The position numbers and the translations under genes were made by a program. This document shows, piece after piece, positions 1 to 64,000 of a DNA stretch of 64,000 nt. Positions within the stretch are counted from its first letter, which is position 1. Every line of letters starts with the position of its first letter. The notes below the pieces were generated by a model that worked only from the letters and a program-made list of their open reading frames with translations, ran no database searches and had not been told where the DNA came from. The stretch comes from Candidatus Rokuibacteriota bacterium (lineage in GTDB: Bacteria; Methylomirabilota; Methylomirabilia; Rokubacteriales; CSP1-6): NCBI GenBank assembly GCA_003220345.1, contig QHSC01000078.1:62001-126000 (forward strand), in the 5' to 3' direction.

Positions 1-122
1 GGCGTCTCGAGTCGGCGTCGACGGAGCGGCTGGTCATCCAGGCTCCAGACGGCGGGCGGGAGGAGGTGCCCCGGGCGCTCCTGACCAAGGCACGGCTCGA
101 CCCGCCGTTCAGACGGAAGTGA
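1..122 (+). CDS. rimP: Ribosome maturation factor RimP, C-terminal end (partial)
   Basis: Only the last 39 or so codons are present; the frame enters from the left edge and stops with TGA at 120-122. The visible residues end in ...LLTKARLDPPFRRK. This resembles the usual RimP C-terminus, in which an SH3-like domain ends in an 'AxLxPxF' motif. RimP assists late 30S subunit assembly in the cytoplasm. Its position 12 bases upstream of nusA is the classic rimP-nusA-infB order, and this supports the call more than the short sequence does. Confidence 0.8.
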   Translation, partial: RLESASTERLVIQAPDGGREEVPRALLTKARLDPPFRRK

Positions 123-134
123 GCGGACGCAGCC

Positions 135-1556
135 ATGATGAACAAAGAGCTCATCTACGTGATCGGCCAGATGGCGACGGAGAAGGGGATAGACAAAGAG
201 GTCCTCTTCGAGGCGCTGGAGTCTGCCCTGCTGTCGGCCTCCAAGAAGACCATGGGCGTGGCCGACAACGCCCGCATGGAGCTCGATCGGCACACGGGGG
301 CCCTCAGGGTCTTCGCGCGCAAGAAGGTCGTGGAGAGCGTCGGCGACGCCAAGCTCGAGATCGCGCTCAGCGAGGCGCGCAAGCTCAACGCGGAGGCCGA
401 TCTCGAGGACGAGATCGAGGTCGAGCTGCCCCCGCAGGAGTTCGGCCGCATCGCCGCCCAGACGGCCAAGCAGGTGATCCTGCAGCGGGTGCGGGATGCC
501 GAGCGTGACGCCGTCTACTCCGACTTCATCGACAAGCAGGGCAAGATCATCCGCGGCACCGTCCATCGGATCGAGAAGCGCAACGTGATCGTGGACCTGG
601 GCAAGGCGGAGGCGGTGATCACCGAGCGCGAGCAAATTCCCGGCGAGCGCTACAACCCCAATGATCGGGTGCGTGCCTACGTCCAGGAGGTGAAGAAGAC
701 GGCCAAGGGGCCGCAGATCCTCCTCTCTCGCGCGGACGCGGGTTTTCTCGTGCGCCTCTTCGAGGCCGAGATTCCCGAGATCGCCGAGGGGATCGTGCAG
801 GTCAAGGCGGCGGCGCGAGAGCCGGGGGAGCGCGCCAAGGTCGCCGTCGTCTCCACCAAGCGCGACGTCGATCCCATCGGCGCCTGCGTGGGGCTTCGTG
901 GCACGCGCATCCAGGTCATCAGCCGGGAGCTGCGCAGCGAGAAGATCGACATCGTGGAGTGGGCGGCCGACCCCGCCGCCTTCGTGGCGCGGGCTCTCTC
1001 CCCGGCCAAGGTGTCCTCGGTCACCCTCGGCCCGCCGGACGAGAGCGGGGAGGCGCGCGCGGTGCTCGTGATCGTGCCGGACAACCAGCTCTCGCTCGCC
1101 ATCGGCAAGAAGGGCCAGAATGCCCGGCTCGCGGCGAAGCTGACCGGGCTTCACGTCGACATCAAGAGCGAGGGCGAGGTGGAGGAAGAGCGGCGGCTTC
1201 TCGAAGAGGAGCGCGCCTGGGGGCAGGCTGCCCTCGCCGAGTTCCCGGGCCTGGGCCCTCAGATGGTCGAGCGCCTTTCCGAGCACGGTCTGTTCTCGCC
1301 GGTACGCATCGTGCGCGCCGGCTTCGAGGCCCTCGAGGCGATACCTGGGCTCGGAGAAAAGAAGGCGGCCGCCGTTCTCGCGGCTGCCGAAGATTGGATC
1401 ACGCGGCATCCTCCCGTCGAGCCAGAGCCCGAGGCCCCGCCGGAGAGCACGGACGATGCCCGGGCGGTCGAGGCAGAGTCTCAACCAGTCGAGGCAGAGT
1501 CTCAACCAGAGGGTGAGGCTCCGCCCGAGAGCGTGGCGCGGACATCGACCGAGTGA
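135..1556 (+). CDS. nusA: Transcription termination/antitermination factor NusA
   Basis: NusA binds RNA polymerase and nascent RNA, modulating pausing, termination and antitermination. The 473-residue protein has the NusA N-terminal domain (about 1-125, with FEALESALLSASKK), an S1 domain (about 130-200) and two KH domains. The second KH has the IGKKGQNARLA loop near residue 320. A helix-hairpin-helix region with PGLGEKKAAAVL follows at about 390-420. The C-terminus is an acidic, Pro/Glu-rich tail with a 7-residue duplication. Two adjacent ATG codons (135, 138) could each start the protein. Its TGA overlaps the GTG start of ylxR, so the two are translationally coupled. Confidence 0.97.
   Translation: MMNKELIYVIGQMATEKGIDKEVLFEALESALLSASKKTMGVADNARMELDRHTGALRVFARKKVVESVGDAKLEIALSEARKLNAEADLEDEIEVELPPQEFGRIAAQTAKQVILQRVRDAERDAVYSDFIDKQGKIIRGTVHRIEKRNVIVDLGKAEAVITEREQIPGERYNPNDRVRAYVQEVKKTAKGPQILLSRADAGFLVRLFEAEIPEIAEGIVQVKAAAREPGERAKVAVVSTKRDVDPIGACVGLRGTRIQVISRELRSEKIDIVEWAADPAAFVARALSPAKVSSVTLGPPDESGEARAVLVIVPDNQLSLAIGKKGQNARLAAKLTGLHVDIKSEGEVEEERRLLEEERAWGQAALAEFPGLGPQMVERLSEHGLFSPVRIVRAGFEALEAIPGLGEKKAAAVLAAAEDWITRHPPVEPEPEAPPESTDDARAVEAESQPVEAESQPEGEAPPESVARTSTE
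1467..1508 (+). repeat. Perfect 21-bp tandem duplication in nusA tail
   Basis: Two identical 21-bp units (1467-1487 and 1488-1508) encode VEAESQP twice, in frame, in the disordered acidic tail of NusA. Being a multiple of three it keeps the frame. This looks like replication slippage in an unconstrained tail. Confidence 0.9.
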
Positions 1557-1879
1557 CGGCCGGACCCACCCGCACCTGTATCGGATGCCGGCGCGTGCGG
1601 CCCCAGCGAGAGCTCGCGCGGCTGGTGAGGGGTAGGGACGGGCGAGTGATCGTGGATGAGAGGGGACGAGCGCCCGGCCGAGGCGCATACGTGTGTCGCG
1701 ATGCTGAGTGCGTGGACAAGGCCCTGCGGGCGGGCCAGCTGGCGCACGCGTTCAAGCGGGCCAGCGAGCCGCCCACGACGGGCGCGGCGGGGATCCTGGG
1801 TGAGTTCAGGGGAAAGCCCGCCATCGGGCGCGAGCCTCTCGAGGACGTCGAGGCTCTCAACTTCAAGCTGAGGAGGTAA
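1553..1879 (+). CDS. ylxR: YlxR-family RNA-binding protein (DUF448)
   Basis: A 108-residue protein with the family's N-terminal signature TRTCIGCRRVRPQRELARLVR, followed by the basic YlxR fold and a variable C-terminus. YlxR proteins are small nucleic-acid-binding proteins typically encoded between nusA and infB. They have been linked to transcription regulation and RNase P in some bacteria, but the precise role here is not visible from sequence. It starts with GTG inside the nusA stop (GTGA) and ends 7 bases before infB, so it is in the same operon. Confidence 0.92.
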   Translation: MTAGPTRTCIGCRRVRPQRELARLVRGRDGRVIVDERGRAPGRGAYVCRDAECVDKALRAGQLAHAFKRASEPPTTGAAGILGEFRGKPAIGREPLEDVEALNFKLRR

Positions 1880-1886
1880 CGGGGCT

Positions 1887-4484
1887 GTGGCAGCACGAGT
1901 GAAGGTCATCGACCTTGCGAAAGAGCTTGGAGTCACCAGCAAAGATCTGATCGTCGCCCTCGAGTCCATGGGCCAGAAGGGCATGCGGGCCATGAGCCCG
2001 CTGCAGACGACCACGGCCAATGAGCTGCGGGTGAAGCTCGGCCGCGGCCGCGATCTCCCCGAAGAGGCCAAGCCCAAGCGCGTGCCCAAGGCCAAGCCTG
2101 CCGTCACCGAGCCCAAGGGTCCCGGAGCATCCCGGAAGAAGATCGATGGTGCGGAGCCCTCCGCGAAGCCCGCGCGGAAGAAGGCGGCCGTTCTCGAGCC
2201 CGAGGAGCCCCTGGCGACGCAGCCCGCCGAGGAGCTCAAGCCGGCGGCGACGCTGTTCCGTCACACTGCCGCCGCTGGACCGGTCGAGGCCGCGCCGGCG
2301 ACGCCCCTTTCCCCGGCGCCCGCTCCAATCGTCCCCGCGCCTTCCGCGCTCCCCTCCGCTCCCGCGTCGCCCGCGCCCGTCAGGCCGACGACGGTCACGC
2401 CCACGACTGTGACCCCCACGATTGGGACCCCCGCGACCAAGGATGCGCCCACACCGGCGCCGCTCCGGCCCGCCGCAGCCCCGACTCCCGGGGCGCCACG
2501 TCCCGTCGTGCCCGCGGCAGCTCCCGCCGCCTCGGGCATCGCCGCTCCGCCCGCCGCGCCCCGGCGGGTCGCCCCAGTTGCGCCGTCGCGTCCGGCGGCG
2601 CCCGCGCCTCCGGCTCGGCCCGTTGTGCCTGCGGCGCCCGTGAAGCCCGCGGCCGCCGCCACCCCTCCGCCCAAGGTCGAGGTCAAGCCTGCAGCACCCA
2701 GGCCCGAGCCCACACCGCCCGAGCCGCCCGTCGAGATCAAGCGCGAGCTCATCAAGGTTCCGGAATCGGTGACGGTGGGCGAGCTCGCCGCCGCCATGCG
2801 CAGGAAATCCGGCGAGGTGATCAAGGCGCTGCTCGAGCTGGGCGTCATGGCCACGGTGAACGAGGTGCTCGACCCCACCGCGGCCAAGCTCGCCGCCGAC
2901 AAGTTCCATTTCGACGTCGAGGTCCGCTCGCTCGAAGGCGACATTCTCGAAGAGGAGGACGTCGATCCGAGCCAGCTGAGCCTGCGGCCGCCCGTGGTCA
3001 CGGTCATGGGTCACGTCGACCACGGCAAGACCTCGCTGCTGGATACCATCCGGACCACCAAGGTGGCGGAGCGCGAGGCGGGAGGCATCACGCAGCACAT
3101 AGGCGCCTACCAGGTCGATACCTCCCACGGGAAGGTCACCTTCCTCGACACGCCGGGCCACGAGGCGTTCACCGCCATGCGCGCGCGTGGGGCTCAGGCA
3201 ACCGACATCGTCATCCTCGTGGTCGCGGCCGACGACGGAGTCATGCCCCAGACGGTCGAAGCGGTGAATCACGCCAAGGCCGCCAATGTGCCCATCCTGG
3301 TGGCCGTGAACAAGATCGACAAGCCGGGAGCGGAGCCCGATCGCGTGAAGCGCGAGCTGTCGAATCTGGGGCTGGTGCCGGAGGACTGGGGCGGACAGAC
3401 CATCTTCGTGCCCACCTCGGCGAAGAGGGGCGATGGCATCCCGCAGCTCCTCGAGATGACGGCGCTGCAGGCCGAGGTCCTCGAGCTGAAGGCCAATCCC
3501 AACCGCGCCGCCCGCGGGATCATCGTGGAAGGTCGGCTCGACCGCGGCCGTGGTCCCGTCGCCACCGCGCTCATCCAGTCCGGCACGCTCAAGGAGGGGG
3601 ACGCCGTGGTCGTAGGCTCCCACTCGGGGCGCGTGCGCGCGATGTTCAGCGACCGCGGCAAGAAGGTCCCCAGCGCGGGCCCCTCGGACCCCGTGGAGAT
3701 CCTGGGACTCTCGGGCGTCCCCCAGGCGGGGGACACGCTGCTCGTGGTCGCCGACGAGCGCAAGGCGCGGCAGATCGCGACCGTGCGCTCGGATCGGGAC
3801 AGGCTCAAGGGCAAGGGCACCACCCGCGTCACCCTCGAGGACCTGCACAAGCAGATCGTCACCGGCGAGGTCAAGGAGCTGCGGCTCGTTCTCAAGGCCG
3901 ACGTGCAGGGCTCGGTGGAGGCGCTCACGGAGTCGCTCGAGCGCCTCTCCACCGACGAGGTGCGCCTCAAGGTCATCCACGGCTCGGTGGGCGCCGTCAA
4001 CGAGTCCGACGTGATGCTCGCCTCCGCCTCCAACGCCATCGTGCTCGGGTTCAACGTCAAGGCCGAGCCCAAGGCCGCCACCCAGGCCCAGTCCGACGGT
4101 GTGGACCTGCGCAACTACAGCGTGATCTACGACGTCCTGAACGACGTCAAGGCCGCGCTCTCCGGCCTCCTCGCCCCCGAGATCCGCGAGACGGTGCACG
4201 GTCGCGCCCAGGTCAAGCAGCTCTTCCCGATCTCCAAGGTCGGGACGATCTTCGGCTGCATGGTGGTGGAGGGGAAGATCGTCCGCACCGCGCGCGTCCG
4301 CATCAAGCGCGGCGACACCCTGCTCGGGGAGAACGTCCTCAGCTCCCTCAAGCGCTTCAAGGACGACGTCCGCGAGGTGCTGCAGGGTCTCGAGTGCGGC
4401 ATCGGGGTCGAGGGGATCAAGGGCGTGCAGCCCGGCGACATCATCGAGGCCTTCACGACCGAAGAGGTCGCACGGTCGCTGTAG
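1887..4484 (+). CDS. infB: Translation initiation factor IF-2
   Basis: IF-2 is the GTPase that places fMet-tRNA on the 30S subunit and promotes subunit joining. The 865-residue protein starts with an IF-2 N-terminal helical domain ([18 protein letters not shown]). A long low-complexity Ala/Pro linker (about 115-285) follows, including short VTPT repeats, then a second IF2-N domain. The G domain has GHVDHGKT at residues 375-382, the DTPGHEAF switch and the NKID motif. Domains II, III and the C-terminal tRNA-binding domain complete it. It starts with GTG. The rich Ala/Pro linker explains the very long antisense open frame on the other strand. Confidence 0.97.
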
Positions 4485-4507
4485 CAGGCCGGTGACGAGG
4501 CGCGAGC

Positions 4508-4798
4508 ATGTCGGTCGCACGGGTGGCGGTCGGCACCGTCGAGCTGCACCTGCCGGACGTGGGCTCCCTCAAGGGCAAGCGCCACGTGCTCAAGGGCCTC
4601 AAGGACAAGCTCCGCCGGCGCTTCGAGGTGTCCGTGGCCGAGGTCGATGACCAGGACATGTGGCAGCGCGCCACCCTCGCCGTCGCCTATGTCTCCGGCA
4701 GCTCGCGTCACGCCAACGAAGTGATCTCGAAGGCTCTCGACTTCATCGAGGACAACGTGGACGGGTACGTCACGAACATCGAAACGGAGATCTGGTAG
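4508..4798 (+). CDS. ylxP: YlxP-like protein (DUF503)
   Basis: A 96-residue DUF503 protein matching the family in length and in its conserved start (RVAVGTVELHLPDVGSLKGKRHVLKGLKDKLRRRF) and middle (VSVAEVDDQDMWQRATLAVAYVS). Members sit between infB and rbfA in many genomes; the molecular role is unknown, presumably in ribosome biogenesis. The TAG stop shares its last base with the GTG start of rbfA. Confidence 0.93.
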   Translation: MSVARVAVGTVELHLPDVGSLKGKRHVLKGLKDKLRRRFEVSVAEVDDQDMWQRATLAVAYVSGSSRHANEVISKALDFIEDNVDGYVTNIETEIW

Positions 4799-5160
4799 TG
4801 CAGGGGAAGCGGCTCGAGCGCGTGAACCAGCTCATCAAGGAAGAAGTCTCGGCCGTCCTCCAGCGACAGCTCAAGGACCCGCGCCTGGGCTTCGTGACGG
4901 TGACCGAGGTGGATACCACGGCCGACCTCAAGCTGGCCCGCGTCTATGTCTCGGTGCTGGGCCCGAACGAGCAGTGGGCGTCGTCCTTCAAGGCCCTGGA
5001 GAGCGCGCGAGGCTTCGTGTGGAACTGGCTGCGCAAGCACCTCGATCTGCGCGCCACGCCGCAGCTCGTCTTTCGGCCCGACCGCTCCATGGAGCATGCC
5101 GCGCACATCCAGGCCCTCCTTGCCGGGTTGAAGTCGAGCGAGCCGGGGGGCGAGGAGTGA
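4798..5160 (+). CDS. rbfA: 30S ribosome-binding factor RbfA
   Basis: RbfA is a small KH-fold cold-shock and 30S maturation factor acting on the 16S rRNA 5' end. The 120-residue product begins with KRLERVNQLIKEEVSAVLQRQLKDPRLGFVTVTEVD, the typical RbfA N-terminus, and contains the LKLARVYVSVLG strand. I chose GTG at 4798 because it overlaps the ylxP stop and gives the normal family length; the open frame reaches further upstream, but that part is not RbfA-like. Its TGA overlaps the GTG start of nrnA. Confidence 0.93.
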   Translation: MQGKRLERVNQLIKEEVSAVLQRQLKDPRLGFVTVTEVDTTADLKLARVYVSVLGPNEQWASSFKALESARGFVWNWLRKHLDLRATPQLVFRPDRSMEHAAHIQALLAGLKSSEPGGEE

Positions 5161-6140
5161 GCAGGATCGTGGCGCCGCCGGGCGAATTGCTCGAGGCTCT
5201 TCGGAAGCCCGGCGGCACGGTCCTGTGCCTGGGGCACGTCCACCCCGACGGCGACGTGCTCGGCACCCTCCTGGGACTGGGGCTCGCCCTGAGCGCCGCG
5301 GGTGCCTCCGTCACCTTTGCCGGGCCGCATCCCGTCCCGGACGTCCTCGCCTTCCTGCCGGGCTCGGATCGCTGGCAGGTGTGGAAGGCGGCGCCCGCCT
5401 TCTTCGACATCATCGTGATGACGGACTGCCCGAATCCCGATCGATCGGAAGGATTGCTCGAGGGAGCGCGCGGGCCGCGGAGCCGGGTCCTCAACATCGA
5501 TCACCACCCGGACAATCGCCGCTACGGCTCGATCGACTGGATCGACCCGTCGGCGGCGGCCACGGGGGAAATGATCTTCGACCTCCTCGTGGCCCTCGGC
5601 CTGCCCCTGACCCCGGCCATCGCCCTCAACCTCTTCACCGCCGTCCACACGGATACGGGCTCCTTCCGGTACTCCAACACCACGCCCCGCACGTTCCGCA
5701 TCGCGGCCGAGCTGGCAGCGGCCGGCGCCGATCCCGCCCTCGTCTCCGACCGGCTCTACCAGCAGCGCGGCCGTGACTCGCTGGTTCAGCTCGGAACGGT
5801 GCTCCGGCGCGTCGAAGTCAGCGACGATGGCCAGGTGGCCTGGCTCAGCGTGCCCCGGGATCTCGTCCCCCGGGAGCTCGTCGAGTCCGAAGACCTCGTG
5901 AGCTACCCTCGCTCCATCGGCGGCGTCAAGGTCGCCGTGCTCCTTCGTGAAGAGGCGCCCGGCACCGTCAAGGCCAGCCTGCGTGCCAAGGGCGAGGTGG
6001 CGGTGAACAAGATCGCCCATCGTTTCGGCGGCGGCGGCCACGAGAACGCGGCTGGCTGCACGCTCAGCGGCACCCTCGAGGAAGCCGCGGCCTCGCTGCT
6101 CCAGGCCGTGCGGGAAGCGCTGGCCTCGGGCCGGTCGTGA
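5157..6140 (+). CDS. nrnA: DHH-family phosphoesterase, NrnA-like (nanoRNase/pAp phosphatase)
   Basis: A 327-residue DHH/DHHA1 protein. It carries GHVHPDGDVLG (motif I), TDCPN, NIDHHPDN (the DHH triad near residue 115) and the C-terminal DHHA1 motif GGGGHENAAG. NrnA-type enzymes degrade 2-5-mer RNAs and dephosphorylate pAp, using two metal ions. The position between rbfA and truB is the usual one for bacterial NrnA. GTG at 5157 is chosen because it overlaps the rbfA stop; the frame upstream runs through rbfA in another phase. Confidence 0.92.
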   Translation: MSRIVAPPGELLEALRKPGGTVLCLGHVHPDGDVLGTLLGLGLALSAAGASVTFAGPHPVPDVLAFLPGSDRWQVWKAAPAFFDIIVMTDCPNPDRSEGLLEGARGPRSRVLNIDHHPDNRRYGSIDWIDPSAAATGEMIFDLLVALGLPLTPAIALNLFTAVHTDTGSFRYSNTTPRTFRIAAELAAAGADPALVSDRLYQQRGRDSLVQLGTVLRRVEVSDDGQVAWLSVPRDLVPRELVESEDLVSYPRSIGGVKVAVLLREEAPGTVKASLRAKGEVAVNKIAHRFGGGGHENAAGCTLSGTLEEAAASLLQAVREALASGRS

Positions 6141-7066
6141 CCTCTCAAAGTAGCTCGGGCGTGCTCGCCGTGGACAAGGGCGCGGGGCTCACATCCTTCC
6201 AGGTGGTGGCGCATCTGCGCCGCCTGCTGCGTGTCCCCAAGATGGGCCACGGCGGCACTCTGGATCCGGGCGCGACGGGGGTCCTGCCCATCCTGATCGG
6301 CGAGGCGACCAAGCTCACGCCGTATCTCGTGGATCTCGACAAGGAGTATCTGGCCACTGTGCGCCTGGGCGTCGCCACCGATACCCAGGACCTCACGGGC
6401 ACCACCCTCGAGACGCGGGTCGTCCCTGCCCTCGAGCGCTCACACGTGGAGCGGTGCCTGCGAGGCTTCGTGGGCCTCATCCGTCAGGTGCCCCCGATGT
6501 ACTCCGCGCTGCATCACGCGGGCCAGCGGCTCTACGAGCTGGCCCGCCAGGGCCTCGATGTCGAGCGGCAGCCGCGCGAGGTCATGGTCCACGCCATCGC
6601 CCTCGAGTCGATGGCCCTGCCAGACCTCGTGATCCGCGTCCGCTGCGGCAAGGGCTTCTACGTGCGGACGCTCGCCGCCGATCTCGGCACGGCGCTCGGG
6701 ACTGGGGGCTCGCTCGCCTCGCTTCAGCGCACGCGCGTGGGCCCGTACCGCCTCGAGACGGCGGTGCCATGGGAGGCCGTGCGGGAGGCGCGTGACGGGG
6801 GGCTCCTCTGGCCGCAGCTCCTTCCGCCGGACTCTGCGCTGATGGGGATGCCCGAGCTGCGCCTCGCCGAAGCGCCCGTCCGCGCCTTTCTTCATGGGCA
6901 GGCCGTTGCCGTCGAGGGTGGCGCCGACACTGCCGGCGGGGCCCTCCTCCGCGTCTACGGTCCCGACGGCGCCTTCCTGGGCATCGGCTCGCGCCGAGGC
7001 CCGAGTGTGAAACCCGATCGACTCCTGCATGCGGATCCTCCGCGGGCTCGCGTCCTACCCGCCTGA
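6137..7066 (+). CDS. truB: tRNA pseudouridine(55) synthase TruB
   Basis: TruB isomerises U55 in the T-loop of tRNAs and acts as a tRNA chaperone. The 309-residue protein has the catalytic-Asp motif GGTLDPGATGVLPI (Asp43), the KEYLATVRLGVATDTQDLTG strand, YSALHHAGQRLYELARQG and the RVRCGKGFYVRTLAADLG motif. A short PUA-like C-terminal part follows. The GTG start overlaps the nrnA stop. The 3' end overlaps ribF by 38 bases in a different frame. Confidence 0.95.
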   Translation: MTSQSSSGVLAVDKGAGLTSFQVVAHLRRLLRVPKMGHGGTLDPGATGVLPILIGEATKLTPYLVDLDKEYLATVRLGVATDTQDLTGTTLETRVVPALERSHVERCLRGFVGLIRQVPPMYSALHHAGQRLYELARQGLDVERQPREVMVHAIALESMALPDLVIRVRCGKGFYVRTLAADLGTALGTGGSLASLQRTRVGPYRLETAVPWEAVREARDGGLLWPQLLPPDSALMGMPELRLAEAPVRAFLHGQAVAVEGGADTAGGALLRVYGPDGAFLGIGSRRGPSVKPDRLLHADPPRARVLPA

Positions 7067-7964
7067 GCTCCGCCCCTGCGTGGCGGCGCTCGGGGTCTTC
7101 GACGGCATTCATCTCGCCCACTCCCGCCTCATCGAGACCGCGGTGGAGCGCGCCCGGGCCCTTCGCGTGCCCTCGGTGGTGTGCACGTTTCACCCGGACC
7201 CAGCCTCCGTGCTCCGTCCCGAACGGGCGCCAGTTCCCATTGCCCCCCTCGAGGACAATCTCGAGCGCATGGCCGGCATCGGCGCCGATGCGGCGCTCGT
7301 CATTCCCTTCACCCTCGACTTCTCGAGAATCGAGGCGGAGGACTTCGTGGAGCGGGTGCTCGTCGGGACCCTGGGGGCGCAGGAGGTCGTGGTGGGCTTC
7401 AATCACACCTTCGGCCACAACGCGCGCGGCACGGCGGCCCTGCTGACCGAGCTCGCGCCCAAGCTCGGTTTCGTGGCCCGCGTGCTGCCCCCGCTCCAGG
7501 TCCGCGGCCAGACCGTGTCCTCGAGCGCCATCCGCGAGGCGCTCCGGGAGGGCGATGCGGCGCGGGCGGCCGAGCTCCTCGGCCACCCGTACGCCATCGC
7601 GGGTGTCATCGCGCGCGGCGCGGGCAGGGGACGCACGCTGGGCTTTCCCACGGCGAATGTGAGACCGGACAGGCCGCTGGCGCTGGCCGCCGGCGTCTAC
7701 ATCGCTCGCGCCACATGGGACGGGGGAGCGGCAAACGCGGTGGTCAATGTCGGCTACCGGCCGACCTTCGGAGAGAACGAGTACTGGGTCGAGGCGTATC
7801 TTCTGGATTTCTCCGGCGACCTGTACGACCGGACGCTTCGGCTGGCGTTTCTCGACCGGATCCGACCGGAGATGAAGTTTCCCGGCGTCGAGCAGCTCAA
7901 GCGCCAGGTCACGAGGGATATCGAGGCCGCCCGCGCGCGCTTTTCCGGCGGAACTTTCGGCTGA
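7029..7964 (+). CDS. ribF: Bifunctional riboflavin kinase / FAD synthetase RibF
   Basis: RibF converts riboflavin to FMN and then FAD. The 311-residue protein shows the adenylyltransferase motifs GVFDGIHLAH (about 20-30), VGFNHTFGHNARG and the ISSSxIR-type VSSSAIREAL. The C-terminal kinase part has GRGRTLGFPTANV and NVGYRPTFGE. The ATG start lies inside the end of truB. It is kept because MRILRGL is a typical RibF N-terminus and a later start would remove the first strand. Confidence 0.95.
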   Translation: MRILRGLASYPPELRPCVAALGVFDGIHLAHSRLIETAVERARALRVPSVVCTFHPDPASVLRPERAPVPIAPLEDNLERMAGIGADAALVIPFTLDFSRIEAEDFVERVLVGTLGAQEVVVGFNHTFGHNARGTAALLTELAPKLGFVARVLPPLQVRGQTVSSSAIREALREGDAARAAELLGHPYAIAGVIARGAGRGRTLGFPTANVRPDRPLALAAGVYIARATWDGGAANAVVNVGYRPTFGENEYWVEAYLLDFSGDLYDRTLRLAFLDRIRPEMKFPGVEQLKRQVTRDIEAARARFSGGTFG

Positions 7965-7968
7965 GCGC

Positions 7969-7997
7969 TTGCGACGCTCGCCCTCGCATGGTAAAGT
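7969..7997 (+). promoter_or_regulatory. Predicted sigma-70-type promoter for rpsO-pnp
   Basis: TTGCGA (7969-7974) and TAAAGT (7992-7997) are separated by exactly 17 bases, just after the ribF stop and about 110 bases upstream of rpsO. The gap between ribF and rpsO is the first sizable one in the cluster, which fits an internal promoter. No experimental support. Confidence 0.5.
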
Positions 7998-8058
7998 GTT
8001 GCCGTCCTTGAGTTTTGAGTTCATCACACGAACCCGTCCCGCGGAGCCGAAGCAAGAG

Positions 8059-8099
8059 CCCTGGGGGCGTGGCGATTGGGGGGGGAGCCCCCGGGAGGG
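8059..8099 (+). promoter_or_regulatory. GC-rich hairpin in the rpsO leader
   Basis: CCCTGGGGGC at 8059-8068 can pair with GCCCCC (8087-8092) plus AGGG (8096-8099), leaving a small bulge, and it ends 7 bases before the rpsO ATG. In several bacteria S15 represses its own mRNA through leader structures of unrelated shapes. A similar role here is inference. Confidence 0.35.
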
Positions 8100-8106
8100 T
8101 TGAGGA

Positions 8107-8376
8107 ATGAAACTGTCCGTCGACAGGAAGAAGACCCTCATCGAACAATTCAAGGTGCACGATGGGGATACGGGATCACCCGAGGTGCAGATCGCGCTCC
8201 TGTCGGAGCGGATCAACGGGCTGACGGACCACTTCAAGACCCACCAGAAAGACCATCATTCGCGGCGCGGCCTCCTGATGCTGATCGGCAAGCGCCGCGG
8301 CCTGCTCGAGTATCTGCGAAAGAAGGACTCCGAACGATACAGAGTCGTGACGGAAAAGCTCGGAATCCGCCGGTGA
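8107..8376 (+). CDS. rpsO: 30S ribosomal protein S15
   Basis: The 89 residues match S15 in length and motifs: [37 protein letters not shown] and [17 protein letters not shown]15 binds the central domain of 16S rRNA early in 30S assembly. It is preceded by a GAGGA Shine-Dalgarno-like sequence and followed 118 bases later by pnp, the conserved rpsO-pnp arrangement. Confidence 0.97.
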
Positions 8377-8494
8377 CCGCGGATCCCGACAGGCTTCGAC
8401 CACGGACCGCCTGGCGTCGCCGGGCCCGCCGCATCCTCGCTTCACTCACCCCTGATTACCGCCAAGCTTGTATTAGCGGAGGACGACTGATCTC

Positions 8495-10651
<2,157 letters not shown>

Positions 10652-10674
10652 TCGGCGGCGAGGGGAGGGACCGA

Positions 10675-11949
10675 GTGGCCGAACGGCCGGAGGCGTACCG
10701 CAAGACGGTGCTGCCCGGTGGTATCCGCGTGGTCACGGAGGCCCTCGCCCACGTCCGCTCCGTGGCCGTGGGGATCTGGGTCGAGACGGGCTCCCGGGTC
10801 GAGCCCGTGGAGCGCGGCGGCATATCCCACCTGATCGAGCACCTCGTCTTCAAGGGCACCGAAAATCGCTCGGCCGAGGAGATCGCTCGCGCCATCGATT
10901 CGGTGGGCGGCCAGCTCGACGCCTTCACGGCCAAGGAGCACACGTGCTTCTACGTCAGCGTGCTCGACGAGCATCTCGAGCTGGCCACCGATCTCCTCGC
11001 CGACGTGCTCTTGCGCTCCCGCTTCGCCGCGGACGACATCGAGCGCGAGAAGGCCGTGGTGTTCCAGGAGATGAAGATGGTCGAGGACACCCCCGACGAT
11101 CTCGTCCACGACCTCTTCGCCGAGCGGGTGTGGCCGGGCCATCCGCTGGGGCGGCCCATCCTCGGGCGGCGCGAGGTCGTGGAGGCGCTCGACCGCCCGA
11201 CCATCCTGGGCCACTTCCGGGAGGAATACACGCCCGGACGCGTGGTGGTGGCCGTGGCGGGCCACGCCGAGCACGAGCGGGTGGTGGACTGCTTCGCGCG
11301 CCGCTTCGAGGACTTCTCGCGCGGGACCGCTCCGCCTCACCCGATGGAGGCGCCCACCCTCCAGCCGGGCATTCACATGCACTCGAGGCCGCTGGAGCAG
11401 GTGCAGGTGGTGATGGGCTTTCCCGGCGTCTCGGATACCGCGCCCGAACGGTACGCGCTGTACCTCCTCAACGACATCGTGGGCGGCAGCATGTCCTCGC
11501 GCCTCTTTCAGGAGGTGCGGGAGCGTCAGGGCCTCGTCTACTCCGTCCACTCGGGCACCCAGCAGTACCGGGACACGGGGATCCTGTACTTCTACGCGGG
11601 CACGGACCCCGCCAATTTCGGCAAGGTCCTCAAGGCCTTCGTTCGCGAAGTGCGGGCGCTGAAGAAGGATGGCGTCACCGCCGAGGAGCTGCGCCGCGCC
11701 AAGGACCATCTCAAGGGCAACCTCCTGCTCTCGCTCGAGTCGTCCTCCTCGCGGATGAACCGCCTGGCCAAGCAGGAGCTCCGCTTCGGGGCCTTTCACT
11801 CGATCGAGAACATGCTCGAGGAGATCGACGCCGTGCCGCCCGAAGCGGTCGAGGCCCTCATCCACCGCGTGCTCGACGAGGAGCAGATGGCCCTGGTCAC
11901 CCTCGGCCCCGTGGACAAGCGAAATCTTCCTCGCGAGATGGCCGCCTAG
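10675..11949 (+). CDS. M16 family zinc metallopeptidase (YmxG/PepR-like)
   Basis: A 424-residue M16 peptidase with the inverted zinc motif HLIEH at residues 52-56, the downstream FTAKEHTCFYVSVL stretch and a second, non-catalytic M16 half (about 170-350, with the RLFQEVRERQGLVYSVHSG signature). Members of this branch usually follow pnp, as in Bacillus ymxG/mlpA. Some resemble mitochondrial processing peptidase, but the substrate is unknown. It starts with GTG 24 bases after pnp, with a GAGGGAGG site just upstream. Confidence 0.9.
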   Translation: MAERPEAYRKTVLPGGIRVVTEALAHVRSVAVGIWVETGSRVEPVERGGISHLIEHLVFKGTENRSAEEIARAIDSVGGQLDAFTAKEHTCFYVSVLDEHLELATDLLADVLLRSRFAADDIEREKAVVFQEMKMVEDTPDDLVHDLFAERVWPGHPLGRPILGRREVVEALDRPTILGHFREEYTPGRVVVAVAGHAEHERVVDCFARRFEDFSRGTAPPHPMEAPTLQPGIHMHSRPLEQVQVVMGFPGVSDTAPERYALYLLNDIVGGSMSSRLFQEVRERQGLVYSVHSGTQQYRDTGILYFYAGTDPANFGKVLKAFVREVRALKKDGVTAEELRRAKDHLKGNLLLSLESSSSRMNRLAKQELRFGAFHSIENMLEEIDAVPPEAVEALIHRVLDEEQMALVTLGPVDKRNLPREMAA

Positions 11950-11950
11950 G

Positions 11951-13246
11951 ATGATCGCGCGCTACTCCCGTCCAGAGATGGCCCGGATCTGGACCCAGGA
12001 GTCGAAGTACGAGGCCTGGCTCAAGGTCGAGCTGGCCGTCTGCGAGGTCTACGCGAAGCGCGGGATCATCCCCACCGACGCCCTCGGGCGGATCAAGGCG
12101 GGCGCCAAGGTCGACGCCGCGCGCATCGACGAGATCGAGACGCGCACGCGCCACGACGTGATCGCGTTCCTCACCAACCTCGAGGAGTCCATCGGCGCCG
12201 ATTCCCGCCATGTCCACCTCGGACTGACCTCCTCCGACGTGGTGGACACCGCCCAGGCCCTGCAGCTGGTGGCGGCCTCCGAGCTTCTTCTGGCCGGGCT
12301 CGAGCGGCTGCGCGCGGCCCTCCGCGTCCTCGCCCTCCGCCACAAGGAGACCATCTGCGTCGGGCGCACCCACGGCATCCACGCGGAGCCGACGTCGTTC
12401 GGCCTCAAGGCCGCCCTCTGGTTCGCCGAGGCGGGGCGCAACCTCGAGCGCCTGCGGCGGGCCCGGGAAGCCGTGCGCGTGGGCAAGATCTCGGGCGCCG
12501 TCGGCAACTTCGCTCACGTGGAGCCGGAGGTTGAGGAGGAGGTCTGCCGGCTCCTCGGGCTCGAGCCGGCGCCGATCTCCACGCAGGTCGTCCAGCGTGA
12601 CCGCCACGCCGAGCTGTGCGCGACCCTGGCCATCGTGGCCGCCTCCCTCGAGAAGATCGCCACGGAGATCCGCTCCCTGCAGCGCACGGAGATCCTCGAG
12701 GCCGAGGAGCCCTTCACGGAGGGCCAGAAGGGCTCGAGCGCGATGCCGCACAAGCGCAACCCCGTCTCGTGCGAGCAGATCTGCGGGCTCGCCCGTATCG
12801 TGCGCACCAACAGCCTGGCCGCCTTCGAGAACGTGGCCCTCTGGCACGAGCGGGACATCAGCCACTCCTCAGTCGAGCGCGTCATCCTTCCAGACTCGAC
12901 CCTTCTCGTGGACTACATGCTCCATCTGATGATCCGCATCATCGAGGGTCTCCGGGTCTATCCCGAGCGCATGCGGGAAAACCTCGAACGCAGCTATGGC
13001 CTGATGTTCTCCCAGCGCGTCCTCCTGCGTCTGGCCGAGACCGGGCTCCCGCGCCAGGAGGCCTACGAGATCGTCCAGGGGAGCGCCATGCGCGCCTGGG
13101 AGGAGCGAAAGCCCTTCCGCGCGCTGCTGGCCGCCGAGCCGCAGGTGACCGCGCGCCTGAGCCCGGCAGATCTCGACGCGTGCTTCGATCCCGCCTGGTA
13201 CCTCCGCAACGTGGACGCGATCTACAGGCGCGCGGGTCTGCTGTAG
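11951..13246 (+). CDS. purB: Adenylosuccinate lyase
   Basis: PurB cleaves SAICAR to AICAR and adenylosuccinate to AMP, releasing fumarate. The 431-residue fumarase/aspartase-superfamily protein has the signature loop GSSAMPHKRNP at 261-271, the catalytic-His region GRTHGIHAEPTSFGLK and TSSDVVDTAQ. It starts one base after the M16 stop and opens the purine gene run, supporting co-transcription with the upstream block. Confidence 0.96.
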   Translation: MIARYSRPEMARIWTQESKYEAWLKVELAVCEVYAKRGIIPTDALGRIKAGAKVDAARIDEIETRTRHDVIAFLTNLEESIGADSRHVHLGLTSSDVVDTAQALQLVAASELLLAGLERLRAALRVLALRHKETICVGRTHGIHAEPTSFGLKAALWFAEAGRNLERLRRAREAVRVGKISGAVGNFAHVEPEVEEEVCRLLGLEPAPISTQVVQRDRHAELCATLAIVAASLEKIATEIRSLQRTEILEAEEPFTEGQKGSSAMPHKRNPVSCEQICGLARIVRTNSLAAFENVALWHERDISHSSVERVILPDSTLLVDYMLHLMIRIIEGLRVYPERMRENLERSYGLMFSQRVLLRLAETGLPRQEAYEIVQGSAMRAWEERKPFRALLAAEPQVTARLSPADLDACFDPAWYLRNVDAIYRRAGLL

Positions 13247-13320
13247 TGCCGGGCCGCCCGTCTTATCCATCGGGCGCGGCGCCCACCATTTTCCGGCTCG
13301 AGTCCCAGTGAGGGGGTGAC

Positions 13321-14034
13321 ATGGAGAAGCGGCAAAAGATCTACGAGGGCAAGGCCAAGATCGTCTACAGCACGGACGACCCCGGCAAGGTCATCCAGTA
13401 CTTCAAGGACGACGCCACCGCCTTCAATGCCCTCAAGCGGGGGACCATCCTCGGCAAGGGGGTGGTGAACAACAAGATGTCGGCCGTGCTCTTCGAGCGA
13501 CTGGCCAAGGCGGGGGTGCCCACCCACTATCTGGGCACGCTGTCGGAGCGCGAGATGCTCTGTCGGCGCCTCGACATCGTCAAGATCGAGGTCATTCCGC
13601 GCAACATCGTGGCAGGCTCGCTGGCCAAGCGGACGGGGCTGGAGGAAGGGGTGGCCGTCAAGCCGCCCATCGTCGAGCTCTTCTACAAGTCGGATCCTCT
13701 GGGCGATCCCATGATCACCGACGAGCATGTTCGCATGCTCAAGCTCGCCACCCCGAAGGAGCTCGTCTGGATCAAGCGGATGGCCTTGCGGATCAATGCC
13801 CTCCTGCGCCCGCTCCTCAAGCGCAAGGGGCTCATCCTCGTGGACTTCAAGCTCGAGTTCGGGCGAGCGGGGGGCAAGCTGTACCTGGGCGACGAGATCA
13901 GCCCCGACACCTGCCGCCTCTGGGACGCCGACACCCTCGAGAAGCTCGACAAGGACCGCTTCCGGCGCGACCTCGGCCGCGTGGAAGAGGCTTACCAAGA
14001 GGTGTACCGCCGGCTCGTGGGCTCGGGCTCGTGA
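13321..14034 (+). CDS. purC: Phosphoribosylaminoimidazole-succinocarboxamide (SAICAR) synthase
   Basis: PurC joins CAIR and aspartate using ATP. The 237 residues show the normal compact bacterial form: KIYEGKAKIVYSTDDPGKVIQYFKDDATAFN at the start, EVIPRNIVAGSLAKR, and LVDFKLEFG...GDEISPDTCRLWD toward the end. A 74-base gap ending in GAGGGGG precedes the ATG. The stop overlaps the purS GTG start. Confidence 0.96.
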   Translation: MEKRQKIYEGKAKIVYSTDDPGKVIQYFKDDATAFNALKRGTILGKGVVNNKMSAVLFERLAKAGVPTHYLGTLSEREMLCRRLDIVKIEVIPRNIVAGSLAKRTGLEEGVAVKPPIVELFYKSDPLGDPMITDEHVRMLKLATPKELVWIKRMALRINALLRPLLKRKGLILVDFKLEFGRAGGKLYLGDEISPDTCRLWDADTLEKLDKDRFRRDLGRVEEAYQEVYRRLVGSGS

Positions 14035-14273
14035 AGGCCCGCGTCCTCGTCCGGCTCAAGCCGGGCATTCTCGACGTCCAGGGAGCCTCCGTCCAGCGCG
14101 CTCTGCATGGACTCGGGTTCGGCGAAGTGCAGGAGCTCCGCGTCGGCAAGGTGCTCGAGCTCGAGCTGGACGGTGTCGGGGGCGAGGCGGCTCGCCGGCG
14201 GATCGAGGAGATGTGCGCGAGACTGCTCACCAATCCCGTCATCGAGGACTACACGGTCGAGGTGCTCGCCTAG
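14031..14273 (+). CDS. purS: FGAM synthase subunit PurS
   Basis: PurS is the small, non-catalytic bridging subunit of the three-part formylglycinamidine synthase (PurS-PurQ-PurL). The 80-residue length and the sequence KARVLVRLKPGILDVQGASVQRALHGLGF...LLTNPVIEDYTVEV are typical. The presence of purS agrees with the short PurL encoded downstream. Confidence 0.94.
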   Translation: MKARVLVRLKPGILDVQGASVQRALHGLGFGEVQELRVGKVLELELDGVGGEAARRRIEEMCARLLTNPVIEDYTVEVLA

Positions 14274-14286
14274 CGGCGCGTCCCCC

Positions 14287-14315
14287 TTGTCAGATTCCTG
14301 CCGGCAGGTTAGAGT
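14287..14315 (+). promoter_or_regulatory. Predicted promoter with a palindromic spacer upstream of purQ
   Basis: TTGTCA (14287-14292) and TAGAGT (14310-14315) are 17 bases apart. The spacer contains the perfect 12-bp palindrome CCTGCCGGCAGG (14297-14308), an operator-like position. An AAGGAGG ribosome-binding site follows at about 14332, ahead of the purQ ATG. Function is inferred from position only. Confidence 0.45.
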
Positions 14316-14351
14316 GGGTTAGCCTTCATTCAAGGAGGATGGCTCGGCCCC

Positions 14352-15065
14352 ATGAACTTCGGCGTGGTGGTGTTTCCCGGGACGTGGAGTGACTGTGATT
14401 TCCATTACGTCATCAGCGAGGTCCTCCGCCAGCCCGTCCGCTACGTCTGGCACCGGGACCGGCAGCTCGACGATTTTGATTGTCTGATTCTTCCGGGCGG
14501 CTTCTCCTACGGCGACTACCTGCGCGCGGGCGCCGTGGCCGGCCGCTCGCCCGTGGTCGAGGCCCTGCCCGAGTTCGTGGCCAAGGGCGGGCTCGTCCTG
14601 GGCTCGTGCAATGGGTTCCAGATCCTCTGCGAAGCGAAGATCCTCCCCGGGGCGCTCATGCGGAACGAGTGCCTGCAGTACCGTTGCCAGTCGACCCACC
14701 TCCGCGTGGAGAATGCCGAGACACCGTTCACACGGCTCATGCGCCCCGGCCAGATCCTGAAGATGCCCATCTCGCACGGCGAGGGCAAGTTCTACGCTGA
14801 TCCCGAGACCCTCCGGCGCCTGCGCGACCAGAAGCAGATCGTCTTCCGCTACTGCGCGGAGGACGGCCGCGTGGTCAAGGAGGCCAATCCCAATGGCTCG
14901 CTGGACAATGTCGCCGGCGTGATCAACGAGGAGGGCACCGTGCTCGGCCTCATGCCCCACCCGGAGCGCGCCAGCGAGAACGCCATGGGCGGCACGGACG
15001 GCCTCTTGATCTTCCACTCGCTCCTCGGCAGCCTCGTCGAGGACGGCTCATTCCTCAAGCGGTAG
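14352..15065 (+). CDS. purQ: FGAM synthase glutaminase subunit PurQ
   Basis: PurQ hydrolyses glutamine to feed ammonia to PurL. The 237-residue class I amidotransferase has the nucleophile Cys86 in GSCNGFQ, the LPGGFSYGDYLRAGA motif and the His-x-Glu pair in MPHPERA. The ATG is chosen for its spacing from a strong AAGGAGG site and for the standard MNFGVVVFPGTWSDCD start. Confidence 0.96.
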   Translation: MNFGVVVFPGTWSDCDFHYVISEVLRQPVRYVWHRDRQLDDFDCLILPGGFSYGDYLRAGAVAGRSPVVEALPEFVAKGGLVLGSCNGFQILCEAKILPGALMRNECLQYRCQSTHLRVENAETPFTRLMRPGQILKMPISHGEGKFYADPETLRRLRDQKQIVFRYCAEDGRVVKEANPNGSLDNVAGVINEEGTVLGLMPHPERASENAMGGTDGLLIFHSLLGSLVEDGSFLKR

Positions 15066-15092
15066 GAGGGTCGAGCGTGCGGTGGAGACGGG

Positions 15093-17321
15093 GTGAGCGG
15101 GGCCGAGCCTAAGGTCACGCTGGATTTAGCCCTCGCCTCCGGTCTCACCGGCGAGGAGTACGACCGCATCATCCGGCGCCTCGGCCGGGAGCCCACCTTC
15201 ACCGAGCTCGGACTCTTCAGCGCGCTGTGGTCCGAGCACTGCGCCTACAAGCATTCGCGCATCTTCCTGCGTGGTCTGCCCACGGCGGGGCCCGCCGTGC
15301 TCCAGGGCCCCGGGGAGAACGCGGGCATCGTGGATCTGGGCGGTGACCTCGCCCTCGCGTTCAAGATCGAGAGCCACAATCACCCGTCCTTCATCGAGCC
15401 CTTCCAGGGCGCGGCCACGGGGGTGGGCGGCATCCTGCGCGACATCTTCACCATGGGCGCCCGGCCCATCGCCGTGCTCGACTCGCTGCGCTTCGGCCCC
15501 GCCCAGGACCCGCGGAGCCGCCGCCTCATCGAGGGTGTCGTCTCTGGCATCAGCTGGTACGGCAACTGCTTCGGCGTTCCCAACCTGGGCGGCGAGGTCG
15601 GCTTCGCCCCCGAGTACGCCGGCAACCCGATCGTCAACGCCATGGCCGTGGGACTGGTCAGCAAGACGCGTATCTTCCGCGCCCGCGCGGAGGGACCGGG
15701 GAACCCCGTCTTCTACGTCGGGGCCAAGACCGGGCGGGACGGGATTCACGGCGCCACCATGGCCTCGGCGACCTTCGACGAGGGCGCCGAAGAGCGGCGG
15801 CCCACGGTGCAGGTGGGTGACCCGTTCACGGAGAAGCTCCTCCTCGAGGCCTGCCTCGAAGCCATGGAGACGGGCGCTGTGCTCGGCATCCAGGACATGG
15901 GCGCGGCCGGCCTCGCCTGCGCCTGCTCCGAGATGCCGGCCCGGGCGAGCATGGGCATGGAGGTGGAGCTCTCGTCGGTGCCTCAGCGCGAGACGGGCAT
16001 GACGCCGTACGAGATCATGCTCTCCGAGTCGCAGGAGCGCATGCTCCTGGTGGCGGCCCGGGGCCGCGAGGAAGAAGTGCGTCGCGTCTTCGCCAAGTGG
16101 GAGCTCGACGCCGTCCAGATCGGACAGGTGACCGATGACGGCACCCTGCGCGTCCGGATGAACGGCGCGGTGGTCGCGGAGGTCCCGGTCAAGGCCCTCA
16201 CCGACGATGCGCCGGTCTACGACAAGCCCACCGCGCCCCCCGGCTGGCAGGATGCCCTCGCGGCCTTCGACCCTCTCACGCTGCCTGCCCCCAGCGATTG
16301 CTCCGAGACGCTGGTGACGCTCCTGGGCTCTCCAGGCATCGCCTCGAAGGCCTGGGTATACCGGCAGTACGATCAGCAGGTGGGCATCAACAGCCTCGTG
16401 ATGCCGGGGTCGGACGCGGGTATCCTGCGCATCAAGGGCACGGGCAAAGCCGTCGCCGTCACCACCGACTGCAACGCGCGCTTCGTCTATCTCGACCCGC
16501 GGGCGGGCGCGGCCATGGCGGTGGCCGAGGCGGCCAGGAACCTGGCGGTGTCGGGCGCCCGTCCCCTGGCCCTGACCGACTGCCTCAACTTCGGCTCGCC
16601 CGAGCGGCCCGAGATCCTGTGGCAGTTCAAGGAAGCCGTAGCGGGCATCGCCGAGGCCTGCCGCGCCCTCGATATCCCGGTGGTGGGAGGCAATGTCTCC
16701 TTCTACAATGAGACTCTGGGGCAGGCGATCTTGCCCACTCCCGTGATCGGGATGGCGGGGCTCATCGACGAGGCCGAGCGCCGGCGGACGCAATGGTTCG
16801 AGCAGGAGGGCGACAGGATCGCGCTGCTCGGCCCGCCGGCGGTGAGCCTCGGAGGCTCGGAGTACCTCTGGGTGATGCACGGCAAGATGGCGGGGGGGCT
16901 GGCCCCGCTCGACCTTCAGCTGGAGCGGCGGGTCCACGAGGCTTGCCGGGCCGCCATCGCGGCCGGACTGCTCCGGTCGGCGCACGATTGCTCGGAGGGC
17001 GGGCTGGCGGTGGCCGTGGCCGAGAGCTGCGTGTCAGGGCCGCGGGCAATCGGCGCGGCGGTGGAGCTTCCGGATGATGGGCGCCGGCTCGACCTCGCCC
17101 TTTTCGGCGAGGGACCGTCGCGGGTGGTGGTGTCGATGCGGCCGGAGGCCGAGCGTCACTTCGAGCGGCTGATGGGCGAGTTCGCCCTGCCGTGGACGTG
17201 GCTGGGTCGGGTGGGCGGCGAGGCCGTGAACGTGAGGCGCGGAGGGGAGACGATCCTCTCGGTGCCGCTGGAGAAACTGGATCACGCGTGGAGGCACGGT
17301 TTTGAGCGACATGTCGCCTGA
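15093..17321 (+). CDS. purL: FGAM synthase large subunit PurL
   Basis: The ATP-dependent synthetase subunit that converts FGAR and ammonia to FGAM. At 742 residues it is the short PurL type that works with PurS and PurQ. Visible motifs include [17 protein letters not shown], the [23 protein letters not shown] loop, [16 protein letters not shown], and in the second half LTDCLNFG and [12 protein letters not shown]. It begins with GTG and its last 20 bases overlap the start of purF. Confidence 0.95.
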
Positions 17322-18735
17322 GGAGCAGGACTTCCAGCTCGACGACAAGTTCCACGACGAATGCGGTCTGTTCGGCGTCTGGAACCATGTCGAGGCCTCC
17401 AACGTGGTGTATCTCGGTCTCTACGCGCTCCAGCACCGCGGCCAGGAGTCGGCGGGGATCGCCGCCACCGACGGCCACGCCTTCCACGTCGAGAAGGCCA
17501 TGGGCTGGGTCGCCGACGTGTTCAGCCCGGAGCGGCTCCGGCGGCTCCCCGGTCGCCGAGCCATGGGCCACGTCCGCTATTCCACCGCGGGCACTTCGAG
17601 CCTGCGCAATGCCCAGCCCATCACCGGGACCACCGCCCATGGCCCCGTGGCCATCGCCCACAACGGCAACCTCGTCAACGCCGACGAGCTCCGGCGGGGC
17701 CTCGAGGCCGACGGCGCCGTCTTCCAGTCCTCGTCGGACACCGAGGTCATCCTGCACCTGCTCGCCCGCGCCGAGGGCGGCACCCTGGTGGACCAGCTCG
17801 CGCGTGCCCTCAACCAGGTCAAGGGCGCCTACACGCTCCTCCTCCTCACGCCCGACTCCATCATCGCCGTGCGCGACCCTTCGGGCTTCCGTCCCATGAC
17901 CCTGGGCAAGCTCGAGGATTCCTGGGTGCTCGCCTCGGAGACCTGCGCCCTCGACCTCATGGAGGCCAAGATCGTCCGCGACGTCGAGCCGGGCGAGATC
18001 GTCCTCGTGGACGACGCGGGGCTTCAGAGCTTCAAGCCCTTCCGCCCGCAGGAGCGCCTCCAGTGCGTGTTCGAGTACGTGTACTTCGCGCGCCCCGACT
18101 CCGTCCTCTGGGGCCGCAACGTGCACGTCGTGCGCAAGGCCCTGGGTCACCAGCTCGCCCGCGAGCACCCCGTGACGGCCGATCTGGTCATTCCCGTGCC
18201 CGACTCCGGCGTGGGGGCGGCCCTCGGCTTCGCGGAGGAAGCGGGGCTGCCCTACGATTCGGGGCTCGTGCGCAACCACTACGTCGGGCGCACCTTCATC
18301 GAGCCCAAGCAGGGGATCCGGCATTTCGGCGTCAAGGTCAAGCTCAACCCGAACCGTGAGGTGCTCGCGGGCAAGCGCGTGGTGGTGGTGGATGACTCCA
18401 TCGTGCGCGGGACGACCAGTCGCAAGATCGTCAAGATGGTGCGCCAGGCGGGCGCCCGCGAGGTGCACGTGCGCATCTCCTCGCCGCCCATCCAGTGGCC
18501 CTGTTACTACGGCATCGACACGCCGACGCGGAAGGAGCTGATCGGCTCGAGCCACGAGGTCGCCGAGATCCAGAAATACCTCTCCGCCGATTCTCTCGGC
18601 TATCTCTCGCTCGACGGCATGCTCAAGGCGACGGGCAACGATCCGGCCCACTTCTGCCACGCCTGCTTCACCGGGCAGTATCGTATCGGCTTCGACGCGG
18701 GCGACGTCGCTCAGCTCAAGCTATTCGACTCGTAG
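17302..18735 (+). CDS. purF: Amidophosphoribosyltransferase
   Basis: PurF makes phosphoribosylamine from PRPP and glutamine, the committed step of the pathway. The 477-residue protein has an N-terminal nucleophile glutaminase domain with Cys21 (CGLFGVWN), implying removal of a propeptide of about 20 residues. The PRPP-binding loop [18 protein letters not shown] lies near residue 360. The TTG at 17302 overlaps purL; an ATG at 17311 is an alternative start that would shorten the propeptide by three residues. Confidence 0.95.
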
Positions 18736-18742
18736 CCCCTAG

Positions 18743-18958
18743 GTACTGGGCCAAGTTGCGAGCCAGACGAGGCCCGAGGGAGCCAGCAACGCGAGGCGTA
18801 CGTGGCACTTCGAGCTGAGGGGGCGAAGCGACGAGGCGAGGGCTGAGACGATCGTACGTTGAGCGTTGCTGGCGACCGAGAACGTGGCCCTTCGAGCGGA
18901 GCAGCGCAGCTGCGAGGCGAGGGCTGAGTAGAACTGGCGAAGCAAATTGGCCCAGTAC
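18743..18958 (+). repeat. Palindromic dispersed element, copy A (216 bp)
   Basis: This fills the purF-purM gap. It starts GTACTGGGCCAAGTTGC and ends GCAAATTGGCCCAGTAC, so its ends are inverted repeats. An inner inverted pair (CCAGCAACGC...CGTACG with CGTACG...GCGTTGCTGG) could form a second stem. The second copy lies at 37727-37983. Copy A lacks about 40 bases of the left arm relative to copy B. Open frames across it on both strands are by-products of the repeat. It ends 9 bases before the purM ATG. Confidence 0.85.
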
Positions 18959-18967
18959 CCGGAGTTC

Positions 18968-19996
18968 ATGGACCCACTGACGTATAGAGCGGCCGGCGTG
19001 GACATCGAGGCCGGTGACGAGGCCGTCCGCCTCATCGCGAGACTCGCGGCGTCCACGCGCCGTCCCGAGGTCCTGGGAGGCGTGGGCGCCTTCGCCGCCT
19101 TCGTCTCCATTCCCGCCGGCTACCGCGAGCCCGTGCTCGTCTCCTCGACCGACGGCGTGGGCACCAAGCTCAAGGTCGCCTTTCTCGCGGACCGCCACGA
19201 CACGGTGGGCATCGACCTCGTGGCCATGGGCGTCAACGACCTCCTCGTCCACGGCGCCGAGCCCTTCTACTTTCTCGACTACCTCGCCGTCCACCGCGTG
19301 GAGCCCTCCCGCGTCGAGGCGATCGTGAAGGGCGTGGCGGAGGGATGCCGTCGCGCGGGCTGCGCCCTGGTGGGCGGGGAGACGGCGGAGCTACGAGAGC
19401 TCTATGCGGAGGGGGAATACGATCTCGCGGGCTTTGCCGTGGGCGTGGTCGAGCGCAGCGGGATCATCACGGGCGCCGAGGTCAGGCCGGGGGACCGGGT
19501 GCTGGGGCTTGCCTCGTCGGGGCTCCACTCCAACGGTTATACGCTCGCCCGGAAGGTCATCTTCGAGCGCATGGGACTCAAGCCCGGGGATCTCCTGCCC
19601 GGGGTGGGGCGCCCGGTCGCCGACGAGCTTCTCGAGCCCACGCGCATCTACGTCAAGCCGGTGCTCTCGCTGATCAGGAGCGTCCCTGTCCTCGCCATGG
19701 CGCACGTCACGGGGGGCGGCATCACCGAGAACTTGCCCCGCGTGCTCCCCGAGGGCTGTCAGGCCCTCATCGACCCGCGCGCCTGGCCCGTGCCCGCCAT
19801 CTTCCGCCTCATCCAGGAGGCGGGTGGAGTGGAGGAGGCCGAGATGCGTCGCGCCTTCAACATGGGGCTGGGCTATCTCCTCGTGGTCAGGGCGGGGGAC
19901 ACCGGGCGAGCCGCGGACCTGCTCGGCCAGGCGGGGGAGCGCGTCTTCGACGTGGGCGAGATCCGGGCCGGCGGCCGCTCGGTGGTCTATGCCTGA
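18968..19996 (+). CDS. purM: Phosphoribosylformylglycinamidine cyclo-ligase (AIR synthetase)
   Basis: PurM closes the imidazole ring, turning FGAM into AIR. The 342-residue protein has LTYRAAGVDIEAGDEAVRLI, VLVSSTDGVGTKLKVAF, the MGVNDLLVHGAEPFYFLDYLA motif, ALVGGETAEL and HVTGGGITENLPRVLP. I place the start at ATG 18968 because it gives the family N-terminus. The frame stays open upstream into the palindromic element from a TTG at 18947, but those residues are repeat-encoded. The end overlaps purN by 8 bases. Confidence 0.95.
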   Translation: MDPLTYRAAGVDIEAGDEAVRLIARLAASTRRPEVLGGVGAFAAFVSIPAGYREPVLVSSTDGVGTKLKVAFLADRHDTVGIDLVAMGVNDLLVHGAEPFYFLDYLAVHRVEPSRVEAIVKGVAEGCRRAGCALVGGETAELRELYAEGEYDLAGFAVGVVERSGIITGAEVRPGDRVLGLASSGLHSNGYTLARKVIFERMGLKPGDLLPGVGRPVADELLEPTRIYVKPVLSLIRSVPVLAMAHVTGGGITENLPRVLPEGCQALIDPRAWPVPAIFRLIQEAGGVEEAEMRRAFNMGLGYLLVVRAGDTGRAADLLGQAGERVFDVGEIRAGGRSVVYA

Positions 19997-20609
19997 GCTC
20001 CTGCGTGTCGGAGTCCTCGCCTCGGGCCGCGGCTCGAACTTCGAGGCGCTCGCCAAGGCGATCGAGTCGGGAGGGGTGCCCGCGGTGATGGCCGTGCTCG
20101 TGTCGGACCGGGCGACCGCGCCCGCGCTCGAGATCGCCCGCGCGCACGGCATCGAAGCACTCTTCGTCGATCCGAAGCAGTATCCGAGCCGCGAGGCCCA
20201 CGAGAAAGCCATCATGGCCGCCCTCGACGAGCGCGGGGTGGGCCTCGTGTGCCAGGCCGGATACATGCGCATCCTTGGACCCGCCTATATCGAGCACTTC
20301 CGCGGCCGCGCCCTCAATATCCATCCGTCGCTGCTGCCCGCCTTTCCCGGGCTTCATGCCCAGCGCCAGGCCCTCGAGCACGGGGCCAAGGTCACGGGCG
20401 CCACCGTGCACTTCGCGGACGAAGGTGTCGACACGGGCCCCATCGTGCTCCAGGCCGCCGTGCCGGTCCTCCCGGATGACACGGAAGAGACGCTCTCGCG
20501 GCGCGTCCTGGAGGTCGAGCATCGAATCTTCCCCGAGGCCGTGCGCCTGTTCGCCGAGGGGCGGCTGGCGCTGGACGGCCGGAGGGTCCACATCAGGGAG
20601 AGGGCATGA
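19989..20609 (+). CDS. purN: Phosphoribosylglycinamide formyltransferase (folate-dependent GART)
   Basis: PurN transfers formyl from 10-formyl-THF to GAR. The 206-residue protein shows VLASGRGSNFEALAKAI at the N-terminus and the catalytic block NIHPSLLPAFPGLHAQRQALEHGAKVTG...GVDTGPI, with the Asn, His and Asp residues. ATG 19989 is chosen: it overlaps the purM stop and gives the typical start, while the longer open frame belongs to purM. The TGA overlaps the purH ATG. Confidence 0.95.
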   Translation: MPELLRVGVLASGRGSNFEALAKAIESGGVPAVMAVLVSDRATAPALEIARAHGIEALFVDPKQYPSREAHEKAIMAALDERGVGLVCQAGYMRILGPAYIEHFRGRALNIHPSLLPAFPGLHAQRQALEHGAKVTGATVHFADEGVDTGPIVLQAAVPVLPDDTEETLSRRVLEVEHRIFPEAVRLFAEGRLALDGRRVHIRERA

Positions 20610-22180
20610 CCAAGGTGGGACGCGCGCTCCTGAGCGTGCACGACAAGACGGGCGTGGTCGACTTCGCGAAAGGGCTCTCCGCCCTGGGCATCGAGATCGT
20701 GTCAACGGGCGGGACGGCCAAGCTCCTCCGCGAATCCGGTGTCCCCGTGGTCGACGTGGCCCAGCTGACGGGCTTTCCGGAAATGCTGGACGGTCGCGTC
20801 AAGACCCTCCACCCGAAGGTGCACGGCGGCATCCTCGCGCGCCGCGACGTCCCCGCCCACATGCAGGCCCTCGACGCCCACGGCATTGGCCCCATCGATC
20901 TCGTGGTGGTCGCCCTCTATCCGTTCGAGCAGACGGTGGCCCGGCCCGGCGTGACCCTCGACGAGGCCGTGGAGAACATCGACATCGGCGGTCCCAGCAT
21001 GATCCGGGGCGCGGCCAAGAATTCGGGCGCGGTCGGCGTGATCACGGATCCCTCGCAGTACGCGCCCGTGCTGGACGAGCTCCGGGGCAGCGGCGGGACA
21101 CTGACGGCCGAGACGCGCTCCCGTCTCGCCCTCGAGGCCTTCCGGCGCACCGCGCAGTACGACGCGGCCATCGCGTCGTATCTGGGGAGAATCGCGGCAG
21201 GTCCGCAATCCGGCGGAGACTTCCCCGTCCGGCTTTCCCTCGAGGCCGAGCGCCTCCAGCATCTCCGCTACGGCGAGAATCCCCACCAGGCCGCCGCCTT
21301 CTATCGTCCGGTGGGAACGGCCCTCGGCCTGGGCGCGGCCGAGCAGCTCCACGGCCCGGAGCTCTCGTACAACAATCTCCTCGACTGGTCGGCCGCTCTC
21401 GGCCTCCTCCTCGAGTTCGACGATCCCGCCGCCGTGGTGATCAAGCACACCAATCCCTGCGGCGTTGCCCTGGGCGCGTGCGTGGCCGAGGCCATGAGCC
21501 GCGCCAAGGCCTGCGACCCCGTCTCGATCTATGGCGGCATCGTCGGCGTCAATCGCCGGCTCGACCTGGCGACGGTCAAGGAGCTCTCGGGCATCCTCCT
21601 GGAGATCCTCTTCGCCCCCGACTTCGCCATGGACGCCCTCGAAGAGCTCAGGCGGACCAAGAAGAAGTGCCGCGTCCTGCGCCTGCCCTGTCTCGCCGCC
21701 GACTATCCGGGACGGATGCGCGACGTCCGGAGCGTCCTCGGCGGCCTCCTCGTCCAGGAGGCCGATCTCACGGATCTCGATCCCGCGGCCCTCAAGGTCG
21801 TCTCGCGGCGCGCGCCCACGGAGGCCGAGATGCAGGCTCTCCGCTTCGCGTGGCGCGTGGCCAAGCACGCCAAGTCCAACGCCATCGTGCTGACCACGGC
21901 GGACCAGGTGGTCGGCGTGGGTGCAGGGCAGATGAATCGCGTGGACTCGGCGCGTATCGCCGTGATGCGCGCGCGCGCCAATGGCCTGGAGACCAAGGGC
22001 GCGGTGTGCGCGTCCGATGCCTTCTTTCCGTTCCGCGACGGTCTCGACGTGGTGGCGGAGGCGGGCGCCACCGCGGTGATCCATCCCGGCGGCTCCCTCC
22101 GCGACGAGGAAGTGGTCAAGGCCGCCGACGAGCACGGCCTGGCCATGGTCGTCTGCGGCATCCGGCACTTCAAGCATTGA
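20606..22180 (+). CDS. purH: Bifunctional AICAR transformylase / IMP cyclohydrolase
   Basis: PurH performs the last two steps to IMP. The 524-residue protein has an N-terminal MGS-like IMP cyclohydrolase domain (about 1-190, with [14 protein letters not shown] and [21 protein letters not shown]). The C-terminal transformylase domain carries [12 protein letters not shown] and [15 protein letters not shown] at 20606 overlaps the purN stop. Confidence 0.96.
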
Positions 22181-22194
22181 GCGTCCGGGCGAGC

Positions 22195-23127
22195 ATGCCG
22201 CAGCCGGAGCGGATCTTCACCCTGCGCGAGCTGACGCGCCTCCTCCGGCTCACCCCCAAGCGCGCGGCCCAGCTCAAGCGCCTGGGGCTGCTCCGCGCCG
22301 ACACGGCGGGCTATCGCTTCCGGGACATCGTGGCGGCGCGCGCGGCCGCGTCGTTGCTCGGGGAGGGCGCCACCGTGCGGCAGGTGCGGGCCGCCCTCGA
22401 CGGCGCCAAGCGCCTCGCCCCCGGCGCCGAGTCGCCCCTGGCCGAGCTCCGGCTCCTCGTCCACGACCAGCGCATCGTCGTCGAGCAGGACCGGCTGCGT
22501 CTCGACGCCCGCACCGGTCAGGGCCTCCTCGACTTCGCCACGGGCGACCTCGAGCGCGAGACCCGGGAGTCCCTGGCCATGGGCATGGTCAGGCCGCTCG
22601 TTCCCCCGGCGGACGCGGCGGAGACGTGGTTCTCGCGCGCCTCCGCCTGGGACGGCGATCCCGAGCGCTGGGAAGAGGCCGTGGACGCGTACGAGCGCGT
22701 GGTCGGCATCGATCCCGGCTATGCCGCGGCATGGAACAACCTGGGCCTCCTCCAGCACCGCATGGGGCGGTACGAGAAGGCGGGCGCCTGCTACCGCGCC
22801 GCCCTCGAGGCCGATGAGTCGTGCTGCCAGGCCGCCTTCAACCTGGGCTCGCTGCACGAAGACCTCGACGACGTCACCACGGCCATCGTCTGGTACCGGC
22901 GCGCCCTCGAGATGGAGCCCGACTACGCGGATGCTCACTTCAACCTTGCCGGGGTCCTCGGCAAGGCAGGGCAGCCGGACGCCGCGGCGCTGCACTGGCG
23001 GCGCTATCTGGAGCTGGACCTCGGGTCACCCTGGGCGCAGATCGCGCGCTCGCATCTCGAGGAGCCCACGCCGCCCCCCGACCTTCCGGACGACGACGGC
23101 GACGAGAAGCCGGAGGCGGGGGCATGA
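22195..23127 (+). CDS. MerR-like helix-turn-helix protein with TPR repeats
   Basis: The 310-residue product begins with a MerR-type winged-helix segment ([29 protein letters not shown]...[19 protein letters not shown], about 5-60). A helical linker follows, then three or four tetratricopeptide repeats (about 150-285, e.g. [27 protein letters not shown]), and an acidic tail. This suggests a DNA-binding or scaffolding regulator, but the target is not evident. It sits between purH and purD, 15 bases after purH and with an ATGA overlap to purD. It is therefore expressed with purine genes, and a regulatory link is plausible but unproven. ATG 22195 is the first start after purH; the frame is open far upstream only by chance. 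Confidence 0.8.
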
Positions 23128-24398
23128 AGGTGCTCCTGGTGGGCGGCGGTGGCCGCGAGCACGCGCTGGCCTGGAAGCTCGCCCAGAGCCCGCGGCTCAC
23201 GCGCCTCTATGCCGCCCCCGGCAATCCCGGCATCGCGGCCCACGCGGACTGCGTGCCCGTGCGGGACACCGACCTCGACGAGCTCGTCGCGCTGGCCCGG
23301 CGGGAGCGCGTGGAGCTTGCCGTGATCGGGCCCGAGGTTCCCTTGTCCCTCGGTCTTCGTGACCGGTTGAGCGATGCCGGGGTGCCGGTCTTCGGCCCGA
23401 GCCAGTCCGCGGCCCGCCTCGAGAGCTCCAAGGCCTTCGCCAAGGATTTGATGGCCCTCTACGGCATCCCCACCGCCCGCTTTCGCGTTTTCCAGGACGC
23501 GGACGCCGCGAAGCGCTTCTGCCGGGAGCTGGGAGCGCCGCTGGTCATCAAGGCCGACGGCCTCGCCGCGGGCAAGGGCGCCATGGTCTGCGCCACGCTG
23601 CCGGAGGCGGACGCGGCCATACGCCTCTGCCTGGACGAGGACGCGTTCGGCGCCGCCGGGCGCACGGTGGTGGTCGAGGAGTTCATGACGGGGGAGGAGG
23701 CTTCCTTCTTCGTGATCACCGACGGTGCTTCCGCCCTCCCCCTGCCCGCGGCCCAGGACCACAAGGCGATCTTCGACGATGATCGCGGGCCCAACACGGG
23801 CGGCATGGGCGCGTACACGCCCGCTCCCGTCATGGACGAGGCCATGACGGGCCGGGTCATGGAGGAGATCGTCACGCCCACGCTGGCCGCCATGGCGAAG
23901 GAAGGCGCGCCGTACGCGGGCGTGCTCTTCGTCGGGCTCATGATCGGTCCCGACGGCCCGCGTGTCGTGGAGTTCAATTGTCGCTTCGGCGATCCCGAGT
24001 GTCAGGCCATCCTGCCCCGCCTCGACGAGGACATCCTTCCCGTGTTCGAGGCCGTGGCTTCCGGGCGCGGGCTGCCCGCCTCCCTGCGCTGGCGGCGCGA
24101 GGCTTCCGTCTGCGTCGTGCTCGCCTCCCCGGGCTATCCCGGGACCCCACGCGCCGGGCTTCCCATCGAGGGCGTGGAGGCGGCGGCCGCGCTTCCGGGC
24201 GTCAATGTCTTCCATGCCGGCACCGCGCTCCGCGACGGCGCTCTCCTCACCGCGGGCGGGAGAGTCCTGGGCGTGCAGACGCTCGGGGGAGACATCCGGG
24301 CGGCCATCGAGCGGGCCTATGACGCCGTGGGGAGAATCCGGTTCGAGGGAATGCAGTTCCGCCACGACATCGGCAGAAGGGCGCTCGCCCGGTCGTGA
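23124..24398 (+). CDS. purD: Phosphoribosylamine-glycine ligase (GAR synthetase)
   Basis: PurD is the ATP-grasp enzyme joining phosphoribosylamine and glycine. The 424-residue protein begins [20 protein letters not shown]. It contains the ATP-grasp region VVEEFMTGEEASFFVITDG, QDHKAIFDDDRGPNTGGMGAYTPAPV, and the catalytic segment VVEFNCRFGDPECQAILPRL. ATG 23124 overlaps the preceding stop (ATGA). Confidence 0.96.
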   Translation: MKVLLVGGGGREHALAWKLAQSPRLTRLYAAPGNPGIAAHADCVPVRDTDLDELVALARRERVELAVIGPEVPLSLGLRDRLSDAGVPVFGPSQSAARLESSKAFAKDLMALYGIPTARFRVFQDADAAKRFCRELGAPLVIKADGLAAGKGAMVCATLPEADAAIRLCLDEDAFGAAGRTVVVEEFMTGEEASFFVITDGASALPLPAAQDHKAIFDDDRGPNTGGMGAYTPAPVMDEAMTGRVMEEIVTPTLAAMAKEGAPYAGVLFVGLMIGPDGPRVVEFNCRFGDPECQAILPRLDEDILPVFEAVASGRGLPASLRWRREASVCVVLASPGYPGTPRAGLPIEGVEAAAALPGVNVFHAGTALRDGALLTAGGRVLGVQTLGGDIRAAIERAYDAVGRIRFEGMQFRHDIGRRALARS

Positions 24399-24408
24399 GG
24401 ACGGTTCC

Positions 24409-25002
24409 GTGAGGCTGACCGGAGTGATCCAGGCAGGCGGACGCAGCGTGCGGATGGGGGGCGAGCCCAAGGCCCTCCTGGAGGTGGGCGGCCGGCGCAT
24501 CATCGAGCGGGTGGCTCACGTCCTCCGCCAGGTCACCGACGAGCAGCTCCTCGTGACCAACACGCCCGACCGCTACGCCTGGATGGGACTGCCCATGGTC
24601 CCCGACGTGTTTCCCGACGCAGGATCGCTCGGCGGAATCTATTCCGGTCTCAAGGCGGCGGGAGAGGCCGCCTTCACCGTGGCCTGCGACATGCCCTTCC
24701 TGTCGCCCGCGGTTGCCCGCCTCGTGACGTCGCGCGCGCCCGAGGCCGACGTGGTCGTGCCCATCGTCAATGGATTCCACGAGACCCTGCACGCCTGCTA
24801 TGCCCGCGCCTGTCTCGGACCCATCGAGCGGAGGATCGCGGCGGGCCGGCTCAAGATCACGGGCTTCTTCGACGAGGTGCGGGTGCTGGAGATTGCCGAA
24901 GCCGACCTCGCCCCCTTCGGAGACCCCGCGCAGATCTTCATGAACGTCAACACTCCCGACGAGCTCGCCCGGGCGCGGGCCCTGGCCGGCGAGCACGGCT
25001 GA
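24409..25002 (+). CDS. mobA: MobA-like molybdenum cofactor guanylyltransferase (NTP transferase)
   Basis: A 197-residue nucleotidyltransferase of the MobA/GlmU type. It has the signature GVIQAGGRSVRMGGEPKALLEVGGR (about 4-28), VPDVFPDAGSLGGIYSGLKAA, the metal-binding ACDMPF and an NVNTPDEL motif near the end. MobA attaches GMP to molybdopterin. The exact substrate cannot be fixed from sequence, since MocA/MobA relatives overlap. GTG 24409 gives the standard N-terminus. It follows purD closely, and its TGA overlaps the next ATG. Confidence 0.85.
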   Translation: MRLTGVIQAGGRSVRMGGEPKALLEVGGRRIIERVAHVLRQVTDEQLLVTNTPDRYAWMGLPMVPDVFPDAGSLGGIYSGLKAAGEAAFTVACDMPFLSPAVARLVTSRAPEADVVVPIVNGFHETLHACYARACLGPIERRIAAGRLKITGFFDEVRVLEIAEADLAPFGDPAQIFMNVNTPDELARARALAGEHG

Positions 25003-25811
25003 TGGACGAGCAGGCGGGCGGTCTCGGGCTGTCATCCATCCAGGAGATCAACCATCTCCCTCGCGAGATGGCCGAGGCCCTCTACCTCCGCCTGGTGCCC
25101 GAGGATCTACTCGAGCGCTTCCGCATCGATCCGCGCACCTTGACGGGCCCCGAGGGGACACGGCTCGTGCAGATCACCGCGCCGGAGGACAAGCAGTGGG
25201 CGCGCGTCGAGGTGCGCTCGTCGACCCAGGACCGGGACCCCGCGCTCCTGGTGGACGTGGAGACGTCGCCCCTCTCCGTGCCCGAGCTCGCCTTCGTCCA
25301 GATCACCGATCCCGCCGCCGCCCGCTACGGCATCGACCGCGACCTTGACGGGCGTGACACGCTCTTCGGGACGCTGTCGCGCAACGTCGACGAGGAGATG
25401 CGCGCGTTCAAGGACGGGCTGGCGCCCGGGCAGGTCCGCCGGGGGCTCCGCCTGCTCCCGGGCGTGCTCGAGGCCATGGACGGGTTCTGCCGCCTGATCG
25501 GCGCCGAGCTCTACCTCATCGAGCCGCTCTTCTATCACTCGGCCGTGCTGTACGAGCGGCATGGGTGCGGCTATCTCCTCGGCCGCGAGGTCATGGACAG
25601 CCTCCACGCGGAGTTCTCCGAGGGGGGCGGGCTCGCGACGGGGCTCGACGGCTCCACACCGTTCCGCGTGCCGGAAGCGGGTCGCACGGTGCGCGGCCGG
25701 AGCTGGGCGCTCCACGACGGGATCTCGAGAGGCGCCTGGAGCGGTGTGAAGATGTACAAGGCGGTCGGGCTGCGGGCGGACATTAACACTTTTCCAGGTG
25801 GCATATACTGA
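25002..25811 (+). CDS. Conserved-looking hypothetical protein
   Basis: I do not recognise this 269-residue soluble protein. It has no signal peptide or membrane segment and no obvious nucleotide-binding loop. Notable stretches are NHLPREMAEALYLRLVPEDLL near the N-terminus, LVQITAPEDKQWARVEVRSS, a repeated VQITDP/VQITAP motif, EPLFYHSAVLYERHGCGYLLGREVM and a final aromatic/Gly run. Codon use matches its neighbours. TGATG coupling to mobA and closeness to thiI show it is a real gene in the same transcription unit. Confidence 0.7.
   Translation: MDEQAGGLGLSSIQEINHLPREMAEALYLRLVPEDLLERFRIDPRTLTGPEGTRLVQITAPEDKQWARVEVRSSTQDRDPALLVDVETSPLSVPELAFVQITDPAAARYGIDRDLDGRDTLFGTLSRNVDEEMRAFKDGLAPGQVRRGLRLLPGVLEAMDGFCRLIGAELYLIEPLFYHSAVLYERHGCGYLLGREVMDSLHAEFSEGGGLATGLDGSTPFRVPEAGRTVRGRSWALHDGISRGAWSGVKMYKAVGLRADINTFPGGIY
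25783..25809 (+). promoter_or_regulatory. Possible promoter at the end of the hypothetical gene
   Basis: TTAACA (25783-25788) and TATACT (25804-25809) lie in an unusually AT-rich patch, but with only 15 bases between them. The -10-like hexamer ends 6 bases before the GTG of the small basic ORF, so a transcript would start almost at the start codon. The short spacer weakens the call. Confidence 0.35.
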
Positions 25812-25815
25812 GCGG

Positions 25816-25947
25816 GTGAAGCGCAAGAAGCCGCTGCACGCCCAGGTTCGCAAGCCCATGCCGCGCAAGCCGCCCAAGGTGGAGGTGCCGAAGACCATGT
25901 ATCGTCGGCGCCCCAAGCACCCGAAGCCGTCGGCGGGCGAGGCATGA
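25816..25947 (+). CDS. Small highly basic 43-residue protein upstream of thiI
   Basis: A GTG-started frame of 43 codons (VKRKKPLHAQVRKPMPRKPP... ending HPKPSAGEA) fills the gap between the hypothetical gene and thiI. Its TGA overlaps the thiI ATG (ATGA), the coupling pattern of real genes here. Lys, Arg and Pro make up most of the residues, so it is probably disordered and nucleic-acid- or ribosome-associated; that is inference. The family is unknown to me. It has no strong Shine-Dalgarno sequence, but a TATACT hexamer lies 6 bases upstream. Confidence 0.55.
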   Translation: MKRKKPLHAQVRKPMPRKPPKVEVPKTMYRRRPKHPKPSAGEA

Positions 25948-27188
25948 CCCACGCCGAGCTGCACCCCTGCGTCATCGTCCACTATCACGAGATCAGCCTC
26001 AAGCGCGGCAATCGCCCGCTCTTCCTGCGGAGACTCCAGGAGAACATCGCGCGGGCGGTGAGCGATCTCGGCCCCGTCACCGTTGTCCAGCGGCCCGGGC
26101 GTATCGTGCTCGATCTCGAGGGTCACGAGCATGCGGAGGCGGCGCGCGAGCGACTCGACCGGGTGTGCGGCATCGCCAATCTCGCCCTGGCCGTCCGCAC
26201 GGGCTCCTCCACGGAGTCGCTGAAGCGAGCGGTCGACCACGTCATCGGGGTGCGGCCGTTCTCGTCGTTCCGGATCAGCGCGCGGCGCGCCTTCAAGACC
26301 TTCCCGCTCACCTCGGTCGAGATCAACCGCGAGCTGGGCGCGCACGTGCTGAAGGTGAGGCCGCAGGCCCGCGTCGACCTCGAGCACGCCGAGCTCAACG
26401 TCCACGTCGAGGTGCTCCCGCACGAGGCCTTCGTCTACGCGGACCGGCGGCCGGGGGCGGGCGGGCTGCCCGTGGGCTCGGGGGGCACGGTGATGGCGCT
26501 CCTGTCGGGCGGCATCGACTCGCCCGTGGCGGCCTGGCGCATGATGAAGCGCGGGTGCCGTGTCCACTTCGTGCACTTCCACAGCGTGCCGTACCTGCCC
26601 GATACCTCGATCGGCAAGGCCCGCGAGCTCGCGCGACGGCTGACGCAGTGGCAGTACGTCTCGCATCTCTACCTGGTTCCGTTCGGGGAGATTCAACGAG
26701 AAGTCGTGCTGGCCGTCCGGCCCATGGCCCGCGTGGTCGCCTATCGCCGGCTCATGGTCAGGATCGCCGAGGCGCTGGCGCGCCAGACGGGGGCCCTCGC
26801 CCTCGTGACGGGGGAGAGCCTGGGCCAGGTCGCCTCGCAGACGCTCCACAACCTGGCGCGCATCGACGAGGCCGCCACCATGCCGGTGCTGCGGCCCCTG
26901 ATCGGCATGGACAAGATCGAGATCACGGAAGCCGCGCAGCGGCTCGATACGTTCGAGACCTCCATCGAGCCGGATGCCGACTGCTGCACGCTCTTCACCC
27001 CCGCCCATCCGGCCACCCGCCTCGGGCGCGAGGAGATCGAGGCGATGGAAGGGCGGCTCGACACGGGTGCCCTCGTGCGGGCGGGAGTGGAGGGCGCCTC
27101 CCTCGAGACCTTCGACTTCCCGCGGGGAGCGGGGGCCCATGCGCCATCATCCGCACGTCGGGCGCGCCTCGCCCCGCCCCGCCCGTGA
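25944..27188 (+). CDS. thiI: tRNA 4-thiouridine synthetase ThiI
   Basis: ThiI adenylates and thiolates U8 of tRNA and can supply sulfur for thiamin thiazole. The 414-residue protein has an N-terminal ferredoxin-like and THUMP region (about 1-165) and the PP-loop SGGIDSPVAAWRMMKRG starting at Ser188. It also has HFHSVPYLPDTS and ALVTGESLGQVASQTLHNL. It lacks the C-terminal rhodanese domain of the E. coli form, so sulfur must be delivered otherwise. Its stop overlaps the next GTG. Confidence 0.94.
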   Translation: MTHAELHPCVIVHYHEISLKRGNRPLFLRRLQENIARAVSDLGPVTVVQRPGRIVLDLEGHEHAEAARERLDRVCGIANLALAVRTGSSTESLKRAVDHVIGVRPFSSFRISARRAFKTFPLTSVEINRELGAHVLKVRPQARVDLEHAELNVHVEVLPHEAFVYADRRPGAGGLPVGSGGTVMALLSGGIDSPVAAWRMMKRGCRVHFVHFHSVPYLPDTSIGKARELARRLTQWQYVSHLYLVPFGEIQREVVLAVRPMARVVAYRRLMVRIAEALARQTGALALVTGESLGQVASQTLHNLARIDEAATMPVLRPLIGMDKIEITEAAQRLDTFETSIEPDADCCTLFTPAHPATRLGREEIEAMEGRLDTGALVRAGVEGASLETFDFPRGAGAHAPSSARRARLAPPRP

Positions 27189-28567
27189 GCGCGACGCTCC
27201 GCTTCCTCGGCGCCGCGGGCACGGTCACCGGCTCCCGTCATCTTCTCGAGAGCGGCGCGAGCCGGCTCCTCATGGACTGCGGCCTCTTCCAGGGACTCAA
27301 GGAGCTGCGCCTGCGCAACTGGGCGCGGTTTCCCGTGCCCGCGCCGTCCATCCAGGCCGTCCTGCTGAGCCACGCCCACATCGACCACTCGGGCTTCCTG
27401 CCGCGGCTCGGCAAGGAGGGCTTCACGGGGCCCATCTACTGCACGCGCGGCACCGCCGATCTTCTCAAGATCATGCTGCCCGACGCCGCGCACCTCCAGG
27501 AAGAGGAGGCGGAGTTCGCCAATCGCCACCACACGTCCAAGCACGATCCCGCGCTGCCCCTCTTCACGGCGGATGATGCCGCGCGCGTGCTGCGCCTGGT
27601 GCGTCCCGTCGGCTTCAACGGATCGTTCAGTCCGAGCGCGGGAGTGACGGCGCGCTTTCTCAACTCCGGCCACATCGTGGGGGCGGGGCTCATCGAGGTC
27701 AGGATCGACGGGCGCGTCGTGGTGTTCTCGGGCGATCTCGGGCGCTACGGCGTGCCCATCATGCGTGACCCCGATCCCGTGCCCGCGGCCGATGTGCTGC
27801 TCGTGGAGTCTACCTACGGGAACCGCCTGCATCCCGCCGACGATCACCACGACAAGCTGGCCAGCGCCGTGGCGCGCGCGGCGGTGCAGCGGGGCTGGCT
27901 CCTCATCCCCGCCTTCGCGGTGGGGCGCTCGCAGGAGATCCTCTACGATCTCCGCGAGCTGGAAGACGCGGGGCGCATCCCCTCACTGCCCATCTATCTC
28001 GACAGCCCCATGGCCATCCAGGCCACGGCCATCTACGCGGGGCACCCCGAGGAGCACGACGAGGATCTCGCGCGGGTCGAGGCCTCGGGGGCGCGCCCCT
28101 TCGGACCCAAGGGGCTCAGAATCTCGCGGACAGTGGAAGACTCCAAGCGGCTGAACGACACCGACGGGCCCGGCATCATCATCGCGGGAAGCGGCATGGC
28201 CACGGGCGGGCGCATCCTCCACCACTTCCTCCGGCGCTTGCCGGAGCCGCAGACCACCGTGCTCTTCGTGGGCTACCAGGCCGCGGGTACCCGAGGCCGT
28301 CTCCTCAAGGACGGCGCGCGCGCGCTCAAGATGTTCGGCCAGGACGTGCCCGTGCGCGCGACCATCATGGTCAGCGACTCCTACTCCGCGCACGCCGACC
28401 AGGCCGAGATCATGCGCTGGCTCGGCGGCTTCACCCAGCCCCCGGGCGCGACCTATATCGTGCACGGCGAGCCCGACGCCGCCTCGGCTCTGCAGGCCCT
28501 CATCGCGGCCCGGCCCGGGTGGCGCGTCGAGGTCGCCCGGGACGGCCAGCTCGTCAGCCTTGGCTGA
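27185..28567 (+). CDS. Metallo-beta-lactamase/beta-CASP hydrolase (RNA-nuclease-like)
   Basis: The 460-residue protein has an MBL fold with LLSHAHIDHSGFLPRL (zinc motif) and the FSGDLGRYG strand. A beta-CASP insertion and an RMMBL-like C-terminus (VSDSYSAHADQAEIMRWLGGF, IVHGEPDAASALQ) follow. This is the CPSF-73/archaeal-type architecture without a KH domain. Such bacterial proteins are predicted RNA endo- or exonucleases. GTG 27185 is chosen because it overlaps the thiI stop and gives LRFLGAAGTVTGSRHLLE, the usual N-terminus; the longer upstream frame is a shadow of thiI. Confidence 0.88.
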   Translation: MSATLRFLGAAGTVTGSRHLLESGASRLLMDCGLFQGLKELRLRNWARFPVPAPSIQAVLLSHAHIDHSGFLPRLGKEGFTGPIYCTRGTADLLKIMLPDAAHLQEEEAEFANRHHTSKHDPALPLFTADDAARVLRLVRPVGFNGSFSPSAGVTARFLNSGHIVGAGLIEVRIDGRVVVFSGDLGRYGVPIMRDPDPVPAADVLLVESTYGNRLHPADDHHDKLASAVARAAVQRGWLLIPAFAVGRSQEILYDLRELEDAGRIPSLPIYLDSPMAIQATAIYAGHPEEHDEDLARVEASGARPFGPKGLRISRTVEDSKRLNDTDGPGIIIAGSGMATGGRILHHFLRRLPEPQTTVLFVGYQAAGTRGRLLKDGARALKMFGQDVPVRATIMVSDSYSAHADQAEIMRWLGGFTQPPGATYIVHGEPDAASALQALIAARPGWRVEVARDGQLVSLG

Positions 28568-29921
28568 GCCTGCCGGCTACCGCGTCTTCCGAGCTCTCGC
28601 GCGCTTCCTGGTCGCCGTGTTCTACCGGCGCGTCGAGGTGGCGGGGCTCGAGCGCCTGCCCCTCTCGGGGCCGCTCGTGGTCGCCGCCAACCACAACCAG
28701 GGCCTGATGGACGGGATCCTCCTGGTGGCCGCCCTGCCGCGACGCCTCCGTCCCGTGGCCAAGGCGCCGCTCTTCCGCCACCCGATCATCGGCCCGCTCA
28801 CGCGGCTATCCGGGGCCATTCCGGTTCACCGACGCCAGGACGAGCGGAGCGGCGCGATCGACAACGAGGCCATGTTCAGCGCGGCGGAGCGCGCCCTCGC
28901 CATGGGAGACGCGATCCTGATCTTTCCCGAGGGCGTGAGCCAGCCCGAGCCCGCGCTGATGCCGCTGCGCACGGGCACGGCGCGGCTCCTCCTGGGCGCC
29001 GCGCGCGATTCCGGACCCGCCGCGACCCTGCTCCCCGTCGGGCTCATGTTCCGCGAGCCGGGCACCTTCCGGGCTGGGTCGGCGCTGGTCCTGGTGGGAG
29101 AGCCCGTGCCGACGGCGGACCTGGCCGCGCTGCCGACGAGAGGGGCCGACGTGGCGGTGCGGCGGCTGACCGAGCGGCTCGGAGAGGCTCTCCAGCGGCT
29201 CATCGTCGAGGCGCATGATCGCCGCATCCTGGATCTCGTCCACGCGGCCGAGTCCATCTGGCGCGAAGAGATGCCGGAGGCCGCGCGCGAGCCGAAGGAT
29301 CGCGCGGCGTGGCGGCAGCGGGCCGCGCGCGCCTATCATTACCTCGCCGCCGTCGAGCCCATCCGCGTGGCCGCCCTGCGCTCGAGCGTCGAGCGCCACG
29401 TCGAGGATCTCGAGCGCGCCGGTCTCACCGACCGCGACCTCTCGCGCGGGTACCGGGCGGGTCCCGTGGTGCGCTACGCCTTCCGCGAAGGGAGCGCGCT
29501 GCTCCTGGGGCTGCCCCTGGCCCTCTGGGGCGTGATCATCCATCTCCTGCCGTACAAGCTGACCGCGCTCGCCGTCCGCGCGCTCCGGCCCGAGGAAGAC
29601 GTGCTCGCCACCTACAAGGTCATGGCGGGGCTCGTGCTCTATCCCGCCGCCTGGGCTCTGGAGGCCTGGGCGGCCTGGCGCCTGGGCGGATCCTCACTCG
29701 TCGCCGTTTTCCTCCTCTCGCTCCTGCCCGCGGGCTTCTTCGCGCTCGCCTGGACGGAGCGCCTCGAGCGGATGCGGCGCGAGGCCCGCGGGCTCCTCGC
29801 CGTGCTCGTCGACCGTGATCTCCGCGGCCACTTGCTGGCGCGGCGACAGGCGATCATGGAGGAGTTCCAGGAACTCCTGCGCCGGGTGCCGGAGCCCGTG
29901 CTGGACGGGAGCGCCTCATGA
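28560..29921 (+). CDS. PlsC-like acyltransferase with C-terminal membrane segments
   Basis: The 453-residue protein carries the acyltransferase motifs ANHNQGLMDG (an HX5D form as in GPAT/Gat1-type enzymes), the FPEGVSQ motif and a following LLPVGL strand. It therefore probably acylates glycerol phosphate, lysophosphatidate or a related lipid at the inner membrane. Two hydrophobic stretches (about 315-335 and 350-400) suggest membrane anchoring in the C-terminal half. The TTG start overlaps the previous gene by 8 bases and gives a normal N-terminal length; no better start is near. Confidence 0.82.
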   Translation: MAEPAGYRVFRALARFLVAVFYRRVEVAGLERLPLSGPLVVAANHNQGLMDGILLVAALPRRLRPVAKAPLFRHPIIGPLTRLSGAIPVHRRQDERSGAIDNEAMFSAAERALAMGDAILIFPEGVSQPEPALMPLRTGTARLLLGAARDSGPAATLLPVGLMFREPGTFRAGSALVLVGEPVPTADLAALPTRGADVAVRRLTERLGEALQRLIVEAHDRRILDLVHAAESIWREEMPEAAREPKDRAAWRQRAARAYHYLAAVEPIRVAALRSSVERHVEDLERAGLTDRDLSRGYRAGPVVRYAFREGSALLLGLPLALWGVIIHLLPYKLTALAVRALRPEEDVLATYKVMAGLVLYPAAWALEAWAAWRLGGSSLVAVFLLSLLPAGFFALAWTERLERMRREARGLLAVLVDRDLRGHLLARRQAIMEEFQELLRRVPEPVLDGSAS

Positions 29922-31138
29922 GGCCCGGGCGCATCGTCGCCTGGGCGCTCTACGACTTCGCCAATTCCTCCTTCGCGGCCGTCATCTTCGCCACCATCTA
30001 CGCCACGTACTACGCGATGGCCGTGGTGGGCAATCAGAGCGGGGCGGGGGACCTCTGGTGGGGTCGGGTGATCTCGGTCTCCATGGGCGCGGTCGCCGTC
30101 ACGTCGCCCTTCCTGGGCGGGCTCGCCGATCGCGCGGGCATTCGCCGCCCTCTCTTCATCGCCTTCACCTCCCTCGCCGTCCTCTCTACCGCCCTCATGG
30201 CCACCGTGCATCCGGGCATGGTGATGTGGGGCTTCATCCTGGGGGTGCTGGGCAATGTCGGCTACGAGGGTGCGCTCGTCTACTACAACGCCTACCTGCC
30301 CGATCTGGCCCCACCGAGCCATCAAGGCCGCGTCTCCGGCTGGGGCTTCGCCACCGGCTACGCGGGCTCCATCGTGGCCCTTCTCTCCGCCTACCCGTTC
30401 GTCCAGGCCAAGAACTACGGGGGGGCCTTCCTGGCCACCGCCGCCCTCTTCACCGTGTTCTCCCTCCCCGCCTTCATCTTCCTTCCCGAGCCTCACCGCG
30501 GACGCATCTCCGTGTGGCAGGCCGCGCGGGAAGGGGGGGCCGAGGTGCTGTCCACTGCACGCAAGATCCTGCGCATGCCCGACCTGCGCCGCTTCCTTGG
30601 TGCCTACTTCATCTACGAGGACGGCGTGAACACGGTGGTGGGCTTCTCCGCCATCTTCGCCGCCCAGACCCTCGGGTTCCCCATGGGCCAGCTCATCGTC
30701 CTCTACATCGTGGTCCAGGTCTCGGCGCTCCTGGGCGCGCTGGCCTGGGCCTGGCCCACCGACAAGCTCGGCCCGAAGCGCGTGGTCATGGTCACCCTCT
30801 GCCAGTGGACGGCCGTCGTGATCGCCGCCTACTTCGTGGAGACGCAGGGGCAGTTCTGGGCGCTGGCCGTGCTGGCGGGCACTGGTCTCGGCGCCGTGCA
30901 GGCGGCCAGCCGCGCCTTCCTGGCTGGCCTCTGCCCCGCGGGCATGGAAGCGGAGCTGTTCGGCTTCTACTCGCTGTGCGGCAAGAGCGCGGCGATCATG
31001 GGGCCGCTCGTCTTTGGCGGCATCTCGCACGCCGCGGGCGGCAACCAGCGGGCGGGGATCCTCGCCGTCGGCACCTTCTTCCTGGTCGGCCTCATCCTGC
31101 TTTCGCGCGTGAAGGCCGGCGGCCCCGCGCGAGCTTAG
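29918..31138 (+). CDS. UMF1/Atg22-type major facilitator transporter
   Basis: A 406-residue protein with about 11-12 hydrophobic segments and the family signature WALYDFANSSFAAVIFATIYATYY at the N-terminus. GVNTVVGFSAIFAAQTLGF and GLGAVQAASRAFLAGLCPAGMEAELFGFYSL are also typical of Atg22/UMF1 proteins. Vacuolar Atg22 exports amino acids; bacterial substrates are unknown. ATGA overlap links it to the acyltransferase. The last 47 bases overlap the end of the opposing LysR gene. Confidence 0.88.
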   Translation: MRPGRIVAWALYDFANSSFAAVIFATIYATYYAMAVVGNQSGAGDLWWGRVISVSMGAVAVTSPFLGGLADRAGIRRPLFIAFTSLAVLSTALMATVHPGMVMWGFILGVLGNVGYEGALVYYNAYLPDLAPPSHQGRVSGWGFATGYAGSIVALLSAYPFVQAKNYGGAFLATAALFTVFSLPAFIFLPEPHRGRISVWQAAREGGAEVLSTARKILRMPDLRRFLGAYFIYEDGVNTVVGFSAIFAAQTLGFPMGQLIVLYIVVQVSALLGALAWAWPTDKLGPKRVVMVTLCQWTAVVIAAYFVETQGQFWALAVLAGTGLGAVQAASRAFLAGLCPAGMEAELFGFYSLCGKSAAIMGPLVFGGISHAAGGNQRAGILAVGTFFLVGLILLSRVKAGGPARA

Positions 31139-32048
31139 CGGGCCGCTCGCGAGCAGGGCGCCGACGCGCCCGCCTCTGGAGGGCCTGGAGCAGGGCCTGC
31201 AGGGGCGGGCTCAGAGGCTTGTCGCGCCGCCTGATGATGCCGAGCCGCCTGACCAGGGGCGGGGAGAGCGGAATGACCCGCAGCGTGCCCGCGCGCGCCT
31301 CGGCCCGGACGGAGATCGCCGAGGTGATGGAGGGCCCGAGCCCCGCGCTGACGAGCTCCTTGATGGCCTCGCCATTCCCCAGCTCCATGGCCACGCGCGG
31401 CGTCACCCGGCCGCGCCGGAACCATCCCTCGATGACCTGGCGAATGGTGCCTCCGCGCTCGTAGAGGATGAGGGGCTCGCGCGCCAGGTGCCCGGGCGTG
31501 AAGGCGCGGGGGCGCCGCCGCCGGCGCGCGGGGGGGGCGATGGCGACCAGGCGGTCCGTGTAGAAGGGCGTCACCACGAGCTGTCTTGAGCGGACGGGAA
31601 GCGTGACCACGGCGACGTCGAGGGCGTTCTCGGCCACCGCCTTGGCGATCTCCGGCGTGTTGCCCGTCACGATGACGAGCTCGAGGTCGGGATAGCGCGC
31701 GCGAAGGCGCCGCAGGATAGGCGGGAGGAGGTAGATGCTGGCCGTGGCGCCGGTGCCCACGCGGACCCGGCCGGCCACCACTCCCCGAAGCGCCCGCACC
31801 CGGGCCGCTGCCGCCTCCAGGGCGTCGAGGGCCCGCCCGCCGTGCTCCAGGAGGACCGCCCCCGCCCGGGTGAGCGCGGCCCGCCTGCCCATGCGCTCGA
31901 GGAGGGGCAGCCCCAGGCCGTCCTCGAGCTGGCGCACGTGGAGGCTGACGGCGGGCTGGCTCAGGTGGAGAGAGTCCGCGGCCCGGGAGAAGCTCCCGAG
32001 GCGGGCGATCTCGTGCAGCGTGCGCAGGTGGGCGGGGCTGACGGCCAT
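31092..32048 (-). CDS. LysR-family transcriptional regulator
   Basis: The 318-residue protein has a winged helix-turn-helix at 1-65 (LRTLHEIARLGSFSRAADSLHLSQPAVSLHVRQLEDGLGLPLLER) and a type II periplasmic-binding-like effector domain at about 90-300. The residues after about 295 are very Arg-rich. It reads divergently from the acetyltransferase at 32140 across an AT-rich gap, the usual layout for a LysR regulator and its target. Its 3' end overlaps the MFS gene tail by 47 bases. Confidence 0.92.
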   Translation of the reverse strand: MAVSPAHLRTLHEIARLGSFSRAADSLHLSQPAVSLHVRQLEDGLGLPLLERMGRRAALTRAGAVLLEHGGRALDALEAAAARVRALRGVVAGRVRVGTGATASIYLLPPILRRLRARYPDLELVIVTGNTPEIAKAVAENALDVAVVTLPVRSRQLVVTPFYTDRLVAIAPPARRRRRPRAFTPGHLAREPLILYERGGTIRQVIEGWFRRGRVTPRVAMELGNGEAIKELVSAGLGPSITSAISVRAEARAGTLRVIPLSPPLVRRLGIIRRRDKPLSPPLQALLQALQRRARRRPARERPAKLARGRRPSRAKAG

Positions 32049-32139
32049 TGCTATGAGTATTTATAATGATTTGTATAAAAACAATCTATTTTATTGATGG
32101 CCATCCATCCGTCATGATCCGGAGAAGGAGGATGACCAC
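32049..32139. promoter_or_regulatory. AT-rich divergent control region between lysR-type gene and acetyltransferase gene
   Basis: About 50 bases here (around 32050-32100) are strikingly AT-rich in an otherwise GC-rich window. They contain several TATAAT-like and TTGTAT-like hexamers on both strands, and the inverted pair ATAAAA/TTTTAT (8-base spacer) that could be a LysR box. A GGAGAAGGAGG ribosome-binding site precedes the acetyltransferase start. Confidence 0.55.
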
Positions 32140-32637
32140 ATGGAGCCCATGCACGTCCGCTTCGCCGCGCTCGACGATGCCCCGGGCATCTGCACCATCT
32201 ACAACCAGGGCATCGACGATCGCGTGGCCACCCTGGAGACCGAGCTGCGCGATGCCGAGGAGCGGCGTCGCTGGCTAGCCTCGCGCGGGACGCGCTATCC
32301 GGTCGTCGTGGCCGAGGCGCGCGGGCAGATCATCGGGTGGAGCAGCCTCAACCCCTTCAACCCGCGCCGAGCCTACGACCATGTGGCCGACATCTCCGTG
32401 TACGTCGAGCGGAGCTGGCGCGGCCGGGGCGCGGGCCGCGTGCTCCTCGAGCGCCTGGTCGAGCTCGGCCGAGGGCTCCACTTCCACAAGCTCGTCCTCG
32501 CGTGCTTCCCGACCAACAAGGCCGGGGTTGCCCTCTACGAGCGCATGGGCTTCGCCCCGGTGGGCATCTACCACGAGCAGGGTCTCCTCGACGGTCGGTG
32601 GGTGGACGTCCTGGTCATGGAGCGACTGTTAGAGTAG
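32140..32637 (+). CDS. GNAT acetyltransferase, phosphinothricin acetyltransferase-like
   Basis: A 165-residue GNAT protein resembling the Pat/Bar/ArsN subgroup. It has IYNQGIDDRVATLETE near the N-terminus, the acetyl-CoA loop ERSWRGRGAGRVLLERLVE (motif A) and FPTNKAGVALYERMGFAPVGIYHEQGLLDGRWVDVLVMERLL. These enzymes N-acetylate phosphinothricin, arsinothricin or methionine derivatives; the natural substrate here is unknown. A second ATG at 32149 is possible. It is probably controlled by the divergent LysR protein. Confidence 0.85.
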   Translation: MEPMHVRFAALDDAPGICTIYNQGIDDRVATLETELRDAEERRRWLASRGTRYPVVVAEARGQIIGWSSLNPFNPRRAYDHVADISVYVERSWRGRGAGRVLLERLVELGRGLHFHKLVLACFPTNKAGVALYERMGFAPVGIYHEQGLLDGRWVDVLVMERLLE

Positions 32638-32664
32638 CGACCGGGCCCCACATATGGGGGCGTA

Positions 32665-32694
32665 TTGACACTCAGGCCCGAGGGAGCGTAATGT
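32665..32694 (+). promoter_or_regulatory. Predicted promoter for rpiB
   Basis: A consensus TTGACA (32665-32670), an 18-base spacer and TAATGT (32689-32694). Transcription would begin at about 32701-32703, at the second possible rpiB ATG, implying a leaderless mRNA. If instead the upstream ATG at 32691 is used, the AGGGAG at 32681 serves as ribosome-binding site and the promoter must lie elsewhere. Confidence 0.45.
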
Positions 32695-32702
32695 CAGGCG
32701 CG

Positions 32703-33170
32703 ATGCTCGCGGTTGCCCTCGGAGCCGATCACGCCGGCTGGGAGCTCAAGGAAGCCCTCAAGGCCTGGCTCATGGATGCCGGCTACCAGGTCCTGGACTT
32801 CGGCGCCCACGGCCCCGACTCCGTCGACTATCCCGACTACGCTGCTCAGGTCGCCGAGGCCGTCTCCGTCGGCAAGGTCGATCGTGGTCTCCTCGTCTGC
32901 GGCACGGGCATCGGCATGACCATCGCCGCCAACAAGGTACCCGGGATCCGGGCGGCCCTCTGCGGCGACGTCTTCACCGCGCGCATGAGCCGCGAGCACA
33001 ACGACGCCAACGTCCTCGCCCTGGGGGGACGGCTGACGGGGCGCGAGACGGGGCTAGACATCCTGCGGGCCTGGCTCGAGACATCGTTCGCGGGGGGCCG
33101 CCACGCCCTGCGGGTGGACAAGATCTCGGAGATGGAGCGCGGGCTCATGCGCGCGCGGGCCGGGACATGA
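32703..33170 (+). CDS. rpiB: Ribose-5-phosphate isomerase B
   Basis: RpiB interconverts ribose-5-P and ribulose-5-P. The 155-residue form begins [20 protein letters not shown]. It has the active-site Cys in [16 protein letters not shown] and the [28 protein letters not shown] block. ATG 32703 is preferred because it matches the family N-terminus; an ATG at 32691 adds MSGA and has a better Shine-Dalgarno sequence. The ATGA overlap with glyA ties ribose and one-carbon metabolism in one operon. Confidence 0.93.
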
Positions 33171-34414
33171 GCGGGCTCGAGCACGTGGACCCCGAGATCG
33201 CCCGGGCCATCCGGGACGAGACCGTCCGTCAGTCGCGCAACCTCGAGCTGATCGCTTCCGAGAACTTCGTCTCCGAGGCCGTGCTGGAGGCGACGGGCTC
33301 GGTGATGACCAACAAGTACGCCGAGGGCTATCCGGGCAAGCGCTACTACGGCGGCTGCGAGATCGTGGACGTGGCCGAGAACCTCGCCATCTCCCGCGCG
33401 AAGGCGCTCTTCGGCGCCGAGCACGTCAATGTCCAGCCCCACTCGGGCTCCCAGGCGAACATGGCGGTGTACTTCACCTTGCTCAAGCCGGGAGATGTGG
33501 TCCTTGGGCCCAATCTCGCCCACGGCGGCCATCTCACGGCGGGAAGCCCCATGAACTTCTCGGGGCGGCTCTACACCATCGTGCCGTACGGCGTCACCCG
33601 GGACACGGAGCGGATCGATCTCGACCAGGTGCGAGACCTGGCCAAGCAGCACCGCCCGAAGCTCATCATCGCGGGTGGCTCGGCCTTCCCCCGCGCCATC
33701 GACTTCAAGCCGTTCCGCGAGATCGCCGACGAGGCGGGGGCCGCCCTCATGGCCGACATCGCGCACCCCGCGGGCCTGGTGGCCGCAGGCCTCCATCCGT
33801 CGCCCGTGCCCTATGCCGACTTCGTCACCACCACCACCCACAAGACTCTTCGCGGGCCGCGCGGTGGCATGGTCATGTGCCGGAGCGCCTACGCGAAGGA
33901 TCTGGACCGCACCGTGCTGCCGGGCATCCAGGGCGGCCCCCTCATGCACGTGATCGCCGCCAAGGCCGTGGCCTTCCGCGAGGCCCAGACGCCCGAGTGG
34001 CGGGTCTACCAGGCCCAGATCATCAAGAACGCCAAGGCGCTTGCCGAGGCCTTGCTGGCCCTGGGCTACCGCCTGGTCTCGGGCGGCACCGACACGCATC
34101 TCCTCCTCGTCGACCTGACGCCCAAGGGCATCACCGGCAAGGACGCGCAGGAAGCGCTCGACCGGGCGTGGATCACCGTGAACAAGAACGGCATCCCCTT
34201 CGACACCAAGGGGCCCATGGTCACGAGTGGGGTGCGTCTGGGCACGCCCGCCGTGACCACGCGCGGCATGCGCGAGCCGGAGATGGCGCAGATCGCCGCC
34301 CTCATCGACGGCGTGCTCGGCAGTCTCGGCAATGCCACGGCGGAGGCGAAGGTGCGTGGCGAGGTGGAGGAGCTGACTTCACGATTCCCGCTCTACGCGG
34401 AGCGGCTGAGGTGA
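33167..34414 (+). CDS. glyA: Serine hydroxymethyltransferase
   Basis: GlyA interconverts serine and glycine with tetrahydrofolate, the main source of one-carbon units for the purine pathway seen upstream. The 415-residue PLP enzyme has [36 protein letters not shown] and the PLP-binding Lys226 in [27 protein letters not shown] lies in the C-terminal domain. ATGA overlap with rpiB; followed closely by nrdR, a common arrangement. Confidence 0.97.
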
Positions 34415-34418
34415 CCCC

Positions 34419-34919
34419 GTGAAGTGTCCATTCTGCGGACACACCGAGGACCGCGTCGTCGATTCGCGCGTCGGGCGCGAGGGCGAGTTCATCCGCCGCC
34501 GCCGCGAGTGTCTCAAGTGCCACCGCCGCTACACCACCTACGAGTACATCGAGGACGTGCTCCCCCACGTGGTCAAGCGGGACGGCCGGCGCGAGCCCTT
34601 CGATCGCCAGAAGCTCCGCGGCTCCATCCTGAAGTCGTGCGAGAAGCGCTCGGTGGGCGTCCAGGCGGTGGACGACGTGGTGGCCGACATCGAGGCGCGC
34701 CTGCACGAGCGGGCGGAGAAGGAGATCACGAGCCTCGAGATGGGCGAGATCGTGATGGAGCACCTGCAGAAGCTCGACCAGGTCGCGTACGTCCGCTTCG
34801 CCTCCGTCTACCGCCAGTTCAAGGACATCTCACAGTTCATGGACGAGGTGAAAGGGCTCATCAAGGACGGGGACAAGTCGAAGGCGCCCAAACCGGTCAA
34901 GCCGGCGCCCAAGAAGTAG
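34419..34919 (+). CDS. nrdR: Transcriptional repressor NrdR
   Basis: NrdR represses ribonucleotide reductase genes by sensing ATP/dATP. The 166-residue protein has the N-terminal zinc ribbon (CPFC...CLKC, residues 3-34) and an ATP-cone (VVKRDGRREPFDRQKLRGSILKSCEKRSV). It is a little longer than the usual 150 or so residues because of a Lys/Pro-rich tail ending KPVKPAPKK. It starts with GTG 4 bases after glyA. Confidence 0.95.
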   Translation: MKCPFCGHTEDRVVDSRVGREGEFIRRRRECLKCHRRYTTYEYIEDVLPHVVKRDGRREPFDRQKLRGSILKSCEKRSVGVQAVDDVVADIEARLHERAEKEITSLEMGEIVMEHLQKLDQVAYVRFASVYRQFKDISQFMDEVKGLIKDGDKSKAPKPVKPAPKK

Positions 34920-34938
34920 CTGGACCGGCCCGCTCGCC

Positions 34939-36492
34939 TCAGCTGACGCTGAAGACGCTGACCTCGACCGACCTGCCCTTCACCCGCACGGCGGGGAGCG
35001 TCTCCAGCCCTCCGCCGTTGCTCAGCCGGCCTCGCGTGGCCTCGCTGAGCAGGATGTCGGTGCCGAGCTCCTTGTTGAGCCCCTGGATGCGCGAGGCGAG
35101 GTTGACTGCGTCTCCCACCAGGGCATACGTCAGCCGCTCCGCGCTCCCGATGTTGCCGGCGAGGACGGTGCCCGTGTGAATGCCGATGCCGTTGCGGAGG
35201 GGAGGCTTGCCCGCCCCGGCCCGCCGGGCATTGAGCTCGGCAAGGCGCCGGCGCATCTCGCGGGCGGCGCGAAGGGCCCGGTCCGCGTGGTCGCCCGCAT
35301 GCAGGGGAGCGCCGAAGACCGCCTCGATCTCGTCGCCGATGTACTGGAGGACGAGGCCGCGCTCGCCGCGGATGGCCGCCTCCATCTCGGTGAAGTACTC
35401 GTTGAGATCGCGCACCACTTCCCGAGGCTCGGTCCGCTCCACCCACGGCGTGAAGTCGCGGAGGTCGGCGAAGAGCACGGTCACCTCCTCCAGCTGGCCG
35501 TCGAAGCTCGCCCGCCCGGCCAGGATCTCGTCGCGCACTTCGCGGGTGACGTACTTGCCGAAGGTCTCCCGGATGACCTCGCGCTCGCGCAGCCCCTCGA
35601 GCATGCGGTTGAAGCCCTCGCCCACGGCGCCGATCTCGTCATTGGCCTCCACGGGGACGCGGCCGTCGAGCTCGCCGCGGCCCACCGCGGCCATCTCGCG
35701 CTCGAGGCGTCGGAGGGGATCGGCCACGCTGCGCGCCGTGAAGATCGCCAGCCCGGCGGCGGCCACGATCCCCACGCCCACGATGAAGGCGATGATCAGC
35801 CGTAGCTCGCCGACGAGATGGAAGGCTGCGGCGGCATCGACGCCCGCGAGCGACAGGGCGCGCGCGTAGGCGATGGTGCCCAGGACGGCGAGAGGGATGA
35901 CGCTGATCAGCAGGAAGATGACGAGGAGCCGCATCCTGACCGAGAGGCGGACGGCGCCGGTAACCCCGCTGACGTCGCCCCGCGGGAAGAAGTGGGGCAT
36001 GGCCCGCCGCCACTGATGCTCCGTCACGAGGAAGACGAAGGCGGTGGACACGCTGCCCGCCACCCCCGTGATGCCGAACACCGTTCGCCATGCCCGCTCG
36101 GGCGCGAAGAAGCCCGCGATCATGGGCCAGAGCACGCCCCAGATGACACCCGCCGCGATCCAGGCGACAAAGCTCACCATCGCGAGCATGGGAGGAAGCA
36201 TGAGCGCCCGCTGCTTCGCCAGCCGGGCCTCGGCTTCCGGCAGGTCGGCGACGATTGCCTGCACCTTGACGAGTGGGGATATCCACTTGCGCACCCACAC
36301 CCAGGCCACGGCAACGAGGGCGGAGAAGCCCACCACGAAATAGCCGATCTCCCACAGTCCGAGATCCCGCGCCGGGCCCGCCGAGGGAAGATCGATGACC
36401 CTGAAATAGAGGAAGGTCAGGAGGGCGCCGACAAGGTTGCCGACGACCAGGATCCAAGGTACTCGCCTCCAGAATCTGTCCACTTCGGCCAT
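34939..36492 (-). CDS. Membrane-bound class III nucleotide cyclase with HAMP domain
   Basis: The 517-residue protein has about six hydrophobic segments in the first 260 residues, a HAMP domain (about 255-310, RSVADPLRRLEREMAAVG) and a class III cyclase catalytic domain (about 340-515). Metal-binding Asps are present in VLFADLRDFT, and the transition-state Asn464 and Arg468 in AVNLASR. The residues that usually specify the base are atypical: Gln383 sits where adenylyl cyclases have Lys (QYIGDEIEAVFG), and Ala457 where they have Asp or Thr. Product identity is therefore uncertain. It converges on nrdR. Confidence 0.85.
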   Translation of the reverse strand: MAEVDRFWRRVPWILVVGNLVGALLTFLYFRVIDLPSAGPARDLGLWEIGYFVVGFSALVAVAWVWVRKWISPLVKVQAIVADLPEAEARLAKQRALMLPPMLAMVSFVAWIAAGVIWGVLWPMIAGFFAPERAWRTVFGITGVAGSVSTAFVFLVTEHQWRRAMPHFFPRGDVSGVTGAVRLSVRMRLLVIFLLISVIPLAVLGTIAYARALSLAGVDAAAAFHLVGELRLIIAFIVGVGIVAAAGLAIFTARSVADPLRRLEREMAAVGRGELDGRVPVEANDEIGAVGEGFNRMLEGLREREVIRETFGKYVTREVRDEILAGRASFDGQLEEVTVLFADLRDFTPWVERTEPREVVRDLNEYFTEMEAAIRGERGLVLQYIGDEIEAVFGAPLHAGDHADRALRAAREMRRRLAELNARRAGAGKPPLRNGIGIHTGTVLAGNIGSAERLTYALVGDAVNLASRIQGLNKELGTDILLSEATRGRLSNGGGLETLPAVRVKGRSVEVSVFSVS

Positions 36493-36727
36493 CGGACGAT
36501 TCTAGCCCGGGGGGTGAGCCCCACGCCGGCTATCACCATGCCGGCGCCGAGAGGAGGACGCCCCCCAGCCCGCCTGCGCCAGGGGCGGCCAGCCTTCGAC
36601 CAGAAGCACCAGCCGCGATGTTGCTCGCGGGAAAGGTCCCCACCCAGAGGACGATGACGACGAAGAGGAGCCCGTAGGCCTTCGCATGGGCTCATGGCGG
36701 GGGAGGGAGATCGGTCGCCGACATGGA
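36493..36727. other. Intergenic stretch without a convincing gene
   Basis: Between the cyclase start and the microgene hairpin I see no supported gene. One minus-strand frame reads as a short hydrophobic segment (YGLLFVVIVLWVGTFPASNI) but has no usable start codon. Another is a Ser/Arg-rich 61-codon frame with no family features. It may hold the cyclase promoter or a decayed gene. Confidence 0.4.
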
Positions 36728-36760
36728 TCGGCCCTGCCGGGATGGGGCCGACAGGGCCGA
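36728..36760 (-). terminator. Strong hairpin after the lysine microgene
   Basis: TCGGCCCTG... at one end pairs with its complement at the other to form a 13-bp stem with a 7-base loop. Read on the minus strand the one non-Watson-Crick position is a G-U wobble; on the plus strand it would be a C-A mismatch, so the structure suits minus-strand RNA. There is no T-run after it, so intrinsic termination is uncertain; it may protect a 3' end instead. Confidence 0.5.
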
Positions 36761-36777
36761 GCGCCGGTATCGGCGGC

Positions 36778-36819
36778 TTACTTCTTCTTTTTCTTGGAGG
36801 CCTTCTTCTTCTTCGCCAT
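36778..36819 (-). CDS. Thirteen-residue lysine-rich microprotein
   Basis: A 13-codon frame encodes MAKKKKASKKKKK. It is preceded on the same strand by a strong GGGGGTGA ribosome-binding site 6 bases before the ATG and by a promoter-like pair at 36874-36903, and followed after 17 bases by a strong hairpin. The whole would be a transcript of about 140 bases. The Lys codons mix AAG with one AAA. It could be a real microprotein, a leader peptide sensing lysyl-tRNA, or a translated small RNA. Confidence 0.45.
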   Translation of the reverse strand: MAKKKKASKKKKK

Positions 36820-36873
36820 CGTGTCACCCCCTTTCCCGTCCCGCGCGTCCCGCGGTTGGTGACTGCTGCGGGA

Positions 36874-36903
36874 ATTCTGGGGGAGGGTCCGGAGACCTGT
36901 CAA
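36874..36903 (-). promoter_or_regulatory. Predicted promoter for the lysine microgene
   Basis: On the minus strand a perfect TTGACA (36903-36898) is followed after 18 bases by CAGAAT (36879-36874). Start of transcription would be near 36867, about 48 bases upstream of the microgene ATG. It lies just past the stop of the phosphoribosyltransferase gene. Confidence 0.5.
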
Positions 36904-36967
36904 GGGGAAAATACAATGGGCGGGGTCGCGCCGCTCTCTCGGGCGCTACATCTTGGGGACGAGACGC

Positions 36968-37615
36968 TCAGTTTCTCTCGCGAGCGGAAGAGGGGCGACG
37001 ATGCTCGCGACGCTTCACGAATTCCTGGTTGAGGGCGACGCCCTTCTTGCACATGGGACATTGATCGGGCGGATACGTCGGGAAATCCCGGCTCACGAGG
37101 CTGAAGATCTCCTTGCCGGCGACCTCGGACTTCTTCGTCCGGCGCCACAGGGCGCCGATGCCAATGACCTGCCCGCCCAGCTCCTCCACGAGATCGCTCA
37201 AGAGCTTGACCGTGGTCCCGGAGCTGACCAGATCTTCGACGATCAGCACCTTGGTGGCGGGTCGGATGAGCCGGTGGAACTCGGCGGGGAGGGTGACCTT
37301 GCGCTTGCCGGCGGAGACGCCCTTGGTGCCGTACATGAGGGTGGGCCGGGAGGGATGCGCGCGCGCCACGCAGTGGGAGAGGATGAGGGCGCCGGGGCCC
37401 GTGGAGAGCACGACGTCGATGGGCCACTGGGCGAAGTGCTTGGCGATGACCGCCCCCAGCCCCTCGGTGAAGGAGGCTTCCGTGGTCACGAGCGTCTTCT
37501 CGATGAACTCGCTCGTGTGCTGGCCCGAGGGCAGGAGGATGTGGTCGTTGGCGTGATAGGCGCCCGTCCGCTTCAGGATCTCCAGATGGATCTTCTCGCG
37601 AACCTCTGCGTCCAT
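36968..37615 (-). CDS. Orotate-type phosphoribosyltransferase
   Basis: The product (215 residues from this start) has the PRPP loop VLIVEDLVSSGTTVKLL, the GHFLLSSG-like segment NDHILLPSGQHTSEFIEKTL and a C-terminal CPMCKKGVALN, often seen in stand-alone orotate phosphoribosyltransferase homologues. It probably transfers a ribose-5-phosphate to orotate or another base; no other pyrimidine gene is nearby. The start is uncertain: an ATG at 37648 would add 11 residues, and the frame is open to 37687. Transcribed opposite to tsaB. Confidence 0.75.
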   Translation of the reverse strand: MDAEVREKIHLEILKRTGAYHANDHILLPSGQHTSEFIEKTLVTTEASFTEGLGAVIAKHFAQWPIDVVLSTGPGALILSHCVARAHPSRPTLMYGTKGVSAGKRKVTLPAEFHRLIRPATKVLIVEDLVSSGTTVKLLSDLVEELGGQVIGIGALWRRTKKSEVAGKEIFSLVSRDFPTYPPDQCPMCKKGVALNQEFVKRREHRRPSSARERN

Positions 37616-37726
37616 CCGGGCAGTTTCTTTCGAGGGCGGCGGGGCCATGGAATTGTAAGGATTACGGCCCCGGCACACCCTTGTCAATCCCTAAAGATAG
37701 CCGAGCATGGGTCGGTCGGGCGCCAG

Positions 37727-37983
37727 GCACTGGGTCAAGTTGCTCGCCAGACCGACTCAGCCCTCGCCTAGGGCTGCGCCCTCAGCTCGAACGGCCACGC
37801 CCGAGGGAGCCAGCAATGCGAGGCGTACGTGGCATTTCGAGCTGAGGGGCGAAGCCACGAGGCGAGAGCTGAGACGATTGTACGTTGAGCGTTGCTGGCG
37901 ACCGAGAACGTGGCCGTTCGAGCCGAACGGCTTTGCCGTGAGGCGAGGGCTGAGTGGGTATGGCGAGCAAATTGGCCCAGTGC
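37727..37983 (+). repeat. Palindromic dispersed element, copy B (257 bp)
   Basis: The full-length copy. It starts GCACTGGGTCAAGTTGCTCGCC and ends GGCGAGCAAATTGGCCCAGTGC. Most of the left arm (including GACTCAGCCCTCGCC and CTCGAACGGCCACG) has its complement in the right arm, so almost the whole unit can fold into one long hairpin. It shares the core with copy A in the same orientation. The second terminal base pair differs between copies in a compensatory way (T-A versus C-G). It ends 22 bases before the tsaB ATG. Confidence 0.85.
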
Positions 37984-38005
37984 CACGTGGTAGACTTCCA
38001 GCGCC

Positions 38006-38692
38006 ATGAAGGTCCTCGCGCTCGAGAGCGCCACCCTCTCAGGCGGGGCCGCCCTCGTCGACGGCGAACGCCTGCTGGGAGAGGTCACGCTCGACGTCGC
38101 GGTGACCCATTCCGAGCGACTCATGGCCGCCGTCGACCGCCTGGTCGCGGACTGTGGGCTGTCCCCGCATGACCTGGACGGCCTGGCGGTATCCATCGGG
38201 CCGGGCTCCTTCACGGGCCTGCGAGTCGGCATTGCCACGGCCAAGGGACTCGGCCTTGCCCTCGATCTGCCCATCGCGGCCGTGCCGACGCTCGACGCGC
38301 TCGCAGGCCGCCTGCCCTTTGCCGACACCCCCGTCTGCCCCATCCTCGACGCGCGCAAGGGCGAGGTCTATCTCTCCCGGTATCGATGGGACGGCCGGGC
38401 CATGGTCAGGGAATGGGACTATCTGGCCCTCTCTCCCGAGGCGGCCGCGGCCCTCCTCGAGCCGCCCGTGATCTTGCTGGGAGACGGCATCGCCGCCTGC
38501 CGGCCATGGCTCGCGCGGCTTGGTGAAGGCTGCCGGGTGGCGCCGCCCGCCCAGCGCATGCCGTCGCCCGCCGTGGTCGCCCAGCTCGGACGGCGTGCTC
38601 TCGAAGCGGGTGAGGGGTGGCACGCCGACGACATCGCGCCGCTCTACCTCCGACCCTCGGAGGCCGAGCTCAAGGCCCGGCGAACGTCATGA
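38006..38692 (+). CDS. tsaB: tRNA threonylcarbamoyladenosine biosynthesis protein TsaB
   Basis: TsaB partners TsaD and TsaE in making t6A37 in tRNAs reading ANN codons. The 228-residue protein has the ASKHA-type N-terminus VLALESATLSGGAALVDG, HSERLMAAVDRLVADCGL and IGPGSFTGLRVGIATAKGLG, all typical. Its TGA overlaps the rimI ATG, the usual tsaB-rimI pairing; tsaD is not in the window. Confidence 0.93.
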   Translation: MKVLALESATLSGGAALVDGERLLGEVTLDVAVTHSERLMAAVDRLVADCGLSPHDLDGLAVSIGPGSFTGLRVGIATAKGLGLALDLPIAAVPTLDALAGRLPFADTPVCPILDARKGEVYLSRYRWDGRAMVREWDYLALSPEAAAALLEPPVILLGDGIAACRPWLARLGEGCRVAPPAQRMPSPAVVAQLGRRALEAGEGWHADDIAPLYLRPSEAELKARRTS

Positions 38693-39195
38693 GCACCATG
38701 GACGTCAAGCTCCGGCTCGCTCCCATGACCCTGGCCGACCTCGACGAGGTCGTGGCCATCGAGCGCGTGTCCTTCCCCACGCCGTGGACGCCGGCGGCCT
38801 TCCGCTACGAGATCCAGCAGAACCGCGTGGCGCGTTGCTCGGTGATGCGCGCCGAGCGCCAGGTGGTCGGATACCTCTGCCTCTGGGAGATCGGCCACGA
38901 GGTCCACATCACCAACCTTGCCGTGCATCCGGACTGGCGCCATCGCGGCGTGGGCCGCGCCATCCTCGTCGCCGCCCTCTCGGAGGCCGTGGCCCGGGGC
39001 GTGACCCTGGCCTTCCTCGAGGTGCGTCCGGGCAATGCCCCCGCCGTCGCGCTCTATGGCAGCCTCGGATTCCAGATCATCGGTCGGCGGAGCGGCTACT
39101 ATTTCGACACGGGGGAAGACGCCCTCGTCATGGAGGCACGCCTCGGAGACGACACGGTCGGGGCGGTGGCCGGGAACCAGGGCACGGGATCCTGA
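38689..39195 (+). CDS. rimI: Ribosomal protein S18 alanine N-acetyltransferase RimI-like
   Basis: A 168-residue GNAT enzyme with the RimI features IERVSFPTPWTPAAFRYEI, the acetyl-CoA loop NLAVHPDWRHRGVGRAIL and FLEVRPGNAPAVALYGSLGFQIIGRRSGYYFDTGEDALVM. RimI acetylates the N-terminus of S18 in enterobacteria. ATG 38689 (overlapping the tsaB stop) or ATG 38698 could be the start. Confidence 0.9.
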   Translation: MSTMDVKLRLAPMTLADLDEVVAIERVSFPTPWTPAAFRYEIQQNRVARCSVMRAERQVVGYLCLWEIGHEVHITNLAVHPDWRHRGVGRAILVAALSEAVARGVTLAFLEVRPGNAPAVALYGSLGFQIIGRRSGYYFDTGEDALVMEARLGDDTVGAVAGNQGTGS

Positions 39196-39254
39196 GTTAC
39201 CGTCGCACGCGCTTCCGTGGTGCGAACCCACTCACCCCTGGAGGGACACGCCCC

Positions 39255-39899
39255 ATGATCGGACGCCTCGTCATGACTATGCTCGTCCTGGTCGTCGCCG
39301 TGCCGGCCTGGGCACGGGCGGAGCCCATCAATCTCAAGATGCTGTCGAACTACTCACGCGCGACGTTCAAGACGGATGCGCCACTCGAGACCGTGGTGGG
39401 CAACACGGCCGGCCCCGCCGTGACAGGCAATCTGACGGTTGATCCGTTCAAGCCCGGCACCGCCAGCGGAACCATCAAGGTCGACCTGACCACGCTGAAC
39501 ACCGGCGTCGCCAAGCGCGACGCGGACATGCAGGGGCCGCAATACCTCGACATCGCCGCCAACGAGGCGAACAAGTTCGCCGTCTTCGAGATCAAGAGCA
39601 TCGAGATGGCGGGGCCGCTGGAGCCGGGCAAGGAAGTTCCGGCCAAGGTCAAGGGCATCCTCACCATCAAGCAGAAGCCCGTGGAGACGGTGGCCGACGC
39701 GCGCGTGACCTATATCAAGCTCACCCCCGAGCAGGTGGAGGCTCAGAAGCGCTTCGGGTTTGCCAGCGAGAACATCAAGGTACGGTCCAAGCTCGGCACG
39801 ACCTTCAGCAATCACGGCATCACCATCCCCCAGCTCATGTTCCTGAAGCTCTCCAACGAGATCGCCATCGAGACGGACCTGACCTTCGCCAAGCAATAG
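39255..39899 (+). CDS. YceI-like periplasmic protein
   Basis: The 214-residue product begins with a clear signal peptide (MIGRLVMTMLVLVVAVPAWARA), with cleavage likely after ARA. A YceI/lipocalin-like barrel follows (SGTIKVDLTTLNTGVAKRDADM...YLDIAANEANKFAVFEIKSIE...VKGILTIKQKPVET). YceI proteins bind isoprenoid or other amphiphilic ligands; the ligand here is unknown. ATG 39255 is chosen for the signal peptide. The much longer open frame is a read-in from tsaB/rimI. Confidence 0.82.
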   Translation: MIGRLVMTMLVLVVAVPAWARAEPINLKMLSNYSRATFKTDAPLETVVGNTAGPAVTGNLTVDPFKPGTASGTIKVDLTTLNTGVAKRDADMQGPQYLDIAANEANKFAVFEIKSIEMAGPLEPGKEVPAKVKGILTIKQKPVETVADARVTYIKLTPEQVEAQKRFGFASENIKVRSKLGTTFSNHGITIPQLMFLKLSNEIAIETDLTFAKQ

Positions 39900-39932
39900 C
39901 CGGCAGGGCGCTCCGGGGCGCGAAGGCGAATC

Positions 39933-39941
39933 TGCTAGAAT
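39933..39941 (+). promoter_or_regulatory. Extended -10 promoter element before meaB
   Basis: TGCTAGAAT is an extended -10 (TGn plus TAGAAT) ending 6 bases before the meaB GTG. Transcription would begin at or next to the start codon, implying a leaderless transcript. No good -35 element is seen. Confidence 0.4.
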
Positions 39942-39947
39942 CTTCGG

Positions 39948-40937
39948 GTGCCCGCCGCCGCACCCGCCCCTCCGCACACCCTCGTCGAGCGAATGCTCGC
40001 GGGCGACCGCCTCGCCCTCGCCCGCCTCATCACGCGGGTCGAGAACCGCGGACCGGAAATACCCGAGATCATGCGCGCCATCCAGCCGCGGCTGGGCCGC
40101 GCCCATGTCCTCGGGATCACCGGGCCGCCGGGAGCGGGCAAGTCCACCCTCGTCGACCGCCTCACGAGCCATCTCCGCGCGGAAGGCGCCGCCGTCGGCG
40201 TGCTCGCGGTGGATCCGTCGAGCCCGTTCACGGGGGGCGCCGTCCTGGGCGACCGCATCCGCATGCAGGCCCACACCCTGGATCCCGAGGTGTTCATCCG
40301 CAGCATGGCCACGCGCGGCAGCCTCGGCGGCCTCGCCGGCGCCACGGGCGACGTGCTCAAGCTCATGGACGCGTTCGGGTTTCCCTGGGTGCTCGTGGAG
40401 ACGGTGGGGGTGGGACAGACCGAGCTCGACATCGTGAAGCTCGCCGACACGACGGTGGTCGCCCTCGTCCCCGAGTCGGGCGACTCTGTCCAGGCGATGA
40501 AAGCGGGGCTGATGGAGGTCGCCGACATCTTCGTCGTCAACAAGGCCGACCGTGACGGCGCCCACGTCCTCATGGCCGAGCTGCGATTCTCGATGCACCT
40601 GCACTACTCGAGCAGCGCTTCGCCCAAGGACATCGACTGGGAGACGCCGGTGCTCGCCACCCAGGCCGTCAGCGACGTCGGGGTGACGGAGCTTCTCGCG
40701 GAGGTCAAGCGGCACCGGGCCGTCCTCGAGGCGGGCGGCGCCCTCGAGAAGCGCCGGCAGGCGCGGCGGCGCGCGGAGCTGCGGACCCTCCTCGTCGAGC
40801 GCTTCGCGAGCGAGGTGCTCGGGCGCGTCGAGCAGGACCGCGCCATCGCCCGCGTCTTCGACGCGGTCGCCGACGGCGCGCTCGATTCCTACTCCGCCGT
40901 CTCCCGGATCCTCTCCACGATGCTCCGGCCGCCTTGA
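39948..40937 (+). CDS. meaB: MeaB/ArgK-type GTPase (methylmalonyl-CoA mutase chaperone)
   Basis: A 329-residue G3E-family GTPase with Walker A GPPGAGKST at residues 59-67, VDPSSPFTGGAVLGDRIRM, the RSMATRGSLGGLAGAT motif, VETVGVGQ and the NKAD specificity motif. MeaB protects and reloads the B12-dependent methylmalonyl-CoA mutase or related acyl-CoA mutases, none of which is in this window. GTG start with no Shine-Dalgarno sequence but an extended -10 just upstream. Confidence 0.92.
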   Translation: MPAAAPAPPHTLVERMLAGDRLALARLITRVENRGPEIPEIMRAIQPRLGRAHVLGITGPPGAGKSTLVDRLTSHLRAEGAAVGVLAVDPSSPFTGGAVLGDRIRMQAHTLDPEVFIRSMATRGSLGGLAGATGDVLKLMDAFGFPWVLVETVGVGQTELDIVKLADTTVVALVPESGDSVQAMKAGLMEVADIFVVNKADRDGAHVLMAELRFSMHLHYSSSASPKDIDWETPVLATQAVSDVGVTELLAEVKRHRAVLEAGGALEKRRQARRRAELRTLLVERFASEVLGRVEQDRAIARVFDAVADGALDSYSAVSRILSTMLRPP

Positions 40938-41000
40938 CACCCCGGAGGCGGCCCCGCACTATGAGGCCCAACATCCGCCCATTACGGAGGTTCCGCTGAA

Positions 41001-43016
41001 ATGTCGCCGTCTCACCAGTGGTATGGGGTCGTCCCCGGCTGGCTCCCGTTCTACGCGCTGATCGCCGTCGCGCTCGTGCTCTTCGCGCAAAGGGCGATCT
41101 TTCTCCTCCGGCTCATGCTGGCGGGGAAGCCGGCCGCGCGATGGGACAAGGTGCCCCAGCGACTGGTCGCGGTCCTCGTCTACGTGTTCGGCCAGGCGAG
41201 GCTCCTGCAGAACGACTTCTGGCCCGGGCTCATGCATGCCACGATCTTCTGGGGCTTCGTCGTCCTCACGCTCGGGACGGTCGAGTTCTTCGGGCAGGGG
41301 ATGGCCGAAGGGTTCCACCTCCCGCTTCTCTCCAACACGCCGCACTACCTGATCCTCGAGGACGCCTTCAGCGTGGCCGTCATCGCGGCCATCGCCTACG
41401 CGGCCTACCGCCGGCTGGTGACGAAGCCCCGCCGCCTCACCCTCTCCCCCGAGGGTCTCTTCATCCTGCTCCTGATCTTCGGGCTCATGATCACGGACCT
41501 GGCGGCGGACGCGGGCCGGATCGTGCTCGCTCCCGCGCCCTCTGACCACTGGCAGTTCGCGGGGAGCGCCCTCGCGGGCGTGCTCGCCCACCTGCCGGCG
41601 GGGGCGGTCACCGCCGTCTTCCACGTGTCGTGGTGGCTCCACGCGGTGCTCCTCCTGAGCTTCCTCGTGTACCTGCCGTACTCCAAGCACCTGCACATCA
41701 TGGCCGCGCCCTTCAACGTCTTCTTCGCCTCGCAGAGGCCCAAGGGCCAGTTCCAGACGGTGAACCTCGAGGAAGCCGAGACCTTCGGTGTGGGCAGCCT
41801 CAACGACTTCAGCTGGAAGGATCTCTTCGACACGTACAACTGCACCGAATGCGGCCGCTGCACCTCCGGGTGCCCGGCCAACATCAGCGGCAAGGAGCTC
41901 GATCCGAAGTGGCTCATCCTGAATCTTCAGGACTTTCTCCTCGAGAGCGCGGGGGGCCACGCCAAGCACGGACATCAGGCGGGCGACAAGCCGGCCGCCG
42001 AGAAGCCCTCCGCGAGGCCAATGGTCGGCGACGTCATCCACGACAACGTCCTCTGGGCCTGCACGACCTGCCGCTGGTGCGTGGACGCCTGTCCCGTCTT
42101 CATCGAGCACGTGCCCAAGATCGTGGACATGCGGCGCTGGCTCGTCCTCACGGAATCGCGGTTCCCCGCGGAGCTGCAGCCCGCCTTCCGCAATCTCGAG
42201 ACGAACGGCAATCCGTGGCAGATGTCCTGGCAGACGCGGGCGGAGTGGGCCGGCGATCTCGGCTTGCGGCTCATGAGCGACGTGCGCGAGGCGGAGTATC
42301 TCTACTGGGTCGGCTGCTACGGCTCCTTCGACGAGCGGAACAAGAAGGTGGCGCGGGCCTTCGTCAAGCTCATGCAGGCGGCGGGAGTGGACTTCGCCAT
42401 CCTGGGCAACGAGGAGAAGTGCACGGGCGAGCCGGCGCGGCGGCTGGGGCACGAGTACCTCTACCAGACGCTCGCCCAGGGCAACATCGAGACGCTGAAG
42501 CAGTACAAGTTCCAGACCATCGTCACGGCCTGCCCCCACTGCTTCAACACCATCCGGAACGAGTACCCTGATTTCGACGGGCGGTTCAAGGTCATCCACC
42601 ACAGCCAGCTCCTCGACGAGCTGGTGCAGTCGGGACGGCTGAAGGTGCCGCGCGAGCGGACGGAGCGGATCACCTATCACGACGCCTGCAATCTCGGCCG
42701 GTACAACGACGTGTACGAGGAGCCGCGGCGCGTGCTTGCCTCCGCCACGCGGGGCGAGCTGGCGGAGATGAAGCTGTCTCGCTCCAAGGGCATGTGCTGC
42801 GGGGGCGGGGGCGGCCGCGTGTGGATGGAGGAGAACGAGGGGCGTCGCGTGAACCAGATCCGTGTCGAGCAGGCCATGGAGGTGAACCCGGACATCCTGG
42901 CCTCCGCGTGCCCCTTCTGTCTCACCATGTTCGAGGACGGGGTCAAGGGCAAGGGCGTGGGCGACAAGATCAAGGCCCGCGACATCGCGGAGGTGCTGGC
43001 CGAGGGGCTGCCCTAG
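41001..43016 (+). CDS. Membrane Fe-S oxidoreductase (NarI-like plus HdrD-like CCG domains)
   Basis: The 671-residue protein has five or six transmembrane segments in a NarI-like N-terminus (about 1-260). Two 4Fe-4S motifs follow (CTECGRCTSGCP from Cys281 and CTTCRWCVDACP from Cys354), then two CCG cysteine-rich domains (VGCYGS...CTGEPARRLG...ACPHCFNTI, and YHDACNLGRYN...MCCGGGGGRVW...ACPFCLTMF). Such proteins are thought to pass electrons between ETF or another cytosolic donor and membrane quinone. No etf genes are adjacent. GGAGG precedes the ATG by 8-12 bases. The stop is TAG. Confidence 0.88.
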   Translation: MSPSHQWYGVVPGWLPFYALIAVALVLFAQRAIFLLRLMLAGKPAARWDKVPQRLVAVLVYVFGQARLLQNDFWPGLMHATIFWGFVVLTLGTVEFFGQGMAEGFHLPLLSNTPHYLILEDAFSVAVIAAIAYAAYRRLVTKPRRLTLSPEGLFILLLIFGLMITDLAADAGRIVLAPAPSDHWQFAGSALAGVLAHLPAGAVTAVFHVSWWLHAVLLLSFLVYLPYSKHLHIMAAPFNVFFASQRPKGQFQTVNLEEAETFGVGSLNDFSWKDLFDTYNCTECGRCTSGCPANISGKELDPKWLILNLQDFLLESAGGHAKHGHQAGDKPAAEKPSARPMVGDVIHDNVLWACTTCRWCVDACPVFIEHVPKIVDMRRWLVLTESRFPAELQPAFRNLETNGNPWQMSWQTRAEWAGDLGLRLMSDVREAEYLYWVGCYGSFDERNKKVARAFVKLMQAAGVDFAILGNEEKCTGEPARRLGHEYLYQTLAQGNIETLKQYKFQTIVTACPHCFNTIRNEYPDFDGRFKVIHHSQLLDELVQSGRLKVPRERTERITYHDACNLGRYNDVYEEPRRVLASATRGELAEMKLSRSKGMCCGGGGGRVWMEENEGRRVNQIRVEQAMEVNPDILASACPFCLTMFEDGVKGKGVGDKIKARDIAEVLAEGLP

Positions 43017-43025
43017 CCGCTTGCC

Positions 43026-43385
43026 ATGAAAGCCTTCTCGCTGCTCCTCCCGCGTCTGGCGGGCATGCTGACGGCGCTGATGGCGGACCGCGCGGTGCCG
43101 GGGCGGGCCAAGCTCCTCCTCGCCGCCCTGGCCGTGTACTTGGTGACGCCGCTCGACCTGATTCCCGATTTCATTCCGTTTTTCGGCTGGCTCGACGATG
43201 CGGTCCTGGTTGCCCTCGTCCTCGATCGACTCGTCAGTCTCCTCGGCCGCCCCTTGCTGCTCAAGCACTGGCCATTCGAGGCCGCGTCCCTCGACGCCAC
43301 CCTCGCCACGGCCCGGCGGCTCGCGGCCTGGGTGCCCGAGCGCCTGAGGACGCGCGTGCTCACGCCGAGGCGGGTGGCCGCGTGA
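43026..43385 (+). CDS. DUF1232 (YkvA-like) small membrane protein
   Basis: A 119-residue protein with the DUF1232 core YLVTPLDLIPDFIPFFGWLDDAVLVALVLDRL and hydrophobic segments around residues 30-80. The function of the family is unknown. It lies 9 bases after the Fe-S oxidoreductase and its TGA overlaps the CoA-transferase start (TGATG). Confidence 0.85.
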   Translation: MKAFSLLLPRLAGMLTALMADRAVPGRAKLLLAALAVYLVTPLDLIPDFIPFFGWLDDAVLVALVLDRLVSLLGRPLLLKHWPFEAASLDATLATARRLAAWVPERLRTRVLTPRRVAA

Positions 43386-45166
43386 TGGATGCGGCGTACC
43401 ACGACGTCATCCGGCGGCGCCTCGAGCTGCCCCTCCACGAGGGGCCCGACAAGGTCACCACCCTCGCGGAGGCGGTGCGCCGGCACGTCCGGGCCGGCGA
43501 CACGGTCTACGTCGGGGCCGCCCACGGGCGCGCCAACGTGCTCGTCCGCGAGGTCACGCGCCAGTGGTGGGGCAGGCGCCCCGACTTCACGCTCGCGGCC
43601 ATCGGCGTCGGATCTCCGTGGACCGCCCTCATCCATGGCGGCCTCGTCCGCCGCGTCATCACCACCTTCATGGGCGAGGGCTATCCCTTCCCCACGCCGC
43701 AGCCCTTGATCTCCCGGGCCGTCCTGGAGGGCAGGCTGGAGGTCCAGAACTGGTCGATGCTGACCATGCCGCTGCGGCTCCTCGCCGGCGCCATGGGCGT
43801 GCCCTTCCTCACCACGAAGTCGCTCCTCGGCTCCTCCATGGAAGAGGACAACGCGAGGGACGGGGACTTCATGGTCGCCGACGATCCCTTCGGGGGAGAG
43901 GAGCGCGTGGGCTACGTCCGCGCGCTCGTGCCCGACGTGGCCCTCATTCACGCCTGGGCGGCCGACCGCGCGGGCAATGTGCTGACGGCGGCACCGCTCA
44001 ACGAGAACCTGTACGGCGCCATGGCCGCCCGGCGCGGCGCCGTCGTCTCCGTCGAGCGCATCGTCTCCACCGACTTCATCCGGCGCCATTCGGGTCTCGT
44101 CAAGCTTCCCTCGCAGTACGTTCAGGCCGTGGTCGAGGCGCCGCAGGGATGTCATCCCGGCGGCATGTACGGCATGGGGATCGCCGAGCTGGAAGGGTAT
44201 GCGGAAGATCTGGAATGGATCCTCGAGTGCCGGCGGGCCTTCCGTGAGCCCGGGCCGGCGGAGGCCTGGATCAAGGAGTGGATCCTCGACGTGCCGGACC
44301 AGGCGAGCTATCTGGCCAAGCTCGGCTATGGGCGGATCATGGAGACCAAGGGCCGCGCCCACACCGACGCGTGGGTCTCCGAGCTCGAGTCGCTATCCGC
44401 GACGCTGCCGGAGCCTGGATCCCCCGCCTCTTCATCCGAGTGGATGGTGGTGGCGGCGGCGCGCGTCCTCGCCGAGAAGGTCCGCGCGCACGGCTACCGG
44501 AGCTTCCTGGCCGGCGTGGGCAACTCCAACCTCGCCGCCTGGCTGGCCGCGTACGAGCTCAAGCGGGACGGCGTCGACGTCGAGCTCATGGCCGAGACGG
44601 GCATGGTCGGCTACCTCCCACGGCCCGCCGAGCCCTTCGTGTTCTCCTTTCGCAATTTTCCCTCGGCCAAGATGCTCACGGACATCCTGCACGTCATGGG
44701 GGTGTTCATGGGTGGCCGGCACAACGCCTGCCTGGGATCGCTGGCCGCGGGACAGATCGACAAGCACGGCAACATCAACTCGACCATCATTCCGGGCGTG
44801 ACCTACGTCACGGGCTCGGGCGGCGCCAACGACATCACCTCCTCCTCGCGCGAGGTGGTGGTCTGCCTCCAGCAGTCGCCCCGACGCTTCGTGGACAAGG
44901 TGCCCTACATCACGGCGCCGGGCCGCACGGTACGCGCCGTGGTCTCCGATCTCGGCCTCTACGAGAAGCACGGGGATGACGGGACGCTCCGCCTCACGGG
45001 CACCTTCGGCGATCGCGCGGAGGCCGCCGCCGTGGACGCCGCCCGCGCGGCCTGTGGCTGGGAGCTGGGCGTCGCTCCCGCGCTGCGGCTCTTCGAGGCG
45101 CCGACGGCCGACGAGCTCGCCCTCATCCGCCTCTTCGATCCGCGCCGCTACTTCTTGGGGGCGTAG
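43385..45166 (+). CDS. Family I CoA-transferase, fused alpha and beta halves
   Basis: The 593-residue product has two CoA-transferase-like lobes. The first (about 1-300, GDTVYVGAAHGRANVLVREVTRQWW) resembles the alpha subunit and the second (about 340-590, LAEKVRAHGYRSFLAGVGNSNLAAW...MGGRHNACLGSLAAGQIDKHGNINST) the beta subunit, as in glutaconate CoA-transferase or IpdAB. Substrate acyl-CoA unknown. ATG 43385 is used; an overlapping GTG at 43382 adds one residue. The 3' end overlaps the opposing membrane-protein gene by 44 bases. Confidence 0.85.
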   Translation: MDAAYHDVIRRRLELPLHEGPDKVTTLAEAVRRHVRAGDTVYVGAAHGRANVLVREVTRQWWGRRPDFTLAAIGVGSPWTALIHGGLVRRVITTFMGEGYPFPTPQPLISRAVLEGRLEVQNWSMLTMPLRLLAGAMGVPFLTTKSLLGSSMEEDNARDGDFMVADDPFGGEERVGYVRALVPDVALIHAWAADRAGNVLTAAPLNENLYGAMAARRGAVVSVERIVSTDFIRRHSGLVKLPSQYVQAVVEAPQGCHPGGMYGMGIAELEGYAEDLEWILECRRAFREPGPAEAWIKEWILDVPDQASYLAKLGYGRIMETKGRAHTDAWVSELESLSATLPEPGSPASSSEWMVVAAARVLAEKVRAHGYRSFLAGVGNSNLAAWLAAYELKRDGVDVELMAETGMVGYLPRPAEPFVFSFRNFPSAKMLTDILHVMGVFMGGRHNACLGSLAAGQIDKHGNINSTIIPGVTYVTGSGGANDITSSSREVVVCLQQSPRRFVDKVPYITAPGRTVRAVVSDLGLYEKHGDDGTLRLTGTFGDRAEAAAVDAARAACGWELGVAPALRLFEAPTADELALIRLFDPRRYFLGA

Positions 45167-45803
45167 GGGCGCCAAAGACGCGCCCCAGGACAAGGTGGGT
45201 CGGCACGTAGAGCGCGAGCACGTTGAACGCCATCATCAGCAGCAGCCACCGTCGCGGCGCCATCCACGTCTGGGGATGCTTGTCATCGAAGCCGTAGACA
45301 TAGTTGATGTTCACCGCCCAGTTCGGGTGCGAGGGTGGGGGAGGTGGAGCGGGGGCGAGAAGATACGAGATGAGGAGAACGATGACGGCGGCCAGGGCCT
45401 GGAGGGGGAGCGCCCGTCGGTCGTAGCCCAGTCGGGAGAGCAGCCACAACAGCACGAAGGGAAGCCATCCGTGAAACAGGGAGAGCCCCCGCAGAAACAG
45501 GGGAAGGCTCCCCTCGAACATGTAGTTGGTGACGCCCGTCACGTGCACGCCCGCCACGAGCCGGCACAGCAGGTCGACCACCCACAGCATCTGCGGCAGC
45601 GTGATGGCCACCGCCTGCATGCTGACGAGGAGCGGGCTCTCGATCCAGATGGCCACGCCGGTGACGAGCAGGGCGATGTCACAGAAGTAAAGAAAGTTCC
45701 ACGGGGTATACGTGACCCAGTACCACGGTACGAGGATGGCCACGAAGACGGTGTAGGCCAGCTTCACCCACCGGGGAATGCGCCGGCTGACTCCCGTCGT
45801 CAT
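45123..45803 (-). CDS. Hypothetical multi-pass membrane protein
   Basis: A 226-residue integral membrane protein with about six hydrophobic segments (e.g. LAYTVFVAILVPWYWV, FLYFCDIALLVTGVAIWI, LLLMMAFNVLALYVPTHLVL). It has aromatic-rich loops (TPWNFLYF, NINYVYGFDDKHPQTWM). I do not recognise the family. ATG 45803 is preferred because upstream residues are Arg/Pro-rich and not membrane-like. It diverges from the periplasmic hydrolase gene and converges on, and overlaps, the CoA-transferase gene. Confidence 0.72.
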   Translation of the reverse strand: MTTGVSRRIPRWVKLAYTVFVAILVPWYWVTYTPWNFLYFCDIALLVTGVAIWIESPLLVSMQAVAITLPQMLWVVDLLCRLVAGVHVTGVTNYMFEGSLPLFLRGLSLFHGWLPFVLLWLLSRLGYDRRALPLQALAAVIVLLISYLLAPAPPPPPSHPNWAVNINYVYGFDDKHPQTWMAPRRWLLLMMAFNVLALYVPTHLVLGRVFGAPTPPRSSGADRRGG

Positions 45804-45900
45804 GAGGTATGTTGTCTGGGGTGGCGGGAGGCCGGCGCAAGGCGCCGGGCCTGGCCCGCCGGGCCACGCAGTGAAGCATCCAGGAGGAAAGACCGCCAAG

Positions 45901-47205
45901 ATGATGCGAGCGCGACGCGACGGGAGACGGCGACAGCTTGTGACCTTGCGTGTGCCGCCGATCCTCTTGATCCTGGTCTGTCTGTCATGGAGCACGGTCC
46001 GAGCCGAGGACTACAAGTATCCGTATCGCGACCCCTACGTGGCGACCACCACCGCCGCCATCCTGAATTCCGACGACCTCACTCCCAAGCTCAAACGGCA
46101 GATAGTCCACGTGCCGGGTCTCCCCGGCAGGGACCAGCTCCCCGCTCTGGAAGGGCGCGGCGAGCTGAAGGTCACGCTCTATCGCCAGAACCGACCCGCC
46201 CCCTTGCTCTTCATTCTCTCCGGCATCGGCACCAACCCATACTTCGGCCTCGCGACCTACTTCGCCGGCCTCTTCCATGCCGAAGGCTCTCACATCGTCA
46301 TCCTCCCGTCCCCCATGAGCTGGAACTTCGCGCTGGCGGCCAGCCGAAGCGGCGCCCCCGGCTATGTTCCGGAAGACGTCCGCGATCTCTATGAAGCCAT
46401 GCAAAAGACTCTGGACATTCTGAAAGCTCGATACAACGTGAAGATTACGAGAATCAACTTCCTCGGGGCAAGCCTGGGGGCCCTCGAGGGGGCCCACCTG
46501 AGCGTGATCGATGCCCAGGAGCGCAAGATCGGCATCGACACGTATCTGCTCATCAACCCGCCCCTCGATCTCTCCTACGCCCTGGAGAAGGTCGACGAAT
46601 GGTCTGCCCTCCAGGAGAAGCTGGGCCCGAGCAAGTCCAAGGGCCTCCTCGTCAAAGCCCTGGGCATCGTCGAGTCCTTTTCCAAGGACAGGCGGGACGA
46701 CCCGGCGGTCTTCGCGAGGTTCACCAAGGCTTTCGGGGTCTTCACGCGAGAGGAGCTCCAGTTCCTGATCGCCGAGGATCTGGAGATCCTGCTCCCCGAG
46801 CTCGTCTATGTCAGCCAGGGGATCAACGATCAGGGCGTGCTCAAGACTCCCAGGGATCAGGCGAGAAAGCGCCTGGAGGAAGCCAAGGGCTTCCTGTTCA
46901 AGGACTACAGCGAAAAGATCGGCGTGCCGTTGTGGAGAGCTCAGGCGGGCGCCCCCGATGCCGACCTGGACAGCTTCAACAAGCGGGGGTCCCTGGCGCC
47001 GATTCTCGATCAGATACGCGGCAATGCCAGAGTGCACATCATGCACAACGCCGATGATTTCCTGGTCGACCGGAAATCCCTGGAGGAGCTCAAGGAGACA
47101 CTGGGCGATCAGGTGAAGCTCTATCCCTATGGCGGGCACCTGGGGAATCTCTGGTACCCGGAGAACAGGGAGTACGTTCTCCGAACATTCAGGACACCGC
47201 CGTGA
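45901..47205 (+). CDS. Periplasmic alpha/beta hydrolase-like protein
   Basis: The 434-residue product has an N-terminal signal sequence (PPILLILVCLSWSTVRA). Its alpha/beta-hydrolase core has the nucleophile elbow GASLG (Ser191) and a plausible catalytic His413 in YGGHLGNLWYP. The oxyanion region may be LFILSGIGTNPY. Relatives are often encoded near outer-membrane lipid transport genes (MlaA), but none is adjacent here, so the substrate is unknown. ATG 45901 is chosen because AGGAGG lies 13 bases upstream and it gives a signal peptide; 45778 is a possible but unlikely start. Confidence 0.78.
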   Translation: MMRARRDGRRRQLVTLRVPPILLILVCLSWSTVRAEDYKYPYRDPYVATTTAAILNSDDLTPKLKRQIVHVPGLPGRDQLPALEGRGELKVTLYRQNRPAPLLFILSGIGTNPYFGLATYFAGLFHAEGSHIVILPSPMSWNFALAASRSGAPGYVPEDVRDLYEAMQKTLDILKARYNVKITRINFLGASLGALEGAHLSVIDAQERKIGIDTYLLINPPLDLSYALEKVDEWSALQEKLGPSKSKGLLVKALGIVESFSKDRRDDPAVFARFTKAFGVFTREELQFLIAEDLEILLPELVYVSQGINDQGVLKTPRDQARKRLEEAKGFLFKDYSEKIGVPLWRAQAGAPDADLDSFNKRGSLAPILDQIRGNARVHIMHNADDFLVDRKSLEELKETLGDQVKLYPYGGHLGNLWYPENREYVLRTFRTPP

Positions 47206-48125
47206 GTGAGACAGCGCCGTCCGCGCCCGCGCCGGCGCAGGCGAGAGGAGTCGACATGGTCACTGCGTCGCTGAGCCCTCAGGATCTCCGGCAGCACGTC
47301 GGGCGGCGCGCCATCTCCACCGACGTCGTCACACCCGGCCCCGCGAACCTGCTCCGCCTCGCCTTCGGCCGCCCCGAACCCGAGCTGCGGCCCGGAGATC
47401 CGCTCCCCCCAGGCTGGCTCGGCCTGTACTTCCTGCCCAAGTTCCGCCAGGACGAGCTACGGCCCGATGGCAGTCCGCTCGACGCGGGAGTGGTCCCACC
47501 CATGCCGCTGCCCCGGAGGATGTTCGCGGGCGAGCGGCTCCGCTTTCACGAGCCGGTTCGCATCGGGGAGGAGCTGAGACGAGAGACCGAGCTGGCCGAC
47601 CTCGCCATGAAGTCTGGCGGCACGGGCACCCTGGTCTTCGCCACCGTGATCCACAGCGTGTACGCGCCCGGCGGGCTCGCCCTCGAGGAAGAGCGACGAA
47701 CGGTGTTCCGCGAGGAGATCAGGGCGGGGGAGCGGAACCAGGCGCCCCGGCGCGAGGATGCCCCCGTCGACGTCCCGTGGCGGCGGCGTGTCGTTCCCGA
47801 TCCCATCCTGCTCTTCCGCTTCTCGGCCCTGACCTTCAACAGCCATCGCATCCACTACGATCGCGCCTGGGCCATGGACGTCGAGGGCTATCCGGGCCTC
47901 GTGGTGCACGGACCGCTCACCTCCACGCTCCTCGTCGACTTCGCGCGCGATCACAACCCCGGGCGCGTGTTTCGCACGTACACGACCCAGGCGCGCGCGC
48001 CCCTCTTCGACACGGCGCCCTTCGAGCTGCGGGGCCGGCCAAGCGCGGACGGCGGAGGCGCCGAGCTCTGGGCGGTGACCCCGGAAGGCACCGTGGCCAT
48101 GAGCGCCCAGGTAGAGTTCGCGTAG
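47202..48125 (+). CDS. MaoC/FAS1-type hydratase, mesaconyl-C4-CoA or itaconyl-CoA hydratase-like
   Basis: A 307-residue double hot-dog protein with the C-terminal hydratase motif FSALTFNSHRIHYDRAWAMDVEGYPGLVVHGPL, including the catalytic His-Asp region, and a related N-terminal half. Closest known functions are mesaconyl-C4-CoA hydratase of the 3-hydroxypropionate cycle and itaconyl-CoA hydratase; HTD2-like dehydratases look similar. GTG start overlaps the hydrolase stop (GTGA). Confidence 0.82.
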   Translation: MSETAPSAPAPAQARGVDMVTASLSPQDLRQHVGRRAISTDVVTPGPANLLRLAFGRPEPELRPGDPLPPGWLGLYFLPKFRQDELRPDGSPLDAGVVPPMPLPRRMFAGERLRFHEPVRIGEELRRETELADLAMKSGGTGTLVFATVIHSVYAPGGLALEEERRTVFREEIRAGERNQAPRREDAPVDVPWRRRVVPDPILLFRFSALTFNSHRIHYDRAWAMDVEGYPGLVVHGPLTSTLLVDFARDHNPGRVFRTYTTQARAPLFDTAPFELRGRPSADGGGAELWAVTPEGTVAMSAQVEFA

Positions 48126-48133
48126 CGCGTGTC

Positions 48134-48361
48134 GTGCCCGATTCGCTGACGCTCTTCGGGCTCGTGGCGGTCACCGCCATGCTCGTCTTCTACGCCCTCG
48201 AGGATCGGAGCCGCTGGTTCATCCTGGCCTTCGCGGGAGCCTGCGCCCTGGGATCGCTCTACGGCTTTCTGCAGGGCGCGTGGCCCTTCGGCCTGGTGGA
48301 GGCCGTGTGGGCGCTGGTCGCTGCGCGGCGCTGGACGACTCGGGCGGTGACGCGCCTCTGA
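48134..48361 (+). CDS. Small two-helix membrane protein
   Basis: The 75-residue product (FGLVAVTAMLVFYALEDRSRWFILAFAGACALGSLYGFLQGAWPFGLVEAVWALVAARRW) has two or three hydrophobic stretches. It resembles small inner-membrane proteins of unknown function that are widespread in proteobacteria (recalled, not searched). GTG at 48134 is the first in-frame start after the hydratase; GTG 48129 is out of frame. Confidence 0.7.
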   Translation: MPDSLTLFGLVAVTAMLVFYALEDRSRWFILAFAGACALGSLYGFLQGAWPFGLVEAVWALVAARRWTTRAVTRL

Positions 48362-48474
48362 CGATCCTGGCGGCTGTTCGCGACACCGAGCTCCGTCCGC
48401 TCGGTGATCGTCGGGCGGTCGAGACCGTCAAATACCCGGGCACCCCTGCCTGGTCCGGAGATATTGTATTCGCG

Positions 48475-50706
48475 ATGCGACGCTTCCAGCTTCACCCCGC
48501 GGCTCTCTATGCCATCGCTGTCCTGTGCGCGGTGGGCTCCATACTGGCGAGGGCCTCCCTGAACTTTCTCTGGGGCTTCAGATTTCCCTACCTGACCGCG
48601 TATCCCGCCATCCTCCTGGCGGCCTGGCTGGGCGGGCTTGGCCCCGGACTCGTCGCCACCGCCCTCTGCGCGGCCGCCGCCGCGTACTTGTGGATCCCCC
48701 CCACGGGCTCCTTCCACATCGGCGCCCCCAGCGATCTCATCGCGCTCGCCATCTTCGTCTTCATCGGCGCGGCCATCAGCGTCTTGAACGAGGTGATCCA
48801 GCGCCGGGAGCAGCAGCTCGGCCGCCTGCTGGAGAGCATCAGCGACGGGTTCATCGTGCTGGACGACCAGTGGCGCTACCGGTTCGTCAACGACCGGGCC
48901 GCCCAGCTGATGCGTCGATCACGCGCGGAGCTCCTGGGCAAGTGCATCTGGAGCGAGTTTCCCGACCTCGTGGGAAGCGCCTTCGAGGCCGAGGCGCGCC
49001 GCGCCGCGGCGGAGAACATCTCCCGGTACGTGGAGTTCTACGACGAGCCGCGCGGGATCTGGTCCGAGGTGCGGATGTTTCCCTCGCGGGCGGGGCTCGC
49101 CATCTACCTGCAGGACATCACGGAGAGGAAGCAGGGAGAGCTGGCGTCGTTCCATCTCACGGCCCTCGTGCGCTCCTCGGCCGACGCCATCGTGAGCAAG
49201 GATCTCGGCGGGATCATCCGATCCTGGAACCCCGCGGCCGAGAAGCTGTTCGGATACACGGCGGCGGAGGCGGTGGGACGGTCCATCACGATCATCATCC
49301 CGCCCGAGCGCTTGCACGAGGAGGACGAGGTGCTGGCGCGGATCCGGCAAGGCAGGGCCATCAGCGATTTCGAGACGGTGCGCGTGCGCAAGGATGGAAC
49401 GATGGTGGACATCTCCCTGACGGTGTCTCCCGTGCGCTCGACGACGGGCGAGATCATCGGCGTCTCGAAGATCGCGCGCGACATCAGCGGCCGGAACCGG
49501 CTGGAGCGCGAACGCATGGTCCTTCTCGCGCGCGAGCAGGAGGCGCGCGCGGAGGCGGAGGCGGCGAGCCGCGCCAAGGACGAGTTCCTCGCTGTGTTGT
49601 CCCACGAGCTGCGCACCCCGCTCAATGCCGTGTACGGGTGGGCGAACATCCTGAAATCGGGCGGGATCGACGAGGCGACGGCGGCGCGCGGGCTCGACGC
49701 GATCGTGCGGAACGCCAATGCCCAGGTGCAGCTCATCGACGACCTCCTCGACGTGTCCCGCATCGTGTCGGGGAAGATGCGGCTCGATGTGCAGCATGTC
49801 GATCTCGCCTCGGTGGTGAGGGCGGCCCTCGATTCGATGAGCCCCGCCGCCGCCGCCAAGGGCATACGGCTTCAGACCGCTCTCGATCCTCGGGCGGGGC
49901 CAATCACGGGAGATCCGAACCGGCTGCAGCAGGTGGTCTGGAACCTCGTGAGCAACGCCGTGAAATTCACGCCGCGGGGCGGTCAGATCCAGGTGCACCT
50001 GCAGCGGGTCAACTCGCATGTCGAGTTCGTGGTCAGCGATACGGGACAGGGTATCGGTCCCGAGCTGCTGCCGTATCTCTTCGAGCGATTCCGGCAAGGG
50101 GATAGCTCCACGACGCGACAGCATGAAGGACTCGGGCTCGGCCTGGCTCTCGTCAAGTACTTGACGGAGCTTCACGGCGGGATCGTCTCCGCCTACAGCC
50201 CCGGCTCCGGGAAAGGCGCGACGTTCACGGTGAAGCTGCCTCTGACCATCGCGCAGGCCCCGGCGGCGACGGAGCCGGGAGAGCATCCGACGGCGGCCCT
50301 GGTGGCGCGCGCGCTGGCGGGCCCGCGCCTCGACGGCCTGCGTGTCCTCGTCGTGGACGACGACCAGGACTCGCTCGATCTTGCCTCCGCCATCCTGAGC
50401 GGAGTGGGGGCGGTGGTCACGACCTCTCGCTCAGCGGCGGAAGCTCTGGAGCTGCTGCGTCAGGAGCGCCCGGACGTGCTGATCTCCGACATCGAAATGC
50501 CCGGCGAGGACGGCTATGCGCTCATCCGCAAGGTGCGCACGCTCGACCGCTCGAGCGGTGGCGCCACGCCCGCCGTCGCGCTCACGGCGTACGGACGCGT
50601 CGAGGATCGCCTGCGCACGATTTCTGCGGGCTACAGCATGCACGTGCCCAAGCCGGTGCAGCCCGTCGAGCTGACCACGATCGTTGCCAGCCTCGCAGGA
50701 CGGTAG
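48475..50706 (+). CDS. Hybrid sensor histidine kinase with DUF4118 and PAS domains
   Basis: The 743-residue protein has four hydrophobic helices of DUF4118 type (about 10-105, including LTAYPAILLAAWLGGLGPGLVAT) and two PAS domains (about 118-230 and 232-345). A HisKA domain follows with the phospho-His377 in SHELRTP, then an HATPase with NLVSNAVKF and DTGQGIG. The C-terminal receiver has Asp672 in ISDIEMPGEDG. It senses an unknown signal, perhaps within the membrane, and can relay internally. ATG 48475 is used; TATTGT lies 7 bases before it. Confidence 0.9.
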   Translation: MRRFQLHPAALYAIAVLCAVGSILARASLNFLWGFRFPYLTAYPAILLAAWLGGLGPGLVATALCAAAAAYLWIPPTGSFHIGAPSDLIALAIFVFIGAAISVLNEVIQRREQQLGRLLESISDGFIVLDDQWRYRFVNDRAAQLMRRSRAELLGKCIWSEFPDLVGSAFEAEARRAAAENISRYVEFYDEPRGIWSEVRMFPSRAGLAIYLQDITERKQGELASFHLTALVRSSADAIVSKDLGGIIRSWNPAAEKLFGYTAAEAVGRSITIIIPPERLHEEDEVLARIRQGRAISDFETVRVRKDGTMVDISLTVSPVRSTTGEIIGVSKIARDISGRNRLERERMVLLAREQEARAEAEAASRAKDEFLAVLSHELRTPLNAVYGWANILKSGGIDEATAARGLDAIVRNANAQVQLIDDLLDVSRIVSGKMRLDVQHVDLASVVRAALDSMSPAAAAKGIRLQTALDPRAGPITGDPNRLQQVVWNLVSNAVKFTPRGGQIQVHLQRVNSHVEFVVSDTGQGIGPELLPYLFERFRQGDSSTTRQHEGLGLGLALVKYLTELHGGIVSAYSPGSGKGATFTVKLPLTIAQAPAATEPGEHPTAALVARALAGPRLDGLRVLVVDDDQDSLDLASAILSGVGAVVTTSRSAAEALELLRQERPDVLISDIEMPGEDGYALIRKVRTLDRSSGGATPAVALTAYGRVEDRLRTISAGYSMHVPKPVQPVELTTIVASLAGR

Positions 50707-51015
50707 CCTCGTCAAGAAGAGCGCGGATCGATTTTCCGAGTATGTCAGTTTTGCCATCCCGACCGGGTAATCGTGACGTGGGGAACCTCCCGGCACGGTG
50801 TCTTGCCCTTGGCAAATGACCGCGAGATGGCCAATTCTCGCTCGACAATGATGCAGACGTTTTGGCACAGATGATGCGGCGTATGGCGCAAGGACCGCAG
50901 GGTTCCCGACTCTCATGCCCTCTAGCATCCCGAGCGGCCATCGTGATCCCGCCTTGGCACTCTCAACGGGTGCGGGCTCGATCCCCGCCTGCGTCGCCGC
51001 CTCCACGCGAGTCCC
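50707..51015. other. Intergenic region between the two kinase genes
   Basis: About 309 bases with no supported gene. It contains a sigma-54-like element (50863-50877), a second TTGGCAA sequence near 50811 that lacks the -12 GC, and no obvious terminator. It is less GC-rich than its flanks. Confidence 0.6.
50863..50877 (+). promoter_or_regulatory. Sigma-54-like -24/-12 element upstream of second kinase
   Basis: TGGCACAGATGATGC matches the RpoN consensus (TGGCAC, five bases, TTGC) with one mismatch and correct GG-to-GC spacing. It lies about 138 bases before the kinase GTG. RpoN-dependent genes need an AAA+ activator, and none is visible here. Confidence 0.4.
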
Positions 51016-53622
51016 GTGAAGATCCGCTCGTATCTTTTCGTCCTCACCGCGGCCGCCCTCCTTCCTCTCGTGGTGTTTTCCGCGCTCATCACGGGCGTCT
51101 TGTGGAAGACGCAGCAGTCGGCGCAGGACCTGAGATTCAGCGAGCGTGTCAAGGGCATGTCCATCGCCCTCGACAGGGAGTTGCTCGGAAGCATGCGGGT
51201 GCTCGAGATCCTCGCCCGGTCGGCGTCGCTGGACACGGAGGACCTCGCAATTTTCTACGCCCGCGCCCGGCGGGTGCGTGATCAGGAAAAGGGCTGGCAG
51301 ACCATCATTCTCGCGGAGGCCTCGGGGCGAGAGGTCTTCGACGTGCGGCGGCCCTTCGGGTCGCCGCTCCGCCAGCGAGTCGACAGGGCGACGCTGCAAC
51401 AGGCCATCAGGGCTCGCCGGCCCATCGTCTCTCGGCTTCTCGAGGGGCCCGGCCCCGGAGAGTTCAGGACCTTCATCGGGGTTCCCGTCGCGAGTCGGGA
51501 GGGGATCCAGTACGTGCTCCTCGCGGAGCTCGACGCCGCGTCGTGGCTGAGCTTCTTGCAAACCTATCCCGTCGCGGCCGATGCGACCATGACGCTCCTC
51601 GACCAGGACGGACACATCATCGCTCGCACCCTCGACAATGCTCGGTGGGTGGGCAAGTCCGCCGCGCCCGACCTGCGAGAACGGAGCCGCGAGAGCACGC
51701 TCGCCGCGTACCGGACGACGGGTCTCGAGGGCGAGCGGTTGTACTCGGCGCACAGCCGGTCCGCCGTGAGCGGATGGACAATGGCCACGGGCGTGCCGGT
51801 GGCGGCCGTCAACAGCGTGCTGTGGAAATCGACGCTGCTCACGGCCGGCGGCGTCGTCCTCGCCATCGCCCTCGCGGGCGGGCTGGCCTTGCTCTTGAGT
51901 CGGAATGCGGCTCGCCCCATCTCGGCCCTGGCCAGGCTCTCGTCGGCCTTCTCGGGCGGCAGTTCTCCGCCTCCCGACGAGCGCGGCCTCCGTATCAGCG
52001 AAGTGGACGAGGTCGCCCGAGTCCTGCATCAGGCCGCGGCCGACCGTCGCGTGAACGAGGCGCGCTTCGAGGTGCTGGCGCAGTTGGCCCCTGCCGGCCT
52101 GTTCCAGACCGACGCGGGGGGCGGCTACGTGTACGTGAATGACCAGTGGTGCGCCATCACGGGAATCTCCCGGCAGCACGCGACGGGCGCGGGCTGGGTC
52201 GACGCCCTTCACGAGGACGACCGCGAGCGTGTCACCCGCCACTGGGACGACGCGATCAAGCTCCAGTGCGATTTCGCGACGGAGTATCGACTGCTACGAC
52301 CCGACAGCGAAACGAGATGGGTGACGGCTCAGGCGAGGCCGGTGCGCAACTGGCGCGACACAGTGGTGAGCCACGTCGGGTTCATCACCGACACCACGGA
52401 CCTCAAGCGGGTGGCCGAGCGCCGGGAAGAGCTCATGGAGCGGATACAGGCGGCGCGGATCGCCGCGGAGAGCGCCAGCCATGCCAAGGACGAGTTCTTC
52501 GGCGTGGTGTCCCACGAGCTCCGGAACCCATTGAACTCCATCCAGCTCTGGCTGGAGGTGCTCCGCCCCCGGGCCGGAGACCACCCGCAGATCGCCCGCG
52601 CCCTGGAGTTCATCAAGCGCGCCGCGGACACGCAGACCAAGCTCATCGACGACCTCCTCGACGTCGCGCGCATCGAAGCGGGCAAGCTTCGCATGGAAGT
52701 GGTGACGGTTCCCCTCGGTCCGATCCTGACGGCGGCCCTGGATTCGGTTCGGCTCGCGGTGACCGCCAAAGGGATCACCCTGGAGCTGAGGCTCGCGGAG
52801 GGGTCCCTGGCCGTCACCGGCGATTCCAGCCGGCTGCAGCAGGTCGCCTCGAACCTCCTCTCCAACGCGATCAAGTTCACGCCCAAGGGCGGAAAGGTCG
52901 AGGTCTCTCTCAGGAGGACGGACTCGCACGCGCGGCTCATCGTGAAGGACGACGGCGAGGGAATTGCCCCCGAGTTTCTCCCGCACATCTTCGAGAGATT
53001 CCGCCAGGCCGATACGAGCAGTAGCAGGACCGCGCCTGGACTGGGGCTCGGCCTGTCCATCGCGCGTCAGCTCGTGGAGCTGCATGGCGGGCGGATCTGG
53101 GCGGAGAGCCCGGGCAAGGGGAAGGGCGCCACATTCTTCGTGGAGCTGCCCCTCGCCCCGGCCATCGCCGTCCTTGCCGAGTCGCGGGGACGCGACGACG
53201 ACAAGCAGACGGCGCCGGTCCAGGGTCTTCGCCTCCTCGTGGTCGAGGACGAGCCGGGAGCGCAGGAAGCGCTCGCGTCCCTCCTGCGATCGGCAGGCGC
53301 TCGCGTCGCGACGGCCGGCTCCGTCGGGGAAGCCCTGGATCTCCTGGAACGCGAGCGGTTCGACGTGATGGTGAGCGATATCGGCATGCCGGGTCAGGAC
53401 GGGTACGATCTCATCCGCCAGCTCCGCCAGCGGCCCCGGGACCACGGGAGCACGACCCCGGGGATTGCCTTGACCGCCTACGCGGGCGTCGACAACGAGC
53501 GCCGGGCCCTCTCCGCCGGCTACCAGATGCACCTGGCCAAGCCCATCAAGCCCTCCGTGCTCACCCAGGCCATCGCGGGGCTCGCGCGCTCGCGGCGCGA
53601 CGAGCTCTCCGCGGCGGACTGA
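51016..53622 (+). CDS. Hybrid sensor histidine kinase with extracytoplasmic sensor domain
   Basis: The 868-residue protein starts with a membrane helix (about 5-30), then a Cache-like extracytoplasmic domain (about 35-270) and a second helix (about 275-298). A linker and a PAS domain (about 350-470) follow. HisKA has His500 in SHELRNP; the HATPase has NLLSNAIKF, DDGEGI and GLGLGLSIARQL. A receiver with Asp788 in VSDIGMPGQDG ends the protein. The domain order parallels the upstream kinase, suggesting related roles. GTG start. Confidence 0.9.
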   Translation: MKIRSYLFVLTAAALLPLVVFSALITGVLWKTQQSAQDLRFSERVKGMSIALDRELLGSMRVLEILARSASLDTEDLAIFYARARRVRDQEKGWQTIILAEASGREVFDVRRPFGSPLRQRVDRATLQQAIRARRPIVSRLLEGPGPGEFRTFIGVPVASREGIQYVLLAELDAASWLSFLQTYPVAADATMTLLDQDGHIIARTLDNARWVGKSAAPDLRERSRESTLAAYRTTGLEGERLYSAHSRSAVSGWTMATGVPVAAVNSVLWKSTLLTAGGVVLAIALAGGLALLLSRNAARPISALARLSSAFSGGSSPPPDERGLRISEVDEVARVLHQAAADRRVNEARFEVLAQLAPAGLFQTDAGGGYVYVNDQWCAITGISRQHATGAGWVDALHEDDRERVTRHWDDAIKLQCDFATEYRLLRPDSETRWVTAQARPVRNWRDTVVSHVGFITDTTDLKRVAERREELMERIQAARIAAESASHAKDEFFGVVSHELRNPLNSIQLWLEVLRPRAGDHPQIARALEFIKRAADTQTKLIDDLLDVARIEAGKLRMEVVTVPLGPILTAALDSVRLAVTAKGITLELRLAEGSLAVTGDSSRLQQVASNLLSNAIKFTPKGGKVEVSLRRTDSHARLIVKDDGEGIAPEFLPHIFERFRQADTSSSRTAPGLGLGLSIARQLVELHGGRIWAESPGKGKGATFFVELPLAPAIAVLAESRGRDDDKQTAPVQGLRLLVVEDEPGAQEALASLLRSAGARVATAGSVGEALDLLERERFDVMVSDIGMPGQDGYDLIRQLRQRPRDHGSTTPGIALTAYAGVDNERRALSAGYQMHLAKPIKPSVLTQAIAGLARSRRDELSAAD

Positions 53623-53632
53623 GGCTCGACTC

Positions 53633-55348
53633 ATGCGCTACCTCGTCCTCGCCTGCGACTTCGACGGAACCCTGGCCACCGAGGGCACGGTCTCGGGTGA
53701 GACGATGGCCGCCCTTCACCGGCTTTGCGACTCGGGCCGCAAGGTCGTCCTGGTGACGGGGCGGGAGATCGAGGATCTGCTCGCCATCTTTCCGGACGTC
53801 GAGGTGTTCGACCGCGTGGTCGCCGAGAACGGCGGAGTCGTCTACCGCCCGGCCAGCCGAGAGCACAAGACGCTCGGGGAAGCCCCACCCCCCGAGCTCA
53901 TCTCCGCGCTCCGCGCCCGCGGGATCTCTCCGCTCTCCGTGGGGCATTGCCTGGTGGCGACCTGGCAGCCTCACGAGACGGCTGTGCTCGAGACCATCCG
54001 GGACCTCGGGCTCGAGCTCCAGGTCATCTTCAACAAGGGCGCGGTCATGATCCTGCCGTCCGGAGTGAACAAGGCGACGGGGCTCGAAGCCGCGCTGCTC
54101 GAGCTGGGACTCTCCCCGCACAACTGCGTGGGCGTGGGCGACGCGGAGAACGACCACGCCTTCCTCCGGCTCTGCGAGTGCGGCGTGGCGGTGGCCAACG
54201 CGCTCCCTCTCATCCAGGAGCGCGCCGACTGGGTGACCCGGGAGCCGAACGGTGCCGGCGTCACCGAGCTGATGGAGAAGCTCATCGACGGCGACCTCGC
54301 CGACCTGGAAGGCCGGCTGTCCCGGCACGCCATCCTCCTCGGCACCCGCGAGACGAGCGAGGAGGTCCGCCTGAACCCCTATGGCCTCGGCGTCCTGATC
54401 GCCGGCTCGTCGGGGAGCGGAAAGTCGACGATCGCGACCGGCGTGCTCGAGCGTCTGGCTGAGCGGCGCTACCAGTTCTGCATCGTCGACCCCGAGGGCG
54501 ACTATGCCCTGCTCGAGAACGCCATTGTGCTCGGAGACAAGCAGCGCGCTCCCACGGTGGCGGGGGCCCTGGACGTGCTCGAGCAGCCGAACCGCAACGT
54601 GGTGGTCAACCTCCTCGGGCTCGGGCTCGACGAGCGCCCGGCCTTCTTCTCGCGCCTCTTGCCCGGACTTCAAGATTTGCGGTCGCGCACGGGCCGGCCC
54701 CACTGGATCGTGGTGGACGAGGCCCATCACCTACTGCCCGCGTCCTCCGAGCTCGTCTCGGTGACGCTTCCCCGGACGCTCTCGGGCATGATGCTCATCA
54801 CCGTGCACCCCGAGCACGTGGCCCCGGCCGTGCTCTCCTCCATCGACATCGTGGTCGCCATCGGGAAGTCGTCCGACGACACGCTCCGGGCCTTCGGCGA
54901 GGTCGTGGGCGCCCAGCCGCCGCTCACGCTCCCCGGCACGAAGGAGCCCGGAGAGGCGCTCCTGTGGACGCGGCGGCCGCGACCTCACGATCCCGTGTGG
55001 TTCCGCACGGCGCCGCCCCAGGGAGAGCATCGGCGTCACGTGCGCAAGTACGCCACGGGCGAGCTGGGCGAGGACAAGAGCTTCTACTTCCGCGGCCCCG
55101 CCGGACGGCTCAACCTGCGGGCTCAGAACCTCGCCCTCTACGTTCAGCTGGCCGAGGGAGTCGACGACGAGACGTGGCTCCATCATCTTCGCCTCAAGGA
55201 CTATTCCCGCTGGTTCCGCGAGGCGATCAAGGACGAGGCGCTCGCCTCCGAGGCGGTGAGCGTGGAAGAAGACACGAGCCTTCCTCCAAGGGAGAGCCGT
55301 GCCCTGATCAGGGTGGCCATCGAACGGCGCTACACGCTTCCGCCCTGA
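53633..55348 (+). CDS. HAD phosphatase fused to a HerA/DUF853-like P-loop ATPase
   Basis: A 571-residue two-part protein. Residues 1-225 form a HAD-IIB phosphatase of the sugar-phosphatase type (DFDGTL with Asp9 and Asp11, VTGREIEDLL, GVGDAENDHAFL). Residues 245-500 form a P-loop ATPase with Walker A GSSGSGKST (258-266), IVDPEGDY and a Walker B-like WIVVDEAHHLLP. That part resembles DUF87/DUF853 ATPases. Both catalytic sets look intact. The combined function is unknown; it follows the kinase gene by 10 bases. Confidence 0.82.
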   Translation: MRYLVLACDFDGTLATEGTVSGETMAALHRLCDSGRKVVLVTGREIEDLLAIFPDVEVFDRVVAENGGVVYRPASREHKTLGEAPPPELISALRARGISPLSVGHCLVATWQPHETAVLETIRDLGLELQVIFNKGAVMILPSGVNKATGLEAALLELGLSPHNCVGVGDAENDHAFLRLCECGVAVANALPLIQERADWVTREPNGAGVTELMEKLIDGDLADLEGRLSRHAILLGTRETSEEVRLNPYGLGVLIAGSSGSGKSTIATGVLERLAERRYQFCIVDPEGDYALLENAIVLGDKQRAPTVAGALDVLEQPNRNVVVNLLGLGLDERPAFFSRLLPGLQDLRSRTGRPHWIVVDEAHHLLPASSELVSVTLPRTLSGMMLITVHPEHVAPAVLSSIDIVVAIGKSSDDTLRAFGEVVGAQPPLTLPGTKEPGEALLWTRRPRPHDPVWFRTAPPQGEHRRHVRKYATGELGEDKSFYFRGPAGRLNLRAQNLALYVQLAEGVDDETWLHHLRLKDYSRWFREAIKDEALASEAVSVEEDTSLPPRESRALIRVAIERRYTLPP

Positions 55349-55500
55349 TCGGGAAACAGATCGGCGCCTGCGCAGGAATCTGGGCTCGATGAACTTCTGG
55401 CCAAGTCTCCGCCGACGGAAGTTCGGCGCGGCGGCGCCCACCGGGCTCGGCCGTCGGATTCGCATCCGCAATGCCTCCCCGTTGCTCCGCAGAGTCACCT

Positions 55501-56331
55501 ATGTCGGGTAAGCGACAGACATCGCCTGCGCGACAGTATAGAGTACCCGGCGGTCCCCACAGCTTGCCGGTGCATGGCGCGTGGAAGGGTCATCTGCCGG
55601 CGAAGGAGAGCATCCTGCCCGACGGCACGCAAAAAGTGGAGTTCGTCCGAAATCGCATCCTGGCCGGTCTGCCGCGCAAGGAGTATGCGCGGATCGCCTC
55701 CGACCTGGTGCCCACGACGCTGAAGGCCGGCCAGATCCTCTACGAGCCGGGTGGGACCATGCAATCGGCGTACTTCCCGGAGACGGCCGTCGTCTCCATC
55801 CTCTCCCAGGCCGAGGATGGGACGTCCATCGAGGTCAGCCTGGTCGGCAGCGAGGGTGTCGTCGGTGTCCCCATCGTTCTCAAATCGCATGCGCTTCCCT
55901 ACAGAGTCGTGGTGCAGGGGGCGGGCACGGCGTGGAGAATGAAGGCCGATGTGCTCCGGAGGGAGTTCGATCGCTGCGGGCCTCTCCACAAGCTCCTCTT
56001 GCACTACGTGCATGCCCTGATCGTCCAGCTCGCCCAGTCGAGCGCCTGCAATCAGTTCCACACGACACGCCAACGTCTCTGTCGTTGGCTGCTGGCCTCC
56101 GAGGACCTCTCGGGCTCGAATGAGCTCCGGTCCACCCAGGAGTTTCTCTCCCAGATGCTTGGGGTGAATCGTGGCAGCGCCAATCAGGCCGCGGGGTCCC
56201 TGCAGAGGGCGGGCCTGATCCGGTACCGCCGCGGCCGTATCACCATTCTGAATCGCGCTGGTCTGGAAACGGCCACATGTGAGTGCTACCGCATCATTCG
56301 AAGTGAGTTCGACCGCTTCTTCCGCCGGTGA
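55501..56331 (+). CDS. Crp/Fnr-family transcriptional regulator
   Basis: The 276-residue protein has a cyclic-nucleotide-binding-like beta-roll (about 60-160, LKAGQILYEPGGTMQSAYFPETAVVSIL...LVGSEGVVGVP) and a C-terminal winged helix (about 195-265, TQEFLSQMLGVNRGSANQAAGSLQRAGLIRYRRGRITI). There is no Fe-S cysteine cluster of Fnr type. The start could also be ATG 55471. Upstream 55349-55500 holds nothing else I can name. Confidence 0.88.
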   Translation: MSGKRQTSPARQYRVPGGPHSLPVHGAWKGHLPAKESILPDGTQKVEFVRNRILAGLPRKEYARIASDLVPTTLKAGQILYEPGGTMQSAYFPETAVVSILSQAEDGTSIEVSLVGSEGVVGVPIVLKSHALPYRVVVQGAGTAWRMKADVLRREFDRCGPLHKLLLHYVHALIVQLAQSSACNQFHTTRQRLCRWLLASEDLSGSNELRSTQEFLSQMLGVNRGSANQAAGSLQRAGLIRYRRGRITILNRAGLETATCECYRIIRSEFDRFFRR

Positions 56332-56488
56332 CGCACGTTCGCGGAGCCCGTCCCATCCAGGAGGGACTCCCGTGTTCGGTGTTCGACAGACAAGTTCTCG
56401 GCGAGTGGACTACACTTCTCGCGGCCTTGGCTGGCTGCTCTTCGAGTGCCCAGCAGGTCTTTTGCGGACGCAAGGGGCCCAGGTGACC

Positions 56489-56902
56489 ATGGGGCAGGAG
56501 ATGTCGAAGGATGTTTCGGCCGGGAAGATCGGCTCCCGCCGAATTCTCGTGGTCGACGACGATGTCGACGGCGCGGAGACTCTTGCCATCCTGCTCCGGG
56601 TGGCCGGACACGACGTGCAGGTCGCTCACGATGGCCCTTCCACCTTGAAGATCGCCGCCGCCTTTCTGCCCGAAGTCGTGTTCCTCGACGTCGGCATGCC
56701 GGGGATGGATGGCTTCGAGACGGCCCGGCAGCTACGCCAGAGCGTGGAGCTCGCCAAGGTCGTGCTGGTCGCCCTCACTGGCTACGGGCGAGAAGAGGAC
56801 CGCGCGCGCGCCACGCAGGCGGGATTCGACCACTTTCTCGTCAAGCCCGCGCCGCCGAAAGTCCTGACCGACATCGCCGCGCAGCCTCGCTCCTCGAGCT
56901 AG
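56489..56902 (+). CDS. Stand-alone response-regulator receiver protein
   Basis: The 137-residue product is a single CheY-like receiver: RILVVDDDVDGAETLAILL, phospho-acceptor Asp67 in VFLDVGMPGMDGFE, the Thr in VALTGYG and the Lys in HFLVKPA. There is no output domain, so it probably acts as a phosphorelay intermediate or by protein contact with the nearby hybrid kinases. ATG 56489 or 56501 could start it. Confidence 0.85.
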   Translation: MGQEMSKDVSAGKIGSRRILVVDDDVDGAETLAILLRVAGHDVQVAHDGPSTLKIAAAFLPEVVFLDVGMPGMDGFETARQLRQSVELAKVVLVALTGYGREEDRARATQAGFDHFLVKPAPPKVLTDIAAQPRSSS

Positions 56903-56940
56903 TCGCGGCCCCCAAAGTCTCCCAAGGCGCGCGCGCTCGC

Positions 56941-57768
56941 CTAGCGGGAATACGTCCGCGGGTCGAGGAGGTCGCGCAGGGCGTCGCCCACCAGGTTCAG
57001 GGCGAGGACGATCACGAAGATCGCCAACCCGGGCAGCATGACCACATGCGGGCTCAAGATCACGAACTGGCGTCCCGTCGCGAGCATGCTGCCCCAGTCG
57101 GCGGTGGGCGGCTGGCTGCCCAGCCCGAGGAACGAGAGGCCGGCCGTGGCCAGGATCTTCGCGCCGACGTCGAGGCTGAAGGCGACGATGACGGGTGAGA
57201 GGAGCTGTGGGACGATGTGACGGACGAGGATGAAGCGGTCCGGGCTGCCGAGGGCGCGCGCGGCCTCCACGAACTCGCGCTCGCGCACGGACAGCACGAT
57301 GCCGCGCACGAGCCGCGTGTAGATCGGGAACCCCACGATGGTGATGGCGATCATCGCGTTGCGGAGGCCGGGGCCGAGCCCGGCCACGATGGCGATGGCG
57401 AGGAGGATGTACGGAAAGGCCATGAGGATGTCCGTCAGCCGCATGACGACCGTCTCCGTCCAGCCCGAGTAGTAGCCGCCGACGATCCCGAGCACGACCC
57501 CGATCAGCATCGCCGCCCCCGCCGTGGCCACGCCCGCGAGGAGCGAGACGCGCGCCCCCCAGATGAGGCGCGCGAGCAGGTCCCGGCCGAACTCGTCGGT
57601 GCCGAGCCAGTGCCCGGCCGTCAGGGGTGGATGCAGGCGATTCGGCGTGTCCACGGCGTCGGGATCGCCGAGGGGCAGGTGCGGAGCGAGGAAGGCGGTG
57701 GCGGCCGCGCCCAGGATGACGAGGAAGGCAAGGACGGCCAGACGGTTCCTGAGGAGCCGTCTATTCAT
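56941..57768 (-). CDS. Peptide/nickel-type ABC transporter permease (DppC/OppC-like)
   Basis: A 275-residue inner-membrane permease with six predicted helices and the DppC N-terminus FLVILGAAATAFLAPHLPLGDPD...LGTDEFGRDLLARLIWGARVSL. The EAA loop is EFVEAARALGSPDRFILVRHIVPQL. The 8-base overlap with the upstream DppB-like gene shows co-expression. No cognate ATPase gene follows; the next gene is the receiver on the other strand. Confidence 0.9.
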   Translation of the reverse strand: MNRRLLRNRLAVLAFLVILGAAATAFLAPHLPLGDPDAVDTPNRLHPPLTAGHWLGTDEFGRDLLARLIWGARVSLLAGVATAGAAMLIGVVLGIVGGYYSGWTETVVMRLTDILMAFPYILLAIAIVAGLGPGLRNAMIAITIVGFPIYTRLVRGIVLSVREREFVEAARALGSPDRFILVRHIVPQLLSPVIVAFSLDVGAKILATAGLSFLGLGSQPPTADWGSMLATGRQFVILSPHVVMLPGLAIFVIVLALNLVGDALRDLLDPRTYSR

Positions 57769-58711
57769 AGTGGATGCGCGGATCGAGGTACACGTAGAGC
57801 AGATCGACGGCGAGGTTGATGAGGACGAAGGTCAGCGCGATGACGAGGACGCAGCCCTGGACGAGGGGAAAGTCGCGGGCCAGGATGCCCTGGACCATGA
57901 GCAGCCCCACCCCGGGCCAGGCGAAGACGGTCTCCGTGAGGACGGCGCCGCCCAGGAGATAGCCCGCCTGGACGCCGACCACGGTGACGATGGGGATGAG
58001 GGCGTTCTTGAGCCCGTGGCGGACGACCACGCGCCCCTCGATCAGTCCCTTGGCCCGCGCCGTCCGGATGTAGTCCTGGCCGAGGACGTCGAGCATGGTG
58101 CTCCTCGTCAGGCGGGCGATGATGGTCATGGAGGCCGCGGCCAGGGTGACCGCGGGCAGCACGAGGTGGGTGGCGAGATCGCGCAGGTCGCCGCCGCCAT
58201 AGGGCGCCCACATGCCGGAGGCGGGAAGCCAGCCGAGCCAGAGCGAGAAGACGACCATGAGGACGATGCCGAGCCAGAACACGGGCATGCTGGCGCCGAA
58301 GAGGGAGGTGACGGCGCTCAGCCGGTCCAGCAGCGAGTGCGGGCGCACGGCGGAGGCGATGCCGAGGGCGAGACCGCCGAGCGTCGACAGCAACAGGCTG
58401 CTGCCCGTCAGGACGAGGGTGGCCTGGAATCGGTGGAGCACCTCGTCGAGGACGGGGCGTTTCATCCAGAGCGATCGCCCGAGATCCCCGCGGAGGACGT
58501 GGCCCATCCAGCGGAGGTACTGGACGTGCAGCGGCTCTGTCAGGCCGAGCTCGCGCCGGAGACGCGCGAGATCTTCCTGGGTCGCCTGGGAGCCCAGCAT
58601 GATCTCGGCGGGATCGCCCGGGGAGAGATGCAGCACCATGAAGACGACGATGGAGACGCCAAGCAGGACGGGCACGAGCAGGAGCACGCGCCGCGCGATG
58701 TAGGCCCTCAA
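57761..58711 (-). CDS. Peptide/nickel-type ABC transporter permease (DppB/OppB-like)
   Basis: The 316-residue protein has the DppB signature start (YIARRVLLLVPVLLGVSIVVFMVLHLSPGDPAEIML), six helices, and the EAA loop DYIRTARAKGLIEGRVVVRHGLKNALIPIVTVVG. It forms a heterodimeric channel with the DppC-like protein. It lies 10 bases after the solute-binding protein gene on the minus strand. Confidence 0.9.
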   Translation of the reverse strand: MRAYIARRVLLLVPVLLGVSIVVFMVLHLSPGDPAEIMLGSQATQEDLARLRRELGLTEPLHVQYLRWMGHVLRGDLGRSLWMKRPVLDEVLHRFQATLVLTGSSLLLSTLGGLALGIASAVRPHSLLDRLSAVTSLFGASMPVFWLGIVLMVVFSLWLGWLPASGMWAPYGGGDLRDLATHLVLPAVTLAAASMTIIARLTRSTMLDVLGQDYIRTARAKGLIEGRVVVRHGLKNALIPIVTVVGVQAGYLLGGAVLTETVFAWPGVGLLMVQGILARDFPLVQGCVLVIALTFVLINLAVDLLYVYLDPRIHYE

Positions 58712-58721
58712 GGGCGCGGGC

Positions 58722-60284
58722 TCACTTCAGCGAGATCGTCTCCACGCGCAGGTCGAAGCTCGGGTGGAGCTTGAAGCCCTGCACCCGCTTCGAGAGGGCC
58801 GCGATCTGGATCTCGTGGTCGACGAACACCCACGGCGCGTCGTCGACGAGGACGCGCTGCGCCTCCCTGTAGAGCTGGGCGCGCTTGGCCTGGTCGGTGG
58901 TGAGGCGCGCCTGCTGGAGGAGGGTGTCGAAGCGCGCGTTCTTGTAGAGGGCGCGGTTGGGGCCGACGGGCGTCCACTGGCTCGAGTGCAGGAGCGGGTA
59001 CATGACCATGTCGGGATCTTCCGTGCCCGCCATCCACGACAGCGCGAACAGCTCCTGCTCCTTGGTGCGGAGCTTGGCGAGATAGGCGCCCCACTCCATG
59101 GTCTGCAGGCTGACGTTGACGCCCACGGCCTTGAGGTTCGACTGCATGACCGTGCTCATGGCCACGGGCGCCTGCATGCCCGAGCCCGACTCCGGCACCC
59201 ACAGAGTCGTCGAGAAGCCGCTCGGATAGCCCGCCTCGGCCAGGAGCTTCTTCGCCCGCTCGGGGTCGTACGGATAGGGCTTGAGCGCGGGATCCGCTCC
59301 CCAGGTGCCCGGAAGCACGGGGCCGCGTGACGCGGCGCCCGTGCCCTTGAGAACGTCCTTCACGATGGCGTCCTTGTTGACCGCGTAGTTCAGCGCCTGG
59401 CGCACCCGCTTGTCGTCGAAGGGCTTCTTCTGGTTGTTCATGCCGAGGTACCAGACATGCGCCCCCACCTGCTTGAGGAGCGTGATCTTCGCGTTCTGCT
59501 CGAGCTGGCTCACGAAGTCGGCGGGCACGCCCACGATGACGTCGAGGGTGCCCGTGAGAAGCTCGGTCAGGCGCGCCTGATCCTCCACGATGGGGCGGTA
59601 GATCACGCGCTCCACCTTGACGGGATATTTCCAGTACGTCGGGTTCTTCTCCAGGACCACACGCTGGCCGCGGTCCCAGGAGGCGAAGCGGAAGGGGCCC
59701 GTTCCCACCGGATGGGTTGGATAGTCCGGGCCCCACTTCATCACCGCCGTTGGGCTCACGATCGAGGCCGCGCCCTGGGCCAGGACCGCGATGAAGGAGG
59801 CCCGCGCCTCGTTGAGGAGGAAGGCCACCCGCTCCTCGCTCAGCACCTCGACGGCCTTCACGTTGCCGAAGAAGAAGTTCGCGAAGGGGTACTTGCCCAG
59901 CTTGTAGGCGGGATGGTTGGGATTGATCTGGCGCTCGATGGAGAACTTGACGGCCTCGGCGTTCAGCGGCGTGCCGTCATGGAAGGTGATGCCCCGCCGG
60001 AGCTTGAAGGTGTACTGGAGTCCGTCCTTCGAGATGGTCCAGGACTCCGCGAGGCCTGGCACGATCTGCGTGCTCTCCTCGGGGAAGGTGACCAGGGTCT
60101 CGACGATGCGTCGTCCCACGCGGTTCGAGTTGAGGTCGGTGACCTGGGGCGGATCGAGGTTGACCGGCTCGGCGACGAGTCCGACCACGAGCGTCCCCGC
60201 CGGCTGGGCGGCGACGGGCGCCACCCAGAGGGCGAGGGCCATCGTGACGGCGATGATCGATGCGAGGGCGCGGCTGGGCGTCAT
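58722..60284 (-). CDS. Periplasmic solute-binding protein, family 5 (peptide/nickel type)
   Basis: The 520-residue product has a signal peptide (IIAVTMALALWVAPVAAQ, cleavage near AAQ-PA) followed by a family 5 binding fold: TLVVGLVAEPVNLDPPQVTD, ESWTISKDGLQYTFKLRRGITFHDGTPLNAEAVKFSIER, and HPVGTGPFRFASWDRGQRVVLEKNP. ATG 60284 (second of two adjacent) is preferred because GGAGG lies 6 bases upstream; the open frame reaches 60383. Ligand unknown: peptides, opines or other solutes are possible. Confidence 0.9.
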   Translation of the reverse strand: MTPSRALASIIAVTMALALWVAPVAAQPAGTLVVGLVAEPVNLDPPQVTDLNSNRVGRRIVETLVTFPEESTQIVPGLAESWTISKDGLQYTFKLRRGITFHDGTPLNAEAVKFSIERQINPNHPAYKLGKYPFANFFFGNVKAVEVLSEERVAFLLNEARASFIAVLAQGAASIVSPTAVMKWGPDYPTHPVGTGPFRFASWDRGQRVVLEKNPTYWKYPVKVERVIYRPIVEDQARLTELLTGTLDVIVGVPADFVSQLEQNAKITLLKQVGAHVWYLGMNNQKKPFDDKRVRQALNYAVNKDAIVKDVLKGTGAASRGPVLPGTWGADPALKPYPYDPERAKKLLAEAGYPSGFSTTLWVPESGSGMQAPVAMSTVMQSNLKAVGVNVSLQTMEWGAYLAKLRTKEQELFALSWMAGTEDPDMVMYPLLHSSQWTPVGPNRALYKNARFDTLLQQARLTTDQAKRAQLYREAQRVLVDDAPWVFVDHEIQIAALSKRVQGFKLHPSFDLRVETISLK

Positions 60285-60441
60285 CATGAGCCTCCGTGTG
60301 GGGCGTCGGACCACTTCGCGGAACATTACACCGCACGCCGTCCCGGCACAAGTTCGCGCGCGCGCCGGACGGGCCAAGGACATGGCTCGCCCGAGTTCTG
60401 AAGTATGTGTCGTAAGATACCGTAAAGAGTATGGAATCTAC

Positions 60442-61626
60442 CTACCAGATCGGGACGCGCGCGTTGCCCGACACCCGGTATCTCGGCGGCCTCGCGAGAT
60501 CCTCGACTCGAAGTCCGGACGCCAGGAGCTGACGCACGCCTGCCTCCACGATGCTCGCGGCAAGGGCCTCACCCGGGCACTCGTGCGGGCCGGCGCCGAA
60601 GGTGAAGTGGCGGCGGCTCGCCCGGAGCGCCTCGAAACGACCGGGATCCGGATTTGCCGCGGGGTCGCGATTGGCCGCCGCCAAGACGACCAGGACCGCA
60701 TCGCCTTCCTTCACCTGCCGTCCGAAGAGCTCGCCCGAGCCTGCGAGGAAGCGGCGCGTGTTCTGGACGGGCGGGTCGTATCGAAGTACCTCTTGAACGA
60801 CGTGGCCGAGAAGGTCCGAATCGCCCGTGACCTGCTCGCGGGCGCCCGGGTGCGAGATCAAGGCCAGGACGGTATTGCCGAGAAGCCCGGCGGTCGCTTC
60901 GTAGGACTGGGAGAGAAAGCCAATGCCGTTGGCGACGATCACGTCGACGTCCTCGCGCCCGAGCCGTCGCGCCTCCGCGGCGAGGGTGCCCAGAAGACCT
61001 CCCGTCCGCTGTCCGGCCAGGAGAGAGCGAAAGAGATCGAGGAGATGGCCTGCCGCCGTCTTGCTCTGCTCGATCTGCTCGGGCGTGCTGAGCGGTGACA
61101 GGCAACGCACGAAGTCGCCGGTCCACCGCGCGGTCTCAGTCAGCCTGTCTCGAGCAACACCGAGCAGACTCCCCACGACGAAGACGGGCAGCCCGAAGGC
61201 AAACTCCGTGAGTCGACGGGGCTCGGCCGCGGGCTCGAGCTCGTCCCAGAGAATTCGCGCCGAGGTCTTGCTCTGCTCGGCAGCCTGAGTCCTGTCGACC
61301 GAATCGAGAGTAGCGGAGACGGCCTGCTTGAAGGGGCAGTGACCCGGACCGTCGTTCATCCGAACGAGATGTCCGAAGATGTCGCCGGCCGGCGATCCCA
61401 GGAGCGCCCGGGGAACGGGCTCGGCGGGCGGGCGCACCCGGCAGAGATCGCTGGTCAATACCGCGGTCACGGCGGCCGCGCTCGAGGCGACCCACAGGCC
61501 GAGCGCCTCATCGCGATAGAAGGGCCTCTCCGCGACCAGGCTCGCATAGTACGGATACGGATCCGGATGGGTCACGGCTGCCAACGGGTCTCGCGGAAAC
61601 TGCATGGCGGTATGCTCCGGGCTCAT
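60442..61626 (-). CDS. Cytochrome P450
   Basis: The 394-residue soluble P450 has the heme-binding motif FTFGAGPHECPG with Cys350 as axial ligand, the ExxR helix motif in EVLRYDPP and the RFLAG region near it. The I-helix reads GIGFLSQSYEATAGL, so the usual acid-Thr pair appears as Glu-Ala-Thr with one residue inserted. No ferredoxin or reductase is adjacent. Its ATG is the last of four in a 14-bp tandem repeat that links it to the upstream DUF1272 gene. A 157-base gap separates it from the solute-binding protein gene. Confidence 0.92.
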   Translation of the reverse strand: MSPEHTAMQFPRDPLAAVTHPDPYPYYASLVAERPFYRDEALGLWVASSAAAVTAVLTSDLCRVRPPAEPVPRALLGSPAGDIFGHLVRMNDGPGHCPFKQAVSATLDSVDRTQAAEQSKTSARILWDELEPAAEPRRLTEFAFGLPVFVVGSLLGVARDRLTETARWTGDFVRCLSPLSTPEQIEQSKTAAGHLLDLFRSLLAGQRTGGLLGTLAAEARRLGREDVDVIVANGIGFLSQSYEATAGLLGNTVLALISHPGAREQVTGDSDLLGHVVQEVLRYDPPVQNTRRFLAGSGELFGRQVKEGDAVLVVLAAANRDPAANPDPGRFEALRASRRHFTFGAGPHECPGEALAASIVEAGVRQLLASGLRVEDLARPPRYRVSGNARVPIW

Positions 61627-61670
61627 CGCTCCGGGCTCATTCCTCCGGTCTCATTCCTCCGGTCTCATTC
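61615..61670 (-). repeat. Four 14-bp tandem repeats forming coupled minigenes before the P450 gene
   Basis: Four 14-bp units (61615-61628, 61629-61642, 61643-61656, 61657-61670), the outer ones differing slightly. On the minus strand each holds an ATG (at 61668, 61654, 61640, 61626) and a GGAG. The first three ATGs open five-codon frames (MRPEE, MRPEE, MSPER), each ending in a TGA that overlaps the next ATG (ATGA). The DUF1272 stop overlaps the first ATG and the fourth ATG starts the P450 gene. Confidence 0.85.
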
Positions 61671-61913
61671 CATTGACGCGCACGGCGAATGTCTGACCAC
61701 CCGAGCCGTCGACGCGGGATGCTTGGTCAGCGCGTCCACGGGACGTATGGGCCGACGGACCAGCTCACCCCCGCAATTCGGACAGCGACCGCGCAGTGTC
61801 CCGTCCGCGCATGTCGCGCAGAAGGTGCACTCGAAAGAGCAGATGCGCGCCTCGGGCGAATCCGGAGCAAGGTCCCGGTCGCAACATTCGCAATTCGGCC
61901 GCAATTGGAGCAT
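61665..61913 (-). CDS. DUF1272 zinc-ribbon-like protein
   Basis: An 82-residue protein with the DUF1272 core MLQLRPNCECCDRDLAPDSPEARICSFECTFCATCADG...CPNCGGELVRRPIRP, rich in CxxC pairs that probably bind zinc. Family function is unknown. ATG 61913 is chosen because GGAGG lies 4 bases upstream and it matches the family start. The C-terminal tail beyond RRPIRPVDAL runs into the minigene repeats. It diverges from the radical SAM gene. Confidence 0.88.
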   Translation of the reverse strand: MLQLRPNCECCDRDLAPDSPEARICSFECTFCATCADGTLRGRCPNCGGELVRRPIRPVDALTKHPASTARVVRHSPCASME

Positions 61914-61997
61914 GGGTCCTCCAGGAGGCGGGTATCGACTCGTGCGGCAAGGATAGCTCATCTCCGCGTCTGTCCGGCGAGCCGTCCGGCCAGCAGG

Positions 61998-62003
61998 TAT
62001 ACT
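61998..62003 (+). promoter_or_regulatory. Possible -10 element before the radical SAM gene
   Basis: TATACT is a good -10 hexamer 19 bases before the ATG at 62023, in the 109-base gap shared with the divergent DUF1272 gene. No clear -35 element is present at 17 bases. Confidence 0.35.
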
Positions 62004-62022
62004 CGATCAGGCGCACGCTGAG

Positions 62023-63525
62023 ATGAAATCGATCGAGAGACCTGCCGTGCCGGAAACGGTGGCCGCCCCACTGAGAGCAGACGGGGCGGTTCTCCTGCTG
62101 TCCTGCTACGAGCTCGGCCACCAGCCGCTGGCCCTGGCCTCACCGCTCGCCTTTCTCGAGCGCGCCGGCTTCGCGCCCGCGGCTCTCGACCTCTCCGTGG
62201 AGCCATTCGATCCCGGCCGCGTGACGCGCGCGCGGCTCGTGGCCATCTCCGTCCCCATGCACACGGCCCTCCGGCTCGGCACGCGAGTGGCGGAAGAAGT
62301 GCGGCGCGTGAATCCCGGCTGCCACGTGTGCTTCTACGGGCTCTACGCCTCGCTGAACGCCGACTACCTGCTCGCCAACGGCGGCGATTCCGTCCTCGGC
62401 GGTGAGTTCGAGGCGGCGCTGGTCGCGCTGGTGGAGGCGCTCGAGACGGGGCGTTCCGGACCCATCGAAGGCGTTCATCTGAGAGACCATCCCGCGAGGC
62501 CCGTGCTGAAACGGATGGCCTTTCTCCCCCCGAGCCGGGACACGCTGCCCGCGCTCAAGAGCTATGCTCACCTGGAGGAAAACGGGTCGCGTCGTCTCGT
62601 CGGCTACGTCGAGGCCAGCCGCGGGTGCCTCCACCATTGCTTGCACTGCCCGATCCCGCCCGTCTACGGCGGGCGTTTTTTCGTGGTTCCGCAGGAGGTC
62701 GTTCTTGCGGACATCGACCGGCTCGTGCGTGCCGGCGCCACCCACATCACCTTCGGGGACCCGGATTTCCTCAATGGGCCGGGCCACTCGATGGCGGTGA
62801 CGCGCGCCGTTCACGCGGCGTGGCCGTCTCTCACCTTCGACTTCACGGCCAAGGTGGAGCACATCCTGAGGCGACCGGAGCTCCTGCCCGAGCTCCGGCA
62901 GCTCGGCTGCCTCTTCATGATCTCGGCGGTGGAGTCGCTCAGCGACACCGTACTCGCGAACCTCGAGAAGGGACACACGCGGGCGGACATCCTGCCCGCC
63001 CTCCGGATCGTCAGGCAGGCGGGCATCGCCTTCCGTCCCACCTGGGTGGCCTTCACGCCCTGGACGACCCTCGAAGACTATCTGGACATGCTCGACTTCA
63101 TCGAGCGGGAAGGGCTGATCGATCACGTCGATCCCGTCCAGCTCACCCTCCGTCTTCTCGTGCCGCCCGGCTCCGCGCTCCTGAGCCGGGAGGCGATCCG
63201 GCCCTCTCTCGGGCCGCTCGACCGCGCGTCCTTCAGCTATCGCTGGAGCCATCCCGACCCCCGCATGGACGATCTCCAGCGGCGGGCGAGCCGCGTCGTG
63301 GAAGGCTCCGTCAGCGAGGACGCCGGCGCGACCTTCTACAAGGTCAAGACGCTTGCCCGCTCGGCGGCGGGGCGCCCGCTCGATGTCGAGCCGGCACTGG
63401 CCCCCGACCGGCGGCGCCCTCCCAGGCTGACCGAGGCGTGGTTCTGCTGAGCGGAGCCTACCCAGGGCCAGTTCGGCCCTCTCCGACCGATGGTCCACGA
63501 AGGCGTCGCCGGCGTCGTCACCTGA
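62023..63525 (+). CDS. B12-binding-like radical SAM protein with C-terminal Cys-Sec tail (probable selenoprotein)
   Basis: The frame to the first UGA encodes 475 residues. A cobalamin-binding-like Rossmann N-terminus (about 20-150) is followed by the radical SAM core with the cluster motif CLHHCLHC (Cys202, Cys206, Cys209), FGDPDFL and later helices. The UGA at 63448 follows a Cys codon, and the same frame continues Ala-Glu-Pro and 21 more codons to a TGA at 63523-63525. That gives 500 residues with Sec at 476 and a ...WFCUAEP tail. A SECIS-like hairpin follows the UGA. I recall, without searching, an NCBI family named for CUAEP/CCAEP-tail radical SAM proteins. Substrate unknown. If UGA is a plain stop the gene ends at 63450. 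Confidence 0.82.
63453..63484 (+). promoter_or_regulatory. SECIS-like hairpin just after the in-frame UGA
   Basis: AGGGCC (63464-63469) pairs with GGCCCT (63475-63480) around the five-base loop AGTTC; an outer GGAG/CTCC pair (63453-63456 with 63481-63484) can extend it across an internal bulge. The loop starts 19 bases after the UGA and has G as its second base. Both fit bacterial SECIS rules (apical loop about 16-37 bases after UGA, G among the first two loop bases). Confidence 0.65.
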
Positions 63526-63551
63526 GCGCTCCGCGCTTCGCCGCCCACTCA

Positions 63552-63560
63552 TGCTAGATT
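63552..63560 (+). promoter_or_regulatory. Extended -10 promoter element before the flavin oxidoreductase gene
   Basis: TGCTAGATT is an extended -10 (TGn plus TAGATT) ending 7 bases before the ATG at 63568, almost the same as the element before meaB and again implying a leaderless mRNA. No Shine-Dalgarno sequence is visible. Confidence 0.4.
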
Positions 63561-63567
63561 TGCCGAC

Positions 63568-64000
63568 ATGAAGTTCGGGATCTTCTACGAGCACCAGCTA
63601 CCGCGACCGTGGGCCTTCGACAGCGAGCATCGGCTCCTGCAGGACTCGCTGACCCAGATCGAGCTGGCCGACCGGCTGGGCTACGACTACGCGTGGGAGG
63701 TCGAGCACCACTTCCTGGAGGAGTACTCGCACTCCTCCGCGCCGGAAGTCTTCCTCGGGGCGGCCAGCCAGCGCACGCGCCGCATCCGTCTCGGCCACGG
63801 CATCATCCAGCTTCCCACCAATCATCCGATTCGCGTGGCGGAGCGCGTGGCCACCCTCGATCTCCTGAGCGGGGGTCGCGTGGAGCTGGGGCTCGGCGAA
63901 GGGCAGGGGCCCGTGGAGCTCCATCCCTTCGGGCGGCGCGTGCGCGACAAGCGCGACGTGTGGGAGGAAGCGGTGCGGGTCCTCATCCCGTGCTTCACCC
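63568..64000 (+). CDS. LLM-class (luciferase-like) flavin-dependent oxidoreductase, N-terminal part
   Basis: The first 144 codons are present and run off the right edge without a stop. MKFGIFYEHQLPRPWAFDSEHRLLQDSLTQIELADRLGYDYAWEVEHHFLEEYSHSSAPEVFLGAASQRT and the following RIRLGHGIIQLPTNHPIRVAERVATLDLLSGGRVELGLGEGQ are typical of bacterial luciferase-like monooxygenases that use reduced FMN. Substrate cannot be told from this part. It may or may not be functionally linked to the radical SAM gene 42 bases upstream. Confidence 0.9.
   Translation, partial: MKFGIFYEHQLPRPWAFDSEHRLLQDSLTQIELADRLGYDYAWEVEHHFLEEYSHSSAPEVFLGAASQRTRRIRLGHGIIQLPTNHPIRVAERVATLDLLSGGRVELGLGEGQGPVELHPFGRRVRDKRDVWEEAVRVLIPCFT

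Follow-up and report, generated by a model that had tools for sequence, protein, structure and literature searches.

Results

A radical SAM gene with an in-frame UGA. The window, by which we mean the whole 64,000-nucleotide stretch of DNA that was analyzed, carries a radical SAM gene with an in-frame UGA close to its end (Table 1). Up to and including this codon, the frame occupies positions 62023 to 63450 (475 sense codons), and the last residues before the UGA, RLTEAWFC, end at 63447. A sequence-only reading of this DNA had described a frame that ends in Cys and UGA and continues as Ala-Glu-Pro for 24 sense codons before a TGA, which we confirmed base by base. With selenocysteine (Sec) at the UGA, the residues around it read WFCUAEPTQGQ and include the motif C-[U/C]-A-E-P. 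The protein consists of an N-terminal B12-binding-like domain, a radical SAM domain (with C202, C206, and C209), and the C-terminal tail. The gene is followed downstream by a luciferase-like monooxygenase gene, which was dropped as a candidate partner because it occurs in few loci. Upstream, a DUF1272 gene (61665 to 61961, minus strand) encodes a small, Cys-rich protein and is divergent from the radical SAM gene.

Table 1. Features of the predicted selenoprotein gene (window positions)
Feature	Position	Strand	Remarks
CUAEP-tail radical SAM protein, very probably a selenoprotein	62023..63522	+	500 aa including Sec476; 475 aa when ended at the UGA
UGA codon, predicted Sec476	63448..63450	+	Cys or Sec codon here in all homologues whose tail is readable; selABCD in the genome
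Tail after Sec, AEPTQGQFGPLRPMVHEGVAGVVT	63451..63522	+	24 codons; A477, E478, P479, and Q483 invariant, others variable
Predicted bacterial SECIS hairpin	63464..63480	+	6-bp stem, loop AGUUC, within the coding sequence; covariation
True stop, TGA	63523..63525	+	Next in-frame stop past the UGA

The window genome is a bin, and its contamination is estimated at 7.27%. We consider that the radical SAM gene belongs to this bin despite the contamination, because a selD gene lies on the same contig and because a different genome of the window's genus (L130) carries a gene 86% identical to it.

Family and fold. The extended protein matched NCBIfam model NF040546, "CUAEP/CCAEP-tail radical SAM (seleno)protein", with 699.9 bits (cut-off, 500) over profile positions 1 to 467 of 468. 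Since the match covers all but the final model position, the model already spans the UGA and the tail. The match was full length, including WFC-U-AEP, and no family-defining feature differed in the window protein, which is therefore a member of a known selenoprotein family with no assigned function and not the founder of a new one. The family name had been given correctly in the sequence-only reading, as had the absence of a function for it. None of the papers searched mentions the family under the CUAEP name, and the NF040546 accession is absent from the main text of a 2026 review. The expectation that ordinary annotation would lose the tail held for one database entry but not for the family model, which reads past the UGA: on the plasmid of Thermomicrobium roseum DSM 5159 (NC_011961.1; L142:6938-8374), the annotated CUAEP/CCAEP-tail protein ends at the UGA. 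The frame there runs on as AEPLEDPSGPVASQ, and judging by its sequence the deposited protein probably stops short of Sec.

The radical SAM domain was recognized by PF04055 (49.9 bits, above the cut-off), and the three cysteines of its CX3CX2C motif were invariant over 52 aligned homologues; the B12-binding domain (PF02310) scored 30.1 bits, under the cut-off of 32.1. An AlphaFold model had a mean pLDDT of 90.7, with confidence falling over roughly the final 20 residues. Its best fold matches were AprD4, OxsB, and TsrM (TM scores of about 0.55 to 0.67), solved radical SAM enzymes with a B12-binding domain that share a similar fold but only 15 to 19% identity with the window protein. The fold matches include B12 enzymes and also AprD4, which is not known to need B12. 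We read the architecture of the enzyme as a Rossmann domain of the B12-binding-like type and a radical SAM core resembling class B. Other radical SAM enzymes with Sec are listed in reviews (TIGR04167 and TrsS, NF045646), but they form other families, and neither was among the matches of the window protein. No relative was found in the viral contigs searched.

Conservation of the tail. Homologues were scanned in one genome per species, which yielded 80 loci in ten phylum-level groups, assigned from the record titles: Rokubacteria, Methylomirabilota, Gemmatimonadota, Planctomycetota, Nitrospirota, Acidobacteriota, Verrucomicrobiota, Poribacteria, Nitrospinota, and Chloroflexota. All 79 homologues with a readable tail carried WFC-[U/C]-AEP (57 with Sec, 22 with Cys), which is the outcome that the sequence-only reading had named as support for its proposal. 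In the window's class, the gene was found above the cut-off in 63 of 95 genomes, and every tail-reaching match, among the matches listed, had exactly one in-frame TGA. One genome of the window's genus (G058) has two CUAEP genes (G058:C120 and G058:C135), each with an in-frame TGA.

The motif C-[U/C]-A-E-P was invariant over the 52 aligned homologues, and besides the SAM triad the invariant Cys columns were C28, C475, and position 476 (U or C). A477, E478, P479, and Q483 were also invariant in the Cys-type homologues, so the RNA hairpin does not account for the conservation of AEP and Q483. In a tree of 88 proteins, the distribution of Sec and Cys requires three or more switches from one to the other. 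Two Cys-type genes (L067 and L073) occur in genomes with selB; Cys versions are not confined to organisms lacking Sec.

A hairpin downstream of the UGA. The 6-bp stem and 5-base loop proposed earlier are present: AGGGCC (63464 to 63469) pairs with GGCCCU (63475 to 63480), beginning 13 nt after the UGA, and the loop (63470 to 63474) has G at its second position. Taken alone, this hairpin was unremarkable (z = −1.67; 12 of 200 shuffles were as good), and an Rfam scan of positions 63400 to 63600 gave no match near the gathering score. Since folding energy gave no significance for this one sequence, the argument for Sec is built on comparison.

Across 38 Sec-type genes, the stem was paired in 94.7% of cells, 36 of which were changed on both sides. 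The covariation score was 0.483, against 0.262 in shuffles, and none of 500 shuffles reached it; when the partner was slid by one base, pairing dropped to 52 to 57%. In contrast, 21 Cys-type genes showed 38% pairing at the same columns, which is the shuffle level, and the folding z-scores of Sec and Cys genes differed (P value = 2.5 × 10−7). In a further group, of 17 Sec genes, the hairpin was kept with a 4-nt loop and with the stem offset by one base against the codons, which turns QFGPL into QLAL in the protein. Loop sequences in Sec genes were AGUU(N) or AGGU. At the A3 loci with this offset stem (e.g., L038:2816-2854), the RNA structure is thus preserved at the expense of the protein sequence.

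The strong covariation in Sec genes, together with chance-level pairing in Cys genes, indicates that the hairpin in the window is more than a chance structure. As in bacterial SECIS elements, it stands shortly after the UGA and has a G in the upper loop, and it is lost in Cys genes. These comparisons strongly support the prediction that the hairpin, although it lies in the coding region, would make ribosomes with SelB and tRNA-Sec read the UGA as Sec.

Selenocysteine machinery. The window genome encodes selA, selB, selC (tRNA-Sec), and selD, the genes that the sequence-only reading had proposed to look for; selB sits at the start of a contig and is cut by the contig end. Across the homologues, selB was found above the cut-off in 19 of 21 Sec-type genomes and 2 of 19 Cys-type genomes (Fisher test, P value = 4.7 × 10−7), and the two Sec-type genomes without it had partial selB-like pieces below the cut-off. 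The SelD encoded on the window's contig (L141, G000:C105:8494-9435) has an in-frame UGA in CAGUASK, followed by a hairpin, and as read from its sequence it is a second selenoprotein of the window genome. Another selD-like gene (C175:664-1575) lies within a 746-aa frame that has no UGA.

Gene neighborhood. Neighboring genes were clustered without prior choice and then counted over the 80 loci. Three products recurred: a protein of the ATP-grasp type with an L-amino-acid ligase C-terminal domain (LAL_C2; 41 loci), an Nfu/NifU-type Fe-S carrier adjoining the gene (33 loci, several phyla), and a DUF169 protein (28 loci). Their genes lie mostly directly downstream on the same strand, in varying combinations, with a few upstream or on the other strand. 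At the window locus, neither Nfu nor ATP-grasp is adjacent, and the ATP-grasp gene is on another contig. Within the window's class, 60 genomes had both the radical SAM and the ATP-grasp gene, 8 the former alone, 5 the latter alone, and 22 neither, a co-occurrence (P value = 1.3 × 10−10) that was computed ignoring relatedness and with fragments at contig ends counted as present. At one locus (L085:8001-10274), a Cys-type CUAEP frame has no stop and leads on into a DUF169 protein; this is possibly a natural fusion or possibly a stop lost in a draft genome.

Relationship to ArsL. The second-best family match of the window protein was ArsL (NF040542; 319.8 bits, below the cut-off of 450). Among the close relatives, ArsL alone has a known role; it acts in the biosynthesis of the arsenic-containing antibiotic arsinothricin. 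In Escherichia coli, it converted arsenite to hydroxyarsinothricin with formation of a C-As bond, and the prediction is that arsenic receives the 3-amino-3-carboxypropyl (ACP) group of SAM (PMC8552651). ArsL proteins have the same domain order as the window protein and about 32 to 38% identity to it, and they form a clade separate from the CUAEP proteins in the tree of 88 proteins (support, 100). Four of four ArsL-type proteins end in RCCLKC, with vicinal cysteines as in the CUAEP/CCAEP tails, whereas the CUAEP motif of the window protein is followed by about 20 more residues. The CC of ArsL aligns with the CU or CC of the CUAEP family, although the intervening region is too little homologous for this to be proof. 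Among solved structures, no helpful relative of ArsL was found.

An ATP-grasp protein is encoded at three of the four ArsL-type plasmid loci inspected, as it is near CUAEP genes. The ATP-grasp proteins of the two kinds of loci are genuinely similar, but they are only about 27% identical and belong to a large superfamily, and we therefore draw on the likeness as a parallel without counting it as proof. The arsenic neighborhood of ArsL (ArsM, ArsR, and ArsQ) does not recur at CUAEP loci: a weak ArsR match and an ArsM-like match occur at one Chloroflexi locus (L108), and a distant, weak match occurs at another locus (L068). As arsenic genes are not general near CUAEP loci, we do not claim an arsenic substrate.

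Discussion

From the comparison of sequences, we regard it as virtually certain that the UGA is decoded as Sec and are highly confident that the frame running through it encodes a true CUAEP/CCAEP-family selenoprotein. That the UGA is instead a true stop, with the conservation downstream of it due to chance or a remnant, might be argued from the hairpin, which is not significant without comparison and has no Rfam match. It is an extremely improbable reading given the AEP tails in all readable homologues, the replacement of Sec by Cys, the covarying hairpin that is lost in Cys genes, and the co-occurrence with selB.

The Sec assignment extends a family that is already in a public model library. 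What we add is its context at the family level, that is, its neighbors (Nfu, ATP-grasp ligase, and DUF169) and its kinship to ArsL, which makes a functionally uncharacterized family testable. The family spans at least ten phylum-level groups, mostly uncultured, and has natural Sec and Cys versions; its sister family, ArsL, has a known substrate and chemistry, and T. roseum DSM 5159 is a named strain with a Sec-type gene.

We think it likely that the tail takes a direct part in catalysis. As to how, we tentatively favor an ArsL-like group transfer, drawn by analogy from the vicinal chalcogen residues near the C-terminus of a related enzyme and from the amino-acid-ligase-like neighbor that both families have. 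A [4Fe-4S] cluster on C202, C206, and C209 would cleave SAM to a radical, possibly 3-amino-3-carboxypropyl. Cys475 and Sec476 in the C-terminal tail would hold an acceptor that is soft and thiophilic (a species of a metalloid, of selenium, or of sulfur), and the radical would be joined to this acceptor. The amino-acid product would then be ligated by the ATP-grasp L-amino-acid-ligase-like enzyme, and Nfu would keep the Fe-S cluster supplied. More speculatively, there might be a widespread bacterial pathway in which the Cys-Sec tail of the radical SAM selenoenzyme holds a metalloid or chalcogen, an unusual amino acid is built on it, and the ATP-grasp ligase, dedicated to this step, couples the amino acid into a small molecule, as a selenoprotein-based counterpart of arsinothricin synthesis. 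If the ArsL-like reading is true, Sec would have a new role in radical chemistry.

The main rival to ArsL-like transfer is a redox tail of the kind found in thioredoxin reductases. Cys-Sec would either pass electrons between the active site and a reductant or reduce a disulfide or selenenylsulfide that arises during turnover. This role had been suggested in the sequence-only reading; the Cys-Sec pair is real, but the thioredoxin-reductase role is an analogy only. The vicinal pair near a flexible C-terminus, the invariance of C475, and the exchange of Sec for Cys only are in keeping with it. Set against these are the lack of a prominent thioredoxin- or flavin-type partner among the conserved neighbors and the handling of arsenite by ArsL, the nearest family, with a comparable CC tail. 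We consider a redox tail about as probable as ArsL-like transfer, each at less than even odds. The kinship to ArsL points to a metalloid- or chalcogen-binding tail at least as well as to a redox tail.

NfuA restores the Fe-S cluster that LipA spends in each turnover, and the CUAEP enzyme might likewise insert a chalcogen, with a persulfide or selenide on the tail delivered into a C-H bond of the substrate and Nfu restoring an Fe-S cluster spent per turnover. The frequent adjacency of Nfu across several phyla speaks for such insertion, as does a CDGSH-type Fe-S protein encoded divergently upstream in 13 Rokubacteria loci. A second full set of three cysteines that could hold an auxiliary cluster is, however, missing from the invariant columns, and the DUF169 group mostly lacks an adjacent Nfu, and we judge chalcogen insertion to be unlikely. 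The CDGSH-type protein, named by its sequence motif and not by a family search, is encoded just upstream of the radical SAM gene at L063:7732-7980 and at the 12 other Rokubacteria loci.
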